Below, one piece after another: positions 1 to 64,000 of a stretch of 64,000 bases of DNA (positions are counted from its first letter, which is position 1; each line of letters opens with the position of its first letter). Below the pieces are notes generated by a model. The model was not told where the DNA came from. It saw nothing but the letters and a program-made list of their open reading frames with translations, and did no database searches. Source of the stretch: Bacteroidia bacterium (GTDB lineage: Bacteria; Bacteroidota; Bacteroidia; SpSt-205); contig BPGV01000001.1 in assembly GCA_026003215.1 (NCBI GenBank), positions 709,570-773,569 of the forward strand, read 5' to 3'. A program made the position numbers and the translations under genes.

Positions 1-796
1 TATTGGTTGCTCGTAAAGCTGGATACGCCCTTGTACCCGACGATGCGGATGTCATCGACGGCGAAGGAGGGAGTCTGATGCCATCAGCCGCCTCCCCCTT
101 GCCCTACTCTGCGCCAGACGGAAAGGCTATCCGGAACTGCGTGCTGGTCATAGGACAGCTGGTCGGCAGGCACGCCACCGCAGCCGAGTCCACCGCCCTT
201 GCGGGCTACACGGACGCAGTAGTTGTTCAGTAGCCAACTGGTTCATCGTATTAGCCTGGCAGTAGTGGAGGGCTCCCAAGCCACCACCCATGGCTGGTCC
301 GTAGGAGTAGATCCCAGTGTTGCGCCCCCGTCCGTGGACTGTATTCGGAAGCGCCATAATGCTAAAAAGGAGCCACTCAGGTCTCCACCATCCTTGCCCA
401 ATCATAGGTCAAACTGCACGACCACCGAGTCGTACGGATGCAAAGCGGCCCGGCCGGCAACGTTGATATCTTGGTCATGAGGTAGATGCGCTTGTGCGTT
501 GAATAGTCAAAACCGAGCCCCGTCGGGTCATCATAGCATGCGCCCGAGACCACTATCCAGCCGCTACGAACACAGCTGCCAGTTGCTCCCATCAGTACAG
601 ACCACAGTGTAGGCTCTTATCTGTCCCCCCACTTGTGCCACAACCGCAGTTAGGCGGCGTTACTCCTGCTTCTAACGGAGTAATGTGCCATCTATCCGCC
701 AGTGAGCTAATACCGACAAAGCATTAGGAACCTGATCGCCTGGTAGCCCAAACTGGGTACTCTCCAGCCGCAGCTTGTGAGACGACCCCAGTTGAG
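1..796 (-). pseudogene. Frameshifted 3' continuation of the PKD secreted protein
   Basis: No long ORF exists here, yet the minus strand carries pieces that continue the protein of 797-2281 in different frames. At about 404-454 one frame reads GRAALHPYDSVVVQFDL; at about 317-337 another reads STDGGAT; at about 135-150 FRIAF; and at about 3-68 SFAVDDIRIVGYKG. These follow the same order as blocks in the intact N-terminal domain of the same protein (STDGGTTW, LRIAF, VDNIRI), so this was a second copy of that domain. Several indels and stop codons separate the pieces. Either the gene has decayed or the sequence is poor at what may be a contig end; the window alone cannot tell. The true 3' end lies beyond base 1. 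Confidence 0.72.
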
Positions 797-2281
797 CTAA
801 TAAGTCGTACGTCGGCGCATCGCGTCAAAGTTCTGCGTATAGAATACGGTACTATCCACTGCGGCGGAGGCGCTCCCCCCGCAAGCGCAGGAGGCTGCGG
901 AGACGATTTGGCTGGTGGAGCTGGTGCCATCGGGCGTCTGCACCGTAAGGGTAATGGTGTAAGTGCCCGGCGTACTGAAGGTGACGGTGACGGGATTGGC
1001 GCTATTATTGGGCGAAAAAGTGACGCCTGCGGCGGGGGAGGCGGACCAGGTACGAGCGGTGAGGGGCTGTCCTTGGAGGTTACTTACATCTGTGAGGGTA
1101 ATCGTGGTAGGACTACCTGCGGGCGGGGTAGGACTGAGTGCACATACCCCTTTCGGCGTAGCATTGAAAGCGGCTTGGGGGGGACACGCTTGCACGGTGA
1201 TATAGGCGGTTTTGGTTTCTACATCGGTACCTGCGGCATTGGTGGCGGTGAGCTGCACCGTGTAGGTGCCGTTTGCAGTAAAGGTAACTTGGGGATTTGG
1301 ACTCGTAGCGCTGGTTCCCCCCGTGAAGCTCCAGCCTGTAGAGGGGGTGATTTGCCAGTTATATGAAGTGGGGAGGTTACAGGGGATTTGGGTAAGGTTC
1401 GTGAAGGTGACGGGTTGGTTTTTACAGACGGTGGTGGCGCTGGCGGTAAAGTCTGCGGTAGGCGGGGCCGCCGCCTCAATCCGAATATTATCTACGTTGA
1501 AGCCCGCGCTAAGGGTATAGTCGGCCGTGGTCATGGGGAGGCTGTTTTCGTTCCGCCAGCGGAAGGCAATACGGAGGTTCGGAATATTTTCGGCGCTGGC
1601 CGGGAGATTGAAGGTCAGCCGGATCCAGTTATTGCAGGTGCCGGCAGCGAAGTGATAAGCAAGCCAAACCGGCGTGGGAATGGTCTGCTGGATGTTGGGC
1701 ACAAGTACTTGCCAGGTGGTGCCGCCGTCGGTGCTATATAAAATAGAGGCATAGCTGCGCACACGGTCCCGGTCGCCCCCGAGGTAGAAGTCGGCCACGA
1801 GCCGTAGGCAAGTGCGGCCCGTGGTATTGATATTTTGGGTGAGGAAAGCGGTCTGGTCGGTATTGGCGTCGGCTCCGAAGCCTTGGTTAGACCAGGAGTA
1901 CTCATCGCCGTAGTCGGGGAGGTTCACGTAGCCGAGGACGGCCCCATCGCTATTGGCTCGGGCGGTGATGTGTAGGCTCCGGTTGACGGGACCGCCGTCG
2001 GTATAGGGGTTGGGGAGGTTGTTTGGGGCACTGCATTCGGCGCGATGCCCTCGGACGAAGTTACCGGAGCCGTCCAGCTCAGGGGTATTGGCGTCGTTGA
2101 TGACGAAGTAGTTATAGGCAGGGTCGTTCGTAACATAGGCGAGCGGTAGGCCGGCCGGCGTAGGACTGAAGGTCCAGCGCGCAGTAGCTCCGGCATCATC
2201 AAAGGTTTCTTTCCAGACCAGTACTTGGGCCATCCCCAACGAAAGCAAGCCAAGGAATATACGGGCACTTACGAGCCGCAT
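797..2281 (-). CDS. Secreted PKD-domain protein, 5' intact part of a broken gene
   Basis: The 494-aa reading frame begins with a signal peptide (MRLVSARIFLGLLSLGMAQ). An N-terminal domain of about 250 residues follows; it resembles MAM/jelly-roll-like adhesion domains and carries STDGGTTW, LRIAF and VDNIRI blocks. Two PKD-like domains then span roughly 275-365 and 366-465, each with the typical NGTYTVQLT or PGTYTITLT strand. The protein is probably exported and cell-surface or extracellular, perhaps a T9SS client whose sorting domain lies outside the window. The frame stops at 797 only because the coding sequence shifts; after VFYTQNFDAM a second copy of the N-terminal domain begins and is broken. 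Start ATG 2281 is fixed by the TACCTTTG box four bases upstream. No enzymatic motif is seen. Confidence 0.7.
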   Translation of the reverse strand: MRLVSARIFLGLLSLGMAQVLVWKETFDDAGATARWTFSPTPAGLPLAYVTNDPAYNYFVINDANTPELDGSGNFVRGHRAECSAPNNLPNPYTDGGPVNRSLHITARANSDGAVLGYVNLPDYGDEYSWSNQGFGADANTDQTAFLTQNINTTGRTCLRLVADFYLGGDRDRVRSYASILYSTDGGTTWQVLVPNIQQTIPTPVWLAYHFAAGTCNNWIRLTFNLPASAENIPNLRIAFRWRNENSLPMTTADYTLSAGFNVDNIRIEAAAPPTADFTASATTVCKNQPVTFTNLTQIPCNLPTSYNWQITPSTGWSFTGGTSATSPNPQVTFTANGTYTVQLTATNAAGTDVETKTAYITVQACPPQAAFNATPKGVCALSPTPPAGSPTTITLTDVSNLQGQPLTARTWSASPAAGVTFSPNNSANPVTVTFSTPGTYTITLTVQTPDGTSSTSQIVSAASCACGGSASAAVDSTVFYTQNFDAMRRRTTY

Positions 2282-2285
2282 AAGA

Positions 2286-2293
2286 CAAAGGTA
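2286..2293 (-). promoter_or_regulatory. -7 promoter element TACCTTTG for the PKD protein gene
   Basis: The Bacteroidota consensus TAnnTTTG ends 4 nt before the ATG at 2281, so the message would begin at or near the start codon. Confidence 0.7.
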
Positions 2294-2384
2294 AGGTAGA
2301 AAGTTGGATTTTACAAATCCATCATAGATAAGTAGCCAAGCATGGAGAGAAGGGTTAGGACGGCGGGTAGGGTCAAATGGATAA

Positions 2385-2419
2385 GGGGGCGGCTCACGCC
2401 TGCGGCGTGAGCCGCCCCC
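2385..2419 (-). terminator. 35-nt perfect hairpin after the PP2C gene
   Basis: A 16-bp perfect stem, GGGGGCGGCTCACGCC against its complement, closes a 3-nt loop. It starts 22 bp beyond the minus-strand stop at 2442 and is followed on that strand by TTATCC, so it most likely ends the FHA-PP2C operon. It has the same build as the hairpin at 20061-20095. Confidence 0.7.
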
Positions 2420-2441
2420 ATCGCCATAAAAACGTTCAACC

Positions 2442-3557
2442 CTACTCCCGAACTGTATCTCTGGCCGGAGGAACCTCCAGCGTATCTACACGCACAGAAC
2501 CCTTGGGGAGGGTATCTTTTTTCGGAGAGGGTTTAGGCTGAGAGCGCCGGACTGAAGGAGAGGCAGACGATGAAAAACGAACTTCCTCCGCAGGGGAAAT
2601 ATCCTCTATGGGAGCAGGCCCTTTGGGAGAAGGGTTAGCAACCGAGGAGTCCTGTCGAAGTAAGGTATCCCGCGGAAGGGGAAGGACAGACACCGAGGGC
2701 ATCCCCACTACAATATGCATGGCCCATCCCGCCAAGAACCCTGCCAAGATTAGGAGAATTCCTGCCAGTATGACCTTAGGGGTAGGGAGGGACGGCTCAA
2801 GCTTAGCTCCAGCACGCTCACAAGCAACCAGCACTGCCGTGATATTATCGTATCCTCCGGCATCTAATGCGGATTGGATGAGCAAACGCACCTTATCCGC
2901 CAGGGGCTTTCTTTCGGCAAGCCGTTGCCTAATCTCTTCTTCGGGCACCAACCCACTCAGGCCATCGGAACATAGCAGGAAAAGGTCATTTTTTTGCACA
3001 GGAAGGGGGAAGGTAGAAGCTTCTACCAGGGTAAAGCTTTGGGTAACTCCTAAGGAAAAAAGGAGCTGGTTACTCTGGGGGTGACCAAAGGCTGCCTCCG
3101 GAGAGATATGACCAGTATCCACCAGTAGCGAGACATAACTATGGTCATGGGTGAGCTGATAGAGGGTGCCTTCACGCAGGAGGTATAGGCGGGAGTCCCC
3201 CGTATGGGCCCACCAGGCTTCTCCGGCGGGAGTAAGGAGGAGGACTACAGCTGTGGTGCCCATGGACGGAGCCCCGTAGTGGCCATGGCCTGCCTGGAAA
3301 ATAGCCGCATGGGCATAGTGCAAAGCCCGACGCAACCAATACGATGGCTTATAGCGCTTATCGGCCCCAGCTAAAAACGCCTTTATGCGTTCCACCGCTA
3401 TTTGAGCGGCGATATCGCCAGCAGCATGGCCTCCCATCCCATCGCACACCACAAAGACTTCCCCCAGCGCACAAGAAAATACCGCATAACTATCTTCATT
3501 ATGGGCGCGGTGGTGCCCTACATGGCTCTCCGCCGCGTAGGAATACAGCTTGGTCAT
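2442..3557 (-). CDS. Membrane-anchored PP2C-family protein phosphatase
   Basis: This 371-aa protein is a metal-dependent Ser/Thr phosphatase of the PPM/PP2C family. The canonical motifs are in order: HRAHNEDS near the N-terminus, CDGMGGHAAGD (metal-binding Asp), WAHTGDSRLYL, CSDGLSG and GGYDNITAVLV. The catalytic domain covers about residues 1-250. One transmembrane helix follows (about 263-286, ILAGILLILAGFLAGW), then a Ser/Pro-rich tail of about 85 residues, which would place the catalytic domain in the cytoplasm. Its start overlaps the stop of the upstream vWA-FHA gene by 4 bp, so the two are translationally linked. It would remove phosphates from the phosphothreonine sites that the neighbouring FHA domains read; no kinase gene is in this window. 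Confidence 0.93.
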   Translation of the reverse strand: MTKLYSYAAESHVGHHRAHNEDSYAVFSCALGEVFVVCDGMGGHAAGDIAAQIAVERIKAFLAGADKRYKPSYWLRRALHYAHAAIFQAGHGHYGAPSMGTTAVVLLLTPAGEAWWAHTGDSRLYLLREGTLYQLTHDHSYVSLLVDTGHISPEAAFGHPQSNQLLFSLGVTQSFTLVEASTFPLPVQKNDLFLLCSDGLSGLVPEEEIRQRLAERKPLADKVRLLIQSALDAGGYDNITAVLVACERAGAKLEPSLPTPKVILAGILLILAGFLAGWAMHIVVGMPSVSVLPLPRDTLLRQDSSVANPSPKGPAPIEDISPAEEVRFSSSASPSVRRSQPKPSPKKDTLPKGSVRVDTLEVPPARDTVRE

Positions 3558-4723
3558 CCTACCACCTGCACAATAATAGCTCCCAATCGTATTTTATCGC
3601 CTGTCCGAATAGGATATTGGGTGATTCGCTGCTCATTCACAAAAGTTCCGTTGGTACTGCCTAAATCTTGCACATACCACTGGGAACCTTGCAGGAAGAG
3701 GCGCGCATGTCTGGATGAGACCGTAGGGTCTTGTATCACGAGGGTATTATCTGGCGCGCGCCCTATCGTAATAGGAGCTGTGGAAGGAGAGAGACGGACT
3801 TCCTGCTGCGTATGCGGGTAAAAAACCACGAATCGGCTGAGGGTAAGCGCAGGTGGAGCGGGGGGAGGCGGCGGCGCACTCGTCGGGACAGAAGCTGGAG
3901 CAGCATCTGCGGTCGTCTGCGCAGCCTGAGTCTTCTTTCCTCCGCTAAATAGCCATAGGGCCCCTAAAAGCAACACCGCCCCTCCCACAAACCATACCCA
4001 TATAGGGATCTCTTCCTGAGCGGTAGACTTAGCGGGCTCAGGGGTAACCGAATCCTCCTTCTGAACGGCAGCCTTGCCCTCCTTAGGAGAAGCCTCAGAA
4101 ACCCCATTCTGCAAAGCCTCCTGCCAAACCCGCAGCACAAATGCACGCAACGGCCCTAACGACTCAGACGGCCGAGAAGGGTCGGCTAAAAAATACTGTT
4201 TTTTCCCTTCATATACCCCGACTAACTCCTTAAGGGAGCCCTGTACCTCTGTGTTATTTGTAAGCCATCCGACAGATACGATGTAGAGCGTACTCCCTTG
4301 GTTTTCCGCCAAACGGCGAATCTCTTGGAGAGAGGGCTTATTCCCGGTTTGGCGCCCCGAAGCAAATACTAAAACAGGGACGCCTTCATAGCGCTGAATA
4401 GCTTCTTCTATGGCAGAGAGCAGATGAACCGTATGGATAGAGTCGCATACAGACCGAATGTTTCTCACGAGTGTTTGGCAGGTGCCAATTTCAGCAAGGG
4501 GTACGGTGGGAGTAGTAAGCCAAGAAATGGTTCGGCCCCCCCGTATGCGGGAAAAAGTACCGATGGCTACAGCTCCTTGTTCCTGGCCACATAAAGCGGC
4601 GAGGGCCGAACGGGCCAACTCCACCGGTTGCCCACAGGTAAGGTGACTGGTTTCTACAAGTACCACCAAATCCGGGCGGGTTTGCGCCCACAGCCACACT
4701 ATGCTCAGCAGTAGCCACCGCAT
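3554..4723 (-). CDS. vWA-like / transmembrane / FHA signalling protein
   Basis: The 389-aa protein has a short signal peptide (MRWLLLSIVWLWAQ), a von Willebrand A-like domain (about 18-200), one transmembrane helix (about 239-259), a Pro/Ala linker and a C-terminal FHA domain (about 318-389). The FHA hallmarks are clear: TIGRAPDN, SSRHA and GSTNGTFVN. The vWA metal site is degenerate (VETSHL instead of DxSxS), so metal binding is doubtful. The inferred topology puts the vWA-like part outside the membrane and the phosphothreonine-reading FHA part in the cytoplasm. A KTQ site just after the helix matches the repeated KTQ/RTQ sites of the upstream gene. It lies 3 bp after the 4727-5263 gene and overlaps the phosphatase gene, so it is the middle gene of an operon. 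Confidence 0.85.
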   Translation of the reverse strand: MRWLLLSIVWLWAQTRPDLVVLVETSHLTCGQPVELARSALAALCGQEQGAVAIGTFSRIRGGRTISWLTTPTVPLAEIGTCQTLVRNIRSVCDSIHTVHLLSAIEEAIQRYEGVPVLVFASGRQTGNKPSLQEIRRLAENQGSTLYIVSVGWLTNNTEVQGSLKELVGVYEGKKQYFLADPSRPSESLGPLRAFVLRVWQEALQNGVSEASPKEGKAAVQKEDSVTPEPAKSTAQEEIPIWVWFVGGAVLLLGALWLFSGGKKTQAAQTTADAAPASVPTSAPPPPPAPPALTLSRFVVFYPHTQQEVRLSPSTAPITIGRAPDNTLVIQDPTVSSRHARLFLQGSQWYVQDLGSTNGTFVNEQRITQYPIRTGDKIRLGAIIVQVVG

Positions 4724-4726
4724 AGA

Positions 4727-5263
4727 TTACACCGTTCGAAAACGCAGTTCCGTCTCTCCAATGCGTAAAGTGTCGCCATCCTTCAGCTCGCCTTCGTTGA
4801 CCATCTGCCCGTTGAGGAAGGTGCCATTCGTAGAAAGCTCATCCCGAAAAAGAAACTGCCCTGCTCGGTACAAAATAGTAAGGTGATGCGCTGAAACGCC
4901 AGGGTCATTCAAAACGATATCCATATTTGGGCCAGAGCCTATGAGATTGCGCCCCTCGTATAAGCGGAAATCCACGCCATTCGGGTGCAAGGTAAAGCTC
5001 ACGAGCCATCCCACCAGCTTACGATTCTGGGGGGCCTGCCGGGCAGCCGGGGAAACCCCATGCCCTTGATATACCTGCGTACGCAGCGGGTCAAAGCCCC
5101 CTCCTTGTGGGTTCATGCCCCCCATGACTTGGGTCTTCTTAGGGTCAAAGTCCCCCCCCCCTGAGGAAGGAGAAGGCGTCGGCCCCATAAACTGCGTACG
5201 TTGCAGGTCACCCCCCGCCGGAGAAAAAGGCTGCGTCTTATTCGGGTCAAAATCCCCGCTCAT
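4727..5263 (-). CDS. FHA-domain protein with four N-terminal K/R-T-Q repeats
   Basis: The 178-aa soluble protein has a glycine-rich N-terminal half and a C-terminal FHA domain (about 95-178; LIGSGPNMD, VSAHHL, STNGTFLNG, DGDTLRIG). The N-terminal half repeats a short module around FDPxKTQ: Thr10 (KTQP), Thr23 (RTQF), Thr44 (KTQV) and Thr62 (RTQV). In known FHA regulators such as GarA, an N-terminal phosphothreonine is bound by an FHA domain; by analogy these four threonines are likely kinase targets and FHA ligands. That role is inference. It is the first gene of the operon with the vWA-FHA protein and PP2C phosphatase. The ATG at 5263 is supported by TAGGTTTG four bases upstream. Confidence 0.88.
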   Translation of the reverse strand: MSGDFDPNKTQPFSPAGGDLQRTQFMGPTPSPSSGGGDFDPKKTQVMGGMNPQGGGFDPLRTQVYQGHGVSPAARQAPQNRKLVGWLVSFTLHPNGVDFRLYEGRNLIGSGPNMDIVLNDPGVSAHHLTILYRAGQFLFRDELSTNGTFLNGQMVNEGELKDGDTLRIGETELRFRTV

Positions 5264-5267
5264 AATG

Positions 5268-5275
5268 CAAACCTA
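5268..5275 (-). promoter_or_regulatory. -7 element TAGGTTTG for the FHA/PP2C operon
   Basis: The TAnnTTTG box ends 4 nt before the ATG at 5263. The divergent cusA-like box lies about 40 bp away. Confidence 0.65.
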
Positions 5276-5315
5276 CGGAATATTTTGTGTAGAGGCCTCC
5301 TCTTTTGAAACACGT

Positions 5316-5323
5316 TACCTTTG
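5316..5323 (+). promoter_or_regulatory. -7 element TACCTTTG for the CzcA/CusA pump
   Basis: The box lies inside the longer reading frame given by the ORF track and 5 nt before an internal ATG at 5329. It argues that translation starts at 5329 rather than 5305. Confidence 0.65.
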
Positions 5324-5328
5324 ACCCC

Positions 5329-8300
5329 ATGTGGGAGAGGCTCCTGCGGCTGAGTGTCCGTTCTACCCCTTTTAGCTTAGGAACTTTGCTCATACTGCTC
5401 CTTATAGGGTTGTACGGTGTGCTCCATGTGCAGATTGATGCAGTACCTGACATTACCAACAACCAAGTCCAAGTGTATGCCTACGCCCCGGGCTACTCAG
5501 CCGCCGAAGTAGAGCTTTTAGTCACCCGCCCCTTAGAAGCAGCCCTGGCCACTGTGCCCGAAAGAATAGAGTGGCGTTCTATCTCGCGGATGGGGCTATG
5601 TGTGATCACGATAGTTTTTGGCGATGAAGTGGATATCCACCGGGCCCGCGCCCAGATTTTAGAGCGGTTATTCGCTGTGCAGAATCAGCTCCCGCCGGGG
5701 GTTCAGCCAGAGATAGGGCCTCTCAGTACAGGACTAAGCGAGGCTTTTCAATATACCCTCAAGCCAGCGGTACCTGTCTCTCTGATGGAGCTGAGGGCTA
5801 TCCAAGACTGGCTTGTACGGCGGGCGCTTTTAGAGACCCCCGGGGTGGCAGACATTAGTAGTTTTGGCGGGTATGTTCGCCGCTGGGAAATCCATCTCAG
5901 ACTCGAAGCCCTAGCCCGCTACCAGCTCACCCTTACCGATATAGAAACAGCCCTGCAAACCGCCAATCAGCTGATTGGCGGCGGGTACATAGAAAAAAGC
6001 GCCGGCACCTTAGCGCTACGAGCAGAGGGGCTTTGGCGTTCACCCCAAGATATCTTGGAGACCGTAGTGGCAGAACGCAACGGCCGGCCCATCCGTATCG
6101 CAGACCTCGGTACCGTGGAAGAGGGGTATTTGCCTCGCTACGGAGCCCTCCTGCGCGACACCACCGGCGAAGCCGTAGGCGGAATCGTCCTCGTACGCAA
6201 AGGCGAAAATACCGCCGAAGTCGTACGCCGTCTCAAAGAAAAAATCGCCACCTTAGAACCGACCCTGCCCTACGGCATCCGAATACAACCTTTTTTAGAC
6301 CGAGAAGACCTGATTACACGGCTTCTCCATACCGTCACGGCCAACCTTGCCAAAGCCGCCCTTATTGTGATTGCATTGCTGACATTTCTTTTAGGGAGCT
6401 GGCGGGCCGGCCTGGTCGTAGGGGCTGTCATACCCCTGGCTATGGCGTTTGCGCTGGGTCTTATGAGCCTCACTGGCGTCTCAGCCAACCTCATGAGCTT
6501 AGGCGCGATTGACTTTGGCTTGATTGTAGATGGAACCGTCATCTTGGTAGAAGCCGTACTCGTGCGGCTCCCTTATATCCCTGACCGCCTCCAAGCCGCC
6601 GAAGAAGGTGCCATCCATATCCGCAAGGCCAGCCTCTTCGGCGAACTGGTGGTACTCTCCGTATATCTCCCCCTCCTGCTGCTGAGCGGTATTGAAGGGC
6701 GCATGTTTCGGCCAATGGTGCTCACGATGATGTTTGCCTTGCTGGGAGCGCTTATCCTTTCCTTGACTTTCGTCCCGTGGGCCAGCGCACGACTCCTGCG
6801 ACCCGGCACTTTCCCGCTCTCGGAACGGTTTACGGAGGCCCTACGCTTTAGGACAGCTCAGCTTTTCCGGTGGAGCGCGCAAAAACCCGTATGGGCTTTC
6901 TTAGGATGGGCAGCCCTGGTAGGTGGCGGCACCTGGGCCTTCTTTACTGCCGAAACGATATTCCTCCCTGAGCTGGATGAAGGCGCCTTTGCTGTAGAAA
7001 CACGCCTCCCCTTAGGCAGTACTCTCTCCCAAACCTTACATACCTGCAAAGAAATCCACCGTCTCCTCCTTGAGCATTTTCCCAAGAGCTTTTCCCAAGC
7101 CGTAGCCAAAATCGGCACCTCCGAAATACCCATGGACCCCATGTTTGTAGAAAGCGCCGACCTCATCCTCGTATGGCATCCCCAAAATCCCCTTCCTCGG
7201 CCAATTTTGGCGGATAGCCTCAAGGCTCTCATCCAAGCCCATCTACCCGGCGTTTTTATCGGTGTGCAACAGCCTATACAGATGCGGTTTAATGAACTTT
7301 TAGCAGGGGCGAGAACCGATATTCTTTTGCGTTTGATGGGGCCAGACTTAGACACACTGGCTGTATGGGGCGAAAGAATAGCCCACCTTTGTGAAGGGAT
7401 ACCGGGCGTGGCCGACCTGTCTCGGCCCCTCTTTTTTGGGGCACGTCAGCTTGTCATCCGCTGGAGGCCCGAAGCCCTCGCCTTTTATGGGGTGAGCTTA
7501 GCAGAAGCCCAACGCTGGGTACAAGCTTATCAAGCTGGCCTTCCTTTGCGCCCCCTGTATCAAGAAGCTCGGCGGGTGCCTACCGCACTACGCCTCGCTC
7601 AACAAAGCCTCCCCACCGATATAGCTCAACTGACCCTACCTACCCCAAAAAGTGGATGGGTACCCCTTGGTCAAGTGGCTACCCTCGCTTACGTCCCCGC
7701 TTATAACGAGATACCTCATGCCGAGAGCGAGCGTACCTACGCTATCGGGATAAATGTGCGCGGACGAGGGGCCGTCTCAGTAGTGCAGGATATTCAGAGA
7801 CGCTTAGCTACCCTAAGCCTCCCTTCGGGTTATCGCATCAGTTATGGCGGGCAGTGGACCCACTACCAAGCCGCCCGAGAACGACTCCTATGGGTAGTAC
7901 CCCTCACTATCGCCCTGATTGCCGCCCTCCTGTATGCCACCGTATCCCACACCGAAGCCCTGATTTTTATTCTGCTCATATCTCTATCGGCGCCTGCGGG
8001 GGGTATGCTGGCTCTTACCTTGCGGGGTATGCCCTTTAGCCTGTCGGCAGCTATCGGACTTATCAGCGTGTATGGGCTGGCTACCTTAAATGGTACCGTA
8101 CTGCTGAATCGCTTTTATGCATTGCGCCGCGCAGGATATGGCGCCCTGCGGAGCTTACGCTACGCCCTGGAGGAAAGAACCCGGCCTATCATCGCTACGA
8201 CCTTGGTAGCTGTGGCAGGGCTTTTCCCTATGGCCTTTTCTATGCAGGCTGGCGCCGAAGTCCAACGCCCCTTCGCTACCACTATCGTAGGTGGTCTCCT

Positions 8301-8430
8301 TTGCGGCGCTCTTTTTAACCTATGGCTCCTCCCCCTCCTCTACCTACCCCGAAGGAAATCTCAAAAATTAAGCCCGAGCAGTACACCTACTTCTGCTAAA
8401 TCTGCCCGTACCGACGCCCGATATATATAG
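5329..8430 (+). CDS. CzcA/CusA-family heavy-metal RND efflux pump
   Basis: The protein of about 1033 aa is a full-length inner-membrane RND transporter. TM1 is near the N-terminus (FSLGTLLILLLIGLYG), followed by the first porter domain, a block of helices with the proton-relay motif GAIDFGLIVDG, the second porter domain and a final helix block. The acidic D-FGLIVD motif and total length fit the CzcA/CusA (HME) branch, which exports divalent or monovalent metal ions together with a periplasmic adaptor and an outer-membrane channel. Neither partner gene is adjacent, so it must work with components encoded elsewhere. I start it at ATG 5329 because the promoter box overlaps the upstream alternative at 5305. 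The metal cannot be read from the sequence. Its 3' end overlaps the convergent 8361 gene by 70 bp. Confidence 0.92.
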   Translation: MWERLLRLSVRSTPFSLGTLLILLLIGLYGVLHVQIDAVPDITNNQVQVYAYAPGYSAAEVELLVTRPLEAALATVPERIEWRSISRMGLCVITIVFGDEVDIHRARAQILERLFAVQNQLPPGVQPEIGPLSTGLSEAFQYTLKPAVPVSLMELRAIQDWLVRRALLETPGVADISSFGGYVRRWEIHLRLEALARYQLTLTDIETALQTANQLIGGGYIEKSAGTLALRAEGLWRSPQDILETVVAERNGRPIRIADLGTVEEGYLPRYGALLRDTTGEAVGGIVLVRKGENTAEVVRRLKEKIATLEPTLPYGIRIQPFLDREDLITRLLHTVTANLAKAALIVIALLTFLLGSWRAGLVVGAVIPLAMAFALGLMSLTGVSANLMSLGAIDFGLIVDGTVILVEAVLVRLPYIPDRLQAAEEGAIHIRKASLFGELVVLSVYLPLLLLSGIEGRMFRPMVLTMMFALLGALILSLTFVPWASARLLRPGTFPLSERFTEALRFRTAQLFRWSAQKPVWAFLGWAALVGGGTWAFFTAETIFLPELDEGAFAVETRLPLGSTLSQTLHTCKEIHRLLLEHFPKSFSQAVAKIGTSEIPMDPMFVESADLILVWHPQNPLPRPILADSLKALIQAHLPGVFIGVQQPIQMRFNELLAGARTDILLRLMGPDLDTLAVWGERIAHLCEGIPGVADLSRPLFFGARQLVIRWRPEALAFYGVSLAEAQRWVQAYQAGLPLRPLYQEARRVPTALRLAQQSLPTDIAQLTLPTPKSGWVPLGQVATLAYVPAYNEIPHAESERTYAIGINVRGRGAVSVVQDIQRRLATLSLPSGYRISYGGQWTHYQAARERLLWVVPLTIALIAALLYATVSHTEALIFILLISLSAPAGGMLALTLRGMPFSLSAAIGLISVYGLATLNGTVLLNRFYALRRAGYGALRSLRYALEERTRPIIATTLVAVAGLFPMAFSMQAGAEVQRPFATTIVGGLLCGALFNLWLLPLLYLPRRKSQKLSPSSTPTSAKSARTDARYI

Positions 8431-9071
8431 GTCCAATCCGCCACAGAGAGTGTATATCGCTGCCGATTGAAGTCCTTTTGCCCAGAGGATGCCCCCGTAT
8501 AGAGAAAGGATATTCCCACAAAAAAATCATCCGTTAGGGAGAAGTTCATAATTAGACCTGTACTAATACCAGCTTGCACCGTAGAAAACTTAGGTTGGAC
8601 CCATGTCTGCGTGCTACTTTTTACGCCTTGGATCTCTGGCAAGGAGTAGATACCCAGCGCAAACTGTAAAGGCACATAAAAGCTAAGCCAATCCACATCT
8701 GTCATGCGAAGTCCTGTGACAAGACCTACGCCCACTGTGGTATGCGACAAGGTGGGATCTTTGGCAATAGAGACGGGCTCAGGGAAGAGGGCACCGCGCT
8801 TTCCTAAAGCTTTTGCATCTAAAGGTAGGAAGCTTTGGGAAAGCCGCAAGCTAATCCCTATGTAAGGTGCAATAAATGTATTCAGGTGTAGGCCTATGGC
8901 CGCTCCCTCACGAGCGTAGCCATGGGTAGGATAGGTAAAGCCCGTAGCGCTCGTAGGACCCGTAGGCGTAGCTACACCTACCGACAGGCCTAAAAAACTA
9001 TTGGGACTCTCTATTTGAGCCCATAACCTACTTACCCAAATAAGGGCTATTGCCCAGCGGACCTTTTTCAT
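8361..9071 (-). CDS. Outer-membrane beta-barrel protein (hypothetical)
   Basis: The protein of about 236 aa starts with a signal peptide (MKKVRWAIALIWVSRLWAQ) and continues as alternating hydrophobic/polar strands rich in Gly and aromatic residues. It ends in LGLNF, a C-terminal aromatic typical of BAM-inserted barrels. It resembles the broad PorT/outer-membrane beta-barrel class of Bacteroidota; no specific function can be assigned. The ORF track begins at a TTG (9080) that belongs to the promoter box TACCTTTG; the ATG at 9071, 6 nt downstream, is the better start. The last 70 bp lie antisense within the 3' end of the CzcA/CusA gene. Confidence 0.75.
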   Translation of the reverse strand: MKKVRWAIALIWVSRLWAQIESPNSFLGLSVGVATPTGPTSATGFTYPTHGYAREGAAIGLHLNTFIAPYIGISLRLSQSFLPLDAKALGKRGALFPEPVSIAKDPTLSHTTVGVGLVTGLRMTDVDWLSFYVPLQFALGIYSLPEIQGVKSSTQTWVQPKFSTVQAGISTGLIMNFSLTDDFFVGISFLYTGASSGQKDFNRQRYTLSVADWTYIYRASVRADLAEVGVLLGLNF

Positions 9072-9077
9072 ACACCG

Positions 9078-9085
9078 CAAAGGTA
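9078..9085 (-). promoter_or_regulatory. -7 element TACCTTTG for the beta-barrel gene
   Basis: The TAnnTTTG box ends 6 nt before the ATG at 9071 and shows that the upstream TTG start is wrong. Confidence 0.65.
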
Positions 9086-9104
9086 CGTAGAGATACTGCC
9101 TACC

Positions 9105-9812
9105 TTAAGGCGTAAATGCCATAAAGAGGCGGACGCTCCAGAAAGTAGGCCGCAGTAGGTAACTTCCCTGCTGCGTAGTCTCACTGCCATCTGGATAGCT
9201 ATGCTGGAGAGAATACGGGGCCGAATGACCCGCAAAAAAGGGCATACAAGGTCCTAATCCTACGAAAAATCCTTCTTGCGCCCAAAAAAACTTACGACTA
9301 AGAAAAAAACCTATCTCCCCTGCTAAAAAGGTATTAGAACCTAACCGCACCCGGTATACGGTTCCATCGCTCAGAGATACCTCCCGGAAAGGGTAAGTAA
9401 GCCCAAGGATATGCATAGAGATAGAACAAACCAGCTCCCAACGGTTTTTCTCCCAACGAAAAAGTACGCCCAGACCTGTATTCATCGTTTCCGGGGCTAA
9501 GGAAGGGCGCTTCCCTTGGGCTGCGAGCGTATCCCGCCCAAGCAGGTCTCGCCAGATAGCTGAGCTATTGACTTGCCATGAGATACCTCGGAAAAAGAAA
9601 AACCCGCCCAACCATCCTTTCTTATTATAGTAGGCTTTTCCCACAAAAATGCCTGGAGAAAAATAGGCATAGCCTGCTTGGGGAAAGGGGCGGCTGTGAT
9701 TAGCCCAGCTTTGACGAGGGATACACGCTTCTACCCCAAAAAGCCAAGGACGATAGGGCTTCTGGGCATGAAGTCCAAGAACTAAGCCCGCCAAGACAAT
9801 ACGACCTGCCAT
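9105..9812 (-). CDS. Predicted outer-membrane protein downstream of scpA
   Basis: The reading frame from ATG 9812 gives about 235 aa with a signal peptide (MAGRIVLAGLVLGLHAQ). Repeated aromatic, glycine-rich amphipathic strands follow (for example GIFVGKAYYNKKGWLGG), as expected for an outer-membrane barrel or barrel-like lipoprotein. I do not recognise a family. The ORF track extends to 9932, but that extension runs inside the scpA gene and has no signal peptide, so the later ATG is preferred. The gene overlaps the end of scpA by 31 bp and is probably cotranscribed with it. Confidence 0.65.
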   Translation of the reverse strand: MAGRIVLAGLVLGLHAQKPYRPWLFGVEACIPRQSWANHSRPFPQAGYAYFSPGIFVGKAYYNKKGWLGGFFFFRGISWQVNSSAIWRDLLGRDTLAAQGKRPSLAPETMNTGLGVLFRWEKNRWELVCSISMHILGLTYPFREVSLSDGTVYRVRLGSNTFLAGEIGFFLSRKFFWAQEGFFVGLGPCMPFFAGHSAPYSLQHSYPDGSETTQQGSYLLRPTFWSVRLFMAFTP

Positions 9813-10504
9813 GGGGTACTGATTTCCACGCCCACACGCCCCTCTTGTATCCATGCCAGGAGAAATAAAAAAGCCATCGCCCGGTATAAAGGGTGAGGCC
9901 GCAGCGTCTCCCATAGCTCTTGTAAGACCCACTGAACCCGCTCCAGAAACCGGTTTTGCAGTTCCTGCTCAACTTCTTCCGGCACAAAAGGCAAAGGGGC
10001 AACACGATGAACGGAGTGTCTTTTCCGCAAGCGTAAGAGCACTTCTTCGTAAGCGCGCACCAGCCGCATTTGGGTCAAACCGATGATGACCTTTTCGCCC
10101 TGCTCCTCCGGAGAGGCAGGCCGAGCCAGAAAATATTGGGCCCTCGCTATACGGCGCTCCCACTCAGCCAAAAGCGGCCCCTCTCTAAAAGCGGAGAAGC
10201 CCTGGCTCCCATTGGGGGCTTGATACGTTTCAGAGCCTTCCTCTGCCTGAGGTAGCTTCTCTCCATAGGGTAGTAAAGCAATCGCTTTTAAGCGCAAAAG
10301 ATGCGATAGAAAGACCAAAAGTTCCATACGCTCTTCCATAGAAAGGGCAGGTAGGAGCTTAGCCGAAGCATCTAATATTTCCCTCAGCGAAAGATCCATC
10401 CAACTAATGCGAGACTTTTGCGCAAAAAAGAGCAAAAGGTCATGGGGGCCTTCATAGAAGGGGCTTTCTATCCAGGCTTGTCCTTCCACCCAGGAGAGCC
10501 GCAT
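9782..10504 (-). CDS. scpA: Segregation and condensation protein A
   Basis: The 240-aa protein matches ScpA, the kleisin that bridges SMC heads in chromosome condensation. The best evidence is the conserved N-terminal motif YEGPHDLLLFF (family F-EGPLDLLL), the following helices with LLPALSMEERMELLVFLSHLLRLKA, and a winged-helix-like C-terminus (YRAMAFLFLLAWIQEGRV) that contacts the SMC head. The ORF track starts at a TTG that is part of the promoter box; ATG 10504 lies 4 nt after TACCTTTG. Neither smc nor scpB is in the window. Its promoter is back-to-back with that of yidC. Confidence 0.85.
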   Translation of the reverse strand: MRLSWVEGQAWIESPFYEGPHDLLLFFAQKSRISWMDLSLREILDASAKLLPALSMEERMELLVFLSHLLRLKAIALLPYGEKLPQAEEGSETYQAPNGSQGFSAFREGPLLAEWERRIARAQYFLARPASPEEQGEKVIIGLTQMRLVRAYEEVLLRLRKRHSVHRVAPLPFVPEEVEQELQNRFLERVQWVLQELWETLRPHPLYRAMAFLFLLAWIQEGRVGVEISTPWQVVLSWRA

Positions 10505-10508
10505 CAAG

Positions 10509-10516
10509 CAAAGGTA
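10509..10516 (-). promoter_or_regulatory. -7 element TACCTTTG for scpA
   Basis: It ends 4 nt before the scpA ATG. Only 10 bp separate it from the oppositely directed yidC box, so the two upstream promoter regions must overlap. Confidence 0.65.
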
Positions 10517-10526
10517 CAGGCTCTCC

Positions 10527-10534
10527 TATCTTTG
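10527..10534 (+). promoter_or_regulatory. -7 element TATCTTTG for yidC
   Basis: It ends 5 nt before the GTG at 10540. Together with the scpA box it forms a very compact divergent promoter. Confidence 0.65.
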
Positions 10535-10539
10535 CGGCC

Positions 10540-12306
10540 GTGTCTCGACAAACCTGGATAGGGCTATTTCTGATTACGCTCCTGATGTTTCTCTGGACGC
10601 TCTGGATAGCCCGCACAAGTCCCCCCACGCCCTCGCCTACCCCTGACACCCTTATCCAAAGGCCGCCAGTAAAAAAAGATTCACTTCTGGCGCCATCGGT
10701 CGCTTCCATAGACTCCACAAGGCAAGCCGAACGATTGGGCCCCTATTTTCCCTTTAGCCGAGGAACCGATAGCCTCATCACCATAGAAACCGCCTTCGCC
10801 CAATGGACCTTTAGCACCCAAGGCGCCCGAATAGTCCATCACGCCTTCAAGCGGTTTGTCCGCCCGGATAGCCTCCCCGTTTCTCTATGGGATACCTCCC
10901 AAAAAAGCGCTTTTCTCTTTGCCGAGGGAAGGTATATTCTTTCCTCCAACGATTTGTACTTTACGCCCTATTATTTGCCAAAAGGACCTATCCTCTCCGG
11001 AAAAGACAGCGTGGTTTTTCGGGTTACTTTGGCCCCCGACACCTTTATAGAAGTAAAGTACATTCTGCCCGCAGCAGACTATCGTCTCTACTGGCAGGTG
11101 CGCTTTGCCAACCTATCTCATCGCTTGCGCAATCCGTATATCCTGCATACGATTCACTACCAGACGCCCCAGACCGAAGCTTCGGCTGACCTTATGAAGC
11201 CACACTGTGCCCTATACTATCGCCAGGGCGAAGAGGCAGCAGCTATCCAGCCAGATGAGGATGAACCTGTAATCCAAGCCCTCCAGGGACGCATCCGCTG
11301 GGTCTCCGCAAAAGGTCAGTTTTTCTGCACGCTTTTTCAAGGAGAAAACGAGTTTTCCGCCGTAGATTTACAAAGTAAGCCTTTTACACACTTGCCTCTA
11401 TATGAGATACAACTTCAAGTGCCCCTATCTCAAGGCATCGCTACAGAAACATGGTACTTTGGGCCTACCCGCTACACCCTCTTGCGTTCCTATGGGGAAA
11501 TGTATGAAAAACAGCTCAACTTAGGCTGGGGCTTTATTCGGTACATCAACACGGGCTTCATTATTCCTGTTTTTGCTTTTTTGGAGAGGTTTATTAGTTC
11601 GTATGGCATCATTATCACGATTTTAGCCCTACTGGTCAAAATCATCCTATCACCGCTCACCTGGCGGAGCTATCTCCTGGGCGTGCGCATGCAAGTGATA
11701 AGTGAGCTGCCCGAAGTAAAAGCCTTAGAAGAGAAATACAAAGGCCAGCCAGATAAGCTAATGATAGAACGCAGCCTCCTCTACCAGCAACTCGGGATCA
11801 ACCCTTTGAGTGGATGTGTGCCGCTCCTTCTACAGATACCCATCTTTTTTGCAATGACCAGCTTTTTTCCTACGGCTTTTGAGCTTCGCCAAAAAGCTTT
11901 TCTCTGGGCTAAAGACCTCTCTTCATACGATTCAGTGCTACACTGGGGCTTTTCTATTCCGATTTTAGGGGATCATCTAAGCCTTTTTGCTCTGCTGACC
12001 GCTTTATCGCTTTTTGCTTATACTTACTTCACCCAACAAGGGCAAGCCGCAGCTAATCCCTCGCTCAAGTGGCTACCCTATATCAGTCCTGTGATATTCT
12101 TTTTGTTTTTGAATAACTACTCGGCGGCACTAAGCTGGTATTATTTCGTACTCAACCTCCTGACAGTAGGGCAAACACTGCTAATGCGGCGATTTATTGA
12201 CAAAGAAGCGCTTGTGCGGAAGATTAGAGAAGTCCAGCGCAAAAAGCAAAGCAAGGCCCAGGTAGCCATGCAACGCCAACGCCTACGGAAATGGTTCAAA
12301 AAGTAA
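10540..12306 (+). CDS. yidC: Membrane protein insertase YidC
   Basis: The 588-aa protein is a full-length Gram-negative YidC. TM1 lies at the very N-terminus (GLFLITLLMFLWTLWIART), a large periplasmic P1 beta-sandwich covers about 50-330, and the conserved Oxa1/YidC insertase core of five helices follows (YGIIITILALLVKIILSPLT, LSGCVPLLLQIPIFFAM, then three more). The C-terminal tail is strongly basic, suiting ribosome contact. YidC inserts membrane proteins alone or with SecYEG and SecDF, both of which are also encoded in this window. Translation starts at GTG 10540, 5 nt after the -7 box. The downstream TPR gene overlaps it by 16 bp. Confidence 0.97.
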   Translation: MSRQTWIGLFLITLLMFLWTLWIARTSPPTPSPTPDTLIQRPPVKKDSLLAPSVASIDSTRQAERLGPYFPFSRGTDSLITIETAFAQWTFSTQGARIVHHAFKRFVRPDSLPVSLWDTSQKSAFLFAEGRYILSSNDLYFTPYYLPKGPILSGKDSVVFRVTLAPDTFIEVKYILPAADYRLYWQVRFANLSHRLRNPYILHTIHYQTPQTEASADLMKPHCALYYRQGEEAAAIQPDEDEPVIQALQGRIRWVSAKGQFFCTLFQGENEFSAVDLQSKPFTHLPLYEIQLQVPLSQGIATETWYFGPTRYTLLRSYGEMYEKQLNLGWGFIRYINTGFIIPVFAFLERFISSYGIIITILALLVKIILSPLTWRSYLLGVRMQVISELPEVKALEEKYKGQPDKLMIERSLLYQQLGINPLSGCVPLLLQIPIFFAMTSFFPTAFELRQKAFLWAKDLSSYDSVLHWGFSIPILGDHLSLFALLTALSLFAYTYFTQQGQAAANPSLKWLPYISPVIFFLFLNNYSAALSWYYFVLNLLTVGQTLLMRRFIDKEALVRKIREVQRKKQSKAQVAMQRQRLRKWFKK

Positions 12307-12764
12307 GGTATTTAGTAGGAGTATGCCTTGGGGTTAGTGTAGTTTTTGCGCAAGGGGGGTCCTCTACCCGACTCTATGAAAAAGCTCAGCGCTATACCCA
12401 ACAAAGTGTCTGGGATAGCGCTATATTGGTATGGCGTACCCTACTCAGCATAGAAAGAGATTCGGTGAGGCGGGGCCTGATATACCAACAGCTGGGGTAT
12501 ATCGCGGTGCATAAGGGCGATAGTACAGAAGCGCTTCGCTTGTGGGAGCAGGCCCTTCGGTATAGGCCCGAGTATCCCGTAGCGCAACAAAACTACCGAT
12601 GGCTTCGGCAAAAGCTGCCTCCACCTCCGCCCATACCTCCGCCTGTGAGCGCATACGAGCCGCCGCCACCTCCCTCTGAAAAAGCTTTGCCCCACATAGG
12701 TTCAGGGCCTCCGCCCCCGCCTCTCAAGCCTCCTTTTCTCTCGGTGGCTCGCTTGCGCAACTAA
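12291..12764 (+). CDS. Exported TPR protein with proline-rich tail
   Basis: The 157-aa protein has a signal peptide (VRYLVGVCLGVSVVFAQ) and a pair of TPR-like helices, with LYEKAQRYTQQSVWDSAILVW and the stronger repeat GDSTEALRLWEQALRYRPEYP. A C-terminal third is rich in proline runs (PPPPPIPPP, PPPPPSEK, PPPPPLKPP). It probably acts in the periplasm as a small interaction adaptor. No enzyme motif is present. The 16-bp overlap with yidC indicates translational coupling, but whether it assists YidC is unknown. The promoter of the next gene begins 14 bp after its stop. Confidence 0.75.
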   Translation: MVQKVRYLVGVCLGVSVVFAQGGSSTRLYEKAQRYTQQSVWDSAILVWRTLLSIERDSVRRGLIYQQLGYIAVHKGDSTEALRLWEQALRYRPEYPVAQQNYRWLRQKLPPPPPIPPPVSAYEPPPPPSEKALPHIGSGPPPPPLKPPFLSVARLRN

Positions 12765-12778
12765 CCTCTAAAAACCTT

Positions 12779-12786
12779 TATCTTTG
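12779..12786 (+). promoter_or_regulatory. -7 element TATCTTTG for the BNR T9SS client
   Basis: The box ends 4 nt before the ATG at 12791. Confidence 0.7.
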
Positions 12787-12790
12787 CCCC

Positions 12791-15592
12791 ATGCGACGCT
12801 TTCTGGCTTTTACGGGGGCGCTGGCACTTTTTGCGCTCCAGTGGCGGCCCTTACCCACCCGGCTCCAAAGTACTTCTGCGTACTTCCCCTGGGAGCCGGT
12901 AGGGCCTAATAACCTTGGCCATAATCTTATTAGGGGCATACGCATAGGAAACACCTTGTATGTAGGTTCAGCCTTTGGAGGGCTTTATCGCTCTACGGAT
13001 GGGGGGCGCAGCTGGGAAGTCGTGCCGGGCTTCAACCTCAATACCAATGGAGACGCTATCTATCGCTGCCCGGCTGTCACTGCTTTAGCCACCGACGGGA
13101 CTAACCTTTATGTAGGAACTGGTGCTATTACCCAATATAACCCCTCAGGTATAGCCCTTTCTGCCGTAAGTACCACTAAGGGGGGGGTTGTAGGGGCCTT
13201 TGGCCGGCCAGGTATGGGCGTCTTCATCTCTACTGACGGCGGCCAGACCTTCTCTAACCAAAACGCTACTTGGAAACTGGCTTATCCTAATCTCTCCTAT
13301 GCCCATGATTACGCCAATACGGGCGTAATCAATGTGGTAGATATAGCCATCTCCGGCAATAAAATCGCTATTCTAACACCGGACTCCGTTTTCATTTCTA
13401 CCGACAATCTCGCTACCCTACAAGGGAGTAGCATCTCTGGCCTGGGCGGAGCTTCCCTTCGAAGTATCGCTTGGGGTAGTAATGATGTGCTTTTTGTGAC
13501 AACGAGCACTACTGTCTATCGGTCTACGGATGGGGGCGCTACTTTTACCCAAGTATTAGCCAGTGACTTTGCTTTACCTCCCAATCTCACGGGTGTAAGC
13601 GGTATTGGCGGAGGAAATGTGGTTATTCGTTCAGCGCCCTCTAATCCCTCCGTACTATACGTAGCTTCGGCCAAATCCGATGGGAGCTTAGTGGCGGTGT
13701 GGGCCTCCTCGGATAACGGAAGTACATGGACCCGCATAGCTAACCAAGAAAATGTCTCTTTTGCTGTCCTGGGCACGGTGGGAACAGCCGCCCTCGCTTT
13801 GCGTGTAGATCCTGCGGATCCTTCTCACATCGTGATAGGCGGCAACCAACTCTGGGAGTTTAGCCCAGATTTTGGCTGGCAGCGGATAAACCCCGCTAAT
13901 CAAGACCCCTTAATTTTGCGATTACCCCAGCCTATACGAGATGTAGTTTTTCTGAATGGAGGGGATCTTTTGGTTATAGGAGATGGACGGCTTGTTCGTA
14001 TCACGCAAAATCGCACCCGCATAGAAGACGCCAATAAAGGCATACAAGCGACACGCGTGCTCTCCCTGGCAGTCTCGCCGAATGGAGATGTGCATATTTC
14101 CGGCGCATCTCCTATCAATATCTCTTCTGCCTATCCCACTGATCCTGTCGGAAGTTTCCGTTTAGTGAACGGCATAACTACGGATTTTTCACCGATCTCT
14201 GCGCCCCTGGGTTGGATAGCCGCCAGTGTCATAGACCCTGGGATAGTGTTTTTCTCGTATCAGGATGGGCGCTTGCGCATGGCCCAAAACAGAGGCCAGA
14301 ACTACATCTCCTTCTATGCAGGCCCCATAGGTCCCACGACTGACAGTACGCTCATCCAGTCTTCCTCTACTTCTGCTACTCAAGATCGTCCTGAAGCCTA
14401 TGGCCCTTTGTATCCCCCATTTGCCTTGATAGAAAAGTTGCCTGCTGACAGGATTGTAAAAGGCACAGACAACAAACGCCGAGGAACCGCTTTTATACTT
14501 ATAGCCACCAGCCAAGCTATATGGCGGATTTCTAATCCTATCAGCACCAATCCTGACTCCATAGCTAACTGGAATCGCGTAAGCGGTCGTACTCGCCCCC
14601 TTGGACTAAACGCCAGCCATACCTACAGTAACTATCTTAACGCTGCCAACGCTATACCTACCGCTCTGGCCGTAGATAGCGCCTACACAGTATGGGTGGG
14701 CACCTCCAATGGCCGCCTCTACCGCCTGCGCAATGCCCACGATATCACCATAGACCGCGATGCCCCCACCACCGCCGATACCTTAGAAAACCTCACCAGC
14801 ACGATTAGTAGCCTGATAGATGGACGGTGGATAAGCGCTATCGCCGTGCACCCCAACAACCCCAACCTCTTGGCTATCGCCACGGGTAGCTATGCCGGCA
14901 GCCCCGACCGAATCTTCCTCTCCACTAACGCCACCGCCCCCAATCCCACCTTTGTCTCTATCCATGCCAACCTCCCGAATATCCCCGTATATAGCTTATT
15001 CTTCTATCCTGACTCCGCCGGCCTGCTCTTTGCGGGCACAGAGTGGGGGCTCTGGCGCTGCATAGATGTGAATAACCCCTCCTGGGAAGAGATGACCGGC
15101 GAAGCCATAGGCCGAGTCCCCGTCACCGCCATCACATGGAAGCCCCACAGCTACCGAGAAGACACCGTAGACAACACCAACCCTGATAACCCCCTCACCG
15201 AAGGGCGACTGCTGCCTGACCCAGAAAAGCCCATTTACATTGCCACATGGGGCCGAGGCGTATGGAAACTCAATAGCCGTTCTGCTACCGCACTCACCAG
15301 TGCCCCTGCCGGCCAAGGCATAGCCCTGCAAGCTTACCCTAATCCCTTCAGCCACACCCTCTCCCTCAAGCTCTCTCTCCCTAACGGTGCAGAACAGATC
15401 CACTGGCAGCTTTATACCATAGACGGCCGACGGGTAGGCGGTCAAACTTACACCCGTTCGCTGCCCCCCGGCGAACACACCCTCACCTGGCATACGCCTT
15501 CCCTCTCCACCGGCTTGTACCTCCTCCAAGTAGAAGTCATAGATACCGAACGCAAACGCTATACCCAGACCCTCAAGCTCATCCGGGAATAA
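12791..15592 (+). CDS. Large BNR/sortilin-like repeat protein with T9SS sorting domain
   Basis: The 933-aa secreted protein has an N-terminal signal region (FLAFTGALALFALQW) and a beta-propeller body with several BNR/Asp-box repeats: YRSTDGGRSWEV, ISTDGGQTF, YRSTDGGATF and ASSDNGSTW. A C-terminal type A T9SS sorting domain spans about the last 85 residues (AYPNPFSHTLSL ... GLYLLQVEV). The PNPF motif followed by the TGLYLL-type strand is characteristic of cargo that crosses the outer membrane by T9SS and is cleaved and anchored by PorU, whose homologue is at 31627-36588. The propeller resembles sialidase/sortilin folds, but no catalytic residues can be assigned, so an adhesion or binding role is as likely as an enzymatic one. 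A strong terminator follows. Confidence 0.88.
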   Translation: MRRFLAFTGALALFALQWRPLPTRLQSTSAYFPWEPVGPNNLGHNLIRGIRIGNTLYVGSAFGGLYRSTDGGRSWEVVPGFNLNTNGDAIYRCPAVTALATDGTNLYVGTGAITQYNPSGIALSAVSTTKGGVVGAFGRPGMGVFISTDGGQTFSNQNATWKLAYPNLSYAHDYANTGVINVVDIAISGNKIAILTPDSVFISTDNLATLQGSSISGLGGASLRSIAWGSNDVLFVTTSTTVYRSTDGGATFTQVLASDFALPPNLTGVSGIGGGNVVIRSAPSNPSVLYVASAKSDGSLVAVWASSDNGSTWTRIANQENVSFAVLGTVGTAALALRVDPADPSHIVIGGNQLWEFSPDFGWQRINPANQDPLILRLPQPIRDVVFLNGGDLLVIGDGRLVRITQNRTRIEDANKGIQATRVLSLAVSPNGDVHISGASPINISSAYPTDPVGSFRLVNGITTDFSPISAPLGWIAASVIDPGIVFFSYQDGRLRMAQNRGQNYISFYAGPIGPTTDSTLIQSSSTSATQDRPEAYGPLYPPFALIEKLPADRIVKGTDNKRRGTAFILIATSQAIWRISNPISTNPDSIANWNRVSGRTRPLGLNASHTYSNYLNAANAIPTALAVDSAYTVWVGTSNGRLYRLRNAHDITIDRDAPTTADTLENLTSTISSLIDGRWISAIAVHPNNPNLLAIATGSYAGSPDRIFLSTNATAPNPTFVSIHANLPNIPVYSLFFYPDSAGLLFAGTEWGLWRCIDVNNPSWEEMTGEAIGRVPVTAITWKPHSYREDTVDNTNPDNPLTEGRLLPDPEKPIYIATWGRGVWKLNSRSATALTSAPAGQGIALQAYPNPFSHTLSLKLSLPNGAEQIHWQLYTIDGRRVGGQTYTRSLPPGEHTLTWHTPSLSTGLYLLQVEVIDTERKRYTQTLKLIRE

Positions 15593-15613
15593 ACCCTCCT
15601 ACGACAGTCCTGC

Positions 15614-15648
15614 GCGGGGAAGGTAAAGCCCTTCCCCGCATTTTTTTT
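15614..15648 (+). terminator. Intrinsic terminator after the BNR gene
   Basis: A 10-bp perfect stem (GCGGGGAAGG / CCTTCCCCGC) with a 6-nt loop is followed one base later by eight Ts. The last T of the tract is the first base of the rplU -7 box. Confidence 0.88.
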
Positions 15649-15655
15649 ACCTTTG
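15648..15655 (+). promoter_or_regulatory. -7 element TACCTTTG for rplU-rpmA
   Basis: The box ends 8 nt before the rplU ATG at 15664 and abuts the upstream terminator T-tract, so the terminator hairpin occupies the -33 side of this promoter. Confidence 0.68.
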
Positions 15656-15663
15656 CCGCCGCT

Positions 15664-15966
15664 ATGTATGCCATCATAGAACTGGGCGGCCAGCAGTGGA
15701 AGGTCTCCCCCGGCGATCGCCTCGCTGTCAATCGCCTCCCCTACGAAGAAGGCACCGAATTAGCTATCCAACAAGCCCTCCTGGTGGAAAACGACGGGCA
15801 CATCGAAGTGGGCACGCCTTACGTACCCGTAGCGCTCAAAGCTAAAATAGAAAAGCACTTCCGCGGGCCTAAGGTGATTGTCTTCAAGAAAAAGCGCCGG
15901 AAAGGATACAAGCGTAAAAGAGGTCACCGCCAAGAAATGACTCTTGTAACCATCCAATCCGCATAA
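15664..15966 (+). CDS. rplU: 50S ribosomal protein L21
   Basis: The 100-aa protein is complete for L21. It has the N-terminal [14 protein letters not shown] and the basic C-terminal signature [16 protein letters not shown] that contacts 23S rRNA domain II, ending in LVTIQ. It forms the usual two-gene unit with rpmA, 2 bp downstream. Transcription starts from its own -7 box, immediately after the terminator of the BNR gene. Confidence 0.97.
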
Positions 15967-15968
15967 CT

Positions 15969-16223
15969 ATGGCGCATAAGAAAGGCTTAGGAAGCTCTCG
16001 TAACGGTCGCGAGTCGGAAAGCAAACGCTTAGGGGTAAAGCTTTTTGGCGGGCAAGTAGCGCAGCCAGGGAATATCCTCGTGCGCCAGCGCGGCACGCAG
16101 TTTTGGCCAGGAAAAGGCGTAGGCATGGGCAAAGACCATACGCTTTTTGCCCTGATAGAAGGCGTAGTGCACTTCCGGGAGCGCAAGGGCCGCACATATG
16201 TAGAAGTGCGCCCAGCTCAGTAA
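15969..16223 (+). CDS. rpmA: 50S ribosomal protein L27
   Basis: The 84-aa protein is a standard L27 beginning [16 protein letters not shown], with the conserved [10 protein letters not shown] and [15 protein letters not shown] blocks. The N-terminus has no cleavable extension of the Firmicutes type, so its tail can reach the peptidyl-transferase centre directly. It is cotranscribed with rplU. Its last 7 bp overlap the convergent LD-carboxypeptidase gene. Confidence 0.97.
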
Positions 16224-17146
16224 GCGAGCGGCACTTCTAAGTGGGCTTCATCGGTAGTTACAAGCAAGCGGGCTGAAGCCCCCACCGGCATAGGCCAGTT
16301 GGTAGAAGTATGCCCTATGGGTAATCCCATAGCCAGTGGGGCCAGAGAAGCGGTACTTTCAGCGACGATCTGCGCAGGAGGCCGGCCAAAGGGCAGGTCT
16401 TCATCCTCCCGCATAAAAGACATGCTGCCAATCAGAAGGCCCTGGGCTTTTTTATACCAGCCTGCGTTGTGGAGGTGCCAGCTCATGCGGTCTAAGCGGT
16501 AGTAATATTCCCCCACTTCTTCCCAGAAAAGGAGGGCTGGCTGCGGATAGCGGAGGAAATCCCAGAGGGTACCACACAAAGTCTGTAAGAGCGTGAGGTT
16601 GCCGCCCAGTAGGGTACCGCTGGCTTGTCCTGGCCGCCAAGCATAATGAGGCTTACGCTTCCACGAGAGACGATAAAGTGTGATATCCCCTCGTAGGAGC
16701 GCAAGCAACCGATTTACGGCTTCAATCTGGGTGCGGTGCGGCACGAGCGCAGCCACCGGCGCATGCAGGGCGACTGCTCCTGCCCACACAGCCCCCCATA
16801 AAAAAGGCGTCACATCGCTAAACCCAATAAGCCACTTCGGGTGTTTCTGGAAACCCTCCCAGTGGAGGCGGGGCCATATCCGAGAGCTGCCATGCCCACC
16901 TCGGGCAAACCAGATAGCCCGTACCTCGGGTGCATCCAAGGCCGCTTGGAGCACCTGCAGCCGCTCTTCATCTGAGCCAGCCAAAAGACCATCTGCTGCA
17001 TACAAAGCTGACTCCTCATACAGGAGCTGCCAGCCTTGCAGACGCGCAAACTCTATAAAGGGGCGCATTTCTGCGGGGGTCACTCGACGCGAAGCCGCCA
17101 CCAAAGCCACGGTATCCCCTCGTCGTAAAGGCGCTGGCCAAATCAC
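16217..17146 (-). CDS. ldcA: LD-carboxypeptidase (peptidase S66, LdcA type)
   Basis: The 309-aa cytosolic enzyme removes the terminal D-Ala from murein tetrapeptides during cell-wall recycling. The family signature is visible: [15 protein letters not shown], the nucleophile Ser in GFSDVT, the Glu of FWEEVGE (third of the family triad) and the His of GLPIGHT. Length and order match the S66 family. Translation most likely begins at GTG 17146, four bases after TACCTTTG. The promoter is back-to-back with that of the glycosyltransferase gene, with only 8 bp between the two -7 boxes. The 3' end overlaps rpmA by 7 bp. Confidence 0.9.
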
Positions 17147-17150
17147 CCCA

Positions 17151-17158
17151 CAAAGGTA
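17151..17158 (-). promoter_or_regulatory. -7 element TACCTTTG for the LD-carboxypeptidase
   Basis: It ends 4 nt before the GTG at 17146 and lies 8 bp from the opposing glycosyltransferase box. Confidence 0.65.
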
Positions 17159-17166
17159 CCCCGTCG

Positions 17167-17174
17167 TATCTTTG
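17167..17174 (+). promoter_or_regulatory. -7 element TATCTTTG for the glycosyltransferase-ilvE-pdxH unit
   Basis: It ends 4 nt before the GTG at 17179. Confidence 0.65.
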
Positions 17175-17178
17175 TCCA

Positions 17179-18414
17179 GTGGAGGTAGCCGAATGGATTT
17201 TCTGGGGAAGCGTTTTCCTGATAGTCTATCCCTATGTTCTTTACCCGCTGGGGTTGGGGATAGTGTATGGGATAAGGCGGGGATGGCGACGTTCTCCTGC
17301 CGACCGTTCCCTATCTCATTGGCCAGAAGTAACTATCGTAATACCCGCATACAAAGAGGCCGACTCCGTCAAGCCCAAGATGGAGTCCCTTCGCCAGGCA
17401 TATCCTTCCGACAAAATGCGCATTCTGTGGGTTATTGCTACCCACGAAGGCGATGAGTCTTTTACCCCCACCATGGAAGCCCTCAAAGCTTATCCAGAAG
17501 CTGAGATACTGGTAGTGCCGCATAGAGGCAAAATCTACTCCCTCAATGAAGCTCGGAAACATATCACCACACCTTACGCGCTGATTACAGATGCGGATGT
17601 GCTTCTCTCTCCTCAGGCCTTGAAGGAGCTCATTCGCGTCGCAGAAAGTCATCCCGCTACTGCTATTGTCGGGGGGGGGCGCCGGGTTCTCTCACATCCG
17701 TCTCCTACCCTTGTAGAGAAAACAGAAATCCCCTACCTCCGCTTTGATGAACGACTGGGTACATGGGAAAGCCTCTGGGGATATGCCTTAGGACTGTGGG
17801 GGGGTCTCCTCCTCTTAAAAACCCCCTTCTGGCCAGAAATGCCCGATGGAGTCGTTGATGACCTCTATCTAAACCTTCACGCCATCCTCTCCGGCGGCAA
17901 AGTGTTCATATGTCCCCAGGCCCAAGGATATGAAACTCTCTCCCCGACCCCCTCCATAGAGTTCCGACGAAAAAGCCGCATAGCGTATACAGCCTTCCAT
18001 GTAATCCATAAAAGGTTTCGCTGGAAAGAAGCTTTACGGGTCCCCCTTTTCAGCTTCTTTTTTCTGTCGCACAAGGTTTTTAGATACCTTTTTGCGCCAT
18101 TAGGTCTATGCTTAGCCTATGGGAGTAGCTTGTACCTGGCTCCCCTCTGGCCCCTATATGCGTTAGCTGCACTTTTGCAAACCTTAGTTTGGAGCGAAGC
18201 TATTCTGCTCCTAAGCTGGCCGGCTCTCCGGTTCCCCCGGCCCATAGCCTTGCCGGCGTACTTTGTCATAGCGCACTGGGCCCAGCTTGCCGGCCTGTGG
18301 AAGTTTCTCACGGGCGCTGACCCGCTTCAAGTGTGGCAAAGGCTTCCTCGTTCTGAAATCCAACCGACCGCCTATGGCGTGGGAAATAGCCATTCATCCA
18401 GCGCCTCCACGTGA
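17179..18414 (+). CDS. Membrane glycosyltransferase, family 2
   Basis: The 411-aa protein has an N-terminal membrane segment (FWGSVFLIVYPYVLYPLGLGIVYG), a cytoplasmic GT-A domain (about 50-280) and three or four C-terminal hydrophobic helices. GT2 motifs are visible: VTIVIPAYKEADSV at the start of the nucleotide-sugar fold, DADV as the DxD metal site, and GVVDDLYLN for the acceptor Asp region. It resembles processive GT2 enzymes of the poly-GlcNAc/cellulose-like class, but donor and product cannot be read. Translation starts at GTG 17179. The ilvE start lies inside its last 41 bp, so the genes are coupled, although the functions look unrelated. Confidence 0.88.
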   Translation: MEVAEWIFWGSVFLIVYPYVLYPLGLGIVYGIRRGWRRSPADRSLSHWPEVTIVIPAYKEADSVKPKMESLRQAYPSDKMRILWVIATHEGDESFTPTMEALKAYPEAEILVVPHRGKIYSLNEARKHITTPYALITDADVLLSPQALKELIRVAESHPATAIVGGGRRVLSHPSPTLVEKTEIPYLRFDERLGTWESLWGYALGLWGGLLLLKTPFWPEMPDGVVDDLYLNLHAILSGGKVFICPQAQGYETLSPTPSIEFRRKSRIAYTAFHVIHKRFRWKEALRVPLFSFFFLSHKVFRYLFAPLGLCLAYGSSLYLAPLWPLYALAALLQTLVWSEAILLLSWPALRFPRPIALPAYFVIAHWAQLAGLWKFLTGADPLQVWQRLPRSEIQPTAYGVGNSHSSSAST

Positions 18415-19429
18415 GACGCCTATTCCTTGGGAAAGTCTCCCCTTCGGCCGGATTTTCGGGCAGCACATGGCCCTGGCCGAGTACCGAGAAGGGCGCTGGC
18501 AACAGGCCCGCATAGAACCCTTCCATGACCTTACACTACCCCCAGGTACTTCTGCTCTGCATTATGGTCAGGCCCTCTTTGAGGGGATGAAGGCCTACAG
18601 GCGTACCGATGGGACGCGCTTTGTCTTCCGGCTGCGCGATCACTGGGAGCGCCTTAACCGCTCTGCCGCCCGCCTCACCATGCCGGAGGTCCCGTACGAG
18701 CTTTTCTCTGAGCTGCTCCAAACCCTCCTACACCGAGAAGAAAACTTTTTCCCTCCCTCGCTCCAGCAAGCCCTCTACATTCGCCCCGTCTACTTTGCTA
18801 CGGACCCCTGGCTGGGCGTGCGCCCCTCAGAGACCTACCTCCTCCTTATCTATGTTACCCCCGTAGGCCCCTACTACAGCGGAGAAGTGCGCGCCTTCGT
18901 AGAACCTGAGCTTACTCGCGCAGCAATAGGAGGCACCGGCGCTATCAAAGCCGCCGGTAACTACGCCGCTGCCCTGCTCAGCACTAAAAAAGCCCAAGCC
19001 GTCGGCTGCTCCGTCTCCCTCTGGCTGGATGCTACCCACCGAGAACTCATAGAAGAGTTCAGCACCATGAACGCCTTCTTTGTAGAAAAGGGAGGGCGGC
19101 TCCTCACCCCCCCCTTAGAGCGGGGTACTATCTTGGCGGGAATCACCCGAGACACGATACTATTCTTGGCTGCTAAAGTCGGCCTTGAGGTGGAGGAGCG
19201 CGAGCTATCTATCTACGAGATCACGGAGGGGATCGCCCAAGGACGCATCACAGAGGTCTTCGGCACGGGTACCGCAGCTACTATCATGCCTGTGCGCGCC
19301 CTATACTTTGCGGGGAAGTTTTGGACTCTCCCCTCAGAGAACCCCGTGGCCCAAAAGCTGGCGCAGGCCTACCGAGCCCTTCTCAGCGGGGATATCCCAG
19401 CACCAGCCGGATGGATACATCGCGTATAG
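18374..19429 (+). CDS. ilvE: Branched-chain amino-acid aminotransferase
   Basis: The protein of about 351 aa is a fold-type IV PLP enzyme that transaminates Leu, Ile and Val with 2-oxoglutarate. The motifs include SALHYGQALFEGMKAYR at the N-terminal core, the PLP-lysine region GTGAIKAAGNYAA, EFSTMNAFFV, and the C-terminal ITEVFGTGTAATIMPV phosphate-binding loop. The ORF track begins at 18287, inside the glycosyltransferase; ATG 18374 gives the usual length and N-terminus. pdxH follows with a 19-bp overlap, so a PLP-dependent enzyme is coupled to a PLP-making enzyme. Confidence 0.93.
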   Translation: MAWEIAIHPAPPRETPIPWESLPFGRIFGQHMALAEYREGRWQQARIEPFHDLTLPPGTSALHYGQALFEGMKAYRRTDGTRFVFRLRDHWERLNRSAARLTMPEVPYELFSELLQTLLHREENFFPPSLQQALYIRPVYFATDPWLGVRPSETYLLLIYVTPVGPYYSGEVRAFVEPELTRAAIGGTGAIKAAGNYAAALLSTKKAQAVGCSVSLWLDATHRELIEEFSTMNAFFVEKGGRLLTPPLERGTILAGITRDTILFLAAKVGLEVEERELSIYEITEGIAQGRITEVFGTGTAATIMPVRALYFAGKFWTLPSENPVAQKLAQAYRALLSGDIPAPAGWIHRV

Positions 19430-20058
19430 ACTGGCAAGCCCTCCGACGCGAGTATAAACAAGCGACTCTGTCGGAGGCTGATACCCCCGCAGAACCCTTT
19501 CCGCTCCTTTTGCGCTGGCTGGAGGAGGCTGTCCACGCCCAAGTCCCCGAACCCAATGCCTTTGTCTTGGCCACAGCAGACGCTACGGGCCAGCCCCATG
19601 CCCGTGTCGTCCTCCTCAAAGGCGTAGAGCCACCCTATCTGTACTTTTACACCAACTACGAGAGCGCCAAAGGTCAGGAGATAGCCCAAAATCCCCGAGT
19701 AGCTGCGACTTTTTGGTGGGAGCCGCTGGAGCGGCAGCTGCGGGTGGAAGGCATAGCCGAAAAAGCCCCGCCTGCGGTGTCGGATGCGTACTTTGCCCGG
19801 CGACCCTATGGTAGCCAGATAGGGGCTTGGGCTTCCCCGCAGAGCCGCCCTATCTCTCGCGAAGCCTTAGAACAGCGGTGGGCCACCTACGCAGCTCAAT
19901 ATCCTGAGGGACGCGTGCCGCGTCCTCCCTACTGGGGCGGATACCGCATACGGGTAGAACGCATAGAGTTTTGGCAGGGGCGACCCAGCCGGCTACACGA
20001 TAGGATAGTGTATTGGCGGGAGGGAGGCCACTGGCATAAGGTGCGGCTGGCGCCATAA
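19411..20058 (+). CDS. pdxH: Pyridoxamine 5'-phosphate oxidase
   Basis: The 215-aa FMN enzyme converts pyridoxine or pyridoxamine 5'-phosphate to pyridoxal 5'-phosphate. Recognisable segments are PNAFVLATADATGQPHARVVLLKG (first FMN-binding strand), YFYTNYESAKGQ, AATFWWEPLERQLRVEG, and the C-terminal WGGYRIRVERIEFWQG with RLHDRIVY. The ORF track extends 30 codons upstream into ilvE; ATG 19411 fits the family. Together with pdxA (42834-43886), this gives the window one early and one late step of the DXP-dependent vitamin B6 route. Confidence 0.95.
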   Translation: MDTSRIDWQALRREYKQATLSEADTPAEPFPLLLRWLEEAVHAQVPEPNAFVLATADATGQPHARVVLLKGVEPPYLYFYTNYESAKGQEIAQNPRVAATFWWEPLERQLRVEGIAEKAPPAVSDAYFARRPYGSQIGAWASPQSRPISREALEQRWATYAAQYPEGRVPRPPYWGGYRIRVERIEFWQGRPSRLHDRIVYWREGGHWHKVRLAP

Positions 20059-20060
20059 AA

Positions 20061-20095
20061 GGGGGCGGGCGGGGCCTGCGGCCCCGCCCGCCCCC
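20061..20095 (-). terminator. 35-nt perfect hairpin between pdxH and the convergent repeat-protein gene
   Basis: A 16-bp perfect stem (GGGGGCGGGCGGGGCC and complement) has a 3-nt loop. Read on the minus strand it starts 24 bp after the stop at 20120 and is followed by TTTTAT, so it most likely terminates that gene; it may also stop pdxH transcripts from the other side. Its architecture matches 2385-2419. Confidence 0.75.
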
Positions 20096-20119
20096 CACCC
20101 CAGCGCTCTACTAAAGCAT

Positions 20120-21625
20120 CTACTCCTTACGAGAGGGTACCTTCTCTAATACTTCCTTCCCACGAGGTATCACCCGCTGCTTCTCTCCCACTGAACGCGC
20201 CACAAATGTAGGCGGCTCACACACCGGCTTACGCACCCCCTGATGCTTAGACACCAGCTGCCCTGTCTGTGGGTCATACTCATCCCGACGATTGGCTACT
20301 ACCTGCCATACGAATCGAGCATTGGACTGGCCCCCATTTAGCTCGCGCACTTCAAATCCTCTCTCAGATTTATTAGTCACATATACCCCCTGACAATCAT
20401 CTTCCAACTGAATAAAGACTCGTAGCGGATGTTGCTCATCCACATAAATATTATGCGTGAAATCGGGATCCAGCGTAATATAAGCGCGCCCATTTTGAAG
20501 CTGCCCTACCCCATAGTCCATAAAAAGAATCTCAGGAGCTTCCGGCGCAAAGAAAGTAATGCGCTTTTGGTTATCATGAGACCACACTACGGTGGAGACA
20601 TTTCCTGTACCTCTAATTTTATAGTTAGTGCCCCCCGAAACAGCGGCCACCTCTGCCCAGTGAGTAAAAGTAATAGGAGGTGTTAGGGAAACAGGAGTGG
20701 TACTGAATGTTCCTCCCCGCCTATCTCCGGTGGTATTTAGCGAGAAACCACCCACCCCTGTGGCCGTACCTGTAAATCCTCCTCCTCCCCCTCCGGTGGG
20801 TGCCACAAAATTAGCCACGTTATTCCCTCCTGCCCAGACAGCCGTACCACTCGTATTGACATTAGCAGCGAAGAGAGCCCCCCCTTGCTGCTGGGCTGTT
20901 TGGGCATACACTGCATCACCTACATTATTTCCTGCAGCAGCGCTATTTTGAAAATAGCCTGCCGGGCCACCGCCGTTCGTATTAATACCCACTACGCCGA
21001 CACCTGAGGCTTGATCAGTAAGGCCATATACACCCCATCCATTTGCACCTGTGGCGGACCCCTGGACACCTATACCGGTAGTCGCTACCCCCCATACACC
21101 CCTCCCAGAAGTAGCTTGCCCATAGACGCCTGCCCCTGTGGTAGCATAGCCATTAATAGCATAAGTGGCTGTCCCGACAGCATAAATAGAAAACTTATCT
21201 GTTCCAAACGGGTTCGTGGCGCCGTCGGCGTTCCAGATATTATTGGGGGCAGCGGCCAGCTCCGCTAAGGTGGTATTACAGGTCTGCACCGTCGGTGCAG
21301 TAGCCGTAAACTTGAGGAAGCGGTTGACGGTAGGGGTAGGACAGATAGGGTTAGGGGCCCATACGGGATTAGCGCCAGGGCCCATAGACATGAGGATAGA
21401 GCCGGCAGCGCCGTTGGGCAGCCACACAGGGGCTACTCCTGCACCTTGCGAAAGGAGGAGATTCCCCACCGCCCCAGGCTGGTTACCTGGCATAAAGGCA
21501 TTATCCAGACGGAGGTTCCCCGCTACATGGAGGCGCTCCGTCGGCGTAGCCGTACCAATACCCACATTCTGGGCATATAGCCCACTCAGCAAGCCAAAAG
21601 CTATAAGTACGCCGGCGTACCACAT
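20120..21625 (-). CDS. Secreted Bacteroidota repeat protein (VGIGT/ERLHV type)
   Basis: The protein of about 501 aa has a signal peptide (MWYAGVLIAFGLLSGLYAQ) followed directly by NVGIGTATPTERLHVAGNLRL, a motif common at the N-terminus of Bacteroidota surface proteins related to tail-fibre-like repeats. The middle is rich in GVYG/GVWG/GVQG-type repeats (about 165-235), suggesting an extended, possibly trimeric beta structure. The C-terminal 170 residues (DPDFTHNIYVDEQHPLRVF, GVYVTNKSERGFEVREL) form a conserved domain that I have seen only in uncharacterised proteins of this phylum. The role is unknown. ATG 21625 is chosen because the track's start at 21661 lies upstream of the TATCTTTG box. 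Confidence 0.75.
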   Translation of the reverse strand: MWYAGVLIAFGLLSGLYAQNVGIGTATPTERLHVAGNLRLDNAFMPGNQPGAVGNLLLSQGAGVAPVWLPNGAAGSILMSMGPGANPVWAPNPICPTPTVNRFLKFTATAPTVQTCNTTLAELAAAPNNIWNADGATNPFGTDKFSIYAVGTATYAINGYATTGAGVYGQATSGRGVWGVATTGIGVQGSATGANGWGVYGLTDQASGVGVVGINTNGGGPAGYFQNSAAAGNNVGDAVYAQTAQQQGGALFAANVNTSGTAVWAGGNNVANFVAPTGGGGGGFTGTATGVGGFSLNTTGDRRGGTFSTTPVSLTPPITFTHWAEVAAVSGGTNYKIRGTGNVSTVVWSHDNQKRITFFAPEAPEILFMDYGVGQLQNGRAYITLDPDFTHNIYVDEQHPLRVFIQLEDDCQGVYVTNKSERGFEVRELNGGQSNARFVWQVVANRRDEYDPQTGQLVSKHQGVRKPVCEPPTFVARSVGEKQRVIPRGKEVLEKVPSRKE

Positions 21626-21632
21626 ATTGTGA

Positions 21633-21640
21633 CAAAGATA
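21633..21640 (-). promoter_or_regulatory. -7 element TATCTTTG for the repeat-protein gene
   Basis: It ends 7 nt before the ATG at 21625. Confidence 0.65.
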
Positions 21641-21696
21641 CAAACCTTTTTCTGGAACCAAGCAAGGGGTCCCCCCACCTCGTGCGTAAGCCCTCG

Positions 21697-21704
21697 TATA
21701 TTTG
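21697..21704 (+). promoter_or_regulatory. -7 element TATATTTG for the AAA+ ATPase
   Basis: It ends 6 nt before GTG 21711 and 12 nt before ATG 21717, and it overlaps the TTG start given in the ORF track. Confidence 0.62.
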
Positions 21705-21710
21705 TTCTCT

Positions 21711-23201
21711 GTGAGTATGCAGGATTGGACTCGGGTGCGGCATTTAGGGGAGCTGCGGCGCGCCGGCTACCGTAGCCGTTCGGTCAAAGAAGAACTGCGG
21801 GAAAACCTCATAGAGGCGCTGCGCAGTGGCCGGCCAATCTTCCAAGGGATTTACGATTACGAAGACACAGTGCTGCCGCAGCTACGCACAGCTATTTTGG
21901 CGCGCCATAATATCCTTTTTCTGGGGCTGCGCGGCCAAGCCAAGACGCGTCTGGCCCGCCAGCTGGTGGAACTCTTAGATCCTTACATTCCTGCGATTGA
22001 AGGGGTAGAGCTACCGGAGGACCCTTTTCATCCTATTACGCCTGAAGCGCAAGCTCTGATAGCCGAAGCCGACGACGATACCCCTATCCGCTGGATACCC
22101 CGCGAAGAGCGTTACACCGAGAAGTTAGCCACGCCCGATGTATCTGTGGCGGATTTGATTGGCGATATTGACCCTATCAAGGCCGCCACGCTGAAGCTCC
22201 CCTATGCCGACCCCCGGGTGATTCATTATGGGCTTATCCCTCGGTCGCATCGGGGGATTTTCGTCATCAACGAGCTACCGGACCTTCAACCGCGCATCCA
22301 GGTAGCCCTTTTCAACCTCCTCCAAGAACGCGATGTGCAGATACGCGGGTACAAGATACGGCTGCCGCTGGACATACAGTTTGTCTTTACGGCCAATCCG
22401 GAAGATTATACCCAGCGAGGAACGATTGTTACGCCGCTTAAGGACCGTATTGGCAGCCAGATTCTCACGCACTACCCGCGCACGATCGAGGCCAGCCGCC
22501 GCATTACCGAACAAGAAGCCGCCCTCACCCCGCAGCAAAAAGCCCGCGTGCATGTCCCCGAAATGCTCAAAAACGCCGTGGAGCGCTTGGGCTTCTTAGC
22601 CCGGGAAAGCGAACACATAGACACCAAGAGTGGGGTTTCTGCCCGACTGACCATCTCGGCCTATGAGTGTGTGGTAGCTTGGGCCGAACAGCGCATGATC
22701 CTCAACCGGGAGGAAGAAACCCTGCTCCGCCCCATGGATATCTACGCCGCAGTGCCCGCCATCACAGGCAAAGTAGAGCTCGTCTATGAAGGGGAGAAAG
22801 AAGGCATTCAAGCCGTAGCGCTGTATCTCTGCCACCGGGCGCTTAAGGAGGAGTTTTTGGCGCACTTCCCCGCCCCGGATAAGTTTCGCCGAGGTACCCA
22901 GCCCAATCCCTATCAGCCCATTATTGATTGGTTTTCGGGCGGGAACCAACTCTTACTGGATCGCACCATGTCGGATGCTGCTTACCGACAGGAGCTTCGG
23001 CGGGTCCCGCACTTAAGCCGACTGGTGGAAAGCCTCAACCTCCCCGGCGACCCCTACCCCTGGATGGAGCTTGTCCTCCATGGCTTGGCCGAGACATCCT
23101 TGATTGGACGGACGCTCTCTGAAAAAGAACTTTCTTTCCGCGATATCTTAGGCGATCTCCTCAGCCGCAGAGAGGACGAAGACGAAGAAGAGGAAGATTA
23201 A
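21711..23201 (+). CDS. MoxR/ChlI-like AAA+ ATPase
   Basis: The protein of about 496 aa is an AAA+ ATPase of the Mg-chelatase ChlI/MoxR group. It has Walker A GLRGQAKTRL, a Walker B-type strand GIFVINELPDL where the usual Asp-Glu reads Asn-Glu, a sensor-1 region FTANPEDYTQRG, and an arginine-finger region TPLKDRIGSQI. A helical lid and an acidic C-terminus (EDEDEEEED) follow. Relatives usually act with a vWA-domain partner encoded next door; here the next gene is convergent and unrelated, so any partner is elsewhere. The NE variant occurs in a subgroup of this family, as far as I recall, so I do not call it inactive. The start is GTG 21711 or ATG 21717. Confidence 0.83.
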   Translation: MSMQDWTRVRHLGELRRAGYRSRSVKEELRENLIEALRSGRPIFQGIYDYEDTVLPQLRTAILARHNILFLGLRGQAKTRLARQLVELLDPYIPAIEGVELPEDPFHPITPEAQALIAEADDDTPIRWIPREERYTEKLATPDVSVADLIGDIDPIKAATLKLPYADPRVIHYGLIPRSHRGIFVINELPDLQPRIQVALFNLLQERDVQIRGYKIRLPLDIQFVFTANPEDYTQRGTIVTPLKDRIGSQILTHYPRTIEASRRITEQEAALTPQQKARVHVPEMLKNAVERLGFLARESEHIDTKSGVSARLTISAYECVVAWAEQRMILNREEETLLRPMDIYAAVPAITGKVELVYEGEKEGIQAVALYLCHRALKEEFLAHFPAPDKFRRGTQPNPYQPIIDWFSGGNQLLLDRTMSDAAYRQELRRVPHLSRLVESLNLPGDPYPWMELVLHGLAETSLIGRTLSEKELSFRDILGDLLSRREDEDEEEED

Positions 23202-24043
23202 CCCCTCTTCTCCTCAGGCAAAGGGATATTGTCGGGGAAAGAATATACCTCTATCTGGTAGCGCTGAGCCACGGGTTTAGCCCGGTAGTCCACCATGGGA
23301 GAAACGACTATTTTGCGAGTAACTTTTCTATTTTCTTTCCGCTCATAAAACCTAACCTTGCGGAGGAAGGTGTACATGTCGCCCTTACTCATGGAGGATT
23401 TTATTTCTACGGCGATAACTTCGCCATTACGTATGATGAGGTCCAGCTCCACTTGGTCGGGGTCGCCAAAGACCAGGCCCTCGGTATCGAAGGCTTGGTA
23501 GCGTTCTACTTTGACAGGGAAGGATTCTTCTAAGAGGGCCTGCATCGCATCTCGGAAGGAAGCCTCAGAAGCTACCCCCCAGCGGGCCCCTAAGGCACCC
23601 AGCGTAGAGTCCATACGCCGAGAGAGGGCCTCTATGTCGCTATCATGCTGCTTCAGCCGAGCGTCTGTTTGCTCCCGCTGCGCCCGCAGCTCCGCCAGCA
23701 TCTCCTCAAACTTCTTGTCATGCGCCCGCAGCTCTGCCATCGTCTCCTCAAACTTCTTGTCATGTTCAGCCAGGCGCTTCAGTAGTTCGTCTATACGCGC
23801 CAGGAGGGCTTGTCTTTCTTTGTCTCCTTCTTCTAATCGCTTCATCACTGCCGCCATTTCGCGGCGCAGCTCCTCTAACAGTTCTCGGTGTTGTTGATTT
23901 AGTGCGGCTATGTGCTTGTCGGTCTCGCTCTTAGAAGCAAACAGCTCTCCCAAGCGTACCTCTATATAGGAACGCAGCTCCGGGTCAGCTAAAAAAGCCT
24001 CTATCAGCTTCTTAGCCTCAGAAGGCGGCACGGGGAGCGCCAT
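23198..24043 (-). CDS. Coiled-coil protein with PD-(D/E)xK nuclease-like C-terminus
   Basis: The protein of about 281 aa has a long heptad-rich helix (about 35-150) containing two near-identical 14-residue units, HDKKFEETMAELRA and HDKKFEEMLAELRA. A C-terminal domain (about 165-281) contains QVELDLIIRNGEVIAVEIKSS, which fits the D...ExK core of PD-(D/E)xK nucleases. The layout matches the DUF3782 family, widespread but uncharacterised. It could be a small DNA-acting or defence-related nuclease; that is inference. The start is ATG 24043, 4 nt after TATATTTG, not the upstream codon of the track. Its stop overlaps the stop of the ATPase gene by 4 bp on the opposite strand. Confidence 0.75.
   Translation of the reverse strand: MALPVPPSEAKKLIEAFLADPELRSYIEVRLGELFASKSETDKHIAALNQQHRELLEELRREMAAVMKRLEEGDKERQALLARIDELLKRLAEHDKKFEETMAELRAHDKKFEEMLAELRAQREQTDARLKQHDSDIEALSRRMDSTLGALGARWGVASEASFRDAMQALLEESFPVKVERYQAFDTEGLVFGDPDQVELDLIIRNGEVIAVEIKSSMSKGDMYTFLRKVRFYERKENRKVTRKIVVSPMVDYRAKPVAQRYQIEVYSFPDNIPLPEEKRG
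23701..23764. repeat. 22-bp direct repeat, 42-bp period, inside the coiled-coil gene
   Basis: TCTCCTCAAACTTCTTGTCATG occurs at 23701-23722 and 23743-23764 without mismatch. It encodes the repeated KKFEE heptads and indicates a recent in-frame 14-codon duplication of the coiled coil. Confidence 0.85.
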
Positions 24044-24047
24044 ACAA

Positions 24048-24055
24048 CAAATATA
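24048..24055 (-). promoter_or_regulatory. -7 element TATATTTG for the coiled-coil nuclease-like gene
   Basis: It ends 4 nt before the ATG at 24043. Confidence 0.63.
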
Positions 24056-24075
24056 CAAAAAATAAATACACTTCC

Positions 24076-25044
24076 TTACTCAGGGGTAAGCGGCTGCTCT
24101 TTGAGCTCTATGATGCGCACAGGTGCTACTGCGGGGAGGAGCTCGGACTTAAGGAGGATGCGCTGGCCATTAGGCCCCGCAGCATAACTGATAAAGCCCG
24201 TACCTAACCCCATGCGAGGTTCTCGGCTGAGGGCATACACATCCCGCGAAAGGGGATAAAAACCCGGCCGGAGATACCCTGCATAGGGATAATAATAGCT
24301 CTCTCCATCAGAAGACAAAGCAAAAAGCCGCACGGAACGCAGAAACTTTTGCGTGGTAGAATCATCCCTATCGCACACCCAAGCCACCCCGATCAGGCCT
24401 ATAGCGCGAGGTTCTTGCTGCACATAGGAGATGACCGCCGGCAGGGAGTCGGCTCGGTATAGGCGAGCCGCAGGGGACTCCCCCTTCAAAAGCGTATCCC
24501 GTATATAACGAAATATGCCTGACCCTGCCCCGCCTTCTATGACGAAGACATAAGGCGAGCGAGGATTACGAAGCCAAGCTATAAGCGTATCCACGTGGAG
24601 CAAGCTATCCTTGCGAGCAGGATGGCCAATCACGGCGATGCCTTCTCGGGCGAGGCGCACTTGTTTGGGACGGATGCGCTGTTCGGTAAGGGCGAGCGAC
24701 TCCGCCGCCGTAAAAGGCCGTGAGACTATCGCTACCCGAAAGCTATCTTGCAAAAGGCCTTCCACTGCCTGTGCTTCGGTGGTATAGACGATATCCACCC
24801 GTGCCTTGGGATAGGTACGATGAAACTGTTCTACGACGGCCTCCAGCGCTGGGCGTAGGCTCATATCTGCCGCTATCCGAATATGGCCACTGGTCGGTGT
24901 ATCCGCGGGCTCAGAAGCCGAAGGCGAACTACACCCGCCTACACTTAGGAGGACCAGCTTACCGACGAGCAGCCACCGCCGCTGTAGAGGCCTTGCGCCG
25001 AGAAAGTCGCGCCCAAATAAGCGCTGCAATATCACTCGCCACAT
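24076..25044 (-). CDS. PstS-like substrate-binding lipoprotein
   Basis: The product is a periplasmic binding protein of the PstS/phosphate-binding class, about 290 residues after processing. A lipobox-like segment (LVLLSVGGC) predicts lipid attachment. Family features include IRIAADMSLRPALEAVVEQFHRTYP at the start of lobe 1, VAIVSRPFTAAE, and EGGAGSGIFRYIRD, the anion-binding loop. No Pst permease or ATPase is adjacent, so a phosphate-uptake role is uncertain; orphan PstS-like lipoproteins are common in this phylum. The start is unclear: every in-frame start lies inside the secDF 3' end, and I use ATG 25044, which leaves a long basic leader. It is probably the last gene of the secDF operon. 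Confidence 0.72.
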   Translation of the reverse strand: MWRVILQRLFGRDFLGARPLQRRWLLVGKLVLLSVGGCSSPSASEPADTPTSGHIRIAADMSLRPALEAVVEQFHRTYPKARVDIVYTTEAQAVEGLLQDSFRVAIVSRPFTAAESLALTEQRIRPKQVRLAREGIAVIGHPARKDSLLHVDTLIAWLRNPRSPYVFVIEGGAGSGIFRYIRDTLLKGESPAARLYRADSLPAVISYVQQEPRAIGLIGVAWVCDRDDSTTQKFLRSVRLFALSSDGESYYYPYAGYLRPGFYPLSRDVYALSREPRMGLGTGFISYAAGPNGQRILLKSELLPAVAPVRIIELKEQPLTPE

Positions 25045-27940
25045 AAATCGTCGAAAATATCCCCAAAACAAACCCTAAGAGGAGCAGCAGCGAAAAACCT
25101 TTCGTGTTTTCACCACCTACGAGGAGCAAAATAAATACCACCAAGGCCGCCGTAAAGGTTGTTAGGATCGTCCGAGAAAGTACCAAGTTAATACTGCGGC
25201 TATGGAGCTGGACAATCGGTACCGCCTCGGAACCCGGCCGAGCGCGTTCCTCTCTAATCCTGTCAAATAAAATCACAGCATCATTGATGATAAACCCTAT
25301 CACCGTTAGGATGGCCGCTATGGTATCCTGATTAGCCTCTATCGGGAAAGGTAGGAGGTTAGAATGACTAAGGAAAGCATAAAGCCCCAGAAGTACTATG
25401 GTCGTAGCGGCTAAAGAAGCAGCACTCCCAACAGAATACGCTATACTGCGGAAACGCAATAAAATATACAACGCAATCCCTATAATCCCGAACAAAACTG
25501 AAGTAATAGCGCTGCTGCGTATATCTTCGGCTATGCTGGGACCAATCAGGGCTGAGCGAATAATCGTGGGCTGGGCATCTGCATGATTCTTCCGCAGGCC
25601 CGCTAAAAGGGCTTCCTCTACTTTGGCTTGCATGCCCGGTTGGTCATACAGATAACTCGTGCTTATGAGCACATCGTTTTTGGCCCCTACCGTCTTGATG
25701 ATGGGCACACTGCCTTGGAAAGCCTCGGTGAGGTCCCGCTGAAGCTGGTCTAAGTTGGGTGGACGCGTAAGCGCCACTTGAAACTGATAGCCCCCCGTAA
25801 ACTCAAGCCCCGGCCGAATACCTAACCCCAAAAGTGCCCCCGCACTCAGCACCAAAAGACCTAATACCACCCAGCGAGAGACTTTATAGTGTTTATCAAA
25901 TGCTATTGTAGGCACCCGACCCATAAACTTCTCCATCCTGCTCGAACGAAACCGCAACTTTGGCCCCCATCGTTTAGAGGCATACATCCCCTCTACCAAA
26001 AGCCGGGTGATTAATACGCCCGTGAGCAATGTACCTACTATGCCTATAATCAGGGTCACCGCAAAACCCCGGATGGGTCCAATTCCAAAAATATACAACA
26101 CTACCCCTGCCAGCAAAGTAGTCAAATTAGAGTCTACGATGGCCGAAAGCGCATTATTGAAACCATTTTCAATCGCCCCCTTCAAGGACTTTCCTGCGCG
26201 CAGCTCCTCCAATACGCGCTCGTAGATGAGGATATTGGCATCCACCGCCATCCCCAAGGTGAGCACTATCCCCGCAATCCCCGGCAGGGTAAGCACCACA
26301 TTCATGGCCGCCATTACCCCCGTAATGAAAAGTAAAAGCAAGATAAGCGCTAAATCCGCCAAAATCCCCGCTGTACTATAAAAGACCCACATCACCAGTA
26401 AAATACTGACAAAAGCCAGCACGAGGGCGAGAACCCCTTGTCGGATAGTTTCTTCTCCTAAGGAAGGCCCTACAATTTCTTCGGCTTCTATGCGAATCGT
26501 CGCGGGTAGTCGTCCTGCTTTGAGCACATTCGCTAAGTCTTTGGCTTCTTCTACAGTGAAGTTTCCCGTAATCTGAGAGTTGCCATTCGCAATCACACTC
26601 TGGACCACAGGGTAGGTATAGACATATCCATCCAGCACTACAGCTATGGACTTGCCTAAGTAGTCGGTGGTGAGACGTTTCCAGATACGGGCTCCTTCGG
26701 CGTTCATGCGCATGGTGACCATCGGCTGCCCATCATCCGGATTGAAGTCCTGGCGTGCATCTTCTATGGCTTCGCCTGTGAGAGGGGCCTGTCGTGTGGG
26801 ATTTACTTTCAAGGCAATAAGGGTAAGCACATCGGAGCCCTCCTGCTCGGGTTTCACCGTCCAAGCAAAAGCCAAGTTATCGGGAAAGAGCAACCGCACC
26901 TCCGGATGTCCTAAGTAGGCATTCACCGTAGCGGTATCCGTAATACGCGCATACCCCACTACAGGGCTATTTTCGGAGGGGTTTTGCGGAGGAACCAAAA
27001 CGGCAAAAAGCGGGTTTTCTTTTTCAAACTTAGCTTTTTTCTCGGCTTCTGAGAGGGTTGTGTCTTTTTTAGTCGTGTCTTTTTCGGCTTTTTTGTCAGC
27101 CTTTTGACCTAAAAGAAGCTCCTCTGTAGAGGCAGGTGCGGTCTGCGTAGTGTCTTTCTGCACCGTATCCGCAGGCGCTGTGGTGGTATCCGTAGCCTTG
27201 CCGGCTTGGAGCGCCGCAAGCTTCCCATTGGCTCGTTGGAGCAGGGGAAAGACTTCTTTTATCGTATAGGTAGGCCAGAACTCCAGCTGAGCCGTGGTCC
27301 GGAGGAGACGCCGAACGCGTTCGCTGTCTTTGACCCCCGGCAGCTCTAACAGAATACGCCCAGTCCCCGGCTGCCGCTGAATATTGGGCGACACTACCCC
27401 AAACTGGTCTATGCGCACCCGCAGAATCTTATAGGTGCGGTCCACGGCATCCTCTACCTCCTTCTGAAGCTTAGCCAGCACTTCAGAGTCAGAAGCATCG
27501 TAGGATAACCCCAGCTTAGGCCCCGCAAAAAACTGGGCCAGCCGTGTCTCCGGACTTTTCTCCCGAAGCAGCTGGGCAAAAAGATCAACCAGATTCCCTT
27601 CTCCGCGTCGGTATCGGCGTACGGCTTCACTCAGCACTTGTTGGAAAAGTGTATCGTTGGGTACTTCACTCAGGCCACGGAGAATATCCTCTACCCCTAC
27701 TTCCAGCGTTACGTACATCCCACCTTGGAGGTCCAGTCCTAAGGTAAAAGCATTTTCTACCGCTCTACGGTAATATTTATAGTTATCGGGGTCTTTGAGC
27801 CAAGTAGCGCGGGCTTCTGGCGTGAAACTACTGAGTTTCGCCTCCATCCGGAAACGTTCTACGACCCAATACAAGTTATACAAGACAATCGCATAAAATA
27901 TCCCCAGTAGGGTCAGGATGAAAGCCTTATGGCGCAGCAT
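24959..27940 (-). CDS. secDF: Fused protein-export membrane protein SecDF
   Basis: The 993-aa protein contains SecD (about 1-660) and SecF (about 670-990) in one chain, as is usual in Bacteroidota. SecD features are TM1, the GLDLQGGMYVTLEV motif, the P1 periplasmic domain and the VGPSLGEETIRQG stretch before helices 2-6. SecF features are FTGGYQFQV, IGPSIAEDI and a second helix block. SecDF uses the proton gradient to pull exported proteins through SecYEG. A low-complexity Thr/Lys/Asp-rich insert at about 250-312 (for example KADKKAEKDTTKKDTT) interrupts the P1 domain. A -7 box inside the upstream NUDIX gene gives it its own promoter. Confidence 0.97.
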   Translation of the reverse strand: MLRHKAFILTLLGIFYAIVLYNLYWVVERFRMEAKLSSFTPEARATWLKDPDNYKYYRRAVENAFTLGLDLQGGMYVTLEVGVEDILRGLSEVPNDTLFQQVLSEAVRRYRRGEGNLVDLFAQLLREKSPETRLAQFFAGPKLGLSYDASDSEVLAKLQKEVEDAVDRTYKILRVRIDQFGVVSPNIQRQPGTGRILLELPGVKDSERVRRLLRTTAQLEFWPTYTIKEVFPLLQRANGKLAALQAGKATDTTTAPADTVQKDTTQTAPASTEELLLGQKADKKAEKDTTKKDTTLSEAEKKAKFEKENPLFAVLVPPQNPSENSPVVGYARITDTATVNAYLGHPEVRLLFPDNLAFAWTVKPEQEGSDVLTLIALKVNPTRQAPLTGEAIEDARQDFNPDDGQPMVTMRMNAEGARIWKRLTTDYLGKSIAVVLDGYVYTYPVVQSVIANGNSQITGNFTVEEAKDLANVLKAGRLPATIRIEAEEIVGPSLGEETIRQGVLALVLAFVSILLVMWVFYSTAGILADLALILLLLFITGVMAAMNVVLTLPGIAGIVLTLGMAVDANILIYERVLEELRAGKSLKGAIENGFNNALSAIVDSNLTTLLAGVVLYIFGIGPIRGFAVTLIIGIVGTLLTGVLITRLLVEGMYASKRWGPKLRFRSSRMEKFMGRVPTIAFDKHYKVSRWVVLGLLVLSAGALLGLGIRPGLEFTGGYQFQVALTRPPNLDQLQRDLTEAFQGSVPIIKTVGAKNDVLISTSYLYDQPGMQAKVEEALLAGLRKNHADAQPTIIRSALIGPSIAEDIRSSAITSVLFGIIGIALYILLRFRSIAYSVGSAASLAATTIVLLGLYAFLSHSNLLPFPIEANQDTIAAILTVIGFIINDAVILFDRIREERARPGSEAVPIVQLHSRSINLVLSRTILTTFTAALVVFILLLVGGENTKGFSLLLLLGFVLGIFSTIYVASDIAALIWARLSRRKASTAAVAARR

Positions 27941-28508
27941 GAGGCGGCAAAGTTAGGGCTTTCCGATGAAGGAGACATTCCACCCGCAGAAGGCCTGCTA
28001 CCGAGAGGGAATCCGTAATCTCCCCCCGATGCACCATTTCTATGGCCTCCGAGAGGGGGAGCCGTTTCACTTGGAGTGCTTCAGAAGGGTCAGGCCGAGC
28101 CTCTCCCCCAGAGAGCTCCCAAGCGAGATAGACAAGGGCTTCTTCATCCGATACGCTATTAGAGAGATGCATGCGCAAAATAAGCTGCCAATACCGCGCC
28201 GAAAGCCCCGTTTCTTCTAACAGTTCGCGTTGGATCTCTTTTATAGGGTCTTCGGTGAGCTTGCCTCCCCCTTCTGGAATCTCCCAACTATATGCCTCCA
28301 AAGGGTACCGATATTGCCCTACCAAGTAGATGTACCCCTCGGCATCTATCGGGATAACCCCCAGAGCCCTATGCTTGTAATGGACCACCCCATAAATACC
28401 AGACTGACCCGAAGGATGAATAACCGAATCTTCTCGCACCAAAATCCAAGGGTTTTCATACACCACCCGAGAAGCGAGAACCTTCCAAGGATTTTTAGCT
28501 ATGCTCAT
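27927..28508 (-). CDS. NUDIX hydrolase (ADP-ribose pyrophosphatase-like)
   Basis: The 193-aa enzyme carries a complete Nudix box, GGGKLTEDPIKEIQRELLEETGL, which fits GX5EX7REUXEEXGU. It follows a region (YRYPLEAYSWEIPEG) typical of ADP-ribose/nucleoside-diphosphate-sugar hydrolases of the NudF type. It would hydrolyse a nucleoside diphosphate linked to a moiety X; the substrate is not certain. Its ATG shares one base with the stop of the upstream PorE-like gene (TAATG). The secDF start overlaps its 3' end by 14 bp. Confidence 0.92.
   Translation of the reverse strand: MSIAKNPWKVLASRVVYENPWILVREDSVIHPSGQSGIYGVVHYKHRALGVIPIDAEGYIYLVGQYRYPLEAYSWEIPEGGGKLTEDPIKEIQRELLEETGLSARYWQLILRMHLSNSVSDEEALVYLAWELSGGEARPDPSEALQVKRLPLSEAIEMVHRGEITDSLSVAGLLRVECLLHRKALTLPPHAAP
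27948..27955 (-). promoter_or_regulatory. -7 element TAACTTTG for secDF, inside the NUDIX gene
   Basis: It ends 7 nt before the secDF ATG at 27940. Transcription can therefore start within the operon. Confidence 0.6.
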
Positions 28509-30013
28509 TAGAGAGAAAGGATACGAAACTCTACTCGACGATTGAGTGCACGCCCTTCGGGTGTGCGATTATCGGCTATGGGTTGGGTAGGCCCCACGCC
28601 CACGACACGGAGGCGTGCCTCCGGAATACCCCGGCTTTTGAGATACTGAGCTACGGCGTTTGCCCGCCGCCAAGAAAGCGCCATATTCTTTTCCAACGAA
28701 CCGGTGCTGTCGGTATGCCCCACGATTTCTATATGCATGGTAGGCCGCTCGCTGAGGAGCCAGGTAAGCCGTTCCAGTTCCAGATGACTCTCGGGCTGGA
28801 GGGTACTATCCCCCACCGCAAAGAAAAGCCCACTTAGCCGTATCACCTCCCCTACCGTAAGCGGAGCTACCAAAATTTCTTTTTCAAATACGGCCCCTTG
28901 CTTAGGAGGCTGCCGCAGATCTATTTGCTCACTTATGCTGAAATACCCCGGATTCAATACGAAGACACCATACAGCGTGCCCAACGGAAGTAAGATACGG
29001 TAAGCGCCGGTCCCTTCTTCGGAAAGGGCAGTACCTTCCAGCTTCCCCGCCAAGAGGTCGTAGTAGCGTATCTCTGCGCCGCCGATGGGCCGCTTAGTGT
29101 TTTTATCCCGCACATACCCTTGAACGATGGCTGAGGGACGGGGCTGAAACGCCGGAGGAAGATACGCTTTGTAAATCTGCCTACCCCACATCGTTATAGA
29201 GTCAGTCGAAACAAAGAAAGCCGTATCCGGGCGCAGCGCCGCAAACTTAAAGTAATAGTCATCCGCATCCGAGTTTATAGGGACAGGAAGCCGTTGCGGA
29301 GGAGACCAACGCTGCCAAGAGTCATCCAACCGCCGAGCAAGGTAAATGTCAAAACCCTTGGAATCCTGCCGTCCATTACTGGAAAAGTATAAGCTTACCC
29401 CATCCGGTGCCAAGAAAGGCGTTATTTCATCACCTTTTGTATTTATTTGCGAACCTAAGTGTAAAGGCTCACTCCAGAGTTTTTTTTCAGGGTCAAAGAA
29501 ACTAACATAAATATCTTCGCCCCCAAGACTTTCAGGGCCTTTCATAGATAAAAGGAGCGTGCGTCCATCCCACCCTAAGCCTGCCGTGAGCGAAGACCCA
29601 CTCTCACTCTGAAAGTTCTGAATACGAAGCTGTACCGACGCCGCCCACAAATCGCCCGAAAGCCGCCGAGACAGGCCTAACTCACACTTGTTCTGCGGAT
29701 TGCGAAACTCTTTATACACCAAGAGATATTGCCCATCCGGAGTAATTCCAAAAGGAATATTGCCGCGAGGGTCATTTACCGCACCCCCTAAATGCAAGGC
29801 CGGCCCAAAACCGCCTAAGGTATCTACCCACTGCGCATAAAAAATATCCTGCGCCCCATACCCGACGGGGTCATCCAAACGCCAGAAAAAAAGCTGCCTT
29901 CCATCAGCGGAAAGCACAGGGGCACTCTCATGCAAGGCCGTATTAATAGTGGGGCCTAAGGGGACACGCTGTGCCCATATCAGCATCCAAACGCTTAGCC
30001 ATGCCCACCGCAT
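28508..30013 (-). CDS. PorE-like OmpA-family protein with WD40/PD40 propeller
   Basis: The protein of about 501 aa begins with a signal peptide (MRWAWLSVWMLIWAQ). A PD40/WD40-like beta-propeller covers about 20-280 (repeats such as TPDGQYLLV, APDGVSLYFSSNGR), a carboxypeptidase-regulatory-like domain about 300-390 (VQGYVRDKNTKRPIGGAEI), and an OmpA-type peptidoglycan-binding domain the last 110 residues (IEIVGHTDSTGS, RANAVAQYLKSRGIP, NRRVEF). This order matches PorE, the T9SS component that binds peptidoglycan, except that the N-terminal TPR part of PorE is missing. ATG 30013 lies 6 nt after TATTTTTG; the track start at 30133 runs into the permease gene. Confidence 0.8.
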   Translation of the reverse strand: MRWAWLSVWMLIWAQRVPLGPTINTALHESAPVLSADGRQLFFWRLDDPVGYGAQDIFYAQWVDTLGGFGPALHLGGAVNDPRGNIPFGITPDGQYLLVYKEFRNPQNKCELGLSRRLSGDLWAASVQLRIQNFQSESGSSLTAGLGWDGRTLLLSMKGPESLGGEDIYVSFFDPEKKLWSEPLHLGSQINTKGDEITPFLAPDGVSLYFSSNGRQDSKGFDIYLARRLDDSWQRWSPPQRLPVPINSDADDYYFKFAALRPDTAFFVSTDSITMWGRQIYKAYLPPAFQPRPSAIVQGYVRDKNTKRPIGGAEIRYYDLLAGKLEGTALSEEGTGAYRILLPLGTLYGVFVLNPGYFSISEQIDLRQPPKQGAVFEKEILVAPLTVGEVIRLSGLFFAVGDSTLQPESHLELERLTWLLSERPTMHIEIVGHTDSTGSLEKNMALSWRRANAVAQYLKSRGIPEARLRVVGVGPTQPIADNRTPEGRALNRRVEFRILSL

Positions 30014-30019
30014 GCCCCG

Positions 30020-30027
30020 CAAAAATA
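30020..30027 (-). promoter_or_regulatory. -7 element TATTTTTG for the PorE-like gene
   Basis: The box ends 6 nt before ATG 30013 and begins just after the stop of the upstream permease gene. Confidence 0.6.
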
Positions 30028-30033
30028 TCCTGA

Positions 30034-31251
30034 CTACTCGGTCTGAGTAAGAAGTCGTACCCACCGCCGCCGTGGGTAGGCCATAAGCGTGAGTAGAAAC
30101 GCTCCTACGCCCCCTACCCCTATTACTGCCCACAAATACCCATTATGCCAATAAACGGGCAAGGTAGGAATGAGATAGTTTTCTGGATCCAGGCGAATCC
30201 AGCCCCACAGGGCCTGACTGCCTAAAAACCCCAAAGCTATGAGGGTTCCTGCGCCCATGCCTATCCCTGTGACCATACAAGCTTGAAAGAAAGTGAGACT
30301 CCAGAGCCGACGAGCCGAAGCCCCCAAAGCCCAACATAACTCATACCGCAGACGCTGCGCAAATTGTAGGACCAAAAAGGCCGACGCCCCAGAGAAAAAA
30401 CTCAGTCCCAACACAATCCCCAATATCACCTGCACATTTTGATCAATAAGACCAAGCCAATCAAAAATATCGGGGAAAATAGCTTCCACAGGGATAAGCT
30501 CATACAAATAAGGCAGTTTCAAGGTCACCGCTTGTATGAGCGAATCAGAGACCGGCCGGCTGGGGAAAATATGAGCCACTTGCACTTGGGTAGAGTCCCA
30601 TCCTAAAAGCCGCTGGGCCATCTCTATCGGGATAAATCCTATATACCTATCAATCTCATCCAACCCCACTTGATACAAGGCCCCTATGCGCAAACGGCGC
30701 AGACGCGGAGGGTCGGCCAGCCATATCGATGTAATCTTATCCCCTACTTTTACGCCTAACTGCTCTGCAAGCGTGCGGGATAACACTACCATCGTATCCC
30801 CCCCCCACGCAGACATCGGCTGGGAAAGGGCCTCTCCCCAAGCAGTATGCCACCAGGAAGCCTCCACGCCTACTAAGTTTAGCCCTTCATACCGCCCTGT
30901 TCCACTCTCTATGAGCATCGGCAGGTGAATGGCTGACTCTATCCTACACCCCGCACGGCGAAGGTTCTCTACATAAGCCCTATCTATCGGCAGAGGCCGA
31001 TTCTCCTGTTCCTCTCCATAGTAGCGCAGCCAGAACTGCCCTAAGTAACTATGTAGGCGCTGGGTGATCGCCTGCCGAAAGGAATAGGACGCCGTGAGGA
31101 TTAGCAGGGCAGAGGCCGTCGCCAAAGCCACTACCCCTATCTGAATGAGGAATATCAGCCGCTGCCGACGCAGCCCTTGCCCCATGAGGAGCTTGGCTGC
31201 AAGCGTCCCTAAGCCGAAGAAGGCTCGGAAAGCGGATATAACTTTCTCCAC
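30034..31251 (-). CDS. FtsX/LolE-family ABC transporter permease
   Basis: The 405-aa protein has TM1 near residue 35-55 (IFLIQIGVVALATASALLILTA), a periplasmic MacB-like domain (about 65-250), and three C-terminal helices (VQVILGIVLGLSFFSGASAFLVLQF, MVTGIGMGAGTLIALGF, LWAVIGVGGVGAFLLTLMAY). This is the LolC/LolE/FtsX topology used for lipoprotein release or envelope mechanotransmission. No ATPase gene is adjacent, so its partner is unknown. It overlaps the upstream 67-aa gene by 43 bp and may be cotranscribed with the two tRNAs ahead of it. Confidence 0.85.
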   Translation of the reverse strand: MEKVISAFRAFFGLGTLAAKLLMGQGLRRQRLIFLIQIGVVALATASALLILTASYSFRQAITQRLHSYLGQFWLRYYGEEQENRPLPIDRAYVENLRRAGCRIESAIHLPMLIESGTGRYEGLNLVGVEASWWHTAWGEALSQPMSAWGGDTMVVLSRTLAEQLGVKVGDKITSIWLADPPRLRRLRIGALYQVGLDEIDRYIGFIPIEMAQRLLGWDSTQVQVAHIFPSRPVSDSLIQAVTLKLPYLYELIPVEAIFPDIFDWLGLIDQNVQVILGIVLGLSFFSGASAFLVLQFAQRLRYELCWALGASARRLWSLTFFQACMVTGIGMGAGTLIALGFLGSQALWGWIRLDPENYLIPTLPVYWHNGYLWAVIGVGGVGAFLLTLMAYPRRRWVRLLTQTE

Positions 31252-31412
31252 CGATTGAAGTAAAACAAATACCGCTGCTCGTAGGCTTGACGCCCCAGCA
31301 CCTGAAAAGAAGTTATATGAATGCGCCGCTCAGTATTTGGCACTTCAGCCTCCCACTTTTGAGGGTCTACCCGCTTCTCCCGCAAAAAAACGGCGAAAGC
31401 CTCCTCTACCAT
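31209..31412 (-). CDS. Small conserved-looking protein after tRNA-Leu
   Basis: The 67-aa protein is acidic-aromatic, without a signal peptide or helix long enough for a membrane segment. Motifs such as EAFAVFLREKRVDP and the C-terminal YLFYFNRWRKLYPL recall a family of small uncharacterised Bacteroidota proteins, but I cannot name it. Its ATG lies only 4 nt beyond the 3' end of tRNA-Leu on the same strand and its stop lies 43 bp inside the FtsX-like gene, so it is wedged between an RNA gene and a protein gene. If tRNA 3' processing releases it, the message would be nearly leaderless. Confidence 0.6.
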   Translation of the reverse strand: MVEEAFAVFLREKRVDPQKWEAEVPNTERRIHITSFQVLGRQAYEQRYLFYFNRWRKLYPLSEPSSA

Positions 31413-31416
31413 CGCA

Positions 31417-31503
31417 TGCCGAGGACGGGACTCGAACCCGTACCGCCTTTTTCAGGCGACAGGATTTTAAGTCCTGCGTGTCTACCGATTCCACCACCTC
31501 GGC
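31417..31503 (-). tRNA. tRNA-Leu (anticodon TAA)
   Basis: The cloverleaf is complete: acceptor stem GCCGAGG/CCTCGGC with discriminator A, D-arm, anticodon stem CAGGA/TCCTG around the loop CTTAAAA (anticodon TAA), a long class II variable arm (CGCCTGAAAAAGGCG), and the T-loop GGTTCGAGTCC. CCA is not encoded. It lies 11 bp after tRNA-Gly and 4 bp before the 67-aa gene. Confidence 0.96.
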
Positions 31504-31514
31504 AAGAAGAAACG

Positions 31515-31587
31515 AGCGGCAGACGGGACTCGAACCCGCGACCTCAACCTTGGCAAGGTTGCGCTCTACCAGCTGAGCTACTGCCGC
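31515..31587 (-). tRNA. tRNA-Gly (anticodon GCC)
   Basis: The acceptor stem GCGGCAG pairs with CTGCCGC, with discriminator T as usual for Gly; the D-arm reads AGCTCAGCTGGTAGAGC, the anticodon stem CAACC/GGTTG encloses TTGCCAA (GCC), and the T-arm is GGGTTCGAGTCCC. CCA is not encoded. It is the first gene after the TACCTTTG box. Confidence 0.96.
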
Positions 31588-31594
31588 AGTGCCG

Positions 31595-31602
31595 CAAAGG
31601 TA
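31595..31602 (-). promoter_or_regulatory. -7 element TACCTTTG for the tRNA-Gly/tRNA-Leu operon
   Basis: It ends 7 nt before the mature tRNA-Gly 5' end, so the primary transcript has only a very short 5' leader. Confidence 0.68.
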
Positions 31603-31626
31603 TAAACTTTTTCCCACATGCAAGCC

Positions 31627-34600
31627 CTACCGCATAAGCACCATTTTCCCCCACCCCCCTTTGAAGTACGAAGAAAGCCCTTCCTCCCGCCGCTCCATAG
31701 CTTGCTCCCCCGGCATGCGCAGAATCACCCTATACAGATACACCCCATTGGCCAACCGATCCCCATACTCATCCGTTCCATCCCAAGCATAGCTCGTAAG
31801 ATGCCGCCCAATCCGCACTTCTCCCAGTGCTTTGAGGTCTATTACCTTGACCAGCCGCCCCGTCACCGTGTAAATATGTATCTGAAACACCTCAGGCAGC
31901 ACCGACCCCGTCAGCTCATAATAAAACCGCGTAGAAGTGGAGAAAGGATTAGGGTAGTTCACCACATAGCTAATGGTACTTTCGTTGATAATCCGGAAAC
32001 GCACCTCATACGGCACACTCCCTGAACGGTTACGTTTCTTGTCAAAGGCCTCTACGCCGAGGATGTATTCCCCATTCTCTAACGTACCGGGGCGAAACTC
32101 TACCTTAGCTCGATTATCAGGCAGCTGGGCCGGGAAAAACTGCAGCTTACCCGAGGCATACCAAATGCGCTCCCCTAAGCCTCGGTCGTCGGCTTTCCGC
32201 AAACGCACGACTACCGCACCGGTATCATCCAGCGCCAAGTACCGATTTTCATCTTTGACCTCAATAGTGATGACAGGGGCCGGCCGGACAATATCCCCGT
32301 TTTGTATGCGATAGCCATCAAAAAGTACATCCACCACCGGATTTATTCGGTCAATGCTCACATAAAAGCGGGCTTCCCAACGGTTATTTAGGTAGGTACG
32401 CTCCCCAAAAAGCGGTCGAGGATTAGCAATGATGCGCAGGAGGTTAGCGCCTCCTAACCCTTCCGATGAAAACGCATACCGAATGATAGCGGTATCTAAC
32501 CCAGGAAGCGGTGGATACTTTTGCCAGCCGAGGGTATCCCAATCTCCCGAAGCTTTTTGCACTAAAAAGACCACTTCTACGCTATCCGGCGTAGGCGAGG
32601 AAAGGAGATTGCGTAACCCTAACTCTATATGAATAGCTTCGCCCTCCGCTATCGTATCCCTTAATAGTACCCAGCGCAGCGACGGGTCCACCGCTATATC
32701 CGGAAAAGGCCTAAACAACACATACCAATAGCCGAGCTGTGGCGTTAGCGAACTTACAAAGTCATAAAAGCGCCCTTCCAGCTGAAGGTCTGTGTAAGCA
32801 GAGCCGTTATACGGACGCAGATTATACACGCCAGCAGAGGGCACCTCCCAATAGAGGGTATCTCGGCTGCCATCGGAACGCACCCCATAGATGCTCATGC
32901 GGATAGTATCGGTACTCCCTTGGGGCCTGAAAGCAAAAAACGCGTCCTCCCAAGCCACGGGCCGCGGTATACGGGGGGATACCATCCATCCTACTGGGGC
33001 CAAGACCGTAAAAGTGTCTTGCAGGGCACAGGAGAGCGTATCCGGACAGAAGGACTCCCGCGCAGTGCCAGGCGAAGCGCCTTTGCGGCCGACGATAACG
33101 CCCTTTTGCTGCGGGGTAAGGGCTAAGGCTGTAGTGGTAGCCCCCACTTGCGCAAGCACTTGGGCCATCTTTGAGGAAAAAGTAGCTCCGTCATGTCCAG
33201 CCGTAAATAACAGTACCACCGGTGCTCCAGCTGGCGCCCGCTGCACTACCGCCCAAAGCGAGTCGGCCATCGCTTCCGCTGTCATGGTTACCTCGTAATA
33301 GACGGGGCTATACTGCTTGTAGCAAAGTCCCGCACAGAAGTAGCGCCACCCCCCAAAAACACTATCCCTCTCCAAAGGATGAAATGAAAGCGGGTCAAAA
33401 ACCGCTATAAAAACGCCGGGAGGACGCGCCCCATCCCACCACCCCACCGGCAATGTATGGCTCTTGTCCGTGGAAAGCAAAGCCCCATCCCGCTGAAGAA
33501 AACGCCGAGAACCCAAAGGCGTATAGGTATCCCGAGCTTCTATCTGCACTTGTTGAGAACTATAACTCCACTGAAACGCTGGCACCGGGTATTTGAGGCC
33601 GCGTAACTCATTTTCTATGAACTGCGGCCGAGCCGACTGGCCCCACCCTTCCTTAGGACCCTGGATATATTGAAAAGACTGGGTAGCCCATTCCTGCGGC
33701 CCACTCCCTTCCAGCCGAACCCGCCAGTAATACACCACACTATCCCGCAGCCGATATGGCACTTCCCAGCGCGCAAGAACCGTCGTCCCCTGCACCCGCC
33801 CACTCTGCCGAAGCATCGGCGAATCAAACCTATAACTCGTGTCTATCTCAAAGTAATACCCCTGCGGCTGTACTACACTTTGATTATAGGTAGCCGCCGT
33901 AAGCGCAATGGAGTCTTTATTAATCACCGCAAAAGGCCACGGATATAAGGGCAACGGCCGCGGCGAACGCACAAAAAACTCTATGCGTACCTCATTATTG
34001 TCTTCCCGCAGCTCATCAATAATCTCATTGTAAGCATCTACAGATACAGTGAGTTCGTTAATGCCGGCCCACTCGCCAGGTGGAGCCGGTAGAGTTACGG
34101 TAAAGCTATCTTCACGGCTGAAAGGAGCCCGCCGATAGAGATAGGTAAAAGTTTGGCCTGTACCGACAACTTTGTGCGTGACTTGCACCCAGAAGCTATC
34201 CGAAAAAGCAATCCCTAAGTTCCTGTACCGCACCAGTAGTTGGAAGCTTGCCTGCTCAGCAGAGGGCTCGGGAGGAGAAATGCGCACATCCGCCGCCGTA
34301 ATAGCTAAATCGGGCTGCCGAGGCCCGGCCAACGCTACACACGGATCCCCTAAAAGGGGCTGCCCGGCCATGTGATAGTACTCAAATGCGGAGGCACCAC
34401 TCCCAAAAAGCCGACGAAACACTTCTACTATCCCCTTCCCTACCGGAATGTCCAATGAATCCCGAAACCACACTTCATACATTTTGCGGGTTTGATTGCC
34501 CAAGGGACCGATAAACCCACTGCCCGATAAAGAAAGATACCATAGGCACCCACGCCCCGAGGCAAAAAGAAAACGTTCGCTATGGATCTGTGACAGCGCG

Positions 34601-36588
34601 TTTATCTCATCAAAGTTTCCTTGATAACAGCCATTCACAATAATGAGCGGATAACGCCCCCAGTTGTCATAATCCACAGGTTCATAAAAGCCTACATCAA
34701 ATATTTCTGAGCCCGTGTGTCCGAAAGTCTGTATAATGACTACCCCACTATCTATGCGTTCTTTGACGGTGGGGCTACCAGGTGGGGCCTGCATCCCTCC
34801 ACTGCGTTTTTGGTAATACACGATTTGTCCCTGATAAGGAGTACCTTCAAAGACTTGCTGACAAGCCACCAGTTGGGCGCCAATGAGGGCTTGCTCTATG
34901 GCATCTGCGCCGCCGCCCAAGTGAATACCCCATTTGAGCCAGGGCACATTCCCCATAGACTCGTAGGTGCGCAGCTTGTCTAAATACGTGTATCCATGGT
35001 CGTCATTTTGCACAGGAACCCGCCCCACAGGAATCTCCGGGATAATCGTTCCATCCCCATAAAAGTCCGATACATACCCCCAATCCGAGGCGGGCACCCC
35101 AAATACCGGCACCTTATGGTAAGGGGGCAAAGCGGCATTATACGGCAAGCGATAGAGCCCGACCCCATCGCCCCAAATAAGGAGATAGCGAGGCCGCACG
35201 TTCCATCTATCTAAGGCCCATCGCACCAAGTTTCGAATAGCTAAGGGATGATTGACGCGCCCCCAGCCAAACTCGTCGTATATCGCATCGGTATAGGCAA
35301 TAAAGACGGAGTGGGGATTGGTAGGATGGGTTTCCCGGTATTGCTTATAGGCCTGCGCCGAGGCCCTAAGGCTCCGATGCGTTACTAAAAGAATATCGGC
35401 CCCTTGGGCAGAAGAGTACCCTTCCAGTACCGCTGGTTGAATCTGCGGTATCTGCACACTGGCGCCGCGAATGACATACAACGGAAAAGTGTCTGCTACC
35501 GCAGGAATAGGAATATACCAGCTTCCCCCATTATAAACGGCCTGCCAACGGAGCTTATGCCTCGGGTCGTACACCACGAGGGAGTCGCCACTGGCCACCG
35601 GCATCCCTGTAAGCACCACAGAAAAAGCCGTAGCTGAAGGATTGCGCACCCCTATCTGCAAAAAGGTATCCGAGACCCCAAAACTCGTCCCTCGGGGATA
35701 GGTCACTGCCACATAATGCAGCAGCTCTCCCGCATATCCCGGCGTACTACTTTGGCAAGTCAGCGAAACAGGGTTAGTGAGATACGTCGTGGGTACCGCT
35801 AATCGCAAACGGAAATAGTAGGGAGCGGTATTGGTAGCCGTATAAGCCGAGAAGCCATTTACTTTCCATTCTAAGGCCATCGTGCCACTTATGGTTAGGC
35901 TTGCGTGGGAAAGCTCTACCGTAAAAAGTGGAGCCGCCGTAGGCCGGGGAGCGGGTAAGGTATAGCTACGGCTGAGGGGATTCATACTGGCGCCTCGGCC
36001 TTCGCCGCCGATGTACATAGGGTTATTGTGCTGCTCATATCCCCCAACAAAAAGCCCGCCCGCTCCCGCCCAGTAGCCCCACATATGAAAGCTCTCTACA
36101 TAACGGCTCCACACCCAATCTTGTGTGGGCAAACTCAGCGGATTGGGCTCACTATAGGGCGCATACCGTTGCCCTGCCCCGCCCCCCCACGTCAAAAAAT
36201 ACGCCGACGTATCGTTCTGATTCAGCGGCATGAGGGGATTCCCGTGTAAGCCGGGCAGCCGCCGCAGTTGATGCGCATGCCGATAGGCCACTGAGTCCGG
36301 CTCCCCATCATTGCGCTGCCCCATAAACTCTATATAATCGGCTCCCTCAAAAGAACCATCTCCCCCATCCGCCACATAGATAGGCACTTCCTGCCCCCGC
36401 CAAAAGAGCCGCAGCGAAGCCGAGGGTACACCACCCAGCCCCAGCTGGGCTGCACTCACCCGATACACCCCATCCCGGCCTACCAGAAGCTTTAGATAAG
36501 GGGCTCCAGAGGTAATCCACCCATTCCCATACTCATATCCTTGTGCCAGCACAATCCCTGCAAGCCCTACCGACAGCCACAGACGCAT
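31627..36588 (-). CDS. porU: T9SS sortase-like gingipain-type protease PorU
   Basis: The 1653-aa protein is a C25-family (gingipain-type) cysteine peptidase that acts as the T9SS C-terminal signal peptidase/transpeptidase on the cell surface. It has a signal peptide, the PorU N-terminal region (YLKLLVGRDGVYRVSAAQL), the catalytic domain at about 400-770 with the His in TFGHTGSEIF and the Cys in IIVNGCYQGNFDE, several beta-sandwich domains, and a FlgD/T9SS-like C-terminal domain (NYPNPFSTSTRFYYEL, GRLVKVIDL, LANGVYLYRVI). It is longer than typical PorU (about 1100-1300 aa) because of extra Ig-like and GOLD-type modules after the protease. The window also encodes a client (12791) and a PorE-like protein (28508). 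Confidence 0.92.
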   Translation of the reverse strand: MRLWLSVGLAGIVLAQGYEYGNGWITSGAPYLKLLVGRDGVYRVSAAQLGLGGVPSASLRLFWRGQEVPIYVADGGDGSFEGADYIEFMGQRNDGEPDSVAYRHAHQLRRLPGLHGNPLMPLNQNDTSAYFLTWGGGAGQRYAPYSEPNPLSLPTQDWVWSRYVESFHMWGYWAGAGGLFVGGYEQHNNPMYIGGEGRGASMNPLSRSYTLPAPRPTAAPLFTVELSHASLTISGTMALEWKVNGFSAYTATNTAPYYFRLRLAVPTTYLTNPVSLTCQSSTPGYAGELLHYVAVTYPRGTSFGVSDTFLQIGVRNPSATAFSVVLTGMPVASGDSLVVYDPRHKLRWQAVYNGGSWYIPIPAVADTFPLYVIRGASVQIPQIQPAVLEGYSSAQGADILLVTHRSLRASAQAYKQYRETHPTNPHSVFIAYTDAIYDEFGWGRVNHPLAIRNLVRWALDRWNVRPRYLLIWGDGVGLYRLPYNAALPPYHKVPVFGVPASDWGYVSDFYGDGTIIPEIPVGRVPVQNDDHGYTYLDKLRTYESMGNVPWLKWGIHLGGGADAIEQALIGAQLVACQQVFEGTPYQGQIVYYQKRSGGMQAPPGSPTVKERIDSGVVIIQTFGHTGSEIFDVGFYEPVDYDNWGRYPLIIVNGCYQGNFDEINALSQIHSERFLFASGRGCLWYLSLSGSGFIGPLGNQTRKMYEVWFRDSLDIPVGKGIVEVFRRLFGSGASAFEYYHMAGQPLLGDPCVALAGPRQPDLAITAADVRISPPEPSAEQASFQLLVRYRNLGIAFSDSFWVQVTHKVVGTGQTFTYLYRRAPFSREDSFTVTLPAPPGEWAGINELTVSVDAYNEIIDELREDNNEVRIEFFVRSPRPLPLYPWPFAVINKDSIALTAATYNQSVVQPQGYYFEIDTSYRFDSPMLRQSGRVQGTTVLARWEVPYRLRDSVVYYWRVRLEGSGPQEWATQSFQYIQGPKEGWGQSARPQFIENELRGLKYPVPAFQWSYSSQQVQIEARDTYTPLGSRRFLQRDGALLSTDKSHTLPVGWWDGARPPGVFIAVFDPLSFHPLERDSVFGGWRYFCAGLCYKQYSPVYYEVTMTAEAMADSLWAVVQRAPAGAPVVLLFTAGHDGATFSSKMAQVLAQVGATTTALALTPQQKGVIVGRKGASPGTARESFCPDTLSCALQDTFTVLAPVGWMVSPRIPRPVAWEDAFFAFRPQGSTDTIRMSIYGVRSDGSRDTLYWEVPSAGVYNLRPYNGSAYTDLQLEGRFYDFVSSLTPQLGYWYVLFRPFPDIAVDPSLRWVLLRDTIAEGEAIHIELGLRNLLSSPTPDSVEVVFLVQKASGDWDTLGWQKYPPLPGLDTAIIRYAFSSEGLGGANLLRIIANPRPLFGERTYLNNRWEARFYVSIDRINPVVDVLFDGYRIQNGDIVRPAPVITIEVKDENRYLALDDTGAVVVRLRKADDRGLGERIWYASGKLQFFPAQLPDNRAKVEFRPGTLENGEYILGVEAFDKKRNRSGSVPYEVRFRIINESTISYVVNYPNPFSTSTRFYYELTGSVLPEVFQIHIYTVTGRLVKVIDLKALGEVRIGRHLTSYAWDGTDEYGDRLANGVYLYRVILRMPGEQAMERREEGLSSYFKGGWGKMVLMR

Positions 36589-36596
36589 AGTTGCTT

Positions 36597-36604
36597 CAAA
36601 AATA
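36597..36604 (-). promoter_or_regulatory. -7 element TATTTTTG for porU
   Basis: It ends 8 nt before the ATG at 36588. Confidence 0.6.
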
Positions 36605-36677
36605 CGGCTTTTCTGCTTCCCCCCTTTAGCCTCAGGAAACCCGGAACTTTTCCAGAGTTTTTTGCGTTTCTTAGGGC

Positions 36678-39600
36678 ATGCGGTTATTTGGCCCCACCCG
36701 CTGGGCGACCCACAATCGCGTCACCGTGTATGTCCTCACCGTGTTGATTACCCTCTTTGGCATCACGTCGTATATCTCCCTCCCCAAGGAGCTTTTTCCC
36801 GACCTCGTCATCCCTACTATCGTCGTCAACACTGTGTATCCCGGCTCCTCGCCCAGCGATATTGAAAACCTCGTTACTCGCCCCATCGAAAAGCGTCTCA
36901 AAGGCATCACGGGTATAGAAAAAATCAATAGCTATTCCCAGCAAGACGTCTCCACCATCGTGGTAGAGTTTTCCGTCAGTTTGGACCCCAAGGAATGTAA
37001 AGATAAAGTCAAAGATGCCGTAGATAAGGCCCGCCCGGATCTCCCCAACGACCTTCCGCAAGAGCCTACCGTGACCGATGTAGATTTTTCCGAAATACCC
37101 ATCATGTCTATAAACTTAGCGGGCAACTACTCCCCCACCCAGCTCAAAAAATACGCCGATGAACTCAAAGACCGTATAGAAGCCCTCCCGCAAATACGCC
37201 GAGTAGATATTGTAGGTGCTTTGGAGCGCGAAATCCGCATAGATGTGGATATGACGAAGCTCCAAGCCTACAACCTCGCTTTTAGCGATGTAGAAAACGC
37301 CATCGCCCGCGAAAATGTACTTATCTCCGCCGGCGAAGCCGACTTAGGCCGACAAAAGCGGACCCTTCGGTTAGATGCGCGTTTCCGCTCCGTAGAGGAA
37401 CTCCAGAATTTGGTGGTGCGCTCCAGCTTCGGCGCGCCGGTGTATCTGCGGGACGTAGCACGCGTCTATGATGGCTACAAAAAACGCGAAAGTTATGCAC
37501 TCTTAGACGGGAAGCCCGTCATCACCCTCAACGTCATCAAAAAAGCCGGAGAAAACCTCGTAGAGTCGGCCGATGCTATTTTTGCCCTCCTTGCTCAAGC
37601 AGAAAAAGACCTCCTTCCCGCTGACCTGCGTATCGTCGTCACGAATGACCAGTCCCAGCGTACCCGCGTCCAACTGGATGACCTCGTGAATACCATTATC
37701 ATCGGCTTCCTCTTAGTGACTGTGGTATTGATGTTTTTTATCGGCCTGGAAAATGCCCTCTTTGTAGGCTTGTCGGTACCGCTCTCTTCTTTCGTGGCAT
37801 TTCTCCTTTTTCCTACCTTAGGATACAGCTTGAACCTGGTGGTTTTATTCTCTTTCCTACTGGGCTTAGGTATAGTGGTGGATGATGCCATTGTCGTCAT
37901 AGAAAACACCTACCGAATCTTTGATAACGGACGAGTTCCCATCCTCCAAGCTACCCAATTCGCTGCCACAGAGGTATTTATTCCTGTGCTCTCCGGAACC
38001 CTCGTCACCGCAGCCCCCTTCGTACCCCTCCTTTTCTGGGAAAGCATCCCGGGTAAGTTTCTCCATTATCTCCCCGTCACCTTTTTGATTACCCTTTTTG
38101 CTTCGCTTTTTGTCGCCTATATTATCAATCCCGTTTTCGCGGTGGATTTCATGCGCCCTGAACGAAAAGGCCCCTACAAAGTATGGACTCGCGGCTTCAT
38201 AGTAAGCTTTGGGCTTACGCTGGCCTTAGGGGGGCTCTTCTATCTTTTCGGCAACCGCGGCTTAGGCAACTTGGCCCTCACCTTGGCTGTAATATTCCTT
38301 TTAGCCCGCACGCTCCTGCGCAAAATGATCCAAGGCTTCCAAGAACGGCTCCTCCCCCGATTTATGGCTGCGCATAAGGCTATCCTGCGCTGGGCTATCC
38401 AACGGGGCCACCCTAAATGGGTCCTCTTAGGTACAGTAGGGCTTTTTGTGATAGGCATAGGGCTTTTCGCGATCCGCCCGCCGAAAGTGTCTTTCTTCCC
38501 CTCCCGAGATCCGAACTACATTTACGCTTACCTCAAGCTCCCCGAAGGTACCTCCGCCGATTATACCTTCCAGATAGCCCAAGTCGCCTACGAACGCGTC
38601 CAGAAAGTGCTGGGCCCCAACAATCCTCTCGTCAGCTCCGTCCTGGTCAATGTAGGTGTAGGGGCCGGCGACCAGTTTGACCGAACCAGCAATAATGCCC
38701 CTAATAGAGCCAAGATAACTATTGCCTTTGTGGAGTTTCGCAAGCGGAAAGGTCAATCTACTCAGCCGTACTTGGACAAGGTATATAATTCGCTAAAAGA
38801 CCTGCCGGGGGTCACGCTCTTAGTAGAAGGGGACAGAGCCGGCCCGCCCGCAGGCAAACCCATCCAAATAGAGATCGCCAGCGAAGACCCGGCTTTGGCT
38901 ATTCGCACGGCTCAGCAGGTCAAAAAGTACTTAGACTCCCTCCAAATCCCGGGCATTCAAGATCTAAGCAGTGACTTGGTGCTCGGCCGCCCAGAAATAC
39001 GATTGCTGGTAGACAGAGAACGCACCCAACGTGCGGGCCTCTCCTCGGCCCAGCTTGGGGGCGAACTACGCACCGCTATCTACGGTAAAGAAGCCTCCAA
39101 GTTTCGCGAAGGAGAAGACGAATACCCTATCCAGATACGCTACGCCGAAGATTACGCCCGAAACCCGGAGCAACTGCTTGCCCATCGGATAGTCTTTCGG
39201 GACCTAAGTGACGGCCGAATAAAGCAGTATCCCTTAGCCAGTTTTGCCAGCTTTTCCTACAGCTCGGGACCCGGCCTTATCCGCCGGAAAAACCTCAAAC
39301 GCACCATCACCCTTTCCTCCGATGTGCTGCCCGGCTACAACGCCACCGAGGTAAATGCCCAAATCCGCCAAGCCTTAGAAGCCCTGCCTATCCCCAAAGA
39401 GGTAAGTATCACCATCGGTGGCGAACAAGAAGAACAAGCCAAAGCCGCCCGCTTCCTCCAACGCGCCTTCCTCATAGCTGTAGGGGGGATTTTTCTCATC
39501 CTGGTGGCTCAGTTCAACTCCATAGGCGTGCCTCTCGTTATTTTGTCGCAGGTATTTTTTAGCTTGATTGGCGTCATATGGGGCTTTGCGCTCACGAGAA

Positions 39601-40046
39601 TAGAGTTTTCGGTGGTATTGGCTGGGGTAGGCACCGTCGCCCTCTTAGGGGTAGTCATCAAGAACGGCATTCTGCTGATTGAGTTTATAGAGGAACTAAA
39701 GCATAGGGGGTATCGCACCCGTGAGGCCATCGTAGAAGGCGCCTCTATCCGGCTCAAACCCGTACTCCTTACGGCGACAGCTACGGTCCTTGGGCTGATC
39801 CCGCTGGCCATAGGATTCAATATTGATTTTGTGTCGCTATTTACGGAGTGGGACCCGAAGATATTTTTAGGGGGGGATACGGCGTTTTTCTGGCTGCCGC
39901 TCGCCAGCGCGATCATCTTCGGCCTTAGTTTTGCGACAACGATTACGCTGGTGGTGGTGCCTGTGCTGTATTACCTCCTACATGTGGGCACCCTCACCTG
40001 GAGCCGCCGCCTCCTGCGCTGGAAACGCTGGCTTAACGCAACCTGA
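36678..40046 (+). CDS. HAE1/AcrB-type RND efflux transporter
   Basis: The 1122-aa inner-membrane pump has the full RND layout: TM1 (VTVYVLTVLITLFGITSYI), the first porter domain, helices 2-6 with the proton-relay motif GLGIVVDDAIVVIEN, an unusual extra hydrophobic segment around 500-560, then TM7, the second porter domain and helices 8-12. The double Asp in VVDDAIV marks the drug/hydrophobic-substrate (HAE1) class, unlike the metal-type pump at 5329. No adaptor or outer-membrane factor gene is adjacent. No clear TAnnTTTG box precedes it, so its promoter was not identified. Confidence 0.92.
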   Translation: MRLFGPTRWATHNRVTVYVLTVLITLFGITSYISLPKELFPDLVIPTIVVNTVYPGSSPSDIENLVTRPIEKRLKGITGIEKINSYSQQDVSTIVVEFSVSLDPKECKDKVKDAVDKARPDLPNDLPQEPTVTDVDFSEIPIMSINLAGNYSPTQLKKYADELKDRIEALPQIRRVDIVGALEREIRIDVDMTKLQAYNLAFSDVENAIARENVLISAGEADLGRQKRTLRLDARFRSVEELQNLVVRSSFGAPVYLRDVARVYDGYKKRESYALLDGKPVITLNVIKKAGENLVESADAIFALLAQAEKDLLPADLRIVVTNDQSQRTRVQLDDLVNTIIIGFLLVTVVLMFFIGLENALFVGLSVPLSSFVAFLLFPTLGYSLNLVVLFSFLLGLGIVVDDAIVVIENTYRIFDNGRVPILQATQFAATEVFIPVLSGTLVTAAPFVPLLFWESIPGKFLHYLPVTFLITLFASLFVAYIINPVFAVDFMRPERKGPYKVWTRGFIVSFGLTLALGGLFYLFGNRGLGNLALTLAVIFLLARTLLRKMIQGFQERLLPRFMAAHKAILRWAIQRGHPKWVLLGTVGLFVIGIGLFAIRPPKVSFFPSRDPNYIYAYLKLPEGTSADYTFQIAQVAYERVQKVLGPNNPLVSSVLVNVGVGAGDQFDRTSNNAPNRAKITIAFVEFRKRKGQSTQPYLDKVYNSLKDLPGVTLLVEGDRAGPPAGKPIQIEIASEDPALAIRTAQQVKKYLDSLQIPGIQDLSSDLVLGRPEIRLLVDRERTQRAGLSSAQLGGELRTAIYGKEASKFREGEDEYPIQIRYAEDYARNPEQLLAHRIVFRDLSDGRIKQYPLASFASFSYSSGPGLIRRKNLKRTITLSSDVLPGYNATEVNAQIRQALEALPIPKEVSITIGGEQEEQAKAARFLQRAFLIAVGGIFLILVAQFNSIGVPLVILSQVFFSLIGVIWGFALTRIEFSVVLAGVGTVALLGVVIKNGILLIEFIEELKHRGYRTREAIVEGASIRLKPVLLTATATVLGLIPLAIGFNIDFVSLFTEWDPKIFLGGDTAFFWLPLASAIIFGLSFATTITLVVVPVLYYLLHVGTLTWSRRLLRWKRWLNAT

Positions 40047-40089
40047 CTATGCCCAGACCTCTCCCCTCAATCTTTCCAGAGTGCAAACG

Positions 40090-40097
40090 CAAAAGTA
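40090..40097 (-). promoter_or_regulatory. Possible orphan -7 element TACTTTTG
   Basis: A good TAnnTTTG match on the minus strand lies in the 228-bp gap between the RND pump and nuoG. It has no ORF downstream and would drive antisense RNA into the 3' end of the pump gene. The rest of this gap shows no convincing gene, only a weak 44-codon frame at 40159. The match may be chance. Confidence 0.25.
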
Positions 40098-40262
40098 CTA
40101 TCTCGGCTAAACTCCTCTCCTTCTCCATAACTCATAAGCCTTTACAACGCATAGCTCTATGGATAAGCCAGCCAGTCCAGTTCGGAATCCCCAAGAATTA
40201 GCCAAAGAGAAGGACATTAGCTCCGTGGCCAAATGTATATCTTCTCGCCGCGGTAAAAAAGT

Positions 40263-40270
40263 TATGTTTG
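40263..40270 (+). promoter_or_regulatory. -7 element TATGTTTG for the NuoG-like gene
   Basis: It ends 4 nt before the ATG at 40275. Confidence 0.65.
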
Positions 40271-40274
40271 CCGC

Positions 40275-42002
40275 ATGCCGACGATATACATAGACGGGCA
40301 GGCCTATACGTATGAAACGCCCGGCAAGCTCCTCCAATACTGCTTAGACCACGGGATTGAGATACCGTTTTTCTGCTATCACCCAGCCCTGAGCATCCCC
40401 GCCAACTGCCGTATGTGCCTGATAGAGACGGGCCTCCCCGTCAAAGACCGCCAAACCGGCGAATACGTACGAGAAGCCGACGGCTCCCTCAAGATTGCGT
40501 GGGGGCCCAAGCCTACCCCTGCCTGCACCACCGACCTCGTCCCCGACCTGCACGTCCGTACCCACCGCACCTCCGAAACTATCCGCCAAACCCAACAAGC
40601 CGTATTAGAGTTCATCCTCATCAATCATCCACTGGATTGTCCTATCTGCGACCAAGCGGGAGAATGCCCCCTCCAAATATGGACCTACAAGTACGGCCCC
40701 GAAGGCTCCCGCTTCGAAGAAGAAAAAGTCCATAAGCCCAAGCGCATGCGGTTAGGGCCGCGCGTGGTTTTAGATGCCGAGCGGTGTATCAACTGCACGC
40801 GGTGCGTGCGCTTCACCGAAGAAGTCTCCAAAACGCGCCAGCTCACTATCATCAACCGTGGCAACCTAAACTACCCCGCTACCGCGGACGGCCAGCCTTT
40901 CGATGACCCGTACTCGCTCAATACTGTAGACATTTGCCCGGTGGGAGCGCTCACGAGTGCGGACCACCGCTTCAAAGCGCGTCCCTGGGAGATGAACTAC
41001 ACCCCTACCATCTGCACAGGCTGTGCCCGCGGCTGCAATACCTACGTGTGGGTGCGGGACAATCAAGTCATGCGCTTTACCCCTCGGAAAAACCTCCAAG
41101 TCAATCAATACTGGCTTTGCGACGAAGGGCGATTAGACTACGCTAAGTACAACGAGCGGCGCGCCTCCGGCCTTCGAAAAGCCGGTGACATCCCCGTACC
41201 GTGGGAAGAAGGCCTTAAGGCGATCACTGCTCTCCTACAAGCCCATACAGGAAAGATTTTCTTTGTAGGCTCGGCTTATGCCAGTGTGGAAACGCTGTAT
41301 GGGCTCAAAGCTTTTGCCGAGAAGCTTTCGCCCGGGGCTCCGCTGGTGTATGTGCCTCATATTCAGCCCGGTTGGGGAGACGATCTCTTACGGCGGGACG
41401 ACAGAACCCCTAATGCCGCCGGCGCAGAAGCCTTAGGCTATCAAGCCGTCTCTCCAGAAACCCTCTTAGAGAACTTACGCACGGGCGCTTATACCCTCCT
41501 CTACTGGGTAGAAGATGATGTGACCCTCCAGCAGATCCTCCCGCAGCTGCCAGCAGGGCTGCCGGTAGTGGCGCATCTGTACCAGCTCATCCCGGGATAT
41601 GAACAGCTGACTTGGGTACTGCCTGCGGCTACCCATTTAGAGAGCTTCGGGACTTACCTAAACTTCCAAGGCGTAGCTCAGACGGTCCAGCCGGCACGTC
41701 AGTGGCGCCAGATGACGCCCCAGGATTGGTTTTATATGTCTAAGAGCCGCTTAGACGCTGCAGGTCAGGCCGTAGATAAATGGCGCCATCCCGAAAACAT
41801 CCCGGATTGCCTGCCAAGTTATAAGATGCTGGTGCGCATAGCTGAGGAAATGAAGCTCAACTTAGGCCTTCCCCAGGAGCACCTTCCCCTATGGGAAAAG
41901 CTGAAGGCGACTCTGCCTTTCTTACACAGCGCCACCTACCCGAAGCTTCTGCGGAAGGAAATGTTCCGCCACAATCAGTTAGCCTTTGCTATCCAAGTAT
42001 AA
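40275..42002 (+). CDS. nuoG: NuoG-like NADH-quinone oxidoreductase subunit G
   Basis: The 575-aa iron-sulfur protein carries an N-terminal plant-type [2Fe-2S] site (CYHPALSIPANCRMC and a later PACTT), the His/Cys [4Fe-4S] site of complex I (HPLDCPICDQAGEC), and a second [4Fe-4S] pair of clusters (CINCTRC and DICPVGAL). A further CTGCARGCNTY cluster opens a shortened molybdopterin-oxidoreductase-like domain. This is the subunit G layout of respiratory complex I, though the C-terminal half is short. It stands alone, without other nuo genes, so it could also belong to a related NAD(P)H-linked redox complex. The gene ends 14 bp inside the convergent 41989 gene. Confidence 0.87.
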   Translation: MPTIYIDGQAYTYETPGKLLQYCLDHGIEIPFFCYHPALSIPANCRMCLIETGLPVKDRQTGEYVREADGSLKIAWGPKPTPACTTDLVPDLHVRTHRTSETIRQTQQAVLEFILINHPLDCPICDQAGECPLQIWTYKYGPEGSRFEEEKVHKPKRMRLGPRVVLDAERCINCTRCVRFTEEVSKTRQLTIINRGNLNYPATADGQPFDDPYSLNTVDICPVGALTSADHRFKARPWEMNYTPTICTGCARGCNTYVWVRDNQVMRFTPRKNLQVNQYWLCDEGRLDYAKYNERRASGLRKAGDIPVPWEEGLKAITALLQAHTGKIFFVGSAYASVETLYGLKAFAEKLSPGAPLVYVPHIQPGWGDDLLRRDDRTPNAAGAEALGYQAVSPETLLENLRTGAYTLLYWVEDDVTLQQILPQLPAGLPVVAHLYQLIPGYEQLTWVLPAATHLESFGTYLNFQGVAQTVQPARQWRQMTPQDWFYMSKSRLDAAGQAVDKWRHPENIPDCLPSYKMLVRIAEEMKLNLGLPQEHLPLWEKLKATLPFLHSATYPKLLRKEMFRHNQLAFAIQV

Positions 42003-42837
42003 ACGCTTGAACAAACGCCTCTGGCGTAAGCGCTGAGACCGGCTGAGCAGCGACTTGGGAGACCAGGCCCGGCAGCTCTTGGGGCAAAGCGTAAGTAGCC
42101 TCGGCAAAAGACGCCAAGGGGTGTTTCGGCTGGCATATCCAAGGACGCCCCCAGCGCAGCAGGAGCTCTTCGCCTTTGCCGAGAAGGAGGAGGGCTGCGG
42201 AGCGCAGGGCATAGTATTCGGTTTCTTCCCAGGGCAGGCCTAAACGCAAGTGGATACGCGTGGGGAAGCGCGCCGCCGCACTGCGCAAAGGCGTAGGATC
42301 GAGGGGATACCCTACGAGAAAGATCTGGAATTTGGCTAAGGCTAAGAGTTCGGCGAGGAAGGCCGCTTCCGAGCCAGCGTCAGGAGAAAGGACGCAACAT
42401 ATCGTAGTCGGTTCCTTTTCTTCCTCAAAAGGGAGGCCTGTCGTAGGGAGACCTAAGGCTGCCCCTTCCGCAAGGAAGGGCAAGGGCCGACGAATGGTAG
42501 CCGCATAGCGTTGCTTCCATCGGCGGGCCAATGGGTAGGCCCATGAGGGGCCCAGTTGGAGGAGCTGGGGCGTAAAGCCCTCTTCTTTCCAGAGCCCTTC
42601 TATCGTATGGCGCAAGGCCCGGAGCGACCAAGGCCCATAAAACCCTATATGCCGGCCCAAGGCATTTTCTATGGAGAGGGCAAACCCCCGCCGGCCCGCA
42701 GGCCAATAGGGATTCCAGCTAATGCCCCATACGGGGGCGGTTTTAGACAATACAGAGAGGGCGTGGGCATAGGCTTCTGCCAGCAAGCCATAATGGGTAG
42801 AAGCATGCGCAGGCAGGAACCAGACGATACCAGTCAT
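41989..42837 (-). CDS. Unrecognised protein, weakly glycosyltransferase-like
   Basis: The protein of about 282 aa begins MTGIVWFLPAHASTHYG. A Rossmann-like C-terminal half has FQIFLVGYPLDPTPLR, HLRLGLPWEETEYYALRSAALLLLG and WGRPWICQPKHPLASFAEA, loosely like the donor lobe of GT-B enzymes (strand, acidic loop, Gly-rich turn, Pro-rich loop). I cannot assign it with confidence and no catalytic signature is visible. It overlaps pdxA by the ATGA arrangement, so it is the last gene of a pepA-pdxA unit; a direct link to vitamin B6 is not implied. The ORF track's longer N-terminus lies inside pdxA. Confidence 0.6.
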   Translation of the reverse strand: MTGIVWFLPAHASTHYGLLAEAYAHALSVLSKTAPVWGISWNPYWPAGRRGFALSIENALGRHIGFYGPWSLRALRHTIEGLWKEEGFTPQLLQLGPSWAYPLARRWKQRYAATIRRPLPFLAEGAALGLPTTGLPFEEEKEPTTICCVLSPDAGSEAAFLAELLALAKFQIFLVGYPLDPTPLRSAAARFPTRIHLRLGLPWEETEYYALRSAALLLLGKGEELLLRWGRPWICQPKHPLASFAEATYALPQELPGLVSQVAAQPVSALTPEAFVQAFILG

Positions 42838-43886
42838 GATGGGGCGCCGCTCTCCCCCTGACTTTCTTGCCAGGCCTGGCGCCGCCGCACAATAGCTAAC
42901 CCTTCCCACACTGCCAGACTCAAGCTGGAAATATCCGCTGTGTCTTTGCCCACTTGGTCATACGCTACACCATGGTCCGGCGCGGTACGCACAAAAGGCA
43001 GCCCAGAACTATATTGGAAGCCTTCCCATCCTACTAAAAGTTTGAATGGAATAAGCCCTTGGTCATGATATAGCGCTAAAACTGCATCCACTCTTTGATA
43101 ACCTCGTGCAGCAAAAAAGCCGTCTGGGGAAAACGGTCCGCCTACCCATAGGCTTTCTTCCCCCAAAGCAGCGATGAGCGGCTGAATAACTTCTTTTTCT
43201 TCGGCTCCGATAATCCCGTCATCGCCAGCGTGAGGATTGAGTCCTAAGATGGCTATGCGCGGGGTAGGCACGCCAAAGTCCTGCTTGAGCGTTTGATGTA
43301 AAGTAAGGATAGCTTGGCGGAGGTTTTGCGCTGTGATATGGTGCGCTACTTCCCGTAGGGGAATATGCTCTGTCAGAACCGCTATGCGCAGGGTATCACT
43401 GACCATGAGCATGAGGGGGGGAGTATTCGGGGAGTGAGCACGCAAGTATTCGGTATGTCCCCGATACGGGAAGGTAGCCTCATCGTAGAAAGTAGCCTTA
43501 TCCACGGGGAGGGTCACGAGGAGGTCCAGTTCGCCCGTCTGGGCCAGCTTAACGCCCTCTATGAAGGCGGTGCGAGCCAGGCGGCCTCCTTCTGGGGAAG
43601 CGCTTCCAATAACGAAATCATTTAGGCTCCCACACTCTATGAGGTTTAGCTGGGCGGGTTTAGCGTCCCGAACATGACGTATAGCGTGATACCGAAGTCC
43701 GCCGGACAAGCCTAAGAAACTCCGCCATCGTTCTATCACCCGCCGATGAGCTAACACGATGGGAATAAAAGATTCGGCCCAGCCTTCTCCCTGCAAGAAA
43801 TGGAAGAGGAGTTGGGGGCCAATCCCTCCAGGTTCTCCTATGGTGAAGGCTACACGAGGGAGCTTATCCAAAGAGCCTTTCTCCAT
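42834..43886 (-). CDS. pdxA: 4-hydroxythreonine-4-phosphate dehydrogenase
   Basis: The protein of about 350 aa oxidises 4-phosphohydroxy-L-threonine in the DXP-dependent pathway to pyridoxine 5'-phosphate, together with PdxJ. Family features are FTIGEPGGIGPQL, VTLPVDKATF, the metal-binding His in FPYRGHTEYL, the His in LNPHAGDDGIIGAEE, and VLALYHDQGLIPFK with the third metal His. Its start ATG 43886 lies 23 bp inside the pepA gene. The overlap at both ends points to an operon pepA-pdxA-41989. Confidence 0.95.
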   Translation of the reverse strand: MEKGSLDKLPRVAFTIGEPGGIGPQLLFHFLQGEGWAESFIPIVLAHRRVIERWRSFLGLSGGLRYHAIRHVRDAKPAQLNLIECGSLNDFVIGSASPEGGRLARTAFIEGVKLAQTGELDLLVTLPVDKATFYDEATFPYRGHTEYLRAHSPNTPPLMLMVSDTLRIAVLTEHIPLREVAHHITAQNLRQAILTLHQTLKQDFGVPTPRIAILGLNPHAGDDGIIGAEEKEVIQPLIAALGEESLWVGGPFSPDGFFAARGYQRVDAVLALYHDQGLIPFKLLVGWEGFQYSSGLPFVRTAPDHGVAYDQVGKDTADISSLSLAVWEGLAIVRRRQAWQESQGESGAPS

Positions 43887-45324
43887 GACGCATAAGGAAA
43901 GCAAGCGTGAGGCGTACCCCTACCCCTGAGGCATACTTCACTTGATAATGACGCGGGAAGCCCCTATCCGGCGGCATGGGTTTGTTATAAAAAGCGGTGC
44001 CGGCAATATCTATGTGGGCCCAGGGGTAGCGCACAAAGTACTCTAAAAACTTAGCAGCGGTGATAGCGCCGGCTTCACGGCCGGCGGAGTTTTTGATAGC
44101 AGCGATATCGCTCTTGATGAGATAGCCGTACTCTTCCCACAGCGGAAACTCTACCAGCCGCTCATAGGTATAAGTAGCTGCATCCAGTAGAGCCTCTCGT
44201 ATAGCAGCCCCCGCATTGGTAAAGAGCACCGAGGCATAGGGGCCGACAGCCATTGCCGCTGCCCCCGTAAGGGTCGCAAAGTCTATTACAAACGCCGGAT
44301 TGAGCTTGCGTGCATAGACGAGCGCATCGGCTAAAATAAGTCGGCCTTCGGCATCGGTGTTGCGTATTTCCACCGGCGTGCCGTCATAGATGTGAATAAT
44401 GTCGTTAGGCGTATAGGCATTCTCGCCGGGACGGTTATCGGTAGCGGGAACCAGCGCTACCACATAAAAAGGCAGTTGGAGTTTGGCTATAGCCCGTAGT
44501 ACGCCAATAACGGCAGCACCACCCGCCATGTCACACTTCATATAGTCCATACTGTCCGGCGTAGGCTTGAGGCTAAGGCCCCCCGTATCAAAGACTAACC
44601 CTTTTCCCACCAGCACAATAGGACGGCTATTGATAGGCTGAGGTGGTTTATACGTAGCGATAGTGAAGGTAGGGGGATTTGGACTCCCTCTATTCACGGC
44701 GAGGATCCCGCCCATGCCTTCTTGGGTAATGCGGGCTTTATCCCATATCTCTACCGAGAAGCCGACTTCTTTTCCCTCAGCAGCGATGCGCTGAGCCAGT
44801 TCCTCCGCCGTGAGCACATTTGGGGGTTCATTGACCCAGTCACGCACCAGATTGACACTTTCCCCTATAATAAGCCCTCGTTGTATAGCAGGACGTAGCG
44901 AAGGATCCGAAGCTACCAAAAATATCTTCTCCACCGAAGCTGGAATATCTACGGCATATTTGGTGAAGCGATACAGGCTCATGAGGGCCATTTCGCCCAG
45001 GGCCTGGTAGTAGTCGGCTGCGTCGGGCAAGCCTGGCGCATGCACCCAGAAAAGTTCCACTTCTTTCCATCCTACTTCTTCGGCTTTACGTAGGGCGTAA
45101 TACACGCCTCGTCGGAAGTGTTCTAAGGTTTCTTGGGGCAGTTTGACCAGGAGACCTTGTCGCTGGCCATCGTTGAAGAAAGCGAGTTTATCGGATAAAG
45201 GGAAGGCTTCGGGCGAAATACCCCAATCTTTCAAGGCCTGGGCCCATTCTTTTTCGGCTTTGGGCGAGACTACCCAGAGCACAGGACGCTGACCACTCAG
45301 CGTCTCTTGAAGCTGTACCTGCAT
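43864..45324 (-). CDS. pepA: Leucyl aminopeptidase (M17)
   Basis: The 486-aa cytosolic metallopeptidase releases N-terminal residues from peptides. The two-zinc catalytic domain is complete: VGKGLVFDTGGLSLKP with the metal Lys and Asp, MKCDMAGGAAV, and NTDAEGRLILADAL, the M17 signature. The N-terminal regulatory domain covers about 1-160. The ATG at 45324 lies 7 nt after TAACTTTG. It opens a three-gene minus-strand operon with pdxA and the unknown 41989 gene. Confidence 0.96.
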   Translation of the reverse strand: MQVQLQETLSGQRPVLWVVSPKAEKEWAQALKDWGISPEAFPLSDKLAFFNDGQRQGLLVKLPQETLEHFRRGVYYALRKAEEVGWKEVELFWVHAPGLPDAADYYQALGEMALMSLYRFTKYAVDIPASVEKIFLVASDPSLRPAIQRGLIIGESVNLVRDWVNEPPNVLTAEELAQRIAAEGKEVGFSVEIWDKARITQEGMGGILAVNRGSPNPPTFTIATYKPPQPINSRPIVLVGKGLVFDTGGLSLKPTPDSMDYMKCDMAGGAAVIGVLRAIAKLQLPFYVVALVPATDNRPGENAYTPNDIIHIYDGTPVEIRNTDAEGRLILADALVYARKLNPAFVIDFATLTGAAAMAVGPYASVLFTNAGAAIREALLDAATYTYERLVEFPLWEEYGYLIKSDIAAIKNSAGREAGAITAAKFLEYFVRYPWAHIDIAGTAFYNKPMPPDRGFPRHYQVKYASGVGVRLTLAFLMRHGERLFG

Positions 45325-45331
45325 CGGGCCG

Positions 45332-45339
45332 CAAAGTTA
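45332..45339 (-). promoter_or_regulatory. -7 element TAACTTTG for pepA
   Basis: It ends 7 nt before the ATG at 45324; the divergent pseudogene box lies 41 bp away. Confidence 0.63.
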
Positions 45340-45380
45340 GGAGGGATGGCCATAGCCAGCGTACTCATACCCCGTTCGCG

Positions 45381-45388
45381 TAATTTTG
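45381..45388 (+). promoter_or_regulatory. -7 element TAATTTTG for the fatty-acid-hydroxylase pseudogene
   Basis: It ends 3 nt before ATG 45392. The spacing matches live genes of this window, so the promoter seems intact although the coding sequence is broken. Confidence 0.6.
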
Positions 45389-45391
45389 TCT

Positions 45392-45934
45392 ATGGCTTCT
45401 CTTAGGGAGGCTCTGCGTTATCTCCTTCCGCCTTATGTCGTATATGGGATTATCATAGGACGGGAGAGTTTTGGGCACTCAAGCATGCTCCTTTCGGGAA
45501 AGTAGGCGTGTGCACGGCGTAGGATGGGAGATTTGGACCCTCATAGCGTATCTTCTGCCTTTGGCTTTCATGAAGAGCCGGACAAACCCCTCGCACAGAA
45601 GCACGACATGCACTGGATACACCACCGAGAGCCGCACGATCCTTCGCATATTGGTACCTCCCTTAGGCTTACGCTGCCCTTAGCTGCATATTGTGGAGCA
45701 TCTTTTGGGTAGTGGGCCAGGGCAGTCCGCTGGTAGACGCAGCCTATGGCGGACTGGGGATAGGCTATCTCTTCTATGAAACCCTACCCCTTTACATGCA
45801 TATTCGACCGGCGCCACCCTTTTCGGTTTTTGCGGAAGCTATGGCAACATCATTATTGGCGTCACTTCCGAACGCCAGATACGTACTATGGGGTGGCGGT
45901 ACGCTGGTGGGATGAGATTTTTAGGAGGGCGCGA
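45392..45934 (+). pseudogene. Frameshifted fatty-acid hydroxylase superfamily gene
   Basis: From ATG 45392 the coding sequence can be followed almost to tRNA-Thr, but in changing frames: MASLREALRYLLPPYVVYG (stops at LLSGK), then GWEIWTLIAYLL one base shifted, then PDKPLAQKHDMHWIHHREP in the first frame, then GGLGIGYLFYETLPLYMH in a third, then LRKLWQHHYWRHF and DTYYGVAVRWWDEIF. Joined together these give the fatty-acid-hydroxylase/FA2H layout: a HxxHH-type histidine block in the middle, a GYLxYE helix, and the C-terminal HHxxxH...YGV...WWDxxF block. The intact protein would be about 180 aa, a membrane di-iron hydroxylase of lipid acyl chains. At least four shifts occur. Decay or sequencing error must be separated with reads. 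Confidence 0.72.
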
Positions 45935-45935
45935 G

Positions 45936-46007
45936 AGCCCCCTGACGGATTCGAACCGCCGACCTACTGATTACAAATCAGTTGCTCTACCGCTGAGCTA
46001 AGGGGGC
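45936..46007 (-). tRNA. tRNA-Thr (anticodon TGT)
   Basis: The acceptor stem GCCCCCT pairs with AGGGGGC, discriminator T; D-arm AGCTCAGCGGTAGAGC; anticodon stem ACTGA/TCAGT around TTTGTAA (TGT); T-arm GGCGGTTCGAATCCGTC. CCA is not encoded. It lies 23 bp after rplQ on the same strand but also has its own TATTTTTG box. Confidence 0.95.
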
Positions 46008-46015
46008 TGGGATTA

Positions 46016-46023
46016 CAAAAATA
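46016..46023 (-). promoter_or_regulatory. -7 element TATTTTTG for tRNA-Thr
   Basis: The box sits between the rplQ stop and tRNA-Thr, 8 nt before the mature 5' end. Confidence 0.58.
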
Positions 46024-46030
46024 CACAAGT

Positions 46031-46459
46031 TCAGGCAGATTTCCCCTTGCGGCGGCGACGCTTCCCTTTGGTATGGGAGAGAGACTCGCCCGCCAGGTAC
46101 GGATTGAAGTCGACCAACTCAATAAGCGCCATTTCGGCGCCATCCCCATGCCGGGGGCCCAGTTTGAGGACTCGGGTATAGCCGCCTGGCCGATTCATAA
46201 TCGCCGGGGCGATAGTGCTATACAGTTCTTTGATGGCTTCTTTATTTTGGAGGTAAGAGAAAAGCAGGCGCCTATTGGCTTGCGTATCTACCTTAGCCCG
46301 GGTGAGCAGCGGTTCAATGTAACGACGCAAAGCTTTGGCTTTAGCCAACGTAGTGATGATACGCTTGTGTTGTATCAGAGAAAGGGCTAAGTTTCGTAAA
46401 AGGGCTTTTCGATGCGAAGCTTTCCGCCCCAGGTTATTTATGGTATCTCCGTGCCGCAT
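46031..46459 (-). CDS. rplQ: 50S ribosomal protein L17
   Basis: The 142-aa protein shows the L17 core [25 protein letters not shown], then [17 protein letters not shown] and [25 protein letters not shown] basic C-terminal tail ([15 protein letters not shown]) extends beyond the E. coli protein. It is the last protein gene of the ribosomal super-cluster, 8 bp after rpoA, as in most bacteria. Confidence 0.97.
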
Positions 46460-46467
46460 AGCTCTTT

Positions 46468-47460
46468 TTAGAGAGATAGGTGTGCTTTATAAGCGGATAC
46501 ATCCATGCCCAGCTTTAGGCCTAACTTATGCAGGGCATTTTCTATTTTCTCTACGCTTTCTTTACCTATACCGCGAAACTTTTCTAAATCCTTCGGCTTG
46601 AGAGGCACCAGATGGATGAGGTGGGTAATGCCTGCGTTGCGTAGAGAGCTGTAGGCGGTAGCGGTAAGGCCCAGTTCAGCGTCTGTGATATCCTGCTTGA
46701 GGATTTCCAGGAGCTTAGGGTCCAAAGCGGAAAGTGCACTTGCCCCGGAAGCCTGCGCTTGTAGAAGCACGGTGAAGTGGTCCACCAGTATCTGCATAGC
46801 GGCTTGCAGGGCTTCGCGCGGCGAAATATTACCTTTGGTTTCTATTTCCAGAAGGAGCTGTTCATAATCGGCTCGTTCGCGATAGAGGATAGTCTCTACC
46901 CGAGGGACGACACGAATGACAGGCGAGAAGCTGGTATCTAAGACAATTTCATGGAGCTCTCGTTCCTTTAGGAGGGGTTTATTTTCCTCAGCCAAATGGT
47001 AGCCTCGGCCTTTGGCGATACGCAACTCCATCTGGACAGTAGCTTTGGAGTCTAAATGCATAATAACAAGCTCTGGATTAGCTACTTCGTACCCTGGGGC
47101 TGCCGCTACCAAATCTTTGGCTGTAAAGACTTTTTGCCCGCGTACTTCTACAAAGATACGACTGGGGGGATCTTCTACTACGGGCCGCAAAGCTACTTGT
47201 TTGAGGTTCAGCACGATATCCACCACATCTTCTATTACGCCGGGGATAGCGCTAAATTCATGCAAAATCCCCGGCACCTTCAGGGATACTATGGCATACC
47301 CTTCAATAGAAGAAAGCAGCACCCTACGCAGGGCATTCCCCACAGTAACCCCGTACCCTGGCTCTAAGGGCTTGAAAAGATACTTCCCTAAGTAACGATT
47401 TTCTTCTACGACTTCAAACGTAGTCGGCAAAACCAAAGGTGAGGACAAGAGTATCGCCAT
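46468..47460 (-). CDS. rpoA: DNA-directed RNA polymerase subunit alpha
   Basis: The 330-aa subunit has the dimerising N-terminal domain (about 1-235; [25 protein letters not shown]) and, after a linker, a C-terminal domain (about 260-320; [28 protein letters not shown]) that contacts upstream DNA and activators. This C-terminal domain would read the A/T-rich parts upstream of the TAnnTTTG promoters described here. The position between rpsD and rplQ is the classical alpha operon order. Confidence 0.98.
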
Positions 47461-47466
47461 AACCGA

Positions 47467-48078
47467 TTATTTGGAATAAAGCTCAACTATCAGACGCTCT
47501 TGGATATTTTCTGGGATTTCTGACCGAGACGGCACATACAAGAAAGTCCCGGCATACTCTGCCTTACGGATTTCTATCCAGGGGTACTTTTGGCGCCCAC
47601 TTTGTTCATCAAAGACCTTACAGAGAGCCTCGCGCTGCCGGGCTTTCGGAGAGAAACTAATGACATCCCCTGGGGCAACCAGGTAGGAAGGTATAGTCAC
47701 CGAACGACCATTTACGTAGATATGCCCATGATTGACGAGCTGACGGGCTCCCGGGCGAGTACGAGCAAAACCCATTCTATATACGACCGTATCCAAGCGA
47801 CGTTCCAAAAGCTGCAGGAGGTTTTCGCCAGTATTGCCCTTCATGCGAGAAGCTTTTTCAAAAAAGCGACGGAACTGCCGCTCTAACACCCCATAGATAT
47901 ACTTGGCTTTTTGCTTCTCCATCAATTGGCGTCCATATTCGCTGAGCTTATTAGCTCGCTTAAAGCGCCCATGTATGCCCGGGGCATAGTTTTTACGGCT
48001 CAGCACCCGTGAAGGCCCAAAAATCGGCTCTCCGAAGCGCCGAGCTATTCTCTGCCGTGGTCCTGTATAGCGTGCCAT
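47467..48078 (-). CDS. rpsD: 30S ribosomal protein S4
   Basis: The 203-aa protein begins [18 protein letters not shown] and contains the S4 RNA-binding fold in [27 protein letters not shown] with [12 protein letters not shown]4 nucleates 30S body assembly on 16S rRNA. It has no N-terminal zinc Cys cluster. Spacing to rpsK (3 bp) and rpoA (6 bp) shows one transcription unit. Confidence 0.98.
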
Positions 48079-48081
48079 AGG

Positions 48082-48474
48082 TTATACGCGTCTGGGTTTT
48101 GGAGGGCGACAACCATTATGCGGCATAGGCGTGATATCCTTGATACTCCGCACTTGAATGCCGGCAGCCTCTATGGCAAGGAGAGCAGCTTCCCGCCCAG
48201 AGCCTGTCCCTTTGAGGTAAGCATCCACTACACGCAAGCCAGCCTCATAAGCCGCTGCAGCTGCATCTTGGGCGGCGACTTGTCCCGCATAGGGGGTATT
48301 CTTCTTTGACCCGCGGAAGCCGACCTTGCCCGCAGAGCTCCACGAAATCACATTGCCTGCCGCATCGGTAAAGGTAATGATAATATTATTAAAGGTCGCT
48401 TGAATATATACACGACCTTCTGGTGCGACTTTGATTTTTTTACGCGCACGACCTTTTTTCTCGGTAGATGCCAT
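48082..48474 (-). CDS. rpsK: 30S ribosomal protein S11
   Basis: The 130-aa protein has the conserved [24 protein letters not shown] and [21 protein letters not shown] segments and the basic C-terminal [14 protein letters not shown]. It shapes the platform of the small subunit beside the mRNA exit. It lies 6 bp after rpsM in the alpha-operon order. Confidence 0.98.
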
Positions 48475-48480
48475 AAGTTA

Positions 48481-48861
48481 TTATTTCTTAGGAGCTTTTT
48501 TCTTTCCTGCGACGGTTTTACGCTTACCCTTGCGGGTACGGGCGTTAGTTCGGGTGCGTTGCCCGCGTACGGGCAAGCCCAGCTTATGCCGTATTCCCCG
48601 ATAACAGCCAATCTCTATCAGCCGCCGAATATTCATCTGCACCTCGGCCCGCAGCTGCCCCTCCACCGTATAGCCCTGCTCAATCACTGCGCGTATCCGA
48701 GCGATTTCATCTTCTGTCCATTCCGAGACCCGCTTGTGCGGATCTACCTGTGCTTGGGCTAATACCTCCCACGCCGTAGTACGCCCTATCCCATACAGAT
48801 ACCGCAGCGCTATGAACCCCGGCTTATTGCGTGGCAAATCTACCCCTGCTACCCGTGCCAT
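48481..48861 (-). CDS. rpsM: 30S ribosomal protein S13
   Basis: The 126-aa protein begins [16 protein letters not shown], with the helix-hairpin region [14 protein letters not shown] and the C-terminal [21 protein letters not shown] that contacts the A- and P-site tRNAs. Its start codon lies 1 bp after the rpmJ stop. Confidence 0.98.
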
Positions 48862-48862
48862 A

Positions 48863-48979
48863 TTACCCTTGTCGCTGTTTGAACTTAGGATTCTTCTTGT
48901 TTAGAATATATATGCGCCCTTTCCTGCGCACTACGATGCAATCACTGCTTCGCTTACGAACCGACGACTTGACTTTCAT
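48863..48979 (-). CDS. rpmJ: 50S ribosomal protein L36, zinc-less form
   Basis: This 38-aa gene is too short for the ORF track. The product begins [20 protein letters not shown] and ends [12 protein letters not shown], clearly L36. Of the four zinc ligands of the classical form (three Cys, one His) only one Cys remains; the others are Ser, Asn/Lys-region residues and Phe. It is thus the zinc-independent type, as is usual in Bacteroidota. It sits between infA and rpsM, the conserved position. Confidence 0.95.
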
Positions 48980-49001
48980 AGGCTATCTCATAAAAAGGTT
49001 T

Positions 49002-49220
49002 TCATTTGTAACGGTAAATAATCCGCCCCTTACTCAGGTCATACGGCGAAATCTCCACAGTAACCTTATCCCCCGGAAAGATCCGAATAAAATGCTTACG
49101 CATCTTCCCTGAGATATGGGCTAAGATAAGATGCCCATTTTCCAGACGCACGCGGAACATGGCGTTAGGAAGCGATTCCTCTATCGTCCCATCCAGCCGA
49201 ATAAAATCTTCCTTAGACAT
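49002..49220 (-). CDS. infA: Translation initiation factor IF-1
   Basis: The 72-aa OB-fold protein starts [20 protein letters not shown] and contains [32 protein letters not shown], all canonical IF-1. It binds the ribosomal A site during initiation. The ORF track begins in the map gene; ATG 49220 matches the family and overlaps the map stop by 8 bp. Confidence 0.97.
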
Positions 49221-50022
49221 GGGCGAGCGCTTGATAAATGGGTTCAAACGAGGTAAGTACTTGAGCACCGCCGGGCCGTACGACCACCGTATGTTCAAAA
49301 TGGGCTGCCAAAGAACCATCACTTGTCTCCACCGCCCAACCATCTGCGCCCTTCTTAATGCGCTTACCGCCCATGTGCACCATGGGCTCAATCGCTATGA
49401 CGAGATTGGCGGGCAAGCGAGGGCCTTGCCCCGGTTTGCCTACATTAGGCACATCGGGTTCCATGTGCATAGCAACTCCCACACCGTGTCCAGTTAAGTT
49501 TTCTGCGACCGCAAAGGTATAACCTTTGACGAAATTATGAATAGTGTGCCCAATAGTCCCCAAGGCCACCCCCGCCCGCACCTGCGCTATAGCGCGTTCC
49601 AACGCCGTACGAGTGACCCATAAAAGCTTCTGTACGGGTGGAGGTACCTCTCCTACCGCAAAGGTATAGGCCATATCGGCATGAAAGCCGTCTACCCGCA
49701 CCCCGCAATCTATACTCACAATTTGCCCCTCCTGCAAAATACGCGTAGGGGAGGGCAAGCCATGCACCACCTCATGATTGATAGACACACACAACGTGTA
49801 CGGATAGGCAGCATCTTCAAAGGGAGGCTTATAGCCTTTAAAGGCAGGCTCCCCGCCCTCCGCTCGGATAAACTCTTCTGCCCGAGCATCCAACTCCGCA
49901 GTACTTACCCCCGGACGAATGAGTGGGGTCAGATACCCAAAAAGCCGACTGAGGATATCGGCTGCCGCCGCAATCCGCTGTATCCCCGCTTCATCGTATA
50001 TAGCCCACCCTTCGTACTTCAT
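49213..50022 (-). CDS. map: Methionine aminopeptidase, type I
   Basis: The 269-aa enzyme removes N-terminal Met from nascent chains. The five metal ligands are in their motifs: the two Asp in [21 protein letters not shown], His in [11 protein letters not shown], Glu in [11 protein letters not shown] and Glu in HFEHTVVV. It lies between secY and infA, an arrangement also known from Gram-positive and Bacteroidota clusters. Its start overlaps the secY stop by 4 bp; adk is not present between them. Confidence 0.97.
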
Positions 50023-51359
50023 AAAGCAGGGCTGACCACGGAACGCCCCCGTATGCGACCGGACTTAATCAGCCCCTCGTAATGACGCATAAGGAGGAAA
50101 CTCTCTATCTGCTGTAACGTATCCAAGACCACCCCTATCATAATCAAAATGGTGGTTCCCCCAAAAAACTGCGCAAACTGATTAGATACCCCTGCCAAAC
50201 GCACAAAAGCCGGCAAAATAGCGACTATGGCCAACGCTAAAGCCCCCGGCAAAGTAATACGAGTCAGAACCGTATCTATATAGTCAGCGGTCGGCTTACC
50301 CGGCTTGATACCGGGGATATACCCACCTGCCCGCTTAAGCTGCTCGGCAATATCTCGTGGATTTATCGCTATCGCCGTGTAGAAATAGGTAAAAAGCACA
50401 ATCAGGATTACGAAAAGGAAGTTATACGCAAAGCTGGTATAATCGGCAAACCAGCTTCCGGTGGAGAGCCAAAAATCACTTTCCGGAAAATACTGAGCAA
50501 TCGTAGCCGGAAGGAACATAAGGGATTGGGCAAAGATGATAGGCATTACCCCGGCAGCGGTAAGCTTGAGAGGAATATGACTGGTAGAGGCTACCCCCCC
50601 CATAGCCATCGGATAGCGCCCCCCCGCCATCTGCCGGGCATAATGCACGGGTATCTTGCGCACAGCTTGTTGTAAAAGAACTACCCCCATAATCACCACG
50701 ATAAGCGCCAAAACCTCCAAAAAGAAGAGCATCGGGGGATTAGAAGTCGCCTCATTCATCAAAGCGGGGGGAAGCTCGGCTACAATCCCTATGGCAATAA
50801 TTAACGAACTCCCATTCCCCAACCCCTTATCGGTGATTTTGTCGGCCATCCACACCAAAAACATGGTCCCCGCCAACATGCATAAGAGGGAAGTTATCGT
50901 AAAAGTGGTAGGCGACATCGTGATGGCCGATTGGTACTGGGTACGGAGGTTGACCAAATAGCCCGTACCCTGCACCAAAACCACCGCCACCGTAAGGAGC
51001 TTGGTATATTGATTAAGGCGCCGGGTACCGCTCTCCCCTTCTTTTTGCAGCTTCTGCAACGAGGGCACAGCCGTAGCCAAAAGCTGTATGATGATAGAAG
51101 CAGAGATATAGGGCATAATACCCAGCGCCAAGATAGCCCCTCGGGAAAAAGCCCCCCCCACAAAAGCATTAAGCATCCCTAAGATGCCCATGCCTTGCGT
51201 GCGGGCAAACTCCTCCGACAGCACCTGGGAGTCTATCCCCGGCAGTATAATGAAGGAGGCGGCCCGATATACCGCCAAAAGAAAGAGCGTATAAAGGATT
51301 CGCTCCCGTAGCTCGGGAATACTAAATATATTGCGTAGGGTCTGAAAAAGCTCTTTCAT
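50019..51359 (-). CDS. secY: Preprotein translocase subunit SecY
   Basis: The 446-aa protein has ten predicted membrane helices. SecY landmarks are the plug region after TM1 (FIILPGIDSQVL), GIMPYISASIIIQLL, and GIKPGKPTADYIDTVLTRITLPGALAL in the cytosolic loop/TM8 area that binds ribosome and SecA. It forms the export channel used with SecDF (24959) and YidC (10540). Overlaps with map and rplO (4 bp each) couple its synthesis. Confidence 0.98.
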   Translation of the reverse strand: MKELFQTLRNIFSIPELRERILYTLFLLAVYRAASFIILPGIDSQVLSEEFARTQGMGILGMLNAFVGGAFSRGAILALGIMPYISASIIIQLLATAVPSLQKLQKEGESGTRRLNQYTKLLTVAVVLVQGTGYLVNLRTQYQSAITMSPTTFTITSLLCMLAGTMFLVWMADKITDKGLGNGSSLIIAIGIVAELPPALMNEATSNPPMLFFLEVLALIVVIMGVVLLQQAVRKIPVHYARQMAGGRYPMAMGGVASTSHIPLKLTAAGVMPIIFAQSLMFLPATIAQYFPESDFWLSTGSWFADYTSFAYNFLFVILIVLFTYFYTAIAINPRDIAEQLKRAGGYIPGIKPGKPTADYIDTVLTRITLPGALALAIVAILPAFVRLAGVSNQFAQFFGGTTILIMIGVVLDTLQQIESFLLMRHYEGLIKSGRIRGRSVVSPAL

Positions 51360-51817
51360 GCTTGTAAAGATACGGCTTTTCCCCCGGCCTTTTCTATGGC
51401 GGCTTGGGCAGCCGCACTGAACTTATGGGCTCTTATGGTGACAGCACGGATAAGCTCTCCCCGTCCCAGCACTTTGATAGGCAAATCCTTTTTCACAATA
51501 CCTTGGGCTTTGAGCCATTCCGGGGTAATCTCCCCTACATCGGGATGCTTTTCCAAAATCTGGGATAGCGTATCCAGATTGAGGGGGAAGTACTCGGTAC
51601 GGAAAGGGTTTTGGAAGCCGAACTTAGGGATACGGCGCTGATAGGGCATTTGTCCGCCCTCAAATCCTCGCTTGACGCGATAGCCTGAACGGGACTTATC
51701 GCCCTTATGCCCTCGGGTGGCGGTGCCCCCATGCCCACTCCCTTCGCCTCGGCCGATTCGTTTCCTGGGCCGGGTGGCCCCTGGACGAGGGCTTAGCTTG
51801 TCCAGAAGGCTACTCAT
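51356..51817 (-). CDS. rplO: 50S ribosomal protein L15
   Basis: The 153-aa protein begins with the Arg/Gly-rich extension of L15 (RPGATRPRKRIGRGEGSGHGGTATRGHKGDKSRSG) that penetrates 23S rRNA, followed by GFEGGQMPYQRRIPKFGF and the globular end with VRAHKFS-like HKFSAAAQAAIEKAGG. It overlaps both rpmD and secY by 4 bp. Confidence 0.98.
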   Translation of the reverse strand: MSSLLDKLSPRPGATRPRKRIGRGEGSGHGGTATRGHKGDKSRSGYRVKRGFEGGQMPYQRRIPKFGFQNPFRTEYFPLNLDTLSQILEKHPDVGEITPEWLKAQGIVKKDLPIKVLGRGELIRAVTIRAHKFSAAAQAAIEKAGGKAVSLQA

Positions 51818-52005
51818 GATACGCGTTCTATTTTGACCAAGTGACTTACTACCCGAAGCATCCCCAAAATAGCCGGATTGACCTCCTTCTCTACAACATG
51901 CATACGCCTACGCAGCCCTAAAGCCCGCAAAGTATCTCGCTGCCGACGAGGACAATCTATGCTACTGCGCACCTGCGTAATCTTGACTCGTATCGCCGGT
52001 TTCAT
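51814..52005 (-). CDS. rpmD: 50S ribosomal protein L30
   Basis: This small protein of about 63 aa has the L30 core [27 protein letters not shown], the [29 protein letters not shown] block included. It overlaps rpsE by 44 bp and rplO by 4 bp. A second in-frame ATG three codons earlier (52014) is an equally possible start. Confidence 0.95.
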
Positions 52006-52516
52006 AAGTTCCATGGAAAACCTTTTTCAAAGGGATAGTTCTCCGCTGCGCTACGGCAGCAGCATCTTCCAGCTCCATCAACGCCTTGAAGGTCGCCCGC
52101 ACGACATTATGGGGATTAGAAGAGCCGATTACTTTCGCCAGCACGTCTTGGACACCGAGGACCTCCAAGACCGCCCGAACAGCCCCCCCCGCGATCAGCC
52201 CCGTACCTGGCGCGGCTGGACGCAATACCAGCCGAGTAGATTCGTACTTCACCGTGATAGCATGCGGTATGGTGGTGCGACGAAGGGGGAAGCGATATAA
52301 GTTTTTCTTAGCGGCTTCAATCCCCTTATTGATGGCGATATTGGCTTCTGCGGCCTTGCCTAAGCCAAAGCCGACAACACCCTTTCTATCGCCCACTACC
52401 ACCAGAGCGGCAAACCCAAAACGCCGCCCCCCTTTGACTACCTTAGCCGTGCGATTTAGCCAGACTAATCTATCTTCTAAGGCTAAGGCTTCTCGTGTAA
52501 CTACGCGCTTACCCAT
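51962..52516 (-). CDS. rpsE: 30S ribosomal protein S5
   Basis: The 184-aa protein shows the dsRNA-binding N-terminal domain ([31 protein letters not shown]) and the C-terminal fold with [43 protein letters not shown]. It helps in accuracy and mRNA unwinding. Start ATG 52516 lies 3 bp after rplR. Confidence 0.98.
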
Positions 52517-52519
52517 AGC

Positions 52520-52879
52520 TCAGAAAAGTAATCCCCCTTCTCGGGCACCCTCTGCCAGGGCCCGGACATTTCCATGATACTTGTACCCATTACGGTCGAA
52601 AACGACTTTTTCTATCCCCAAACCTTTGGCCCGTTCCGCCAGCTTAAGGCCGACCAAACGGCTCCTCTCTAAAGGACGCGTGCCTTGCTGCTGAATCTCC
52701 GCCTCCCGCGCACTGGCCGAAACCAAAGTCACCCCTCGCTCATCATCTATAAGCTGCGCATAAATATACTTATTGCTGCGGAAGACAGAAAGGCGAGGCC
52801 TTTCTGCCGTACCGCGCACCTTTTTACGAATACGCCATTTTATGCGCAAACGACGCTCACGCTTTTCTTTGACCTGCAT
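52520..52879 (-). CDS. rplR: 50S ribosomal protein L18
   Basis: The 119-aa 5S rRNA-binding protein has a basic N-terminus ([18 protein letters not shown]), [21 protein letters not shown] and the C-terminal [26 protein letters not shown]. All family landmarks are present. Confidence 0.98.
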
Positions 52880-52885
52880 AGTTCG

Positions 52886-53449
52886 TTATTTTTTGCCTTT
52901 ACCTTTGGCTTTTCCTGCTTTGAGTCGTATCACTTCATCTGCGTACCGAACCCCCTTGCCTTTATAAGGATTAGGCGGCCGAAGGCTTCTAATCATGGAG
53001 GCTACCTGCCCCACCAGCTGCTTGTCTAAACTTTCCAACACGATACGGAGATTTTGCCCCCGTTCGGCTATAATCTGGGCTTTCACCCCCTGGGGCAGCA
53101 CGAAAGCAATATCATGCGAGTACCCGAGGGTGAGCAGCAGAACATCACTCCCCTTAAGCTCCGCCTTGTACCCAATCCCTACCACCTCCAAGACACGCTG
53201 AAACCCCGCAGACACGCCTATCACCGCATTCTGAATAAGCGCTCTATAGGTACCGTGGAGCGCTTTATAGTGCTTTTCCTCCGAAGGGCGGATAAGCTGG
53301 AGTTGATTACCACTTTGCTCTATAGTGAAGCCCTCGGGTAAAGTAAGGGTATAGTTCCCTTTAGGCCCTTGAAAAGTCAAAATAGGCGCCTGCCATGTCA
53401 CTTTTACCCCAGTGGGGATCACTACAGGTTGTCTCCCAACACGCGACAT
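52886..53449 (-). CDS. rplF: 50S ribosomal protein L6
   Basis: The 187-aa protein starts MSRVGRQPVVIPTGVKV, includes the L6 repeats (LTFQGPKGN-like FQGPKGNYTL, GYKAELKGSDVLLLTLGYSH) and the C-terminal signature RPPNPYKGKGVRYADE. The ORF track extends 30 codons into rpsH; ATG 53449 fits the family and lies 4 bp after the rpsH stop. Confidence 0.98.
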   Translation of the reverse strand: MSRVGRQPVVIPTGVKVTWQAPILTFQGPKGNYTLTLPEGFTIEQSGNQLQLIRPSEEKHYKALHGTYRALIQNAVIGVSAGFQRVLEVVGIGYKAELKGSDVLLLTLGYSHDIAFVLPQGVKAQIIAERGQNLRIVLESLDKQLVGQVASMIRSLRPPNPYKGKGVRYADEVIRLKAGKAKGKGKK

Positions 53450-53453
53450 AGTT

Positions 53454-53843
53454 CTATCGGACGAAACAGAGGATTTCTCCACCAACCCCCAAACGGCGAG
53501 CCTCCTTATCGGTGAGGACCCCGCGGGAGGTAGAAACAATTGCTATACCTAACCCATTAGCGACTTCGGGCAGCCGATCTACGGGGGCATAGAGCCGACG
53601 GCCCGGCTTGCTTACCCGCACAATTTCTCGAAGGGCTGGCTGCTGACGGGAGCCATAGCGCAAAAGTATCCGCAAAAACTGCTTATTTCCCTCCTGACGC
53701 ACTTGATAATCCTCAATATAGCCTTGTTCCTTCAAAATGCGGGCAATTTCACTACGGATATACGAAGACTGCACCTCCATTATAGGATGAGCCGCTCTAT
53801 AAGCATTCCGTAGGCGCGTGAGGAAATCACCAATCGTATCCAT
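53454..53843 (-). CDS. rpsH: 30S ribosomal protein S8
   Basis: The 129-aa protein begins MDTIGDFLTRLRNAYRA and ends with the 16S-binding motif ISTSRGVLTDKEARRLGVGGEILCFVR (AIVSTSRG). In other bacteria S8 represses its own operon through a leader-like internal site; I see no proof of that here. Confidence 0.98.
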   Translation of the reverse strand: MDTIGDFLTRLRNAYRAAHPIMEVQSSYIRSEIARILKEQGYIEDYQVRQEGNKQFLRILLRYGSRQQPALREIVRVSKPGRRLYAPVDRLPEVANGLGIAIVSTSRGVLTDKEARRLGVGGEILCFVR

Positions 53844-53844
53844 A

Positions 53845-54114
53845 TTACCAGCTGGCTTTGGTCATGCCTGGGATTTTTCCTTCTAAAGCAAGCTCACGGA
53901 GCTTGACACGGCAGAGGCCAAACATCTTATAGTTTCCTCGGGGCCGCCCCGTAAGCTGACACCGGAAGCGCAGCCGCACCGGCGAAGAGTTTCTCGGCAA
54001 AAGCGCTAACTCTTCCCAGCGCCCTTCTTTTTTGAGCTGCGCACGTTTAGCCGCATATTGCTTATAGAGCTTCCACCGTTTGCGCTCCCGTGCTATTACT
54101 GCATCTGTAGCCAT
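53845..54114 (-). CDS. rpsN: 30S ribosomal protein S14, zinc-less form
   Basis: The 89-aa protein begins [24 protein letters not shown] and ends [26 protein letters not shown]. The longer C-minus type lacks the CxxC zinc knuckle of the short S14; only two isolated Cys remain. With the zinc-poor L36 this suggests a ribosome that needs little zinc. Confidence 0.97.
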
Positions 54115-54117
54115 ACC

Positions 54118-54690
54118 TTATGCTTTTTTCTTAGTAGGTTCTCCTTCTCGGAAAGGCAAGCCTAAGGCTTTGAGTAGCTCAAAGGCCTCTTTATCGGTCT
54201 GCGCTGTGGTAACCAAAGTAATATCCATGCCGGCGATCTTGTACACCTTGTCAATATCTATTTCGGGAAAGATCAGCTGCTCGCGCACCCCCAGGGTATA
54301 GTTTCCTCGGCCATCAAAAGCCGTCGGCGAAATACCCCGAAAGTCCCGTGTACGGGGTAGCGCCGCATGGATGAGCCGCTCTAAAAACTCATACATGTGA
54401 TAACCGCGTAGGGTCACCTTCACGCCGATAGGCATGCGCTTGCGGAGCTTGAAGCCCGCCACATCCTTCCGGGAGAGGGCCACCACCGGCTTTTGCCCCG
54501 TGATAAGGGCCAGCTCTTCCACAGCTTGCTCCAAAAGTTTTTTATCGGATACAGCCGCACCTACCCCACGGGAGACCACTATTTTCTCCAATCGGGGCAC
54601 CTGCATGATATTCTTGTAGCCTAACTTCTCTTTAAGCTCTGGGCGGATACGCTCTATGTAGAGCCTATACAGATTGGGAATGTATTTCAT
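54118..54690 (-). CDS. rplE: 50S ribosomal protein L5
   Basis: The 190-aa protein includes [54 protein letters not shown] and the C-terminal [25 protein letters not shown]. It binds 5S rRNA and the P-site tRNA elbow. It overlaps rplX by 4 bp. Confidence 0.98.
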
Positions 54691-55019
54691 ACGACTTTAC
54701 CACTTTTTTTCGCGTAACGGACCCACTTACCATTTTCCAGCCGCCGGCCCACTCGGGTAGGCTTATTGGTGTGCGGGTCTATGAGCTGAAGCTTGCAGAC
54801 CGGGATAGGACGCTCCACTTCTACTACACCTCCTTGGGGATAGGCTTGGCTTTTCCGAACCCGCTTAGTCACCAAAGCGACCCCTTCCACCAACGCCAAT
54901 CCTTTGCGGGGAAACACACGAATGACCCGCCCCGTTTTACCTTTCTCATCCCCCGATAGCACTTTGACCAGGTCCCCCCGGCGAATATGAAGCTTGGGTA
55001 TAAATCTTGTACGACTCAT
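54687..55019 (-). CDS. rplX: 50S ribosomal protein L24
   Basis: The 110-aa protein has the KOW motif [30 protein letters not shown] and the [24 protein letters not shown] stretch. It starts early 50S assembly at the 5' end of 23S rRNA. It overlaps rplN and rplE by 4 bp each. Confidence 0.98.
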
Positions 55020-55384
55020 AAGACCTCCGGCGCTAAGGATACGATTTTCATGAAGCCTTTATCCCGCAGCTCGCGAGCCACCGGTCCAAAAATGCGGGAC
55101 CCCCGAGGCTCCCCTTCATTATTAATGAGTACAGCTGCGTTATCCTCAAAGCGAATGTAGGTACCATTCGGACGGCGGTAAGCCCGCTTAGTACGGACGA
55201 TAACCGCCTTTACTACATCCCCTTTTTTGACCATGCCGTTAGGGATAGCGTCCTTGACGGAAGCCACAATCACATCCCCCAAACCGCCATAGCGCCTATG
55301 GCTGCCGCCCAGCACGCGTATACAGAGAAGCTCCCGAGCTCCCGTATTGTCTGCTACTACCAAGCGCGACTCTTGCTGAATCAT
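55016..55384 (-). CDS. rplN: 50S ribosomal protein L14
   Basis: The 122-aa protein is highly conserved: [73 protein letters not shown] and [28 protein letters not shown]. It lies at the subunit interface. Confidence 0.98.
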
Positions 55385-55386
55385 AG

Positions 55387-55662
55387 TTACTTCGCTTTTT
55401 GGAGGATTTCCACGAGGCGCCAGCGCTTCGTACGGCTCAGCGGACGCGTCTCCATAATACGCACCACATCGCCCACCTGCGCTTCTTGACGCTCATCGTG
55501 GGCCGCAAATTTACTGAATCTTTTGACTGGCTTGTGATACAGCGGATGGGGCTCATTGCGCACTACCCGCACAATAATCGTTTTCTGCATCTTATTGCTC
55601 ACGACGACGCCGACAAACTCTTTTCGGCGGCCGCGTGTAGGCTTAGGATTGGGCTCGTTCAT
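55387..55662 (-). CDS. rpsQ: 30S ribosomal protein S17
   Basis: This protein of about 91 aa has the S17 OB-fold: [38 protein letters not shown] and [25 protein letters not shown] prefer ATG 55662 ([14 protein letters not shown]); ATG 55674 is an alternative. Either start lies inside the end of rpmC. Confidence 0.96.
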
Positions 55663-55849
55663 GGCGCTTTTCATTTATAATGGTAAGGATTCGCGCAATA
55701 TCTTTTCGCACAGCAGGTATCACAGAAGCCGCATTAGAGAGCGGACTCTGTGCATTTTTATACTGAAGCTCTTGCAGCTCCTTGCGCTTTTGATGCAGGA
55801 GCTGATGCAGCTCATGCAAGGAATAGGCACGTAAATCACTGGCCTTCAT
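55643..55849 (-). CDS. rpmC: 50S ribosomal protein L29
   Basis: The 68-aa two-helix protein begins [26 protein letters not shown] and has the family segment [25 protein letters not shown]. It lines the polypeptide exit tunnel where SRP and trigger factor dock. It overlaps rplP by 14 bp. Confidence 0.96.
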
Positions 55850-56276
55850 AGTCCGGACGAGTGATAAACTTGGTTTTTATGGGAAGCTTGAAAGCAGCCA
55901 AGCGAAAAGCTTCCCGGGCAGCAGCTTCACTCACACCTTCACATTCAAAGAGGACGTTACCCGGCTTTACCACCGCCGCGTAAAACTCTACATTCCCTTT
56001 GCCTTTACCCATACGCACTTCCAAGGGCTTACGGGTAATAGGCTTGTGCGGGAAGATACGGATCCAAATCTTGCCTTCCCTTCGGAGATACCGCGTAAGG
56101 GCGACCCGGGCTGCTTCAATCTGCCGTGCTGTGATAAGCCCTCCATCCACCGCCTTTAACCCAAAAGTGCCAAATGCCAGCTGATTCCCACGCGTAGCTA
56201 TACCTCGTACCTCGCCCCCTTGTAGGAGCCGTCCTTTCTGCTCTTTACGGTACCGAGTTCGCTTAGGTTGTAACAT
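55836..56276 (-). CDS. rplP: 50S ribosomal protein L16
   Basis: The 146-aa protein has [44 protein letters not shown] and the conserved loop [20 protein letters not shown] near the A site. Length and motifs are standard. Confidence 0.98.
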
Positions 56277-56279
56277 AGA

Positions 56280-57062
56280 TTACTTGTTTTTTCGTTCCTT
56301 GCGTGAAAACTTTCCCGATTTTACCTCCTCACTCATCCATGGGAAAAGATCCACTTTGCCATACAAGGTGCCCTTCAATATCCAAACCTTGACCCCGATA
56401 GCCCCATAGATGGTATGAGCTGTGGCCGTCGCATAATCAATATCAGAGCGGAGGGTTTGAAGCGCAATATGGCCTTCCTTATACTCTTCGGAGCGAGACA
56501 TATCGGATCCTCCCAAGCGCCCCGTACAACGGATCTTTATCCCCTCTGCTCCCGCTCGCATAGCCTGGGCCATAGCGCTTTTCATGGCCCGGCGATGCGA
56601 TATACGTGCTTCCAGCTGCTCCGCTATATTTTTGGCCACCAGGCGTGCATCCAGCTCCGGTCGTAATACCTCCCGCAGACTAATATCTATGGCATTTAGA
56701 GGCACCTCCTCCGGCGCCTTCCCTAACTCCGCTCGCTTCCCTAAAAGTAGATTTTGATATTCCTTATTGAAACGGCGCACAATCCGCAGAAGGTCTTGTT
56801 GGAGCCGCTTTATATTACCCCCGTCTTTGCCTATGAGTATGCCAGGTCGCGCAGCATAAATAATAATATGCGTGGCTTGCAACGAAGTACGGTTGATAAG
56901 AATACGGGATATTTGGGCCTTCGGATATTCTTTCTCAATATGCTGACGGAAAAGCTCATCTAATAAGATATACGGAGCCATCCGCCGCCCAGCATACCAG
57001 TTAGACAACCAACCTTTGGTGATTCCTAACCGAAAACCTATCGGATGCGTCTTCTGTCCCAT
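56280..57062 (-). CDS. rpsC: 30S ribosomal protein S3
   Basis: The 260-aa protein starts MGQKTHPIGFRLGITKGWLSNWYA, contains a type II KH domain with GILIGKDGGNIKRL, and the C-terminal GADGIKIRCTGRLGGSDMSRSE-type segment (GAEGIKIRCTGRLGGSD). It forms part of the mRNA entry pore and helicase. Confidence 0.98.
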   Translation of the reverse strand: MGQKTHPIGFRLGITKGWLSNWYAGRRMAPYILLDELFRQHIEKEYPKAQISRILINRTSLQATHIIIYAARPGILIGKDGGNIKRLQQDLLRIVRRFNKEYQNLLLGKRAELGKAPEEVPLNAIDISLREVLRPELDARLVAKNIAEQLEARISHRRAMKSAMAQAMRAGAEGIKIRCTGRLGGSDMSRSEEYKEGHIALQTLRSDIDYATATAHTIYGAIGVKVWILKGTLYGKVDLFPWMSEEVKSGKFSRKERKNK

Positions 57063-57064
57063 AG

Positions 57065-57499
57065 TTATCCTAAGTATATGCGAATGTGTGAGGAACGTTT
57101 GCGAATCGGGTGTGCGCGTCCTTGCGGCGCGGGTTGGATACGTTTGAGAAAGGGCCCCCCATCAATCTCTATCCGCACTATCCGCAGAGTCTCTAAATCA
57201 CCGGATCCACCCGTCTTCTGCTCCCAATCATTAATTGCGCAGCGCAGGGCTTTGAGCACTTCTTTGGCGGCCCAGCGGCGTGTCAGCTTAAGGTATGCCA
57301 ACGCCTTTTCTACGGTCTGCCCACGCACCAGGTCCGCCACTAATCGCACCTTCCGTGGCGGATAAGGACAGCCCCGATACACCGCATAGTACAGCTCTTT
57401 GCGCTTAGCCTTGAGCGCCTCGGCCATGCGCCGTTTACGATTGCCCTTGTACGGCTTGGGCAAACCCTGCGCTATTTTTTCTTTACGCGTAAGCGTCAT
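57065..57499 (-). CDS. rplV: 50S ribosomal protein L22
   Basis: The 144-aa protein contains the L22 core YPPRKVRLVADLVRGQTVEKALAYLKLT and the tunnel beta-hairpin FLKRIQPAPQGRAHPIRKRSSHI. A basic N-terminal extension of about 35 residues precedes the core, as in other Bacteroidota. Confidence 0.98.
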   Translation of the reverse strand: MTLTRKEKIAQGLPKPYKGNRKRRMAEALKAKRKELYYAVYRGCPYPPRKVRLVADLVRGQTVEKALAYLKLTRRWAAKEVLKALRCAINDWEQKTGGSGDLETLRIVRIEIDGGPFLKRIQPAPQGRAHPIRKRSSHIRIYLG

Positions 57500-57502
57500 A
57501 CC

Positions 57503-57781
57503 CTATTTCTTTTTATCGGTTTTTTGGCCAGGGTGCCCCCGGAAAGTACGCGTAGGGGCAAACTCCCCAAGCCGATGTCCCACCATGTTTTCTGTGATAT
57601 ACACCGGGATAAACTGCTTCCCATTATGCACAGCGATAGTGTGTCCTACAAAGTCTGGCGTAATCATGGACGCCCGAGACCAAGTCTTGATAACCTTACG
57701 CTCTCGGGTTTCATTGAGCTTCTGCACCTTGGCCAGAAGCTTAGGATAAACATAAGGGCCTTTTTTCAGAGAACGAGCCAT
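57503..57781 (-). CDS. rpsS: 30S ribosomal protein S19
   Basis: The 92-aa protein begins [19 protein letters not shown] and includes [53 protein letters not shown], the universal S19 segment. It binds near the 16S 3' head with S13. Confidence 0.98.
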
Positions 57782-57784
57782 AGC

Positions 57785-58621
57785 TTATTTAGATTTTTTG
57801 GATTTCCGACGAGAGATAATGAGCTTCGTACTGGGCTTTTTGGGATTACGCGTCTTTTTGCCTTTTGCGTAAAGCCCTTTACGCGAACGAGGATGCCCCC
57901 CTGAGGCTTTACCTTCGCCCCCGCCCATCGGATGATCGATGGGGTTCATCGCTACGCCGCGCGTGCGCGGACGACGCCCTAACCACCGGCTCCGCCCCGC
58001 TTTGCCAATAGAAATGTTTATATGGTCTGGATTGCTCACTACGCCTATAGTGGCAAAGCAATCTATCAAGATACGGCGAATCTCCCCAGAAGGCATCTTG
58101 AGGACCGCATACTTATCTTCTTTCCCAACAAGCTGAGCGGCTGTACCCGCTGCACGCACGAGCTTACCGCCTTGACCAGGAAGTAGCTCTACATTATGTA
58201 CAAAAGTACCTAACGGAATTTCCCGCAGCGGCAGCGTATTCCCCACTTTGGGCTCCACTCCAATCCCCGAAACCACTGTATCTCCCACAGAAAGCCCTTG
58301 CGGGGCAATAATATAGCGCTTTTCTCCATCCAGGTAGTGCAGGAGCGCTATGCGAGCGCTGCGGTTAGGATCGTATTCAATAGCGGCAACCTTAGCGGGT
58401 ATGCCGTGCTTATCCCGACGAAAGTCTATGAGCCGATAGCGTCGCTTGTGCCCGCCACCGATATAGCGCGCACTGCGGCGCCCTTGGTTATTGCGCCCTC
58501 CACTCTTTTTATAGGGAACTAAGAGGCTTTTTTCAGGTTCTGAGCGGGTAAGCTCCGAAAAATCGGAGACCGACATCCAACGCCGCCCTGGTGAAGTAGG
58601 CTTATACTTCCGAATACCCAT
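57785..58621 (-). CDS. rplB: 50S ribosomal protein L2
   Basis: The 278-aa protein has [30 protein letters not shown], two SH3-like barrels, and the catalytic-centre-proximal loop [21 protein letters not shown], whose His is the conserved one near the peptidyl-transferase centre. It is needed for subunit joining. Confidence 0.98.
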
Positions 58622-58624
58622 AGC

Positions 58625-58933
58625 TTAGAGGTTTTCGTATAGATTGAGTTCGTGGCCGGGCTTGAGACGCACATACGCCTTTTTATAAGAAGGCAGACGG
58701 CTCTCTTGGATACCTTTCCGCGTAAATCGCTGCCGAATCCGCGCAGGGAGCCAGGCCGTGCGAACCTCCGCTACCGGCACGCCATACATCGTTTCCACTG
58801 CTTTCTTTATCTCCGGCTTAGTGGCCTCGCGATGCACCTTAAACACGTAAGTGTAAGCGCCTTGCGCATTCTTACGCCGAGAAAGGGCAATCGCTTTTTC
58901 TGTAAAAAGTGGCTTGATAAGGATCGGCTTCAT
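58625..58933 (-). CDS. rplW: 50S ribosomal protein L23
   Basis: The 102-aa protein starts ILIKPLFTEKAIALSRRKN and shows the core YVFKVHREATKPEIKKAVETMYGVPVAEVRT. It provides the exit-tunnel docking site for SRP and trigger factor. It overlaps rplD by 4 bp. Confidence 0.97.
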   Translation of the reverse strand: MKPILIKPLFTEKAIALSRRKNAQGAYTYVFKVHREATKPEIKKAVETMYGVPVAEVRTAWLPARIRQRFTRKGIQESRLPSYKKAYVRLKPGHELNLYENL

Positions 58934-59559
58934 ACGCTAAAAGATTGAAAAAGTTTTTCCAGTGCAGCCTTTTCCCACAAGAGGTGACTCGCCCGGGCCA
59001 AATCGTAGGTATTCCAGGTCTCCGCGGGGGCCACAGCCACCCGGGGCACATTACGCGCAGAGAGGTAAGCTACGGGATTATAGCCGTGCGTATATACCTG
59101 GAGCGGGGTCTCCTCCCACCCTAAACCTTGCATAGTGCGAAGAAAGAGCTTGGTCTTAGGCTGAGGGTACTGTAGGCTTTCCACCACCCATAGGGTTCCG
59201 TTATGCAGATGCATGACAAAAGCGCCTAACCGCGCCAAGCGCTTTTCTTTGTCGTTGAGCTTGATGGCATAGTCGCGGGGCACAGGCCCGTGGATCGTCC
59301 CCCCTCCTCGGCGGATAGGGTTTCGAATAGACCCCATACGCGCACGACCCGTACCTTTTTGGCGATAGAGCTTGCGCTTGCTTCCCTGCACCTCCCCGCG
59401 CGTTTTGGTCTTATGCGTCCCTTGACGCGCAGCAGCCAGGATACGCTTCACATCCAAGTAAATTAGATGCGTATTCGGTTCAAACGCTAAGAGCCCCTCA
59501 GGCACCGTGAGCACCTGTCCCGTAGGCGTCCCTTCTATGGAATATATCGGCAGCGTCAT
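58930..59559 (-). CDS. rplD: 50S ribosomal protein L4
   Basis: The 209-aa protein begins [15 protein letters not shown], with the tunnel loop [46 protein letters not shown]. The ORF track extends 22 codons upstream into rplC; ATG 59559, 4 bp after the rplC stop, fits. L4 represses its own operon in gamma-proteobacteria; no such leader is visible here. Confidence 0.97.
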
Positions 59560-59563
59560 AGGT

Positions 59564-60184
59564 TTAGTAGCTTTGGATAAGTACGAGTCCTCCTCGCGGG
59601 CCTGGCACCGCACCAGACAAGACAAGAAGATTTTTTTCCGGTATAACCTTCAATACCCGCAAGTTTTCTATGGTCACTCGTTCGTTGCCATAGCGCCCTG
59701 CGAGTCTTTTGCCTTTCCAGACACGCCCTGGGAAGGTATTAGAACCCATAGACCCGGGGTGGCGTTCCCGGTTGTGCTGGCCATGGGTACGCCCCCCTAC
59801 CCCCGCGAATCCGTGGCGCTTTACCACACCCGCAAAGCCCCGCCCCTTCGTCCAGCCTACCACAGAGACGAAGTCCCCTTCATGGAAAACACGCACATCC
59901 AGTACTTGCCCCACTTGATATCCTCCTACATCAGGAACCCGAAACTCCCGCAAAATACGCACCGGCATAATGCCTTTCTTCTCAAAGTACCCTAAGAGCG
60001 GTTTATTCAGCCGAGAGGCTTTGACTGGTTCAAAACCAAGCTGAATAGCCGTGTAGCCATGCCGTTCTACAGTACGAATATCCACCACCGGACAAGGCCC
60101 CGCTTGTATCACCGTACAAGCCACATCCCCCTCCGGCGTAAATAAACTCGTCATGCCCACCTTTCTGCCTATAAGCCCAGCCAT
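59564..60184 (-). CDS. rplC: 50S ribosomal protein L3
   Basis: The 206-aa protein starts MAGLIGRKVGMTSLFTPEGD and includes GWTKGRGFAGVVKRHGFAGVGGRTHGQHNRERHPGSMGSN with FPGRVWKGKRLAGRYGNERVT, the loop that reaches the peptidyl-transferase centre. It lies 4 bp after rpsJ. Confidence 0.98.
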   Translation of the reverse strand: MAGLIGRKVGMTSLFTPEGDVACTVIQAGPCPVVDIRTVERHGYTAIQLGFEPVKASRLNKPLLGYFEKKGIMPVRILREFRVPDVGGYQVGQVLDVRVFHEGDFVSVVGWTKGRGFAGVVKRHGFAGVGGRTHGQHNRERHPGSMGSNTFPGRVWKGKRLAGRYGNERVTIENLRVLKVIPEKNLLVLSGAVPGPRGGLVLIQSY

Positions 60185-60188
60185 ACCC

Positions 60189-60497
60189 TTACTTGATTTC
60201 TACTTCGACGCCCTCTGGCAAATCTACCTTAGAGATTTCCTCTACCACCTCCTTGAGGTTATTGTAAATATCTATGAGCCGACGGTGGTATTTGATTTGA
60301 AACTGCTCCCGAGACTCTTTATTGACATGCGGGGAACGGTTTACGGTGACGAGGATCTTTTCTGTGGGGAGCGGGATAGGCCCTTTGACCACGGCACCCG
60401 CGGCCTTTACCGCTTTTACGATACGCTCCGCGGAGCGGTCTATCAGCGTGTGGTCATAAGACTTAAGCTTTATGCGAATGCGCTGTATCTGTGTCAT
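60189..60497 (-). CDS. rpsJ: 30S ribosomal protein S10
   Basis: The 102-aa protein contains [39 protein letters not shown] and [26 protein letters not shown]10 (NusE) also joins transcription antitermination complexes. Unlike in E. coli there is no separate S10-operon promoter gap: it follows fusA by 4 bp. Confidence 0.98.
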
Positions 60498-60501
60498 ACG
60501 C

Positions 60502-62619
60502 TTATACAGATTCTTTTTCTCGTACGCCTTTGGATTGAGCGATAATCTGCTCTTGGATATGCGGGGGCACTGGTTGGTAGTGCGAAAACTCCATCACCGC
60601 ATACGCACGTCCCGAAGAGAGGGTACGGAGCTGGGTTACATAGCCGAAAAGCTCCTTGAGGGGCACCAGGGCGGTAACGACCTGCATGCCTCCTCGCGCC
60701 CCCATACCCGTGATCTGCCCCCGACGACGGTTGAGGTCGCCTACAATACCCCCCATGTATTCTTCTGGGGTCTCTACCTCTACTTTCATGATAGGCTCTA
60801 AGATGATGGGATTAGCCTTACGACAGCCTTCTCGGAAAGCATACCGAGCCGCTATCTCAAACGAAAGGCTATCCGAGTCTACTTCATGGAAACCCCCATC
60901 AAAGAGCCGCGCCCGTATGCCCGTAGCCGGATAACCCGCCACAATACCATCATTCATAGCTTGGCGTATCCCCTTCTCCACAGAAGGAATAAACTCTCTC
61001 GGTATCACCCCACCCTTTATCTCGTTGACAAACTCAAAGTGTCCATTCTCAAGCGGCGAAAACTCTATCACTACATCCGCATACTTACCGCGACCACCCG
61101 TTTGCTTCTTATACAGCTCTCTATGCACCACACTGGTGGTTATCGTCTCACGGTAAGCTACTTGCGGTTCGCCCTCATTCACCTCTACTTTAAACTCCCG
61201 ACGCAAGCGATCTACGATAATCTCCAAGTGTAGCTCACCCATGCCCGCTATGATAGTTTGCAAGGACTCTTCATCTACCCAGTACCGGAAGGTAGGATCC
61301 TCTTCGGAGAGCTTGGAGAGGGCCGTAGATAGCTTATCGCTGTCGGCTTGCGTCTTAGGCTCCACTGCCTTTTGAATCACCGGCTCAGGGAAGGTCATCG
61401 CCTCAAGCGCAATAGGATGATTTTCATCGCATAGGGTGTCTCCCGTACGCACCTCTCGGATGCCCACCACAGCGGCAATATCACCGGCAGAAACTTCTTC
61501 AATGAGATTCTGCTTGTTGGCGTGCATCTGCATAATGCGGCTGACCCGCTCTTTCTGCCCTGTGCGCGTATTGAGCACATAGGAGCCCGCCTTAAGCGTG
61601 CCGGAATACACGCGTATGTACGTGAGCTTGCCCACAAAAGGGTCGGTCACAATCTTGAATGCCAACGCTGCAAAGGGCGCATTCGGATCCACGGGGCGCG
61701 CTTCCTCTTCGCCCGTTTTGGGATTGGTGCCTTTTACGGCTTCTATATCTAAGGGGCTGGGCAGGAACGCACATACCGCATCTAAAAGCGCCTGCACGCC
61801 TTTGTTTTTAAAGGCAGAGCCAGCTAACACAGGGAAAAGCTCCATTTTTAGCGTCCCCTTCCGTATGGCCGCCCGGATTTCGTCCGCCGTAATGCTATCT
61901 GGATCACTAAAATATTTCTCCATCAAAGCGTCATCATACTCCGCCACCGTCTCTAAGAGAAAGTTACGCCACTTCTCCACATCTGCTTTTAGCTCCCCAG
62001 GCACTGGCACCACCTGATAGGTCATTCCGTAGTCCTCTTCATTCCAAATCTTAGCCTCCAAGGTAATCAGGTCCACCACCCCTCGAAAGTTGTCTTCAGA
62101 GCCAATAGGCACTTGAATAGGGAGGGCTTTGGCCCCAAGCCGCTCCCGAATCTGCTCTACCACATTAAAAAAGTTAGCCCCGGCTCGGTCCATCTTATTG
62201 ACGAAGCAGACCCGGGGCACCTTATAGCGGTTAGCCTGACGCCAGACGGTCTCGGATTGGGGCTGCACCCCTGCCACCCCACAAAAGACCGCTACCGCCC
62301 CATCCAGCACCCGCATGGAACGCTCCACTTCTACAGTAAAATCTACGTGCCCGGGGGTATCTATGATATTGACGCGGTATTTTTCGCCCAACCAGTTCCA
62401 GTAGGTAGTAGTAGCCGCCGCAGTAATCGTAATCCCTCGTTCGCGCTCTTGAGGGAGATAGTCCATGGTAGCGGTACCCTCATGGACTTCGCCGAGCTTA
62501 TGGGTAAGACCGGTGTAGAAAAGGATGCGTTCGGTCGTCGTCGTCTTCCCTGCATCTATGTGCGCTGCGATACCGATGTTTCGGCAGCGGTGCAAGGGTA
62601 TCGTCGTATCTATCGGCAT
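60502..62619 (-). CDS. fusA: Translation elongation factor G
   Basis: The 705-aa GTPase drives ribosomal translocation. The G motifs are intact: P-loop [19 protein letters not shown], switch [31 protein letters not shown], and NKMDRAG. Domains II-V follow with [21 protein letters not shown] in domain III and [18 protein letters not shown]-type domain V. No tuf gene follows it; rpsJ is next, so the str and S10 operons are directly joined. Confidence 0.98.
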
Positions 62620-62625
62620 AGGCTC

Positions 62626-63093
62626 TTAGAATCGGAAGTGCGCAAAAGCTTTGTTTGCTTCAGCCATACGGTGCGTCTCATCGCGCTTTTTGATAGCTGC
62701 CCCCTCATTCTTAGAAGCAGCTATAAGCTCTCCCGCCAACCGTTCGGCCATGGTACGCTCAGAACGTTTGCGCGCGGCCTCTATGAGCCACCGCATAGCC
62801 AAGGAAAGTTTGCGTTCAGGCCGCGGCTCCATCGGAATCTGTAGGGTAGCCCCCCCGACTCGCCGAGGCCGCACCTCTAAATGCGGCATCGCGTTATTTA
62901 CCGCCGCATGAAAGATATCCAGAGGGTTCTGTGCCGTTTTCTGCGCAATAATGTCTAACGCCCCATAAAAAATGGCATAAGCCTTGGTCTTTTTACCCTC
63001 CCGCATAACCTTATTAACGAACCGAGCCACCAGCTCGCTTTTATACTTCGGGTCAGGCGGGATGACCCGCGGCTCCGGATGCCCCTTTCTCAT
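62626..63093 (-). CDS. rpsG: 30S ribosomal protein S7
   Basis: The 155-aa protein starts [38 protein letters not shown] and includes [24 protein letters not shown]. It organises the 3' major domain of 16S rRNA. Its start overlaps the rpsL stop by 4 bp. Confidence 0.98.
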
Positions 63094-63515
63094 TTTTTAC
63101 CTCCTTTTTGAGGGCCTTTTGCTGCGGAAGTAGCGGCCGCGCCTTTCTTAGGGCGCTTAGCCCCATAAAGCGAACGGCCTTGCCGGCGTTTTTCCACACC
63201 AGCACACTCCAGAGCTCCTCGCACAATATGATACCGAACCCCCGGCAGGTCTTTTACCCGCCCCCCCCGCACAAGCACTACCGAGTGCTCCTGGAGGTTA
63301 TGCCCCTCTCCTGGGATATAGGCTATCACTTCATACCCAGTGGTGAGGCGTACCTTGGCCACTTTGCGTAAGGCCGAGTTTGGCTTTTTGGGCGTAGTGG
63401 TGTATACCTTAGTGCACGTGCCGCGCCGCTGAGGACAAGCCATCAGCGCTGGCGATTTACTTTTCTTAGGCTTAGGCTTGCGCCCATGCCGTATAAGCTG
63501 CTGTATCGTAGGCAT
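63090..63515 (-). CDS. rpsL: 30S ribosomal protein S12
   Basis: The protein of about 141 aa starts [16 protein letters not shown], with the decoding-centre segments [21 protein letters not shown] (streptomycin-region Lys) and [16 protein letters not shown]. The C-terminus has an Ala/Lys/Gly-rich tail of about 20 residues ([19 protein letters not shown]). The ORF track's first 13 codons overlap the promoter; ATG 63515 is the true start. Confidence 0.98.
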
Positions 63516-63526
63516 ACGACGGCCTG

Positions 63527-63534
63527 CAAAGGTA
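63527..63534 (-). promoter_or_regulatory. -7 element TACCTTTG for the ribosomal super-cluster
   Basis: It ends 11 nt before the rpsL ATG, the longest leader among the promoters listed for this window. It is the only clear promoter I found upstream of the 17.5-kb cluster. Confidence 0.68.
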
Positions 63535-63561
63535 GGAAACTTTTTCCAATACACGCAAACC

Positions 63562-64000
63562 CTATACCCCCATTTGCCGCCACACAGCTTCGGACACGTT
63601 CTCCACCGGCAGAGGCCCCTCTACCTCTACCCATGCGTCATAGGTATGTCCTCGCCACCAGGTAAGCTGCCGCCGTGCATACGCTCGATTGGCCTGTACA
63701 ATCGCTTCTACCAAGGTAGTGCGCGCCCGTGCTCCCCGCAATACTTCCAAACATTCTTTGTAGCCCAAAGTCTGTAAGCCTGGGGCTTCTGGGGTATAGC
63801 CCTTGGCTAACACATATTCTGTCTCCTCTAACCAGCCTTGAGCCACCTGCTCTTGTGTGCGTCGGCCTATGCGCGCATACAGAAGGTCTCTCGGCGCGCT
63901 TAGCACCACTACATACGCAGGATAGCGGCGCTCTTTTTGGCCCTGCCAGTAGCTGGCCCAGGGACGGCCAGTCGCCTGTAATACTTCCACGGCTCGTTGC
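63562..64000 (-). CDS. miaA: tRNA dimethylallyltransferase, C-terminal part
   Basis: The last 145 or so residues of MiaA are present; the N-terminal P-loop half lies beyond the window. Visible motifs are [19 protein letters not shown] (the family RALEVxxxTG), [44 protein letters not shown] and the [14 protein letters not shown] helix. MiaA adds an isopentenyl group to A37 of tRNAs reading UNN codons. The ORF track's start at 63990 is an internal Val, because the frame stays open to the window edge. Confidence 0.93.

Follow-up and report, generated by a model that had tools for sequence, protein, structure and literature searches.

A recurrent FHA, vWA-FHA and PP2C gene set in Bacteroidota as a candidate membrane phosphothreonine module

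Hanks kinases occur in many Bacteroidota, and to our knowledge few of their substrates and readers are known there. In the window, i.e. the whole 64,000-nucleotide stretch of Bacteroidia DNA analyzed here, ORF calling placed three minus-strand ORFs at 2442-5263 in the order FHA1, vWA-FHA and PP2C (Table 1). From the sequence alone, an earlier note had proposed that these genes are coupled and form a switch in which K/R-T-Q sites are phosphorylated, bound by FHA domains and reset by the phosphatase. The coupling was borne out, namely that FHA1 and vWA-FHA are separated by +3 bases and vWA-FHA and PP2C by −4 bases, so the three genes are tightly coupled. A TANNTTTG box, which we take to be the Bacteroidota −7 element, lies at −12 to −15 upstream of the FHA1 start in all eight family members (the window included).

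Table 1. Coordinates of the operon genes and their features in the window
Feature	Coordinates	Strand	Basis and remarks
FHA1	4727..5263	(-)	178 aa; disordered tail 1-83, then FHA domain; ORF, Pfam, AlphaFold, eight family members
vWA-TM-FHA protein	3554..4723	(-)	389 aa; ORF, Pfam, alignment, AlphaFold/Foldseek
PP2C phosphatase, C-terminal transmembrane helix	2442..3557	(-)	371 aa; Pfam PP2C_2 3.5e-16
Promoter, putative -7 box TAGGTTTG	5268..5275	(-)	12 bases upstream of FHA1 start codon
FHA1 repeat 1, FDPNKTQ (Thr10)	5231..5251	(-)	motif scan, family alignment
FHA1 repeat 2, DLQRTQ (Thr23)	5192..5209	(-)	sequence, family alignment
FHA1 repeat 3, FDPKKTQ (Thr44)	5129..5149	(-)	Thr in 16/16 homologues, seven families
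FHA1 repeat 4, FDPLRTQ (Thr62)	5075..5095	(-)	Thr in 8/8 family members
FHA domain of FHA1	4757..4945	(-)	IGS: pThr-binding Arg replaced (Ser110); Ser/His/Asn kept
Predicted exported vWA domain, degenerate MIDAS (ETS), conserved cysteines	4094..4672	(-)	AlphaFold, Foldseek, alignment, orthologue Pfam VWA
Transmembrane helix of vWA-FHA, residues 242-260	3944..4000	(-)	AlphaFold model, hydropathy
Canonical FHA domain of vWA-FHA (IGR...SSRH...STNG), predicted cytoplasmic	3581..3772	(-)	Pfam 1e-23; invariant in 7/7 family members
PP2C transmembrane segment (approximate)	2703..2772	(-)	sequence reading of VILAGILLILAGFLAGWAMHIVV

Divergent from FHA1, a CzcA/CusA-type RND pump gene (5305-8430, plus strand) adjoins the operon in four relatives (G001, G002, G003 and G009) and a lone PP2C gene in G006; as a conserved neighbour, it could share regulation with the operon. 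A secreted PKD-domain protein is encoded at 797-2281 on the minus strand, with its reading frame stopping abruptly near 797, and positions 1-800 hold no long ORF, which may reflect a frameshift or a sequence error. An Rfam search of window positions 1-12000 matched no RNA element. A defence system was rejected, as PADLOC left FHA1 and vWA-FHA unmatched and otherwise gave generic matches to kinase or PP2C.

Recurrence of the gene set across Bacteroidota

The family comparison comprised 11 relatives, ten of the same genus and one of the same family. Synteny, by which the earlier note had wanted the operon judged, was kept in all six family relatives that were readable through, and a seventh relative (G001) carries FHA1 at a contig end. 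A signature of FHA1, RTQ[VI]YQGPG, had suggested a family-specific system, being present in 8 of 395 genomes apart from an unrelated match in G097, but profile searches found a wider family. FHA1 homologues are in 16 of the 395 Bacteroidia genomes, distributed over seven families, and nine additional genomes from other parts of the phylum carry them too. FHA1, vWA-FHA and PP2C are adjacent in that order in f1 (the window's family), f5, f18, f37, f39, f101 and f107; one or more kinase genes lie inside the cluster in f5, f18, f37, f39 and f101, and the clusters of f5, f18, f37 and f39 also hold an FHA-FHA-ABC transporter gene. This double-FHA transporter (L142, L178, L179 and L180) resembles mycobacterial Rv1747 and is a possible output of the module.

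The composition of the set varied, in that FHA1 and vWA-FHA occur without PP2C in f15, FHA1 stands alone in f49 with a vWA-FHA-like gene elsewhere in the genome (G059), and FHA1 accompanies PP2C with no adjacent vWA-FHA recognized in G500 and f84. Thus, as f49 and f84 indicate, the vWA protein does not always belong to the set. In f84, FHA1 lies amid arrays of several similar Hanks kinases, FHA proteins and PP2Cs (L200, L202 and L206). A PknB-like kinase (E<1e-50) was found in 7 of 8 FHA1-bearing versus 0 of 22 FHA1-free Bacteroidia of a hand-picked sample. The window operon has no kinase beside it, though an in-cluster kinase is common, if not universal, in the module. In addition, every non-f1 FHA1 homologue that was read begins with a zinc ribbon, which is missing in f1 including the window. 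With zinc ribbons and in-cluster kinases found elsewhere, the window version is a reduced form, in which the zinc ribbon was lost, the repeats expanded and the kinase presumably moved out.

FHA1, the vWA-FHA protein and the phosphatase

The FHA1 tail (AlphaFold pLDDT about 36, in a whole model of low confidence with a mean pLDDT of 58) precedes an FHA domain recognized by Pfam (E 3e-17). All four K/R-T-Q sites that had been read at Thr10, 23, 44 and 62 are in the sequence; none of 200,000 shuffled versions of the 78-residue tail reached that number, and all three FDPxxTQ occurrences in the genome, a single contig of 2.27 Mb, are in FHA1. Conservation of the repeat threonines, the further check that had been proposed, was found for Thr62 within the family and for Thr44 well beyond it (Table 1). 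Members of f1 carry two to six K/R-T sites in the tail and conserve the wider FDPxxTQ unit beyond the threonine; outside f1 the repeat flanks differ and K/R-T-x-[I/V] is retained, which the window version has as well, and more distant homologues bear KTVI/RTVI-type sites.

Canonical FHA domains contact phosphothreonine through G, R, S, H and N residues (PMC5549992). At the arginine position, FHA1 has Ser or Thr (IGS/IGT) in 8/8 family members; by inspection, the arginine is also absent in f15, f49, f84 and f107 and present in f5, f18, f37, f39 and f101. A relocation of the arginine, with EGR gained as IGR was lost, was dropped because f101 has both. In vWA-FHA, by contrast, 7/7 family members retain all five pocket residues, and single vWA-FHA members of eight other families also show the IGR/S/H/NG signature. 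With the arginine lost in the one and the pocket intact in the other, the reader in the window is most likely the FHA domain of vWA-FHA and the substrate FHA1, so that the idea of two reading FHA domains was not supported. The arginine-less domain of FHA1 is proposed as the obvious candidate for an output surface.

The vWA-FHA protein begins with a signal peptide, followed by the vWA part, the membrane helix and the FHA domain. Pfam detected no vWA domain in the window protein, and the assignment was upheld by three lines: the vWA part of the AlphaFold model has pLDDT mostly 80-95, Foldseek aligned it with I domains of integrin CD11b at a TM by target of about 0.67, and the orthologues of f101 and f107 match Pfam VWA with E values of about 1e-15 to 1e-16. 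In other orthologues this match was marginal (f18 and f37) or not significant (f5 and f39); orthology there is supported by the shared position, the membrane helix and an FHA domain at the C-terminus. These data agree with the earlier picture of an exported vWA domain joined through the membrane to an inside FHA domain, and in the family alignment its MIDAS reads as degenerate (ETS instead of DxSxS). The KTQ site of the linker, to which that picture had also given weight, is present in the window and occurs in 0/6 family orthologues.

The PP2C protein scored 219 bits against the NCBIfam Stp1-type model, just below the cut-off of 230; its metal ligands are intact, and the catalytic Asp is invariant in the family alignment. 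A lone orthologous PP2C occupies the same site beside the RND gene in G006, which is without K3 (see below), FHA1 and vWA-FHA, and shares 51% identity with the window PP2C versus about 41% or less for paralogues. Remaining without K3, it would have other substrates or be decaying.

Two other readings of the repeats were weighed against these data. The phosphorylated tail could bind the FHA domain of FHA1 itself, by fold-back or in trans, and thereby switch the binding of a target enzyme, as in GarA/OdhI. That proteins of this kind have the same layout of N-terminal phospho-motif and C-terminal FHA domain, that GarA/OdhI and FhaA are among the best structural relatives of the FHA domains, and that DgcB offers a precedent all speak for it; but the FHA domain has Ser or Thr for the arginine throughout the family and is without it in f15, f49, f84 and f107, and GarA/OdhI have a single short site region versus the two to six sites here, so we consider this reading improbable. 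FHA1 was also not a member of the GarA/OdhI group itself, with IGS/IGT in 8/8 and an NCBIfam OdhI score of 36 bits versus a cut-off of 200. An equally improbable reading takes the repeats as linear motifs that another partner binds unphosphorylated, in which case the operon would encode an adaptor complex and PP2C would act on unrelated substrates. Conservation beyond the threonine suits it, and FHA domains with phospho-independent partners exist, as described for Afadin (PMC9355967); against this, it is the flanks that change outside f1 and K/R-T-x-[I/V] that stays, and PP2C and kinase genes travel with FHA1.

A candidate kinase and its co-loss with the operon

That no kinase is present locally, as first noted, is correct; the three Hanks kinases of the genome (K1, K2 and K3) lie elsewhere, K3 about 337 kb from the operon. 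A search for a co-occurring Ser/Thr kinase, which had been recommended, revealed that K3 tracks the operon (8/8 genomes with it versus 0/4 without). All 8 FHA1-bearing genomes have a member of the K3 family, which in G011 is a fragment at the end of a contig, and none is found in the congeners G004, G006, G008 and G010, all of which lack FHA1 and vWA-FHA; K1 and K2 are in all eleven genus genomes plus G011. Over these 12 related genomes, some of them incomplete, the co-occurrence had a Fisher p of 0.002 (0.018 for genomes at least 92% complete), a calculation that treats related genomes as independent. In a K1+K2 tree with some weak nodes, the group of G002, G003 and G005 took in G010 (support 100), that of G007 and G009 took in G008 (83), and G004 and G006 stood apart; such a scatter of operon-less genomes requires about three losses, and the tree gave no support to a single loss in one clade. 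Moreover, a ferredoxin-ABC-MATE block lies directly after the operon in G007 and next to K3 in G000 and G009 (66-86% identity), and this shared neighbour suggests that operon and K3 were formerly linked. The set recurs across Bacteroidota, usually beside a protein kinase, and in this lineage a distant kinase is kept or lost with it.

In a kinase-domain tree, K1, K2 and K3 were separate from the kinases inside the clusters of other families, so a descent of K3 from an old cluster kinase lacks support. K3 is tandemly duplicated in G009, G003 and G005 (L084, L085 and L086). Pfam found no PASTA domains in K3, and K1-K3 reached 283-321 bits against the NCBIfam PknB-PASTA kinase model (cut-off 450), so a PknB-PASTA kinase system was rejected.

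The kinase of the switch might instead be K2 or K1, general PknB-like enzymes, with the co-loss of K3 stemming from a shared niche. Both are in every genome, K2 adjoins a PP2C-LysM gene and has TQ sites, namely TQT within the K2 activation loop and NPALTQTQ within the linker, and the activation loop of K3 does not single it out as the kinase. We regard this as possible but on balance doubtful, since K3 matches FHA1 and vWA-FHA in its presence over about three losses and shows a trace of earlier linkage. Apart from this, NPALTQTQ recurs in the K2 linker of several genus members, and the PP2C-LysM gene overlaps that of K2 (L002:101-3033) as a second kinase/phosphatase pair. A third FHA gene (L005:1300-1725, minus strand), flanked by rpoN-like and dnaA-like genes, encodes an FHA-TM protein of 141 aa and has relatives in most genus members.

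The proposed circuit and its known counterparts

The switch of phosphorylation, binding and reset is the best reading of the operon because of the synteny, the conserved threonines, the intact PP2C ligands and the co-occurring kinase, its original form having lost two parts, namely reading by both FHA domains and a conserved KTQ site in vWA-FHA. We favour, with some reserve, a reversible membrane phosphothreonine module with K3 as the best candidate kinase, for which we infer the following phosphorylation, docking, signal and output. A transmembrane Hanks kinase, K3 as the best candidate, would phosphorylate the threonines of the K/R-T-Q-[V/I/F] repeats in the FHA1 tail, and the canonical FHA domain of vWA-TM-FHA would bind them at the cytoplasmic face, several sites allowing a dose-dependent gathering of FHA1 at the membrane until the membrane PP2C strips the phosphates off. 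The periplasmic vWA domain may bind a protein or an envelope cue, by which it would adjust docking or clustering, and the FHA domain of FHA1, without its phosphothreonine arginine, may carry the output via a non-canonical surface. Considerably more tentative is the idea of a class of transmembrane receptors that couple a vWA sensor in the periplasm to a phosphothreonine reader in the cytoplasm. An outside cue would then set the clustering of a multi-site phospho-repeat scaffold at the membrane, the repeat number (two to six K/R-T sites in this family) would act as threshold, and the arginine-less FHA would have given up reading phosphothreonine to serve as an output domain.

For Hanks signalling in Bacteroidota, the module offers a conserved set of putative reader, substrate and eraser that seems not to have been described before, together with a kinase candidate chosen by co-loss and a concrete phospho-motif. 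Its one operon pairs an arginine-bearing with an arginine-less FHA domain, a natural contrast, and the phosphorylation circuit is testable with three or four purified proteins. The earlier note knew of no system with exactly this set; our literature search likewise found no description, with subscription papers outside its scope and novelty hence unproven, but the same order exists in six other Bacteroidota families and functional analogues exist.

PppA is the PP2C eraser of the T6SS threonine phosphorylation pathway, and in the TerY-P triad the vWA, PP2C and kinase genes are linked. The PpkA-Fha-PppA pathway resembles the module in that its kinase and FHA reader act on a threonine site (PMC3953482); no T6SS genes were seen next to the operon, and FHA1 and vWA-FHA scored 50 and 53 bits against NCBIfam TagH (cut-off 120). 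GAP1-N2 systems likewise have kinase-PP2C-vWA groups of linked genes (PMC7159879), but the vWA proteins of these and of TerY-P are stand-alone, without an FHA reader or TQ tail. The FHA1 motif K/R-T-x-[I/V]-hydrophobic resembles the tail of Bdellovibrio DgcB, crystallized as K-pT-S-I-V bound to an FHA domain (PMC6733907), although DgcB holds tail and FHA in one protein that controls a GGDEF enzyme.

Closest by gene set is the actinobacterial fhaA-fhaB-pstP-rodA-pbpA-pknA-pknB locus, where genes for a pair of FHA proteins and for a PP2C phosphatase stand together with those of Hanks kinases (PMC6554272). FhaB is the best NCBIfam match of vWA-FHA, at 97 bits below the membership cut-off of 125; that locus has no vWA domain and no TQ-repeat tail, but has a PASTA kinase and cell-wall genes, neither of which belongs to the window system. 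Closest by domain logic are archaeal ArnA/ArnB, a zinc-finger FHA protein and a vWA protein joined by phosphorylation (PMC6509490, PMC12852372), with ArnC as kinase and PP2A as phosphatase; ArnA is the best PDB sequence match of vWA-FHA (5e-15), and the non-f1 FHA1 homologues are zinc-ribboned as well. In Arn, however, it is the vWA protein that bears the sites, and its zinc-finger FHA partner is the reader, whereas here the vWA part is predicted to be exported, a membrane helix links it to the reader FHA, and FHA1 carries the conserved sites, which sets the module outside ArnA/ArnB. In its presumed mode of working, the module is akin to actinobacterial fhaA-fhaB-pstP-pknB and archaeal ArnA/ArnB, to neither of which it belongs.
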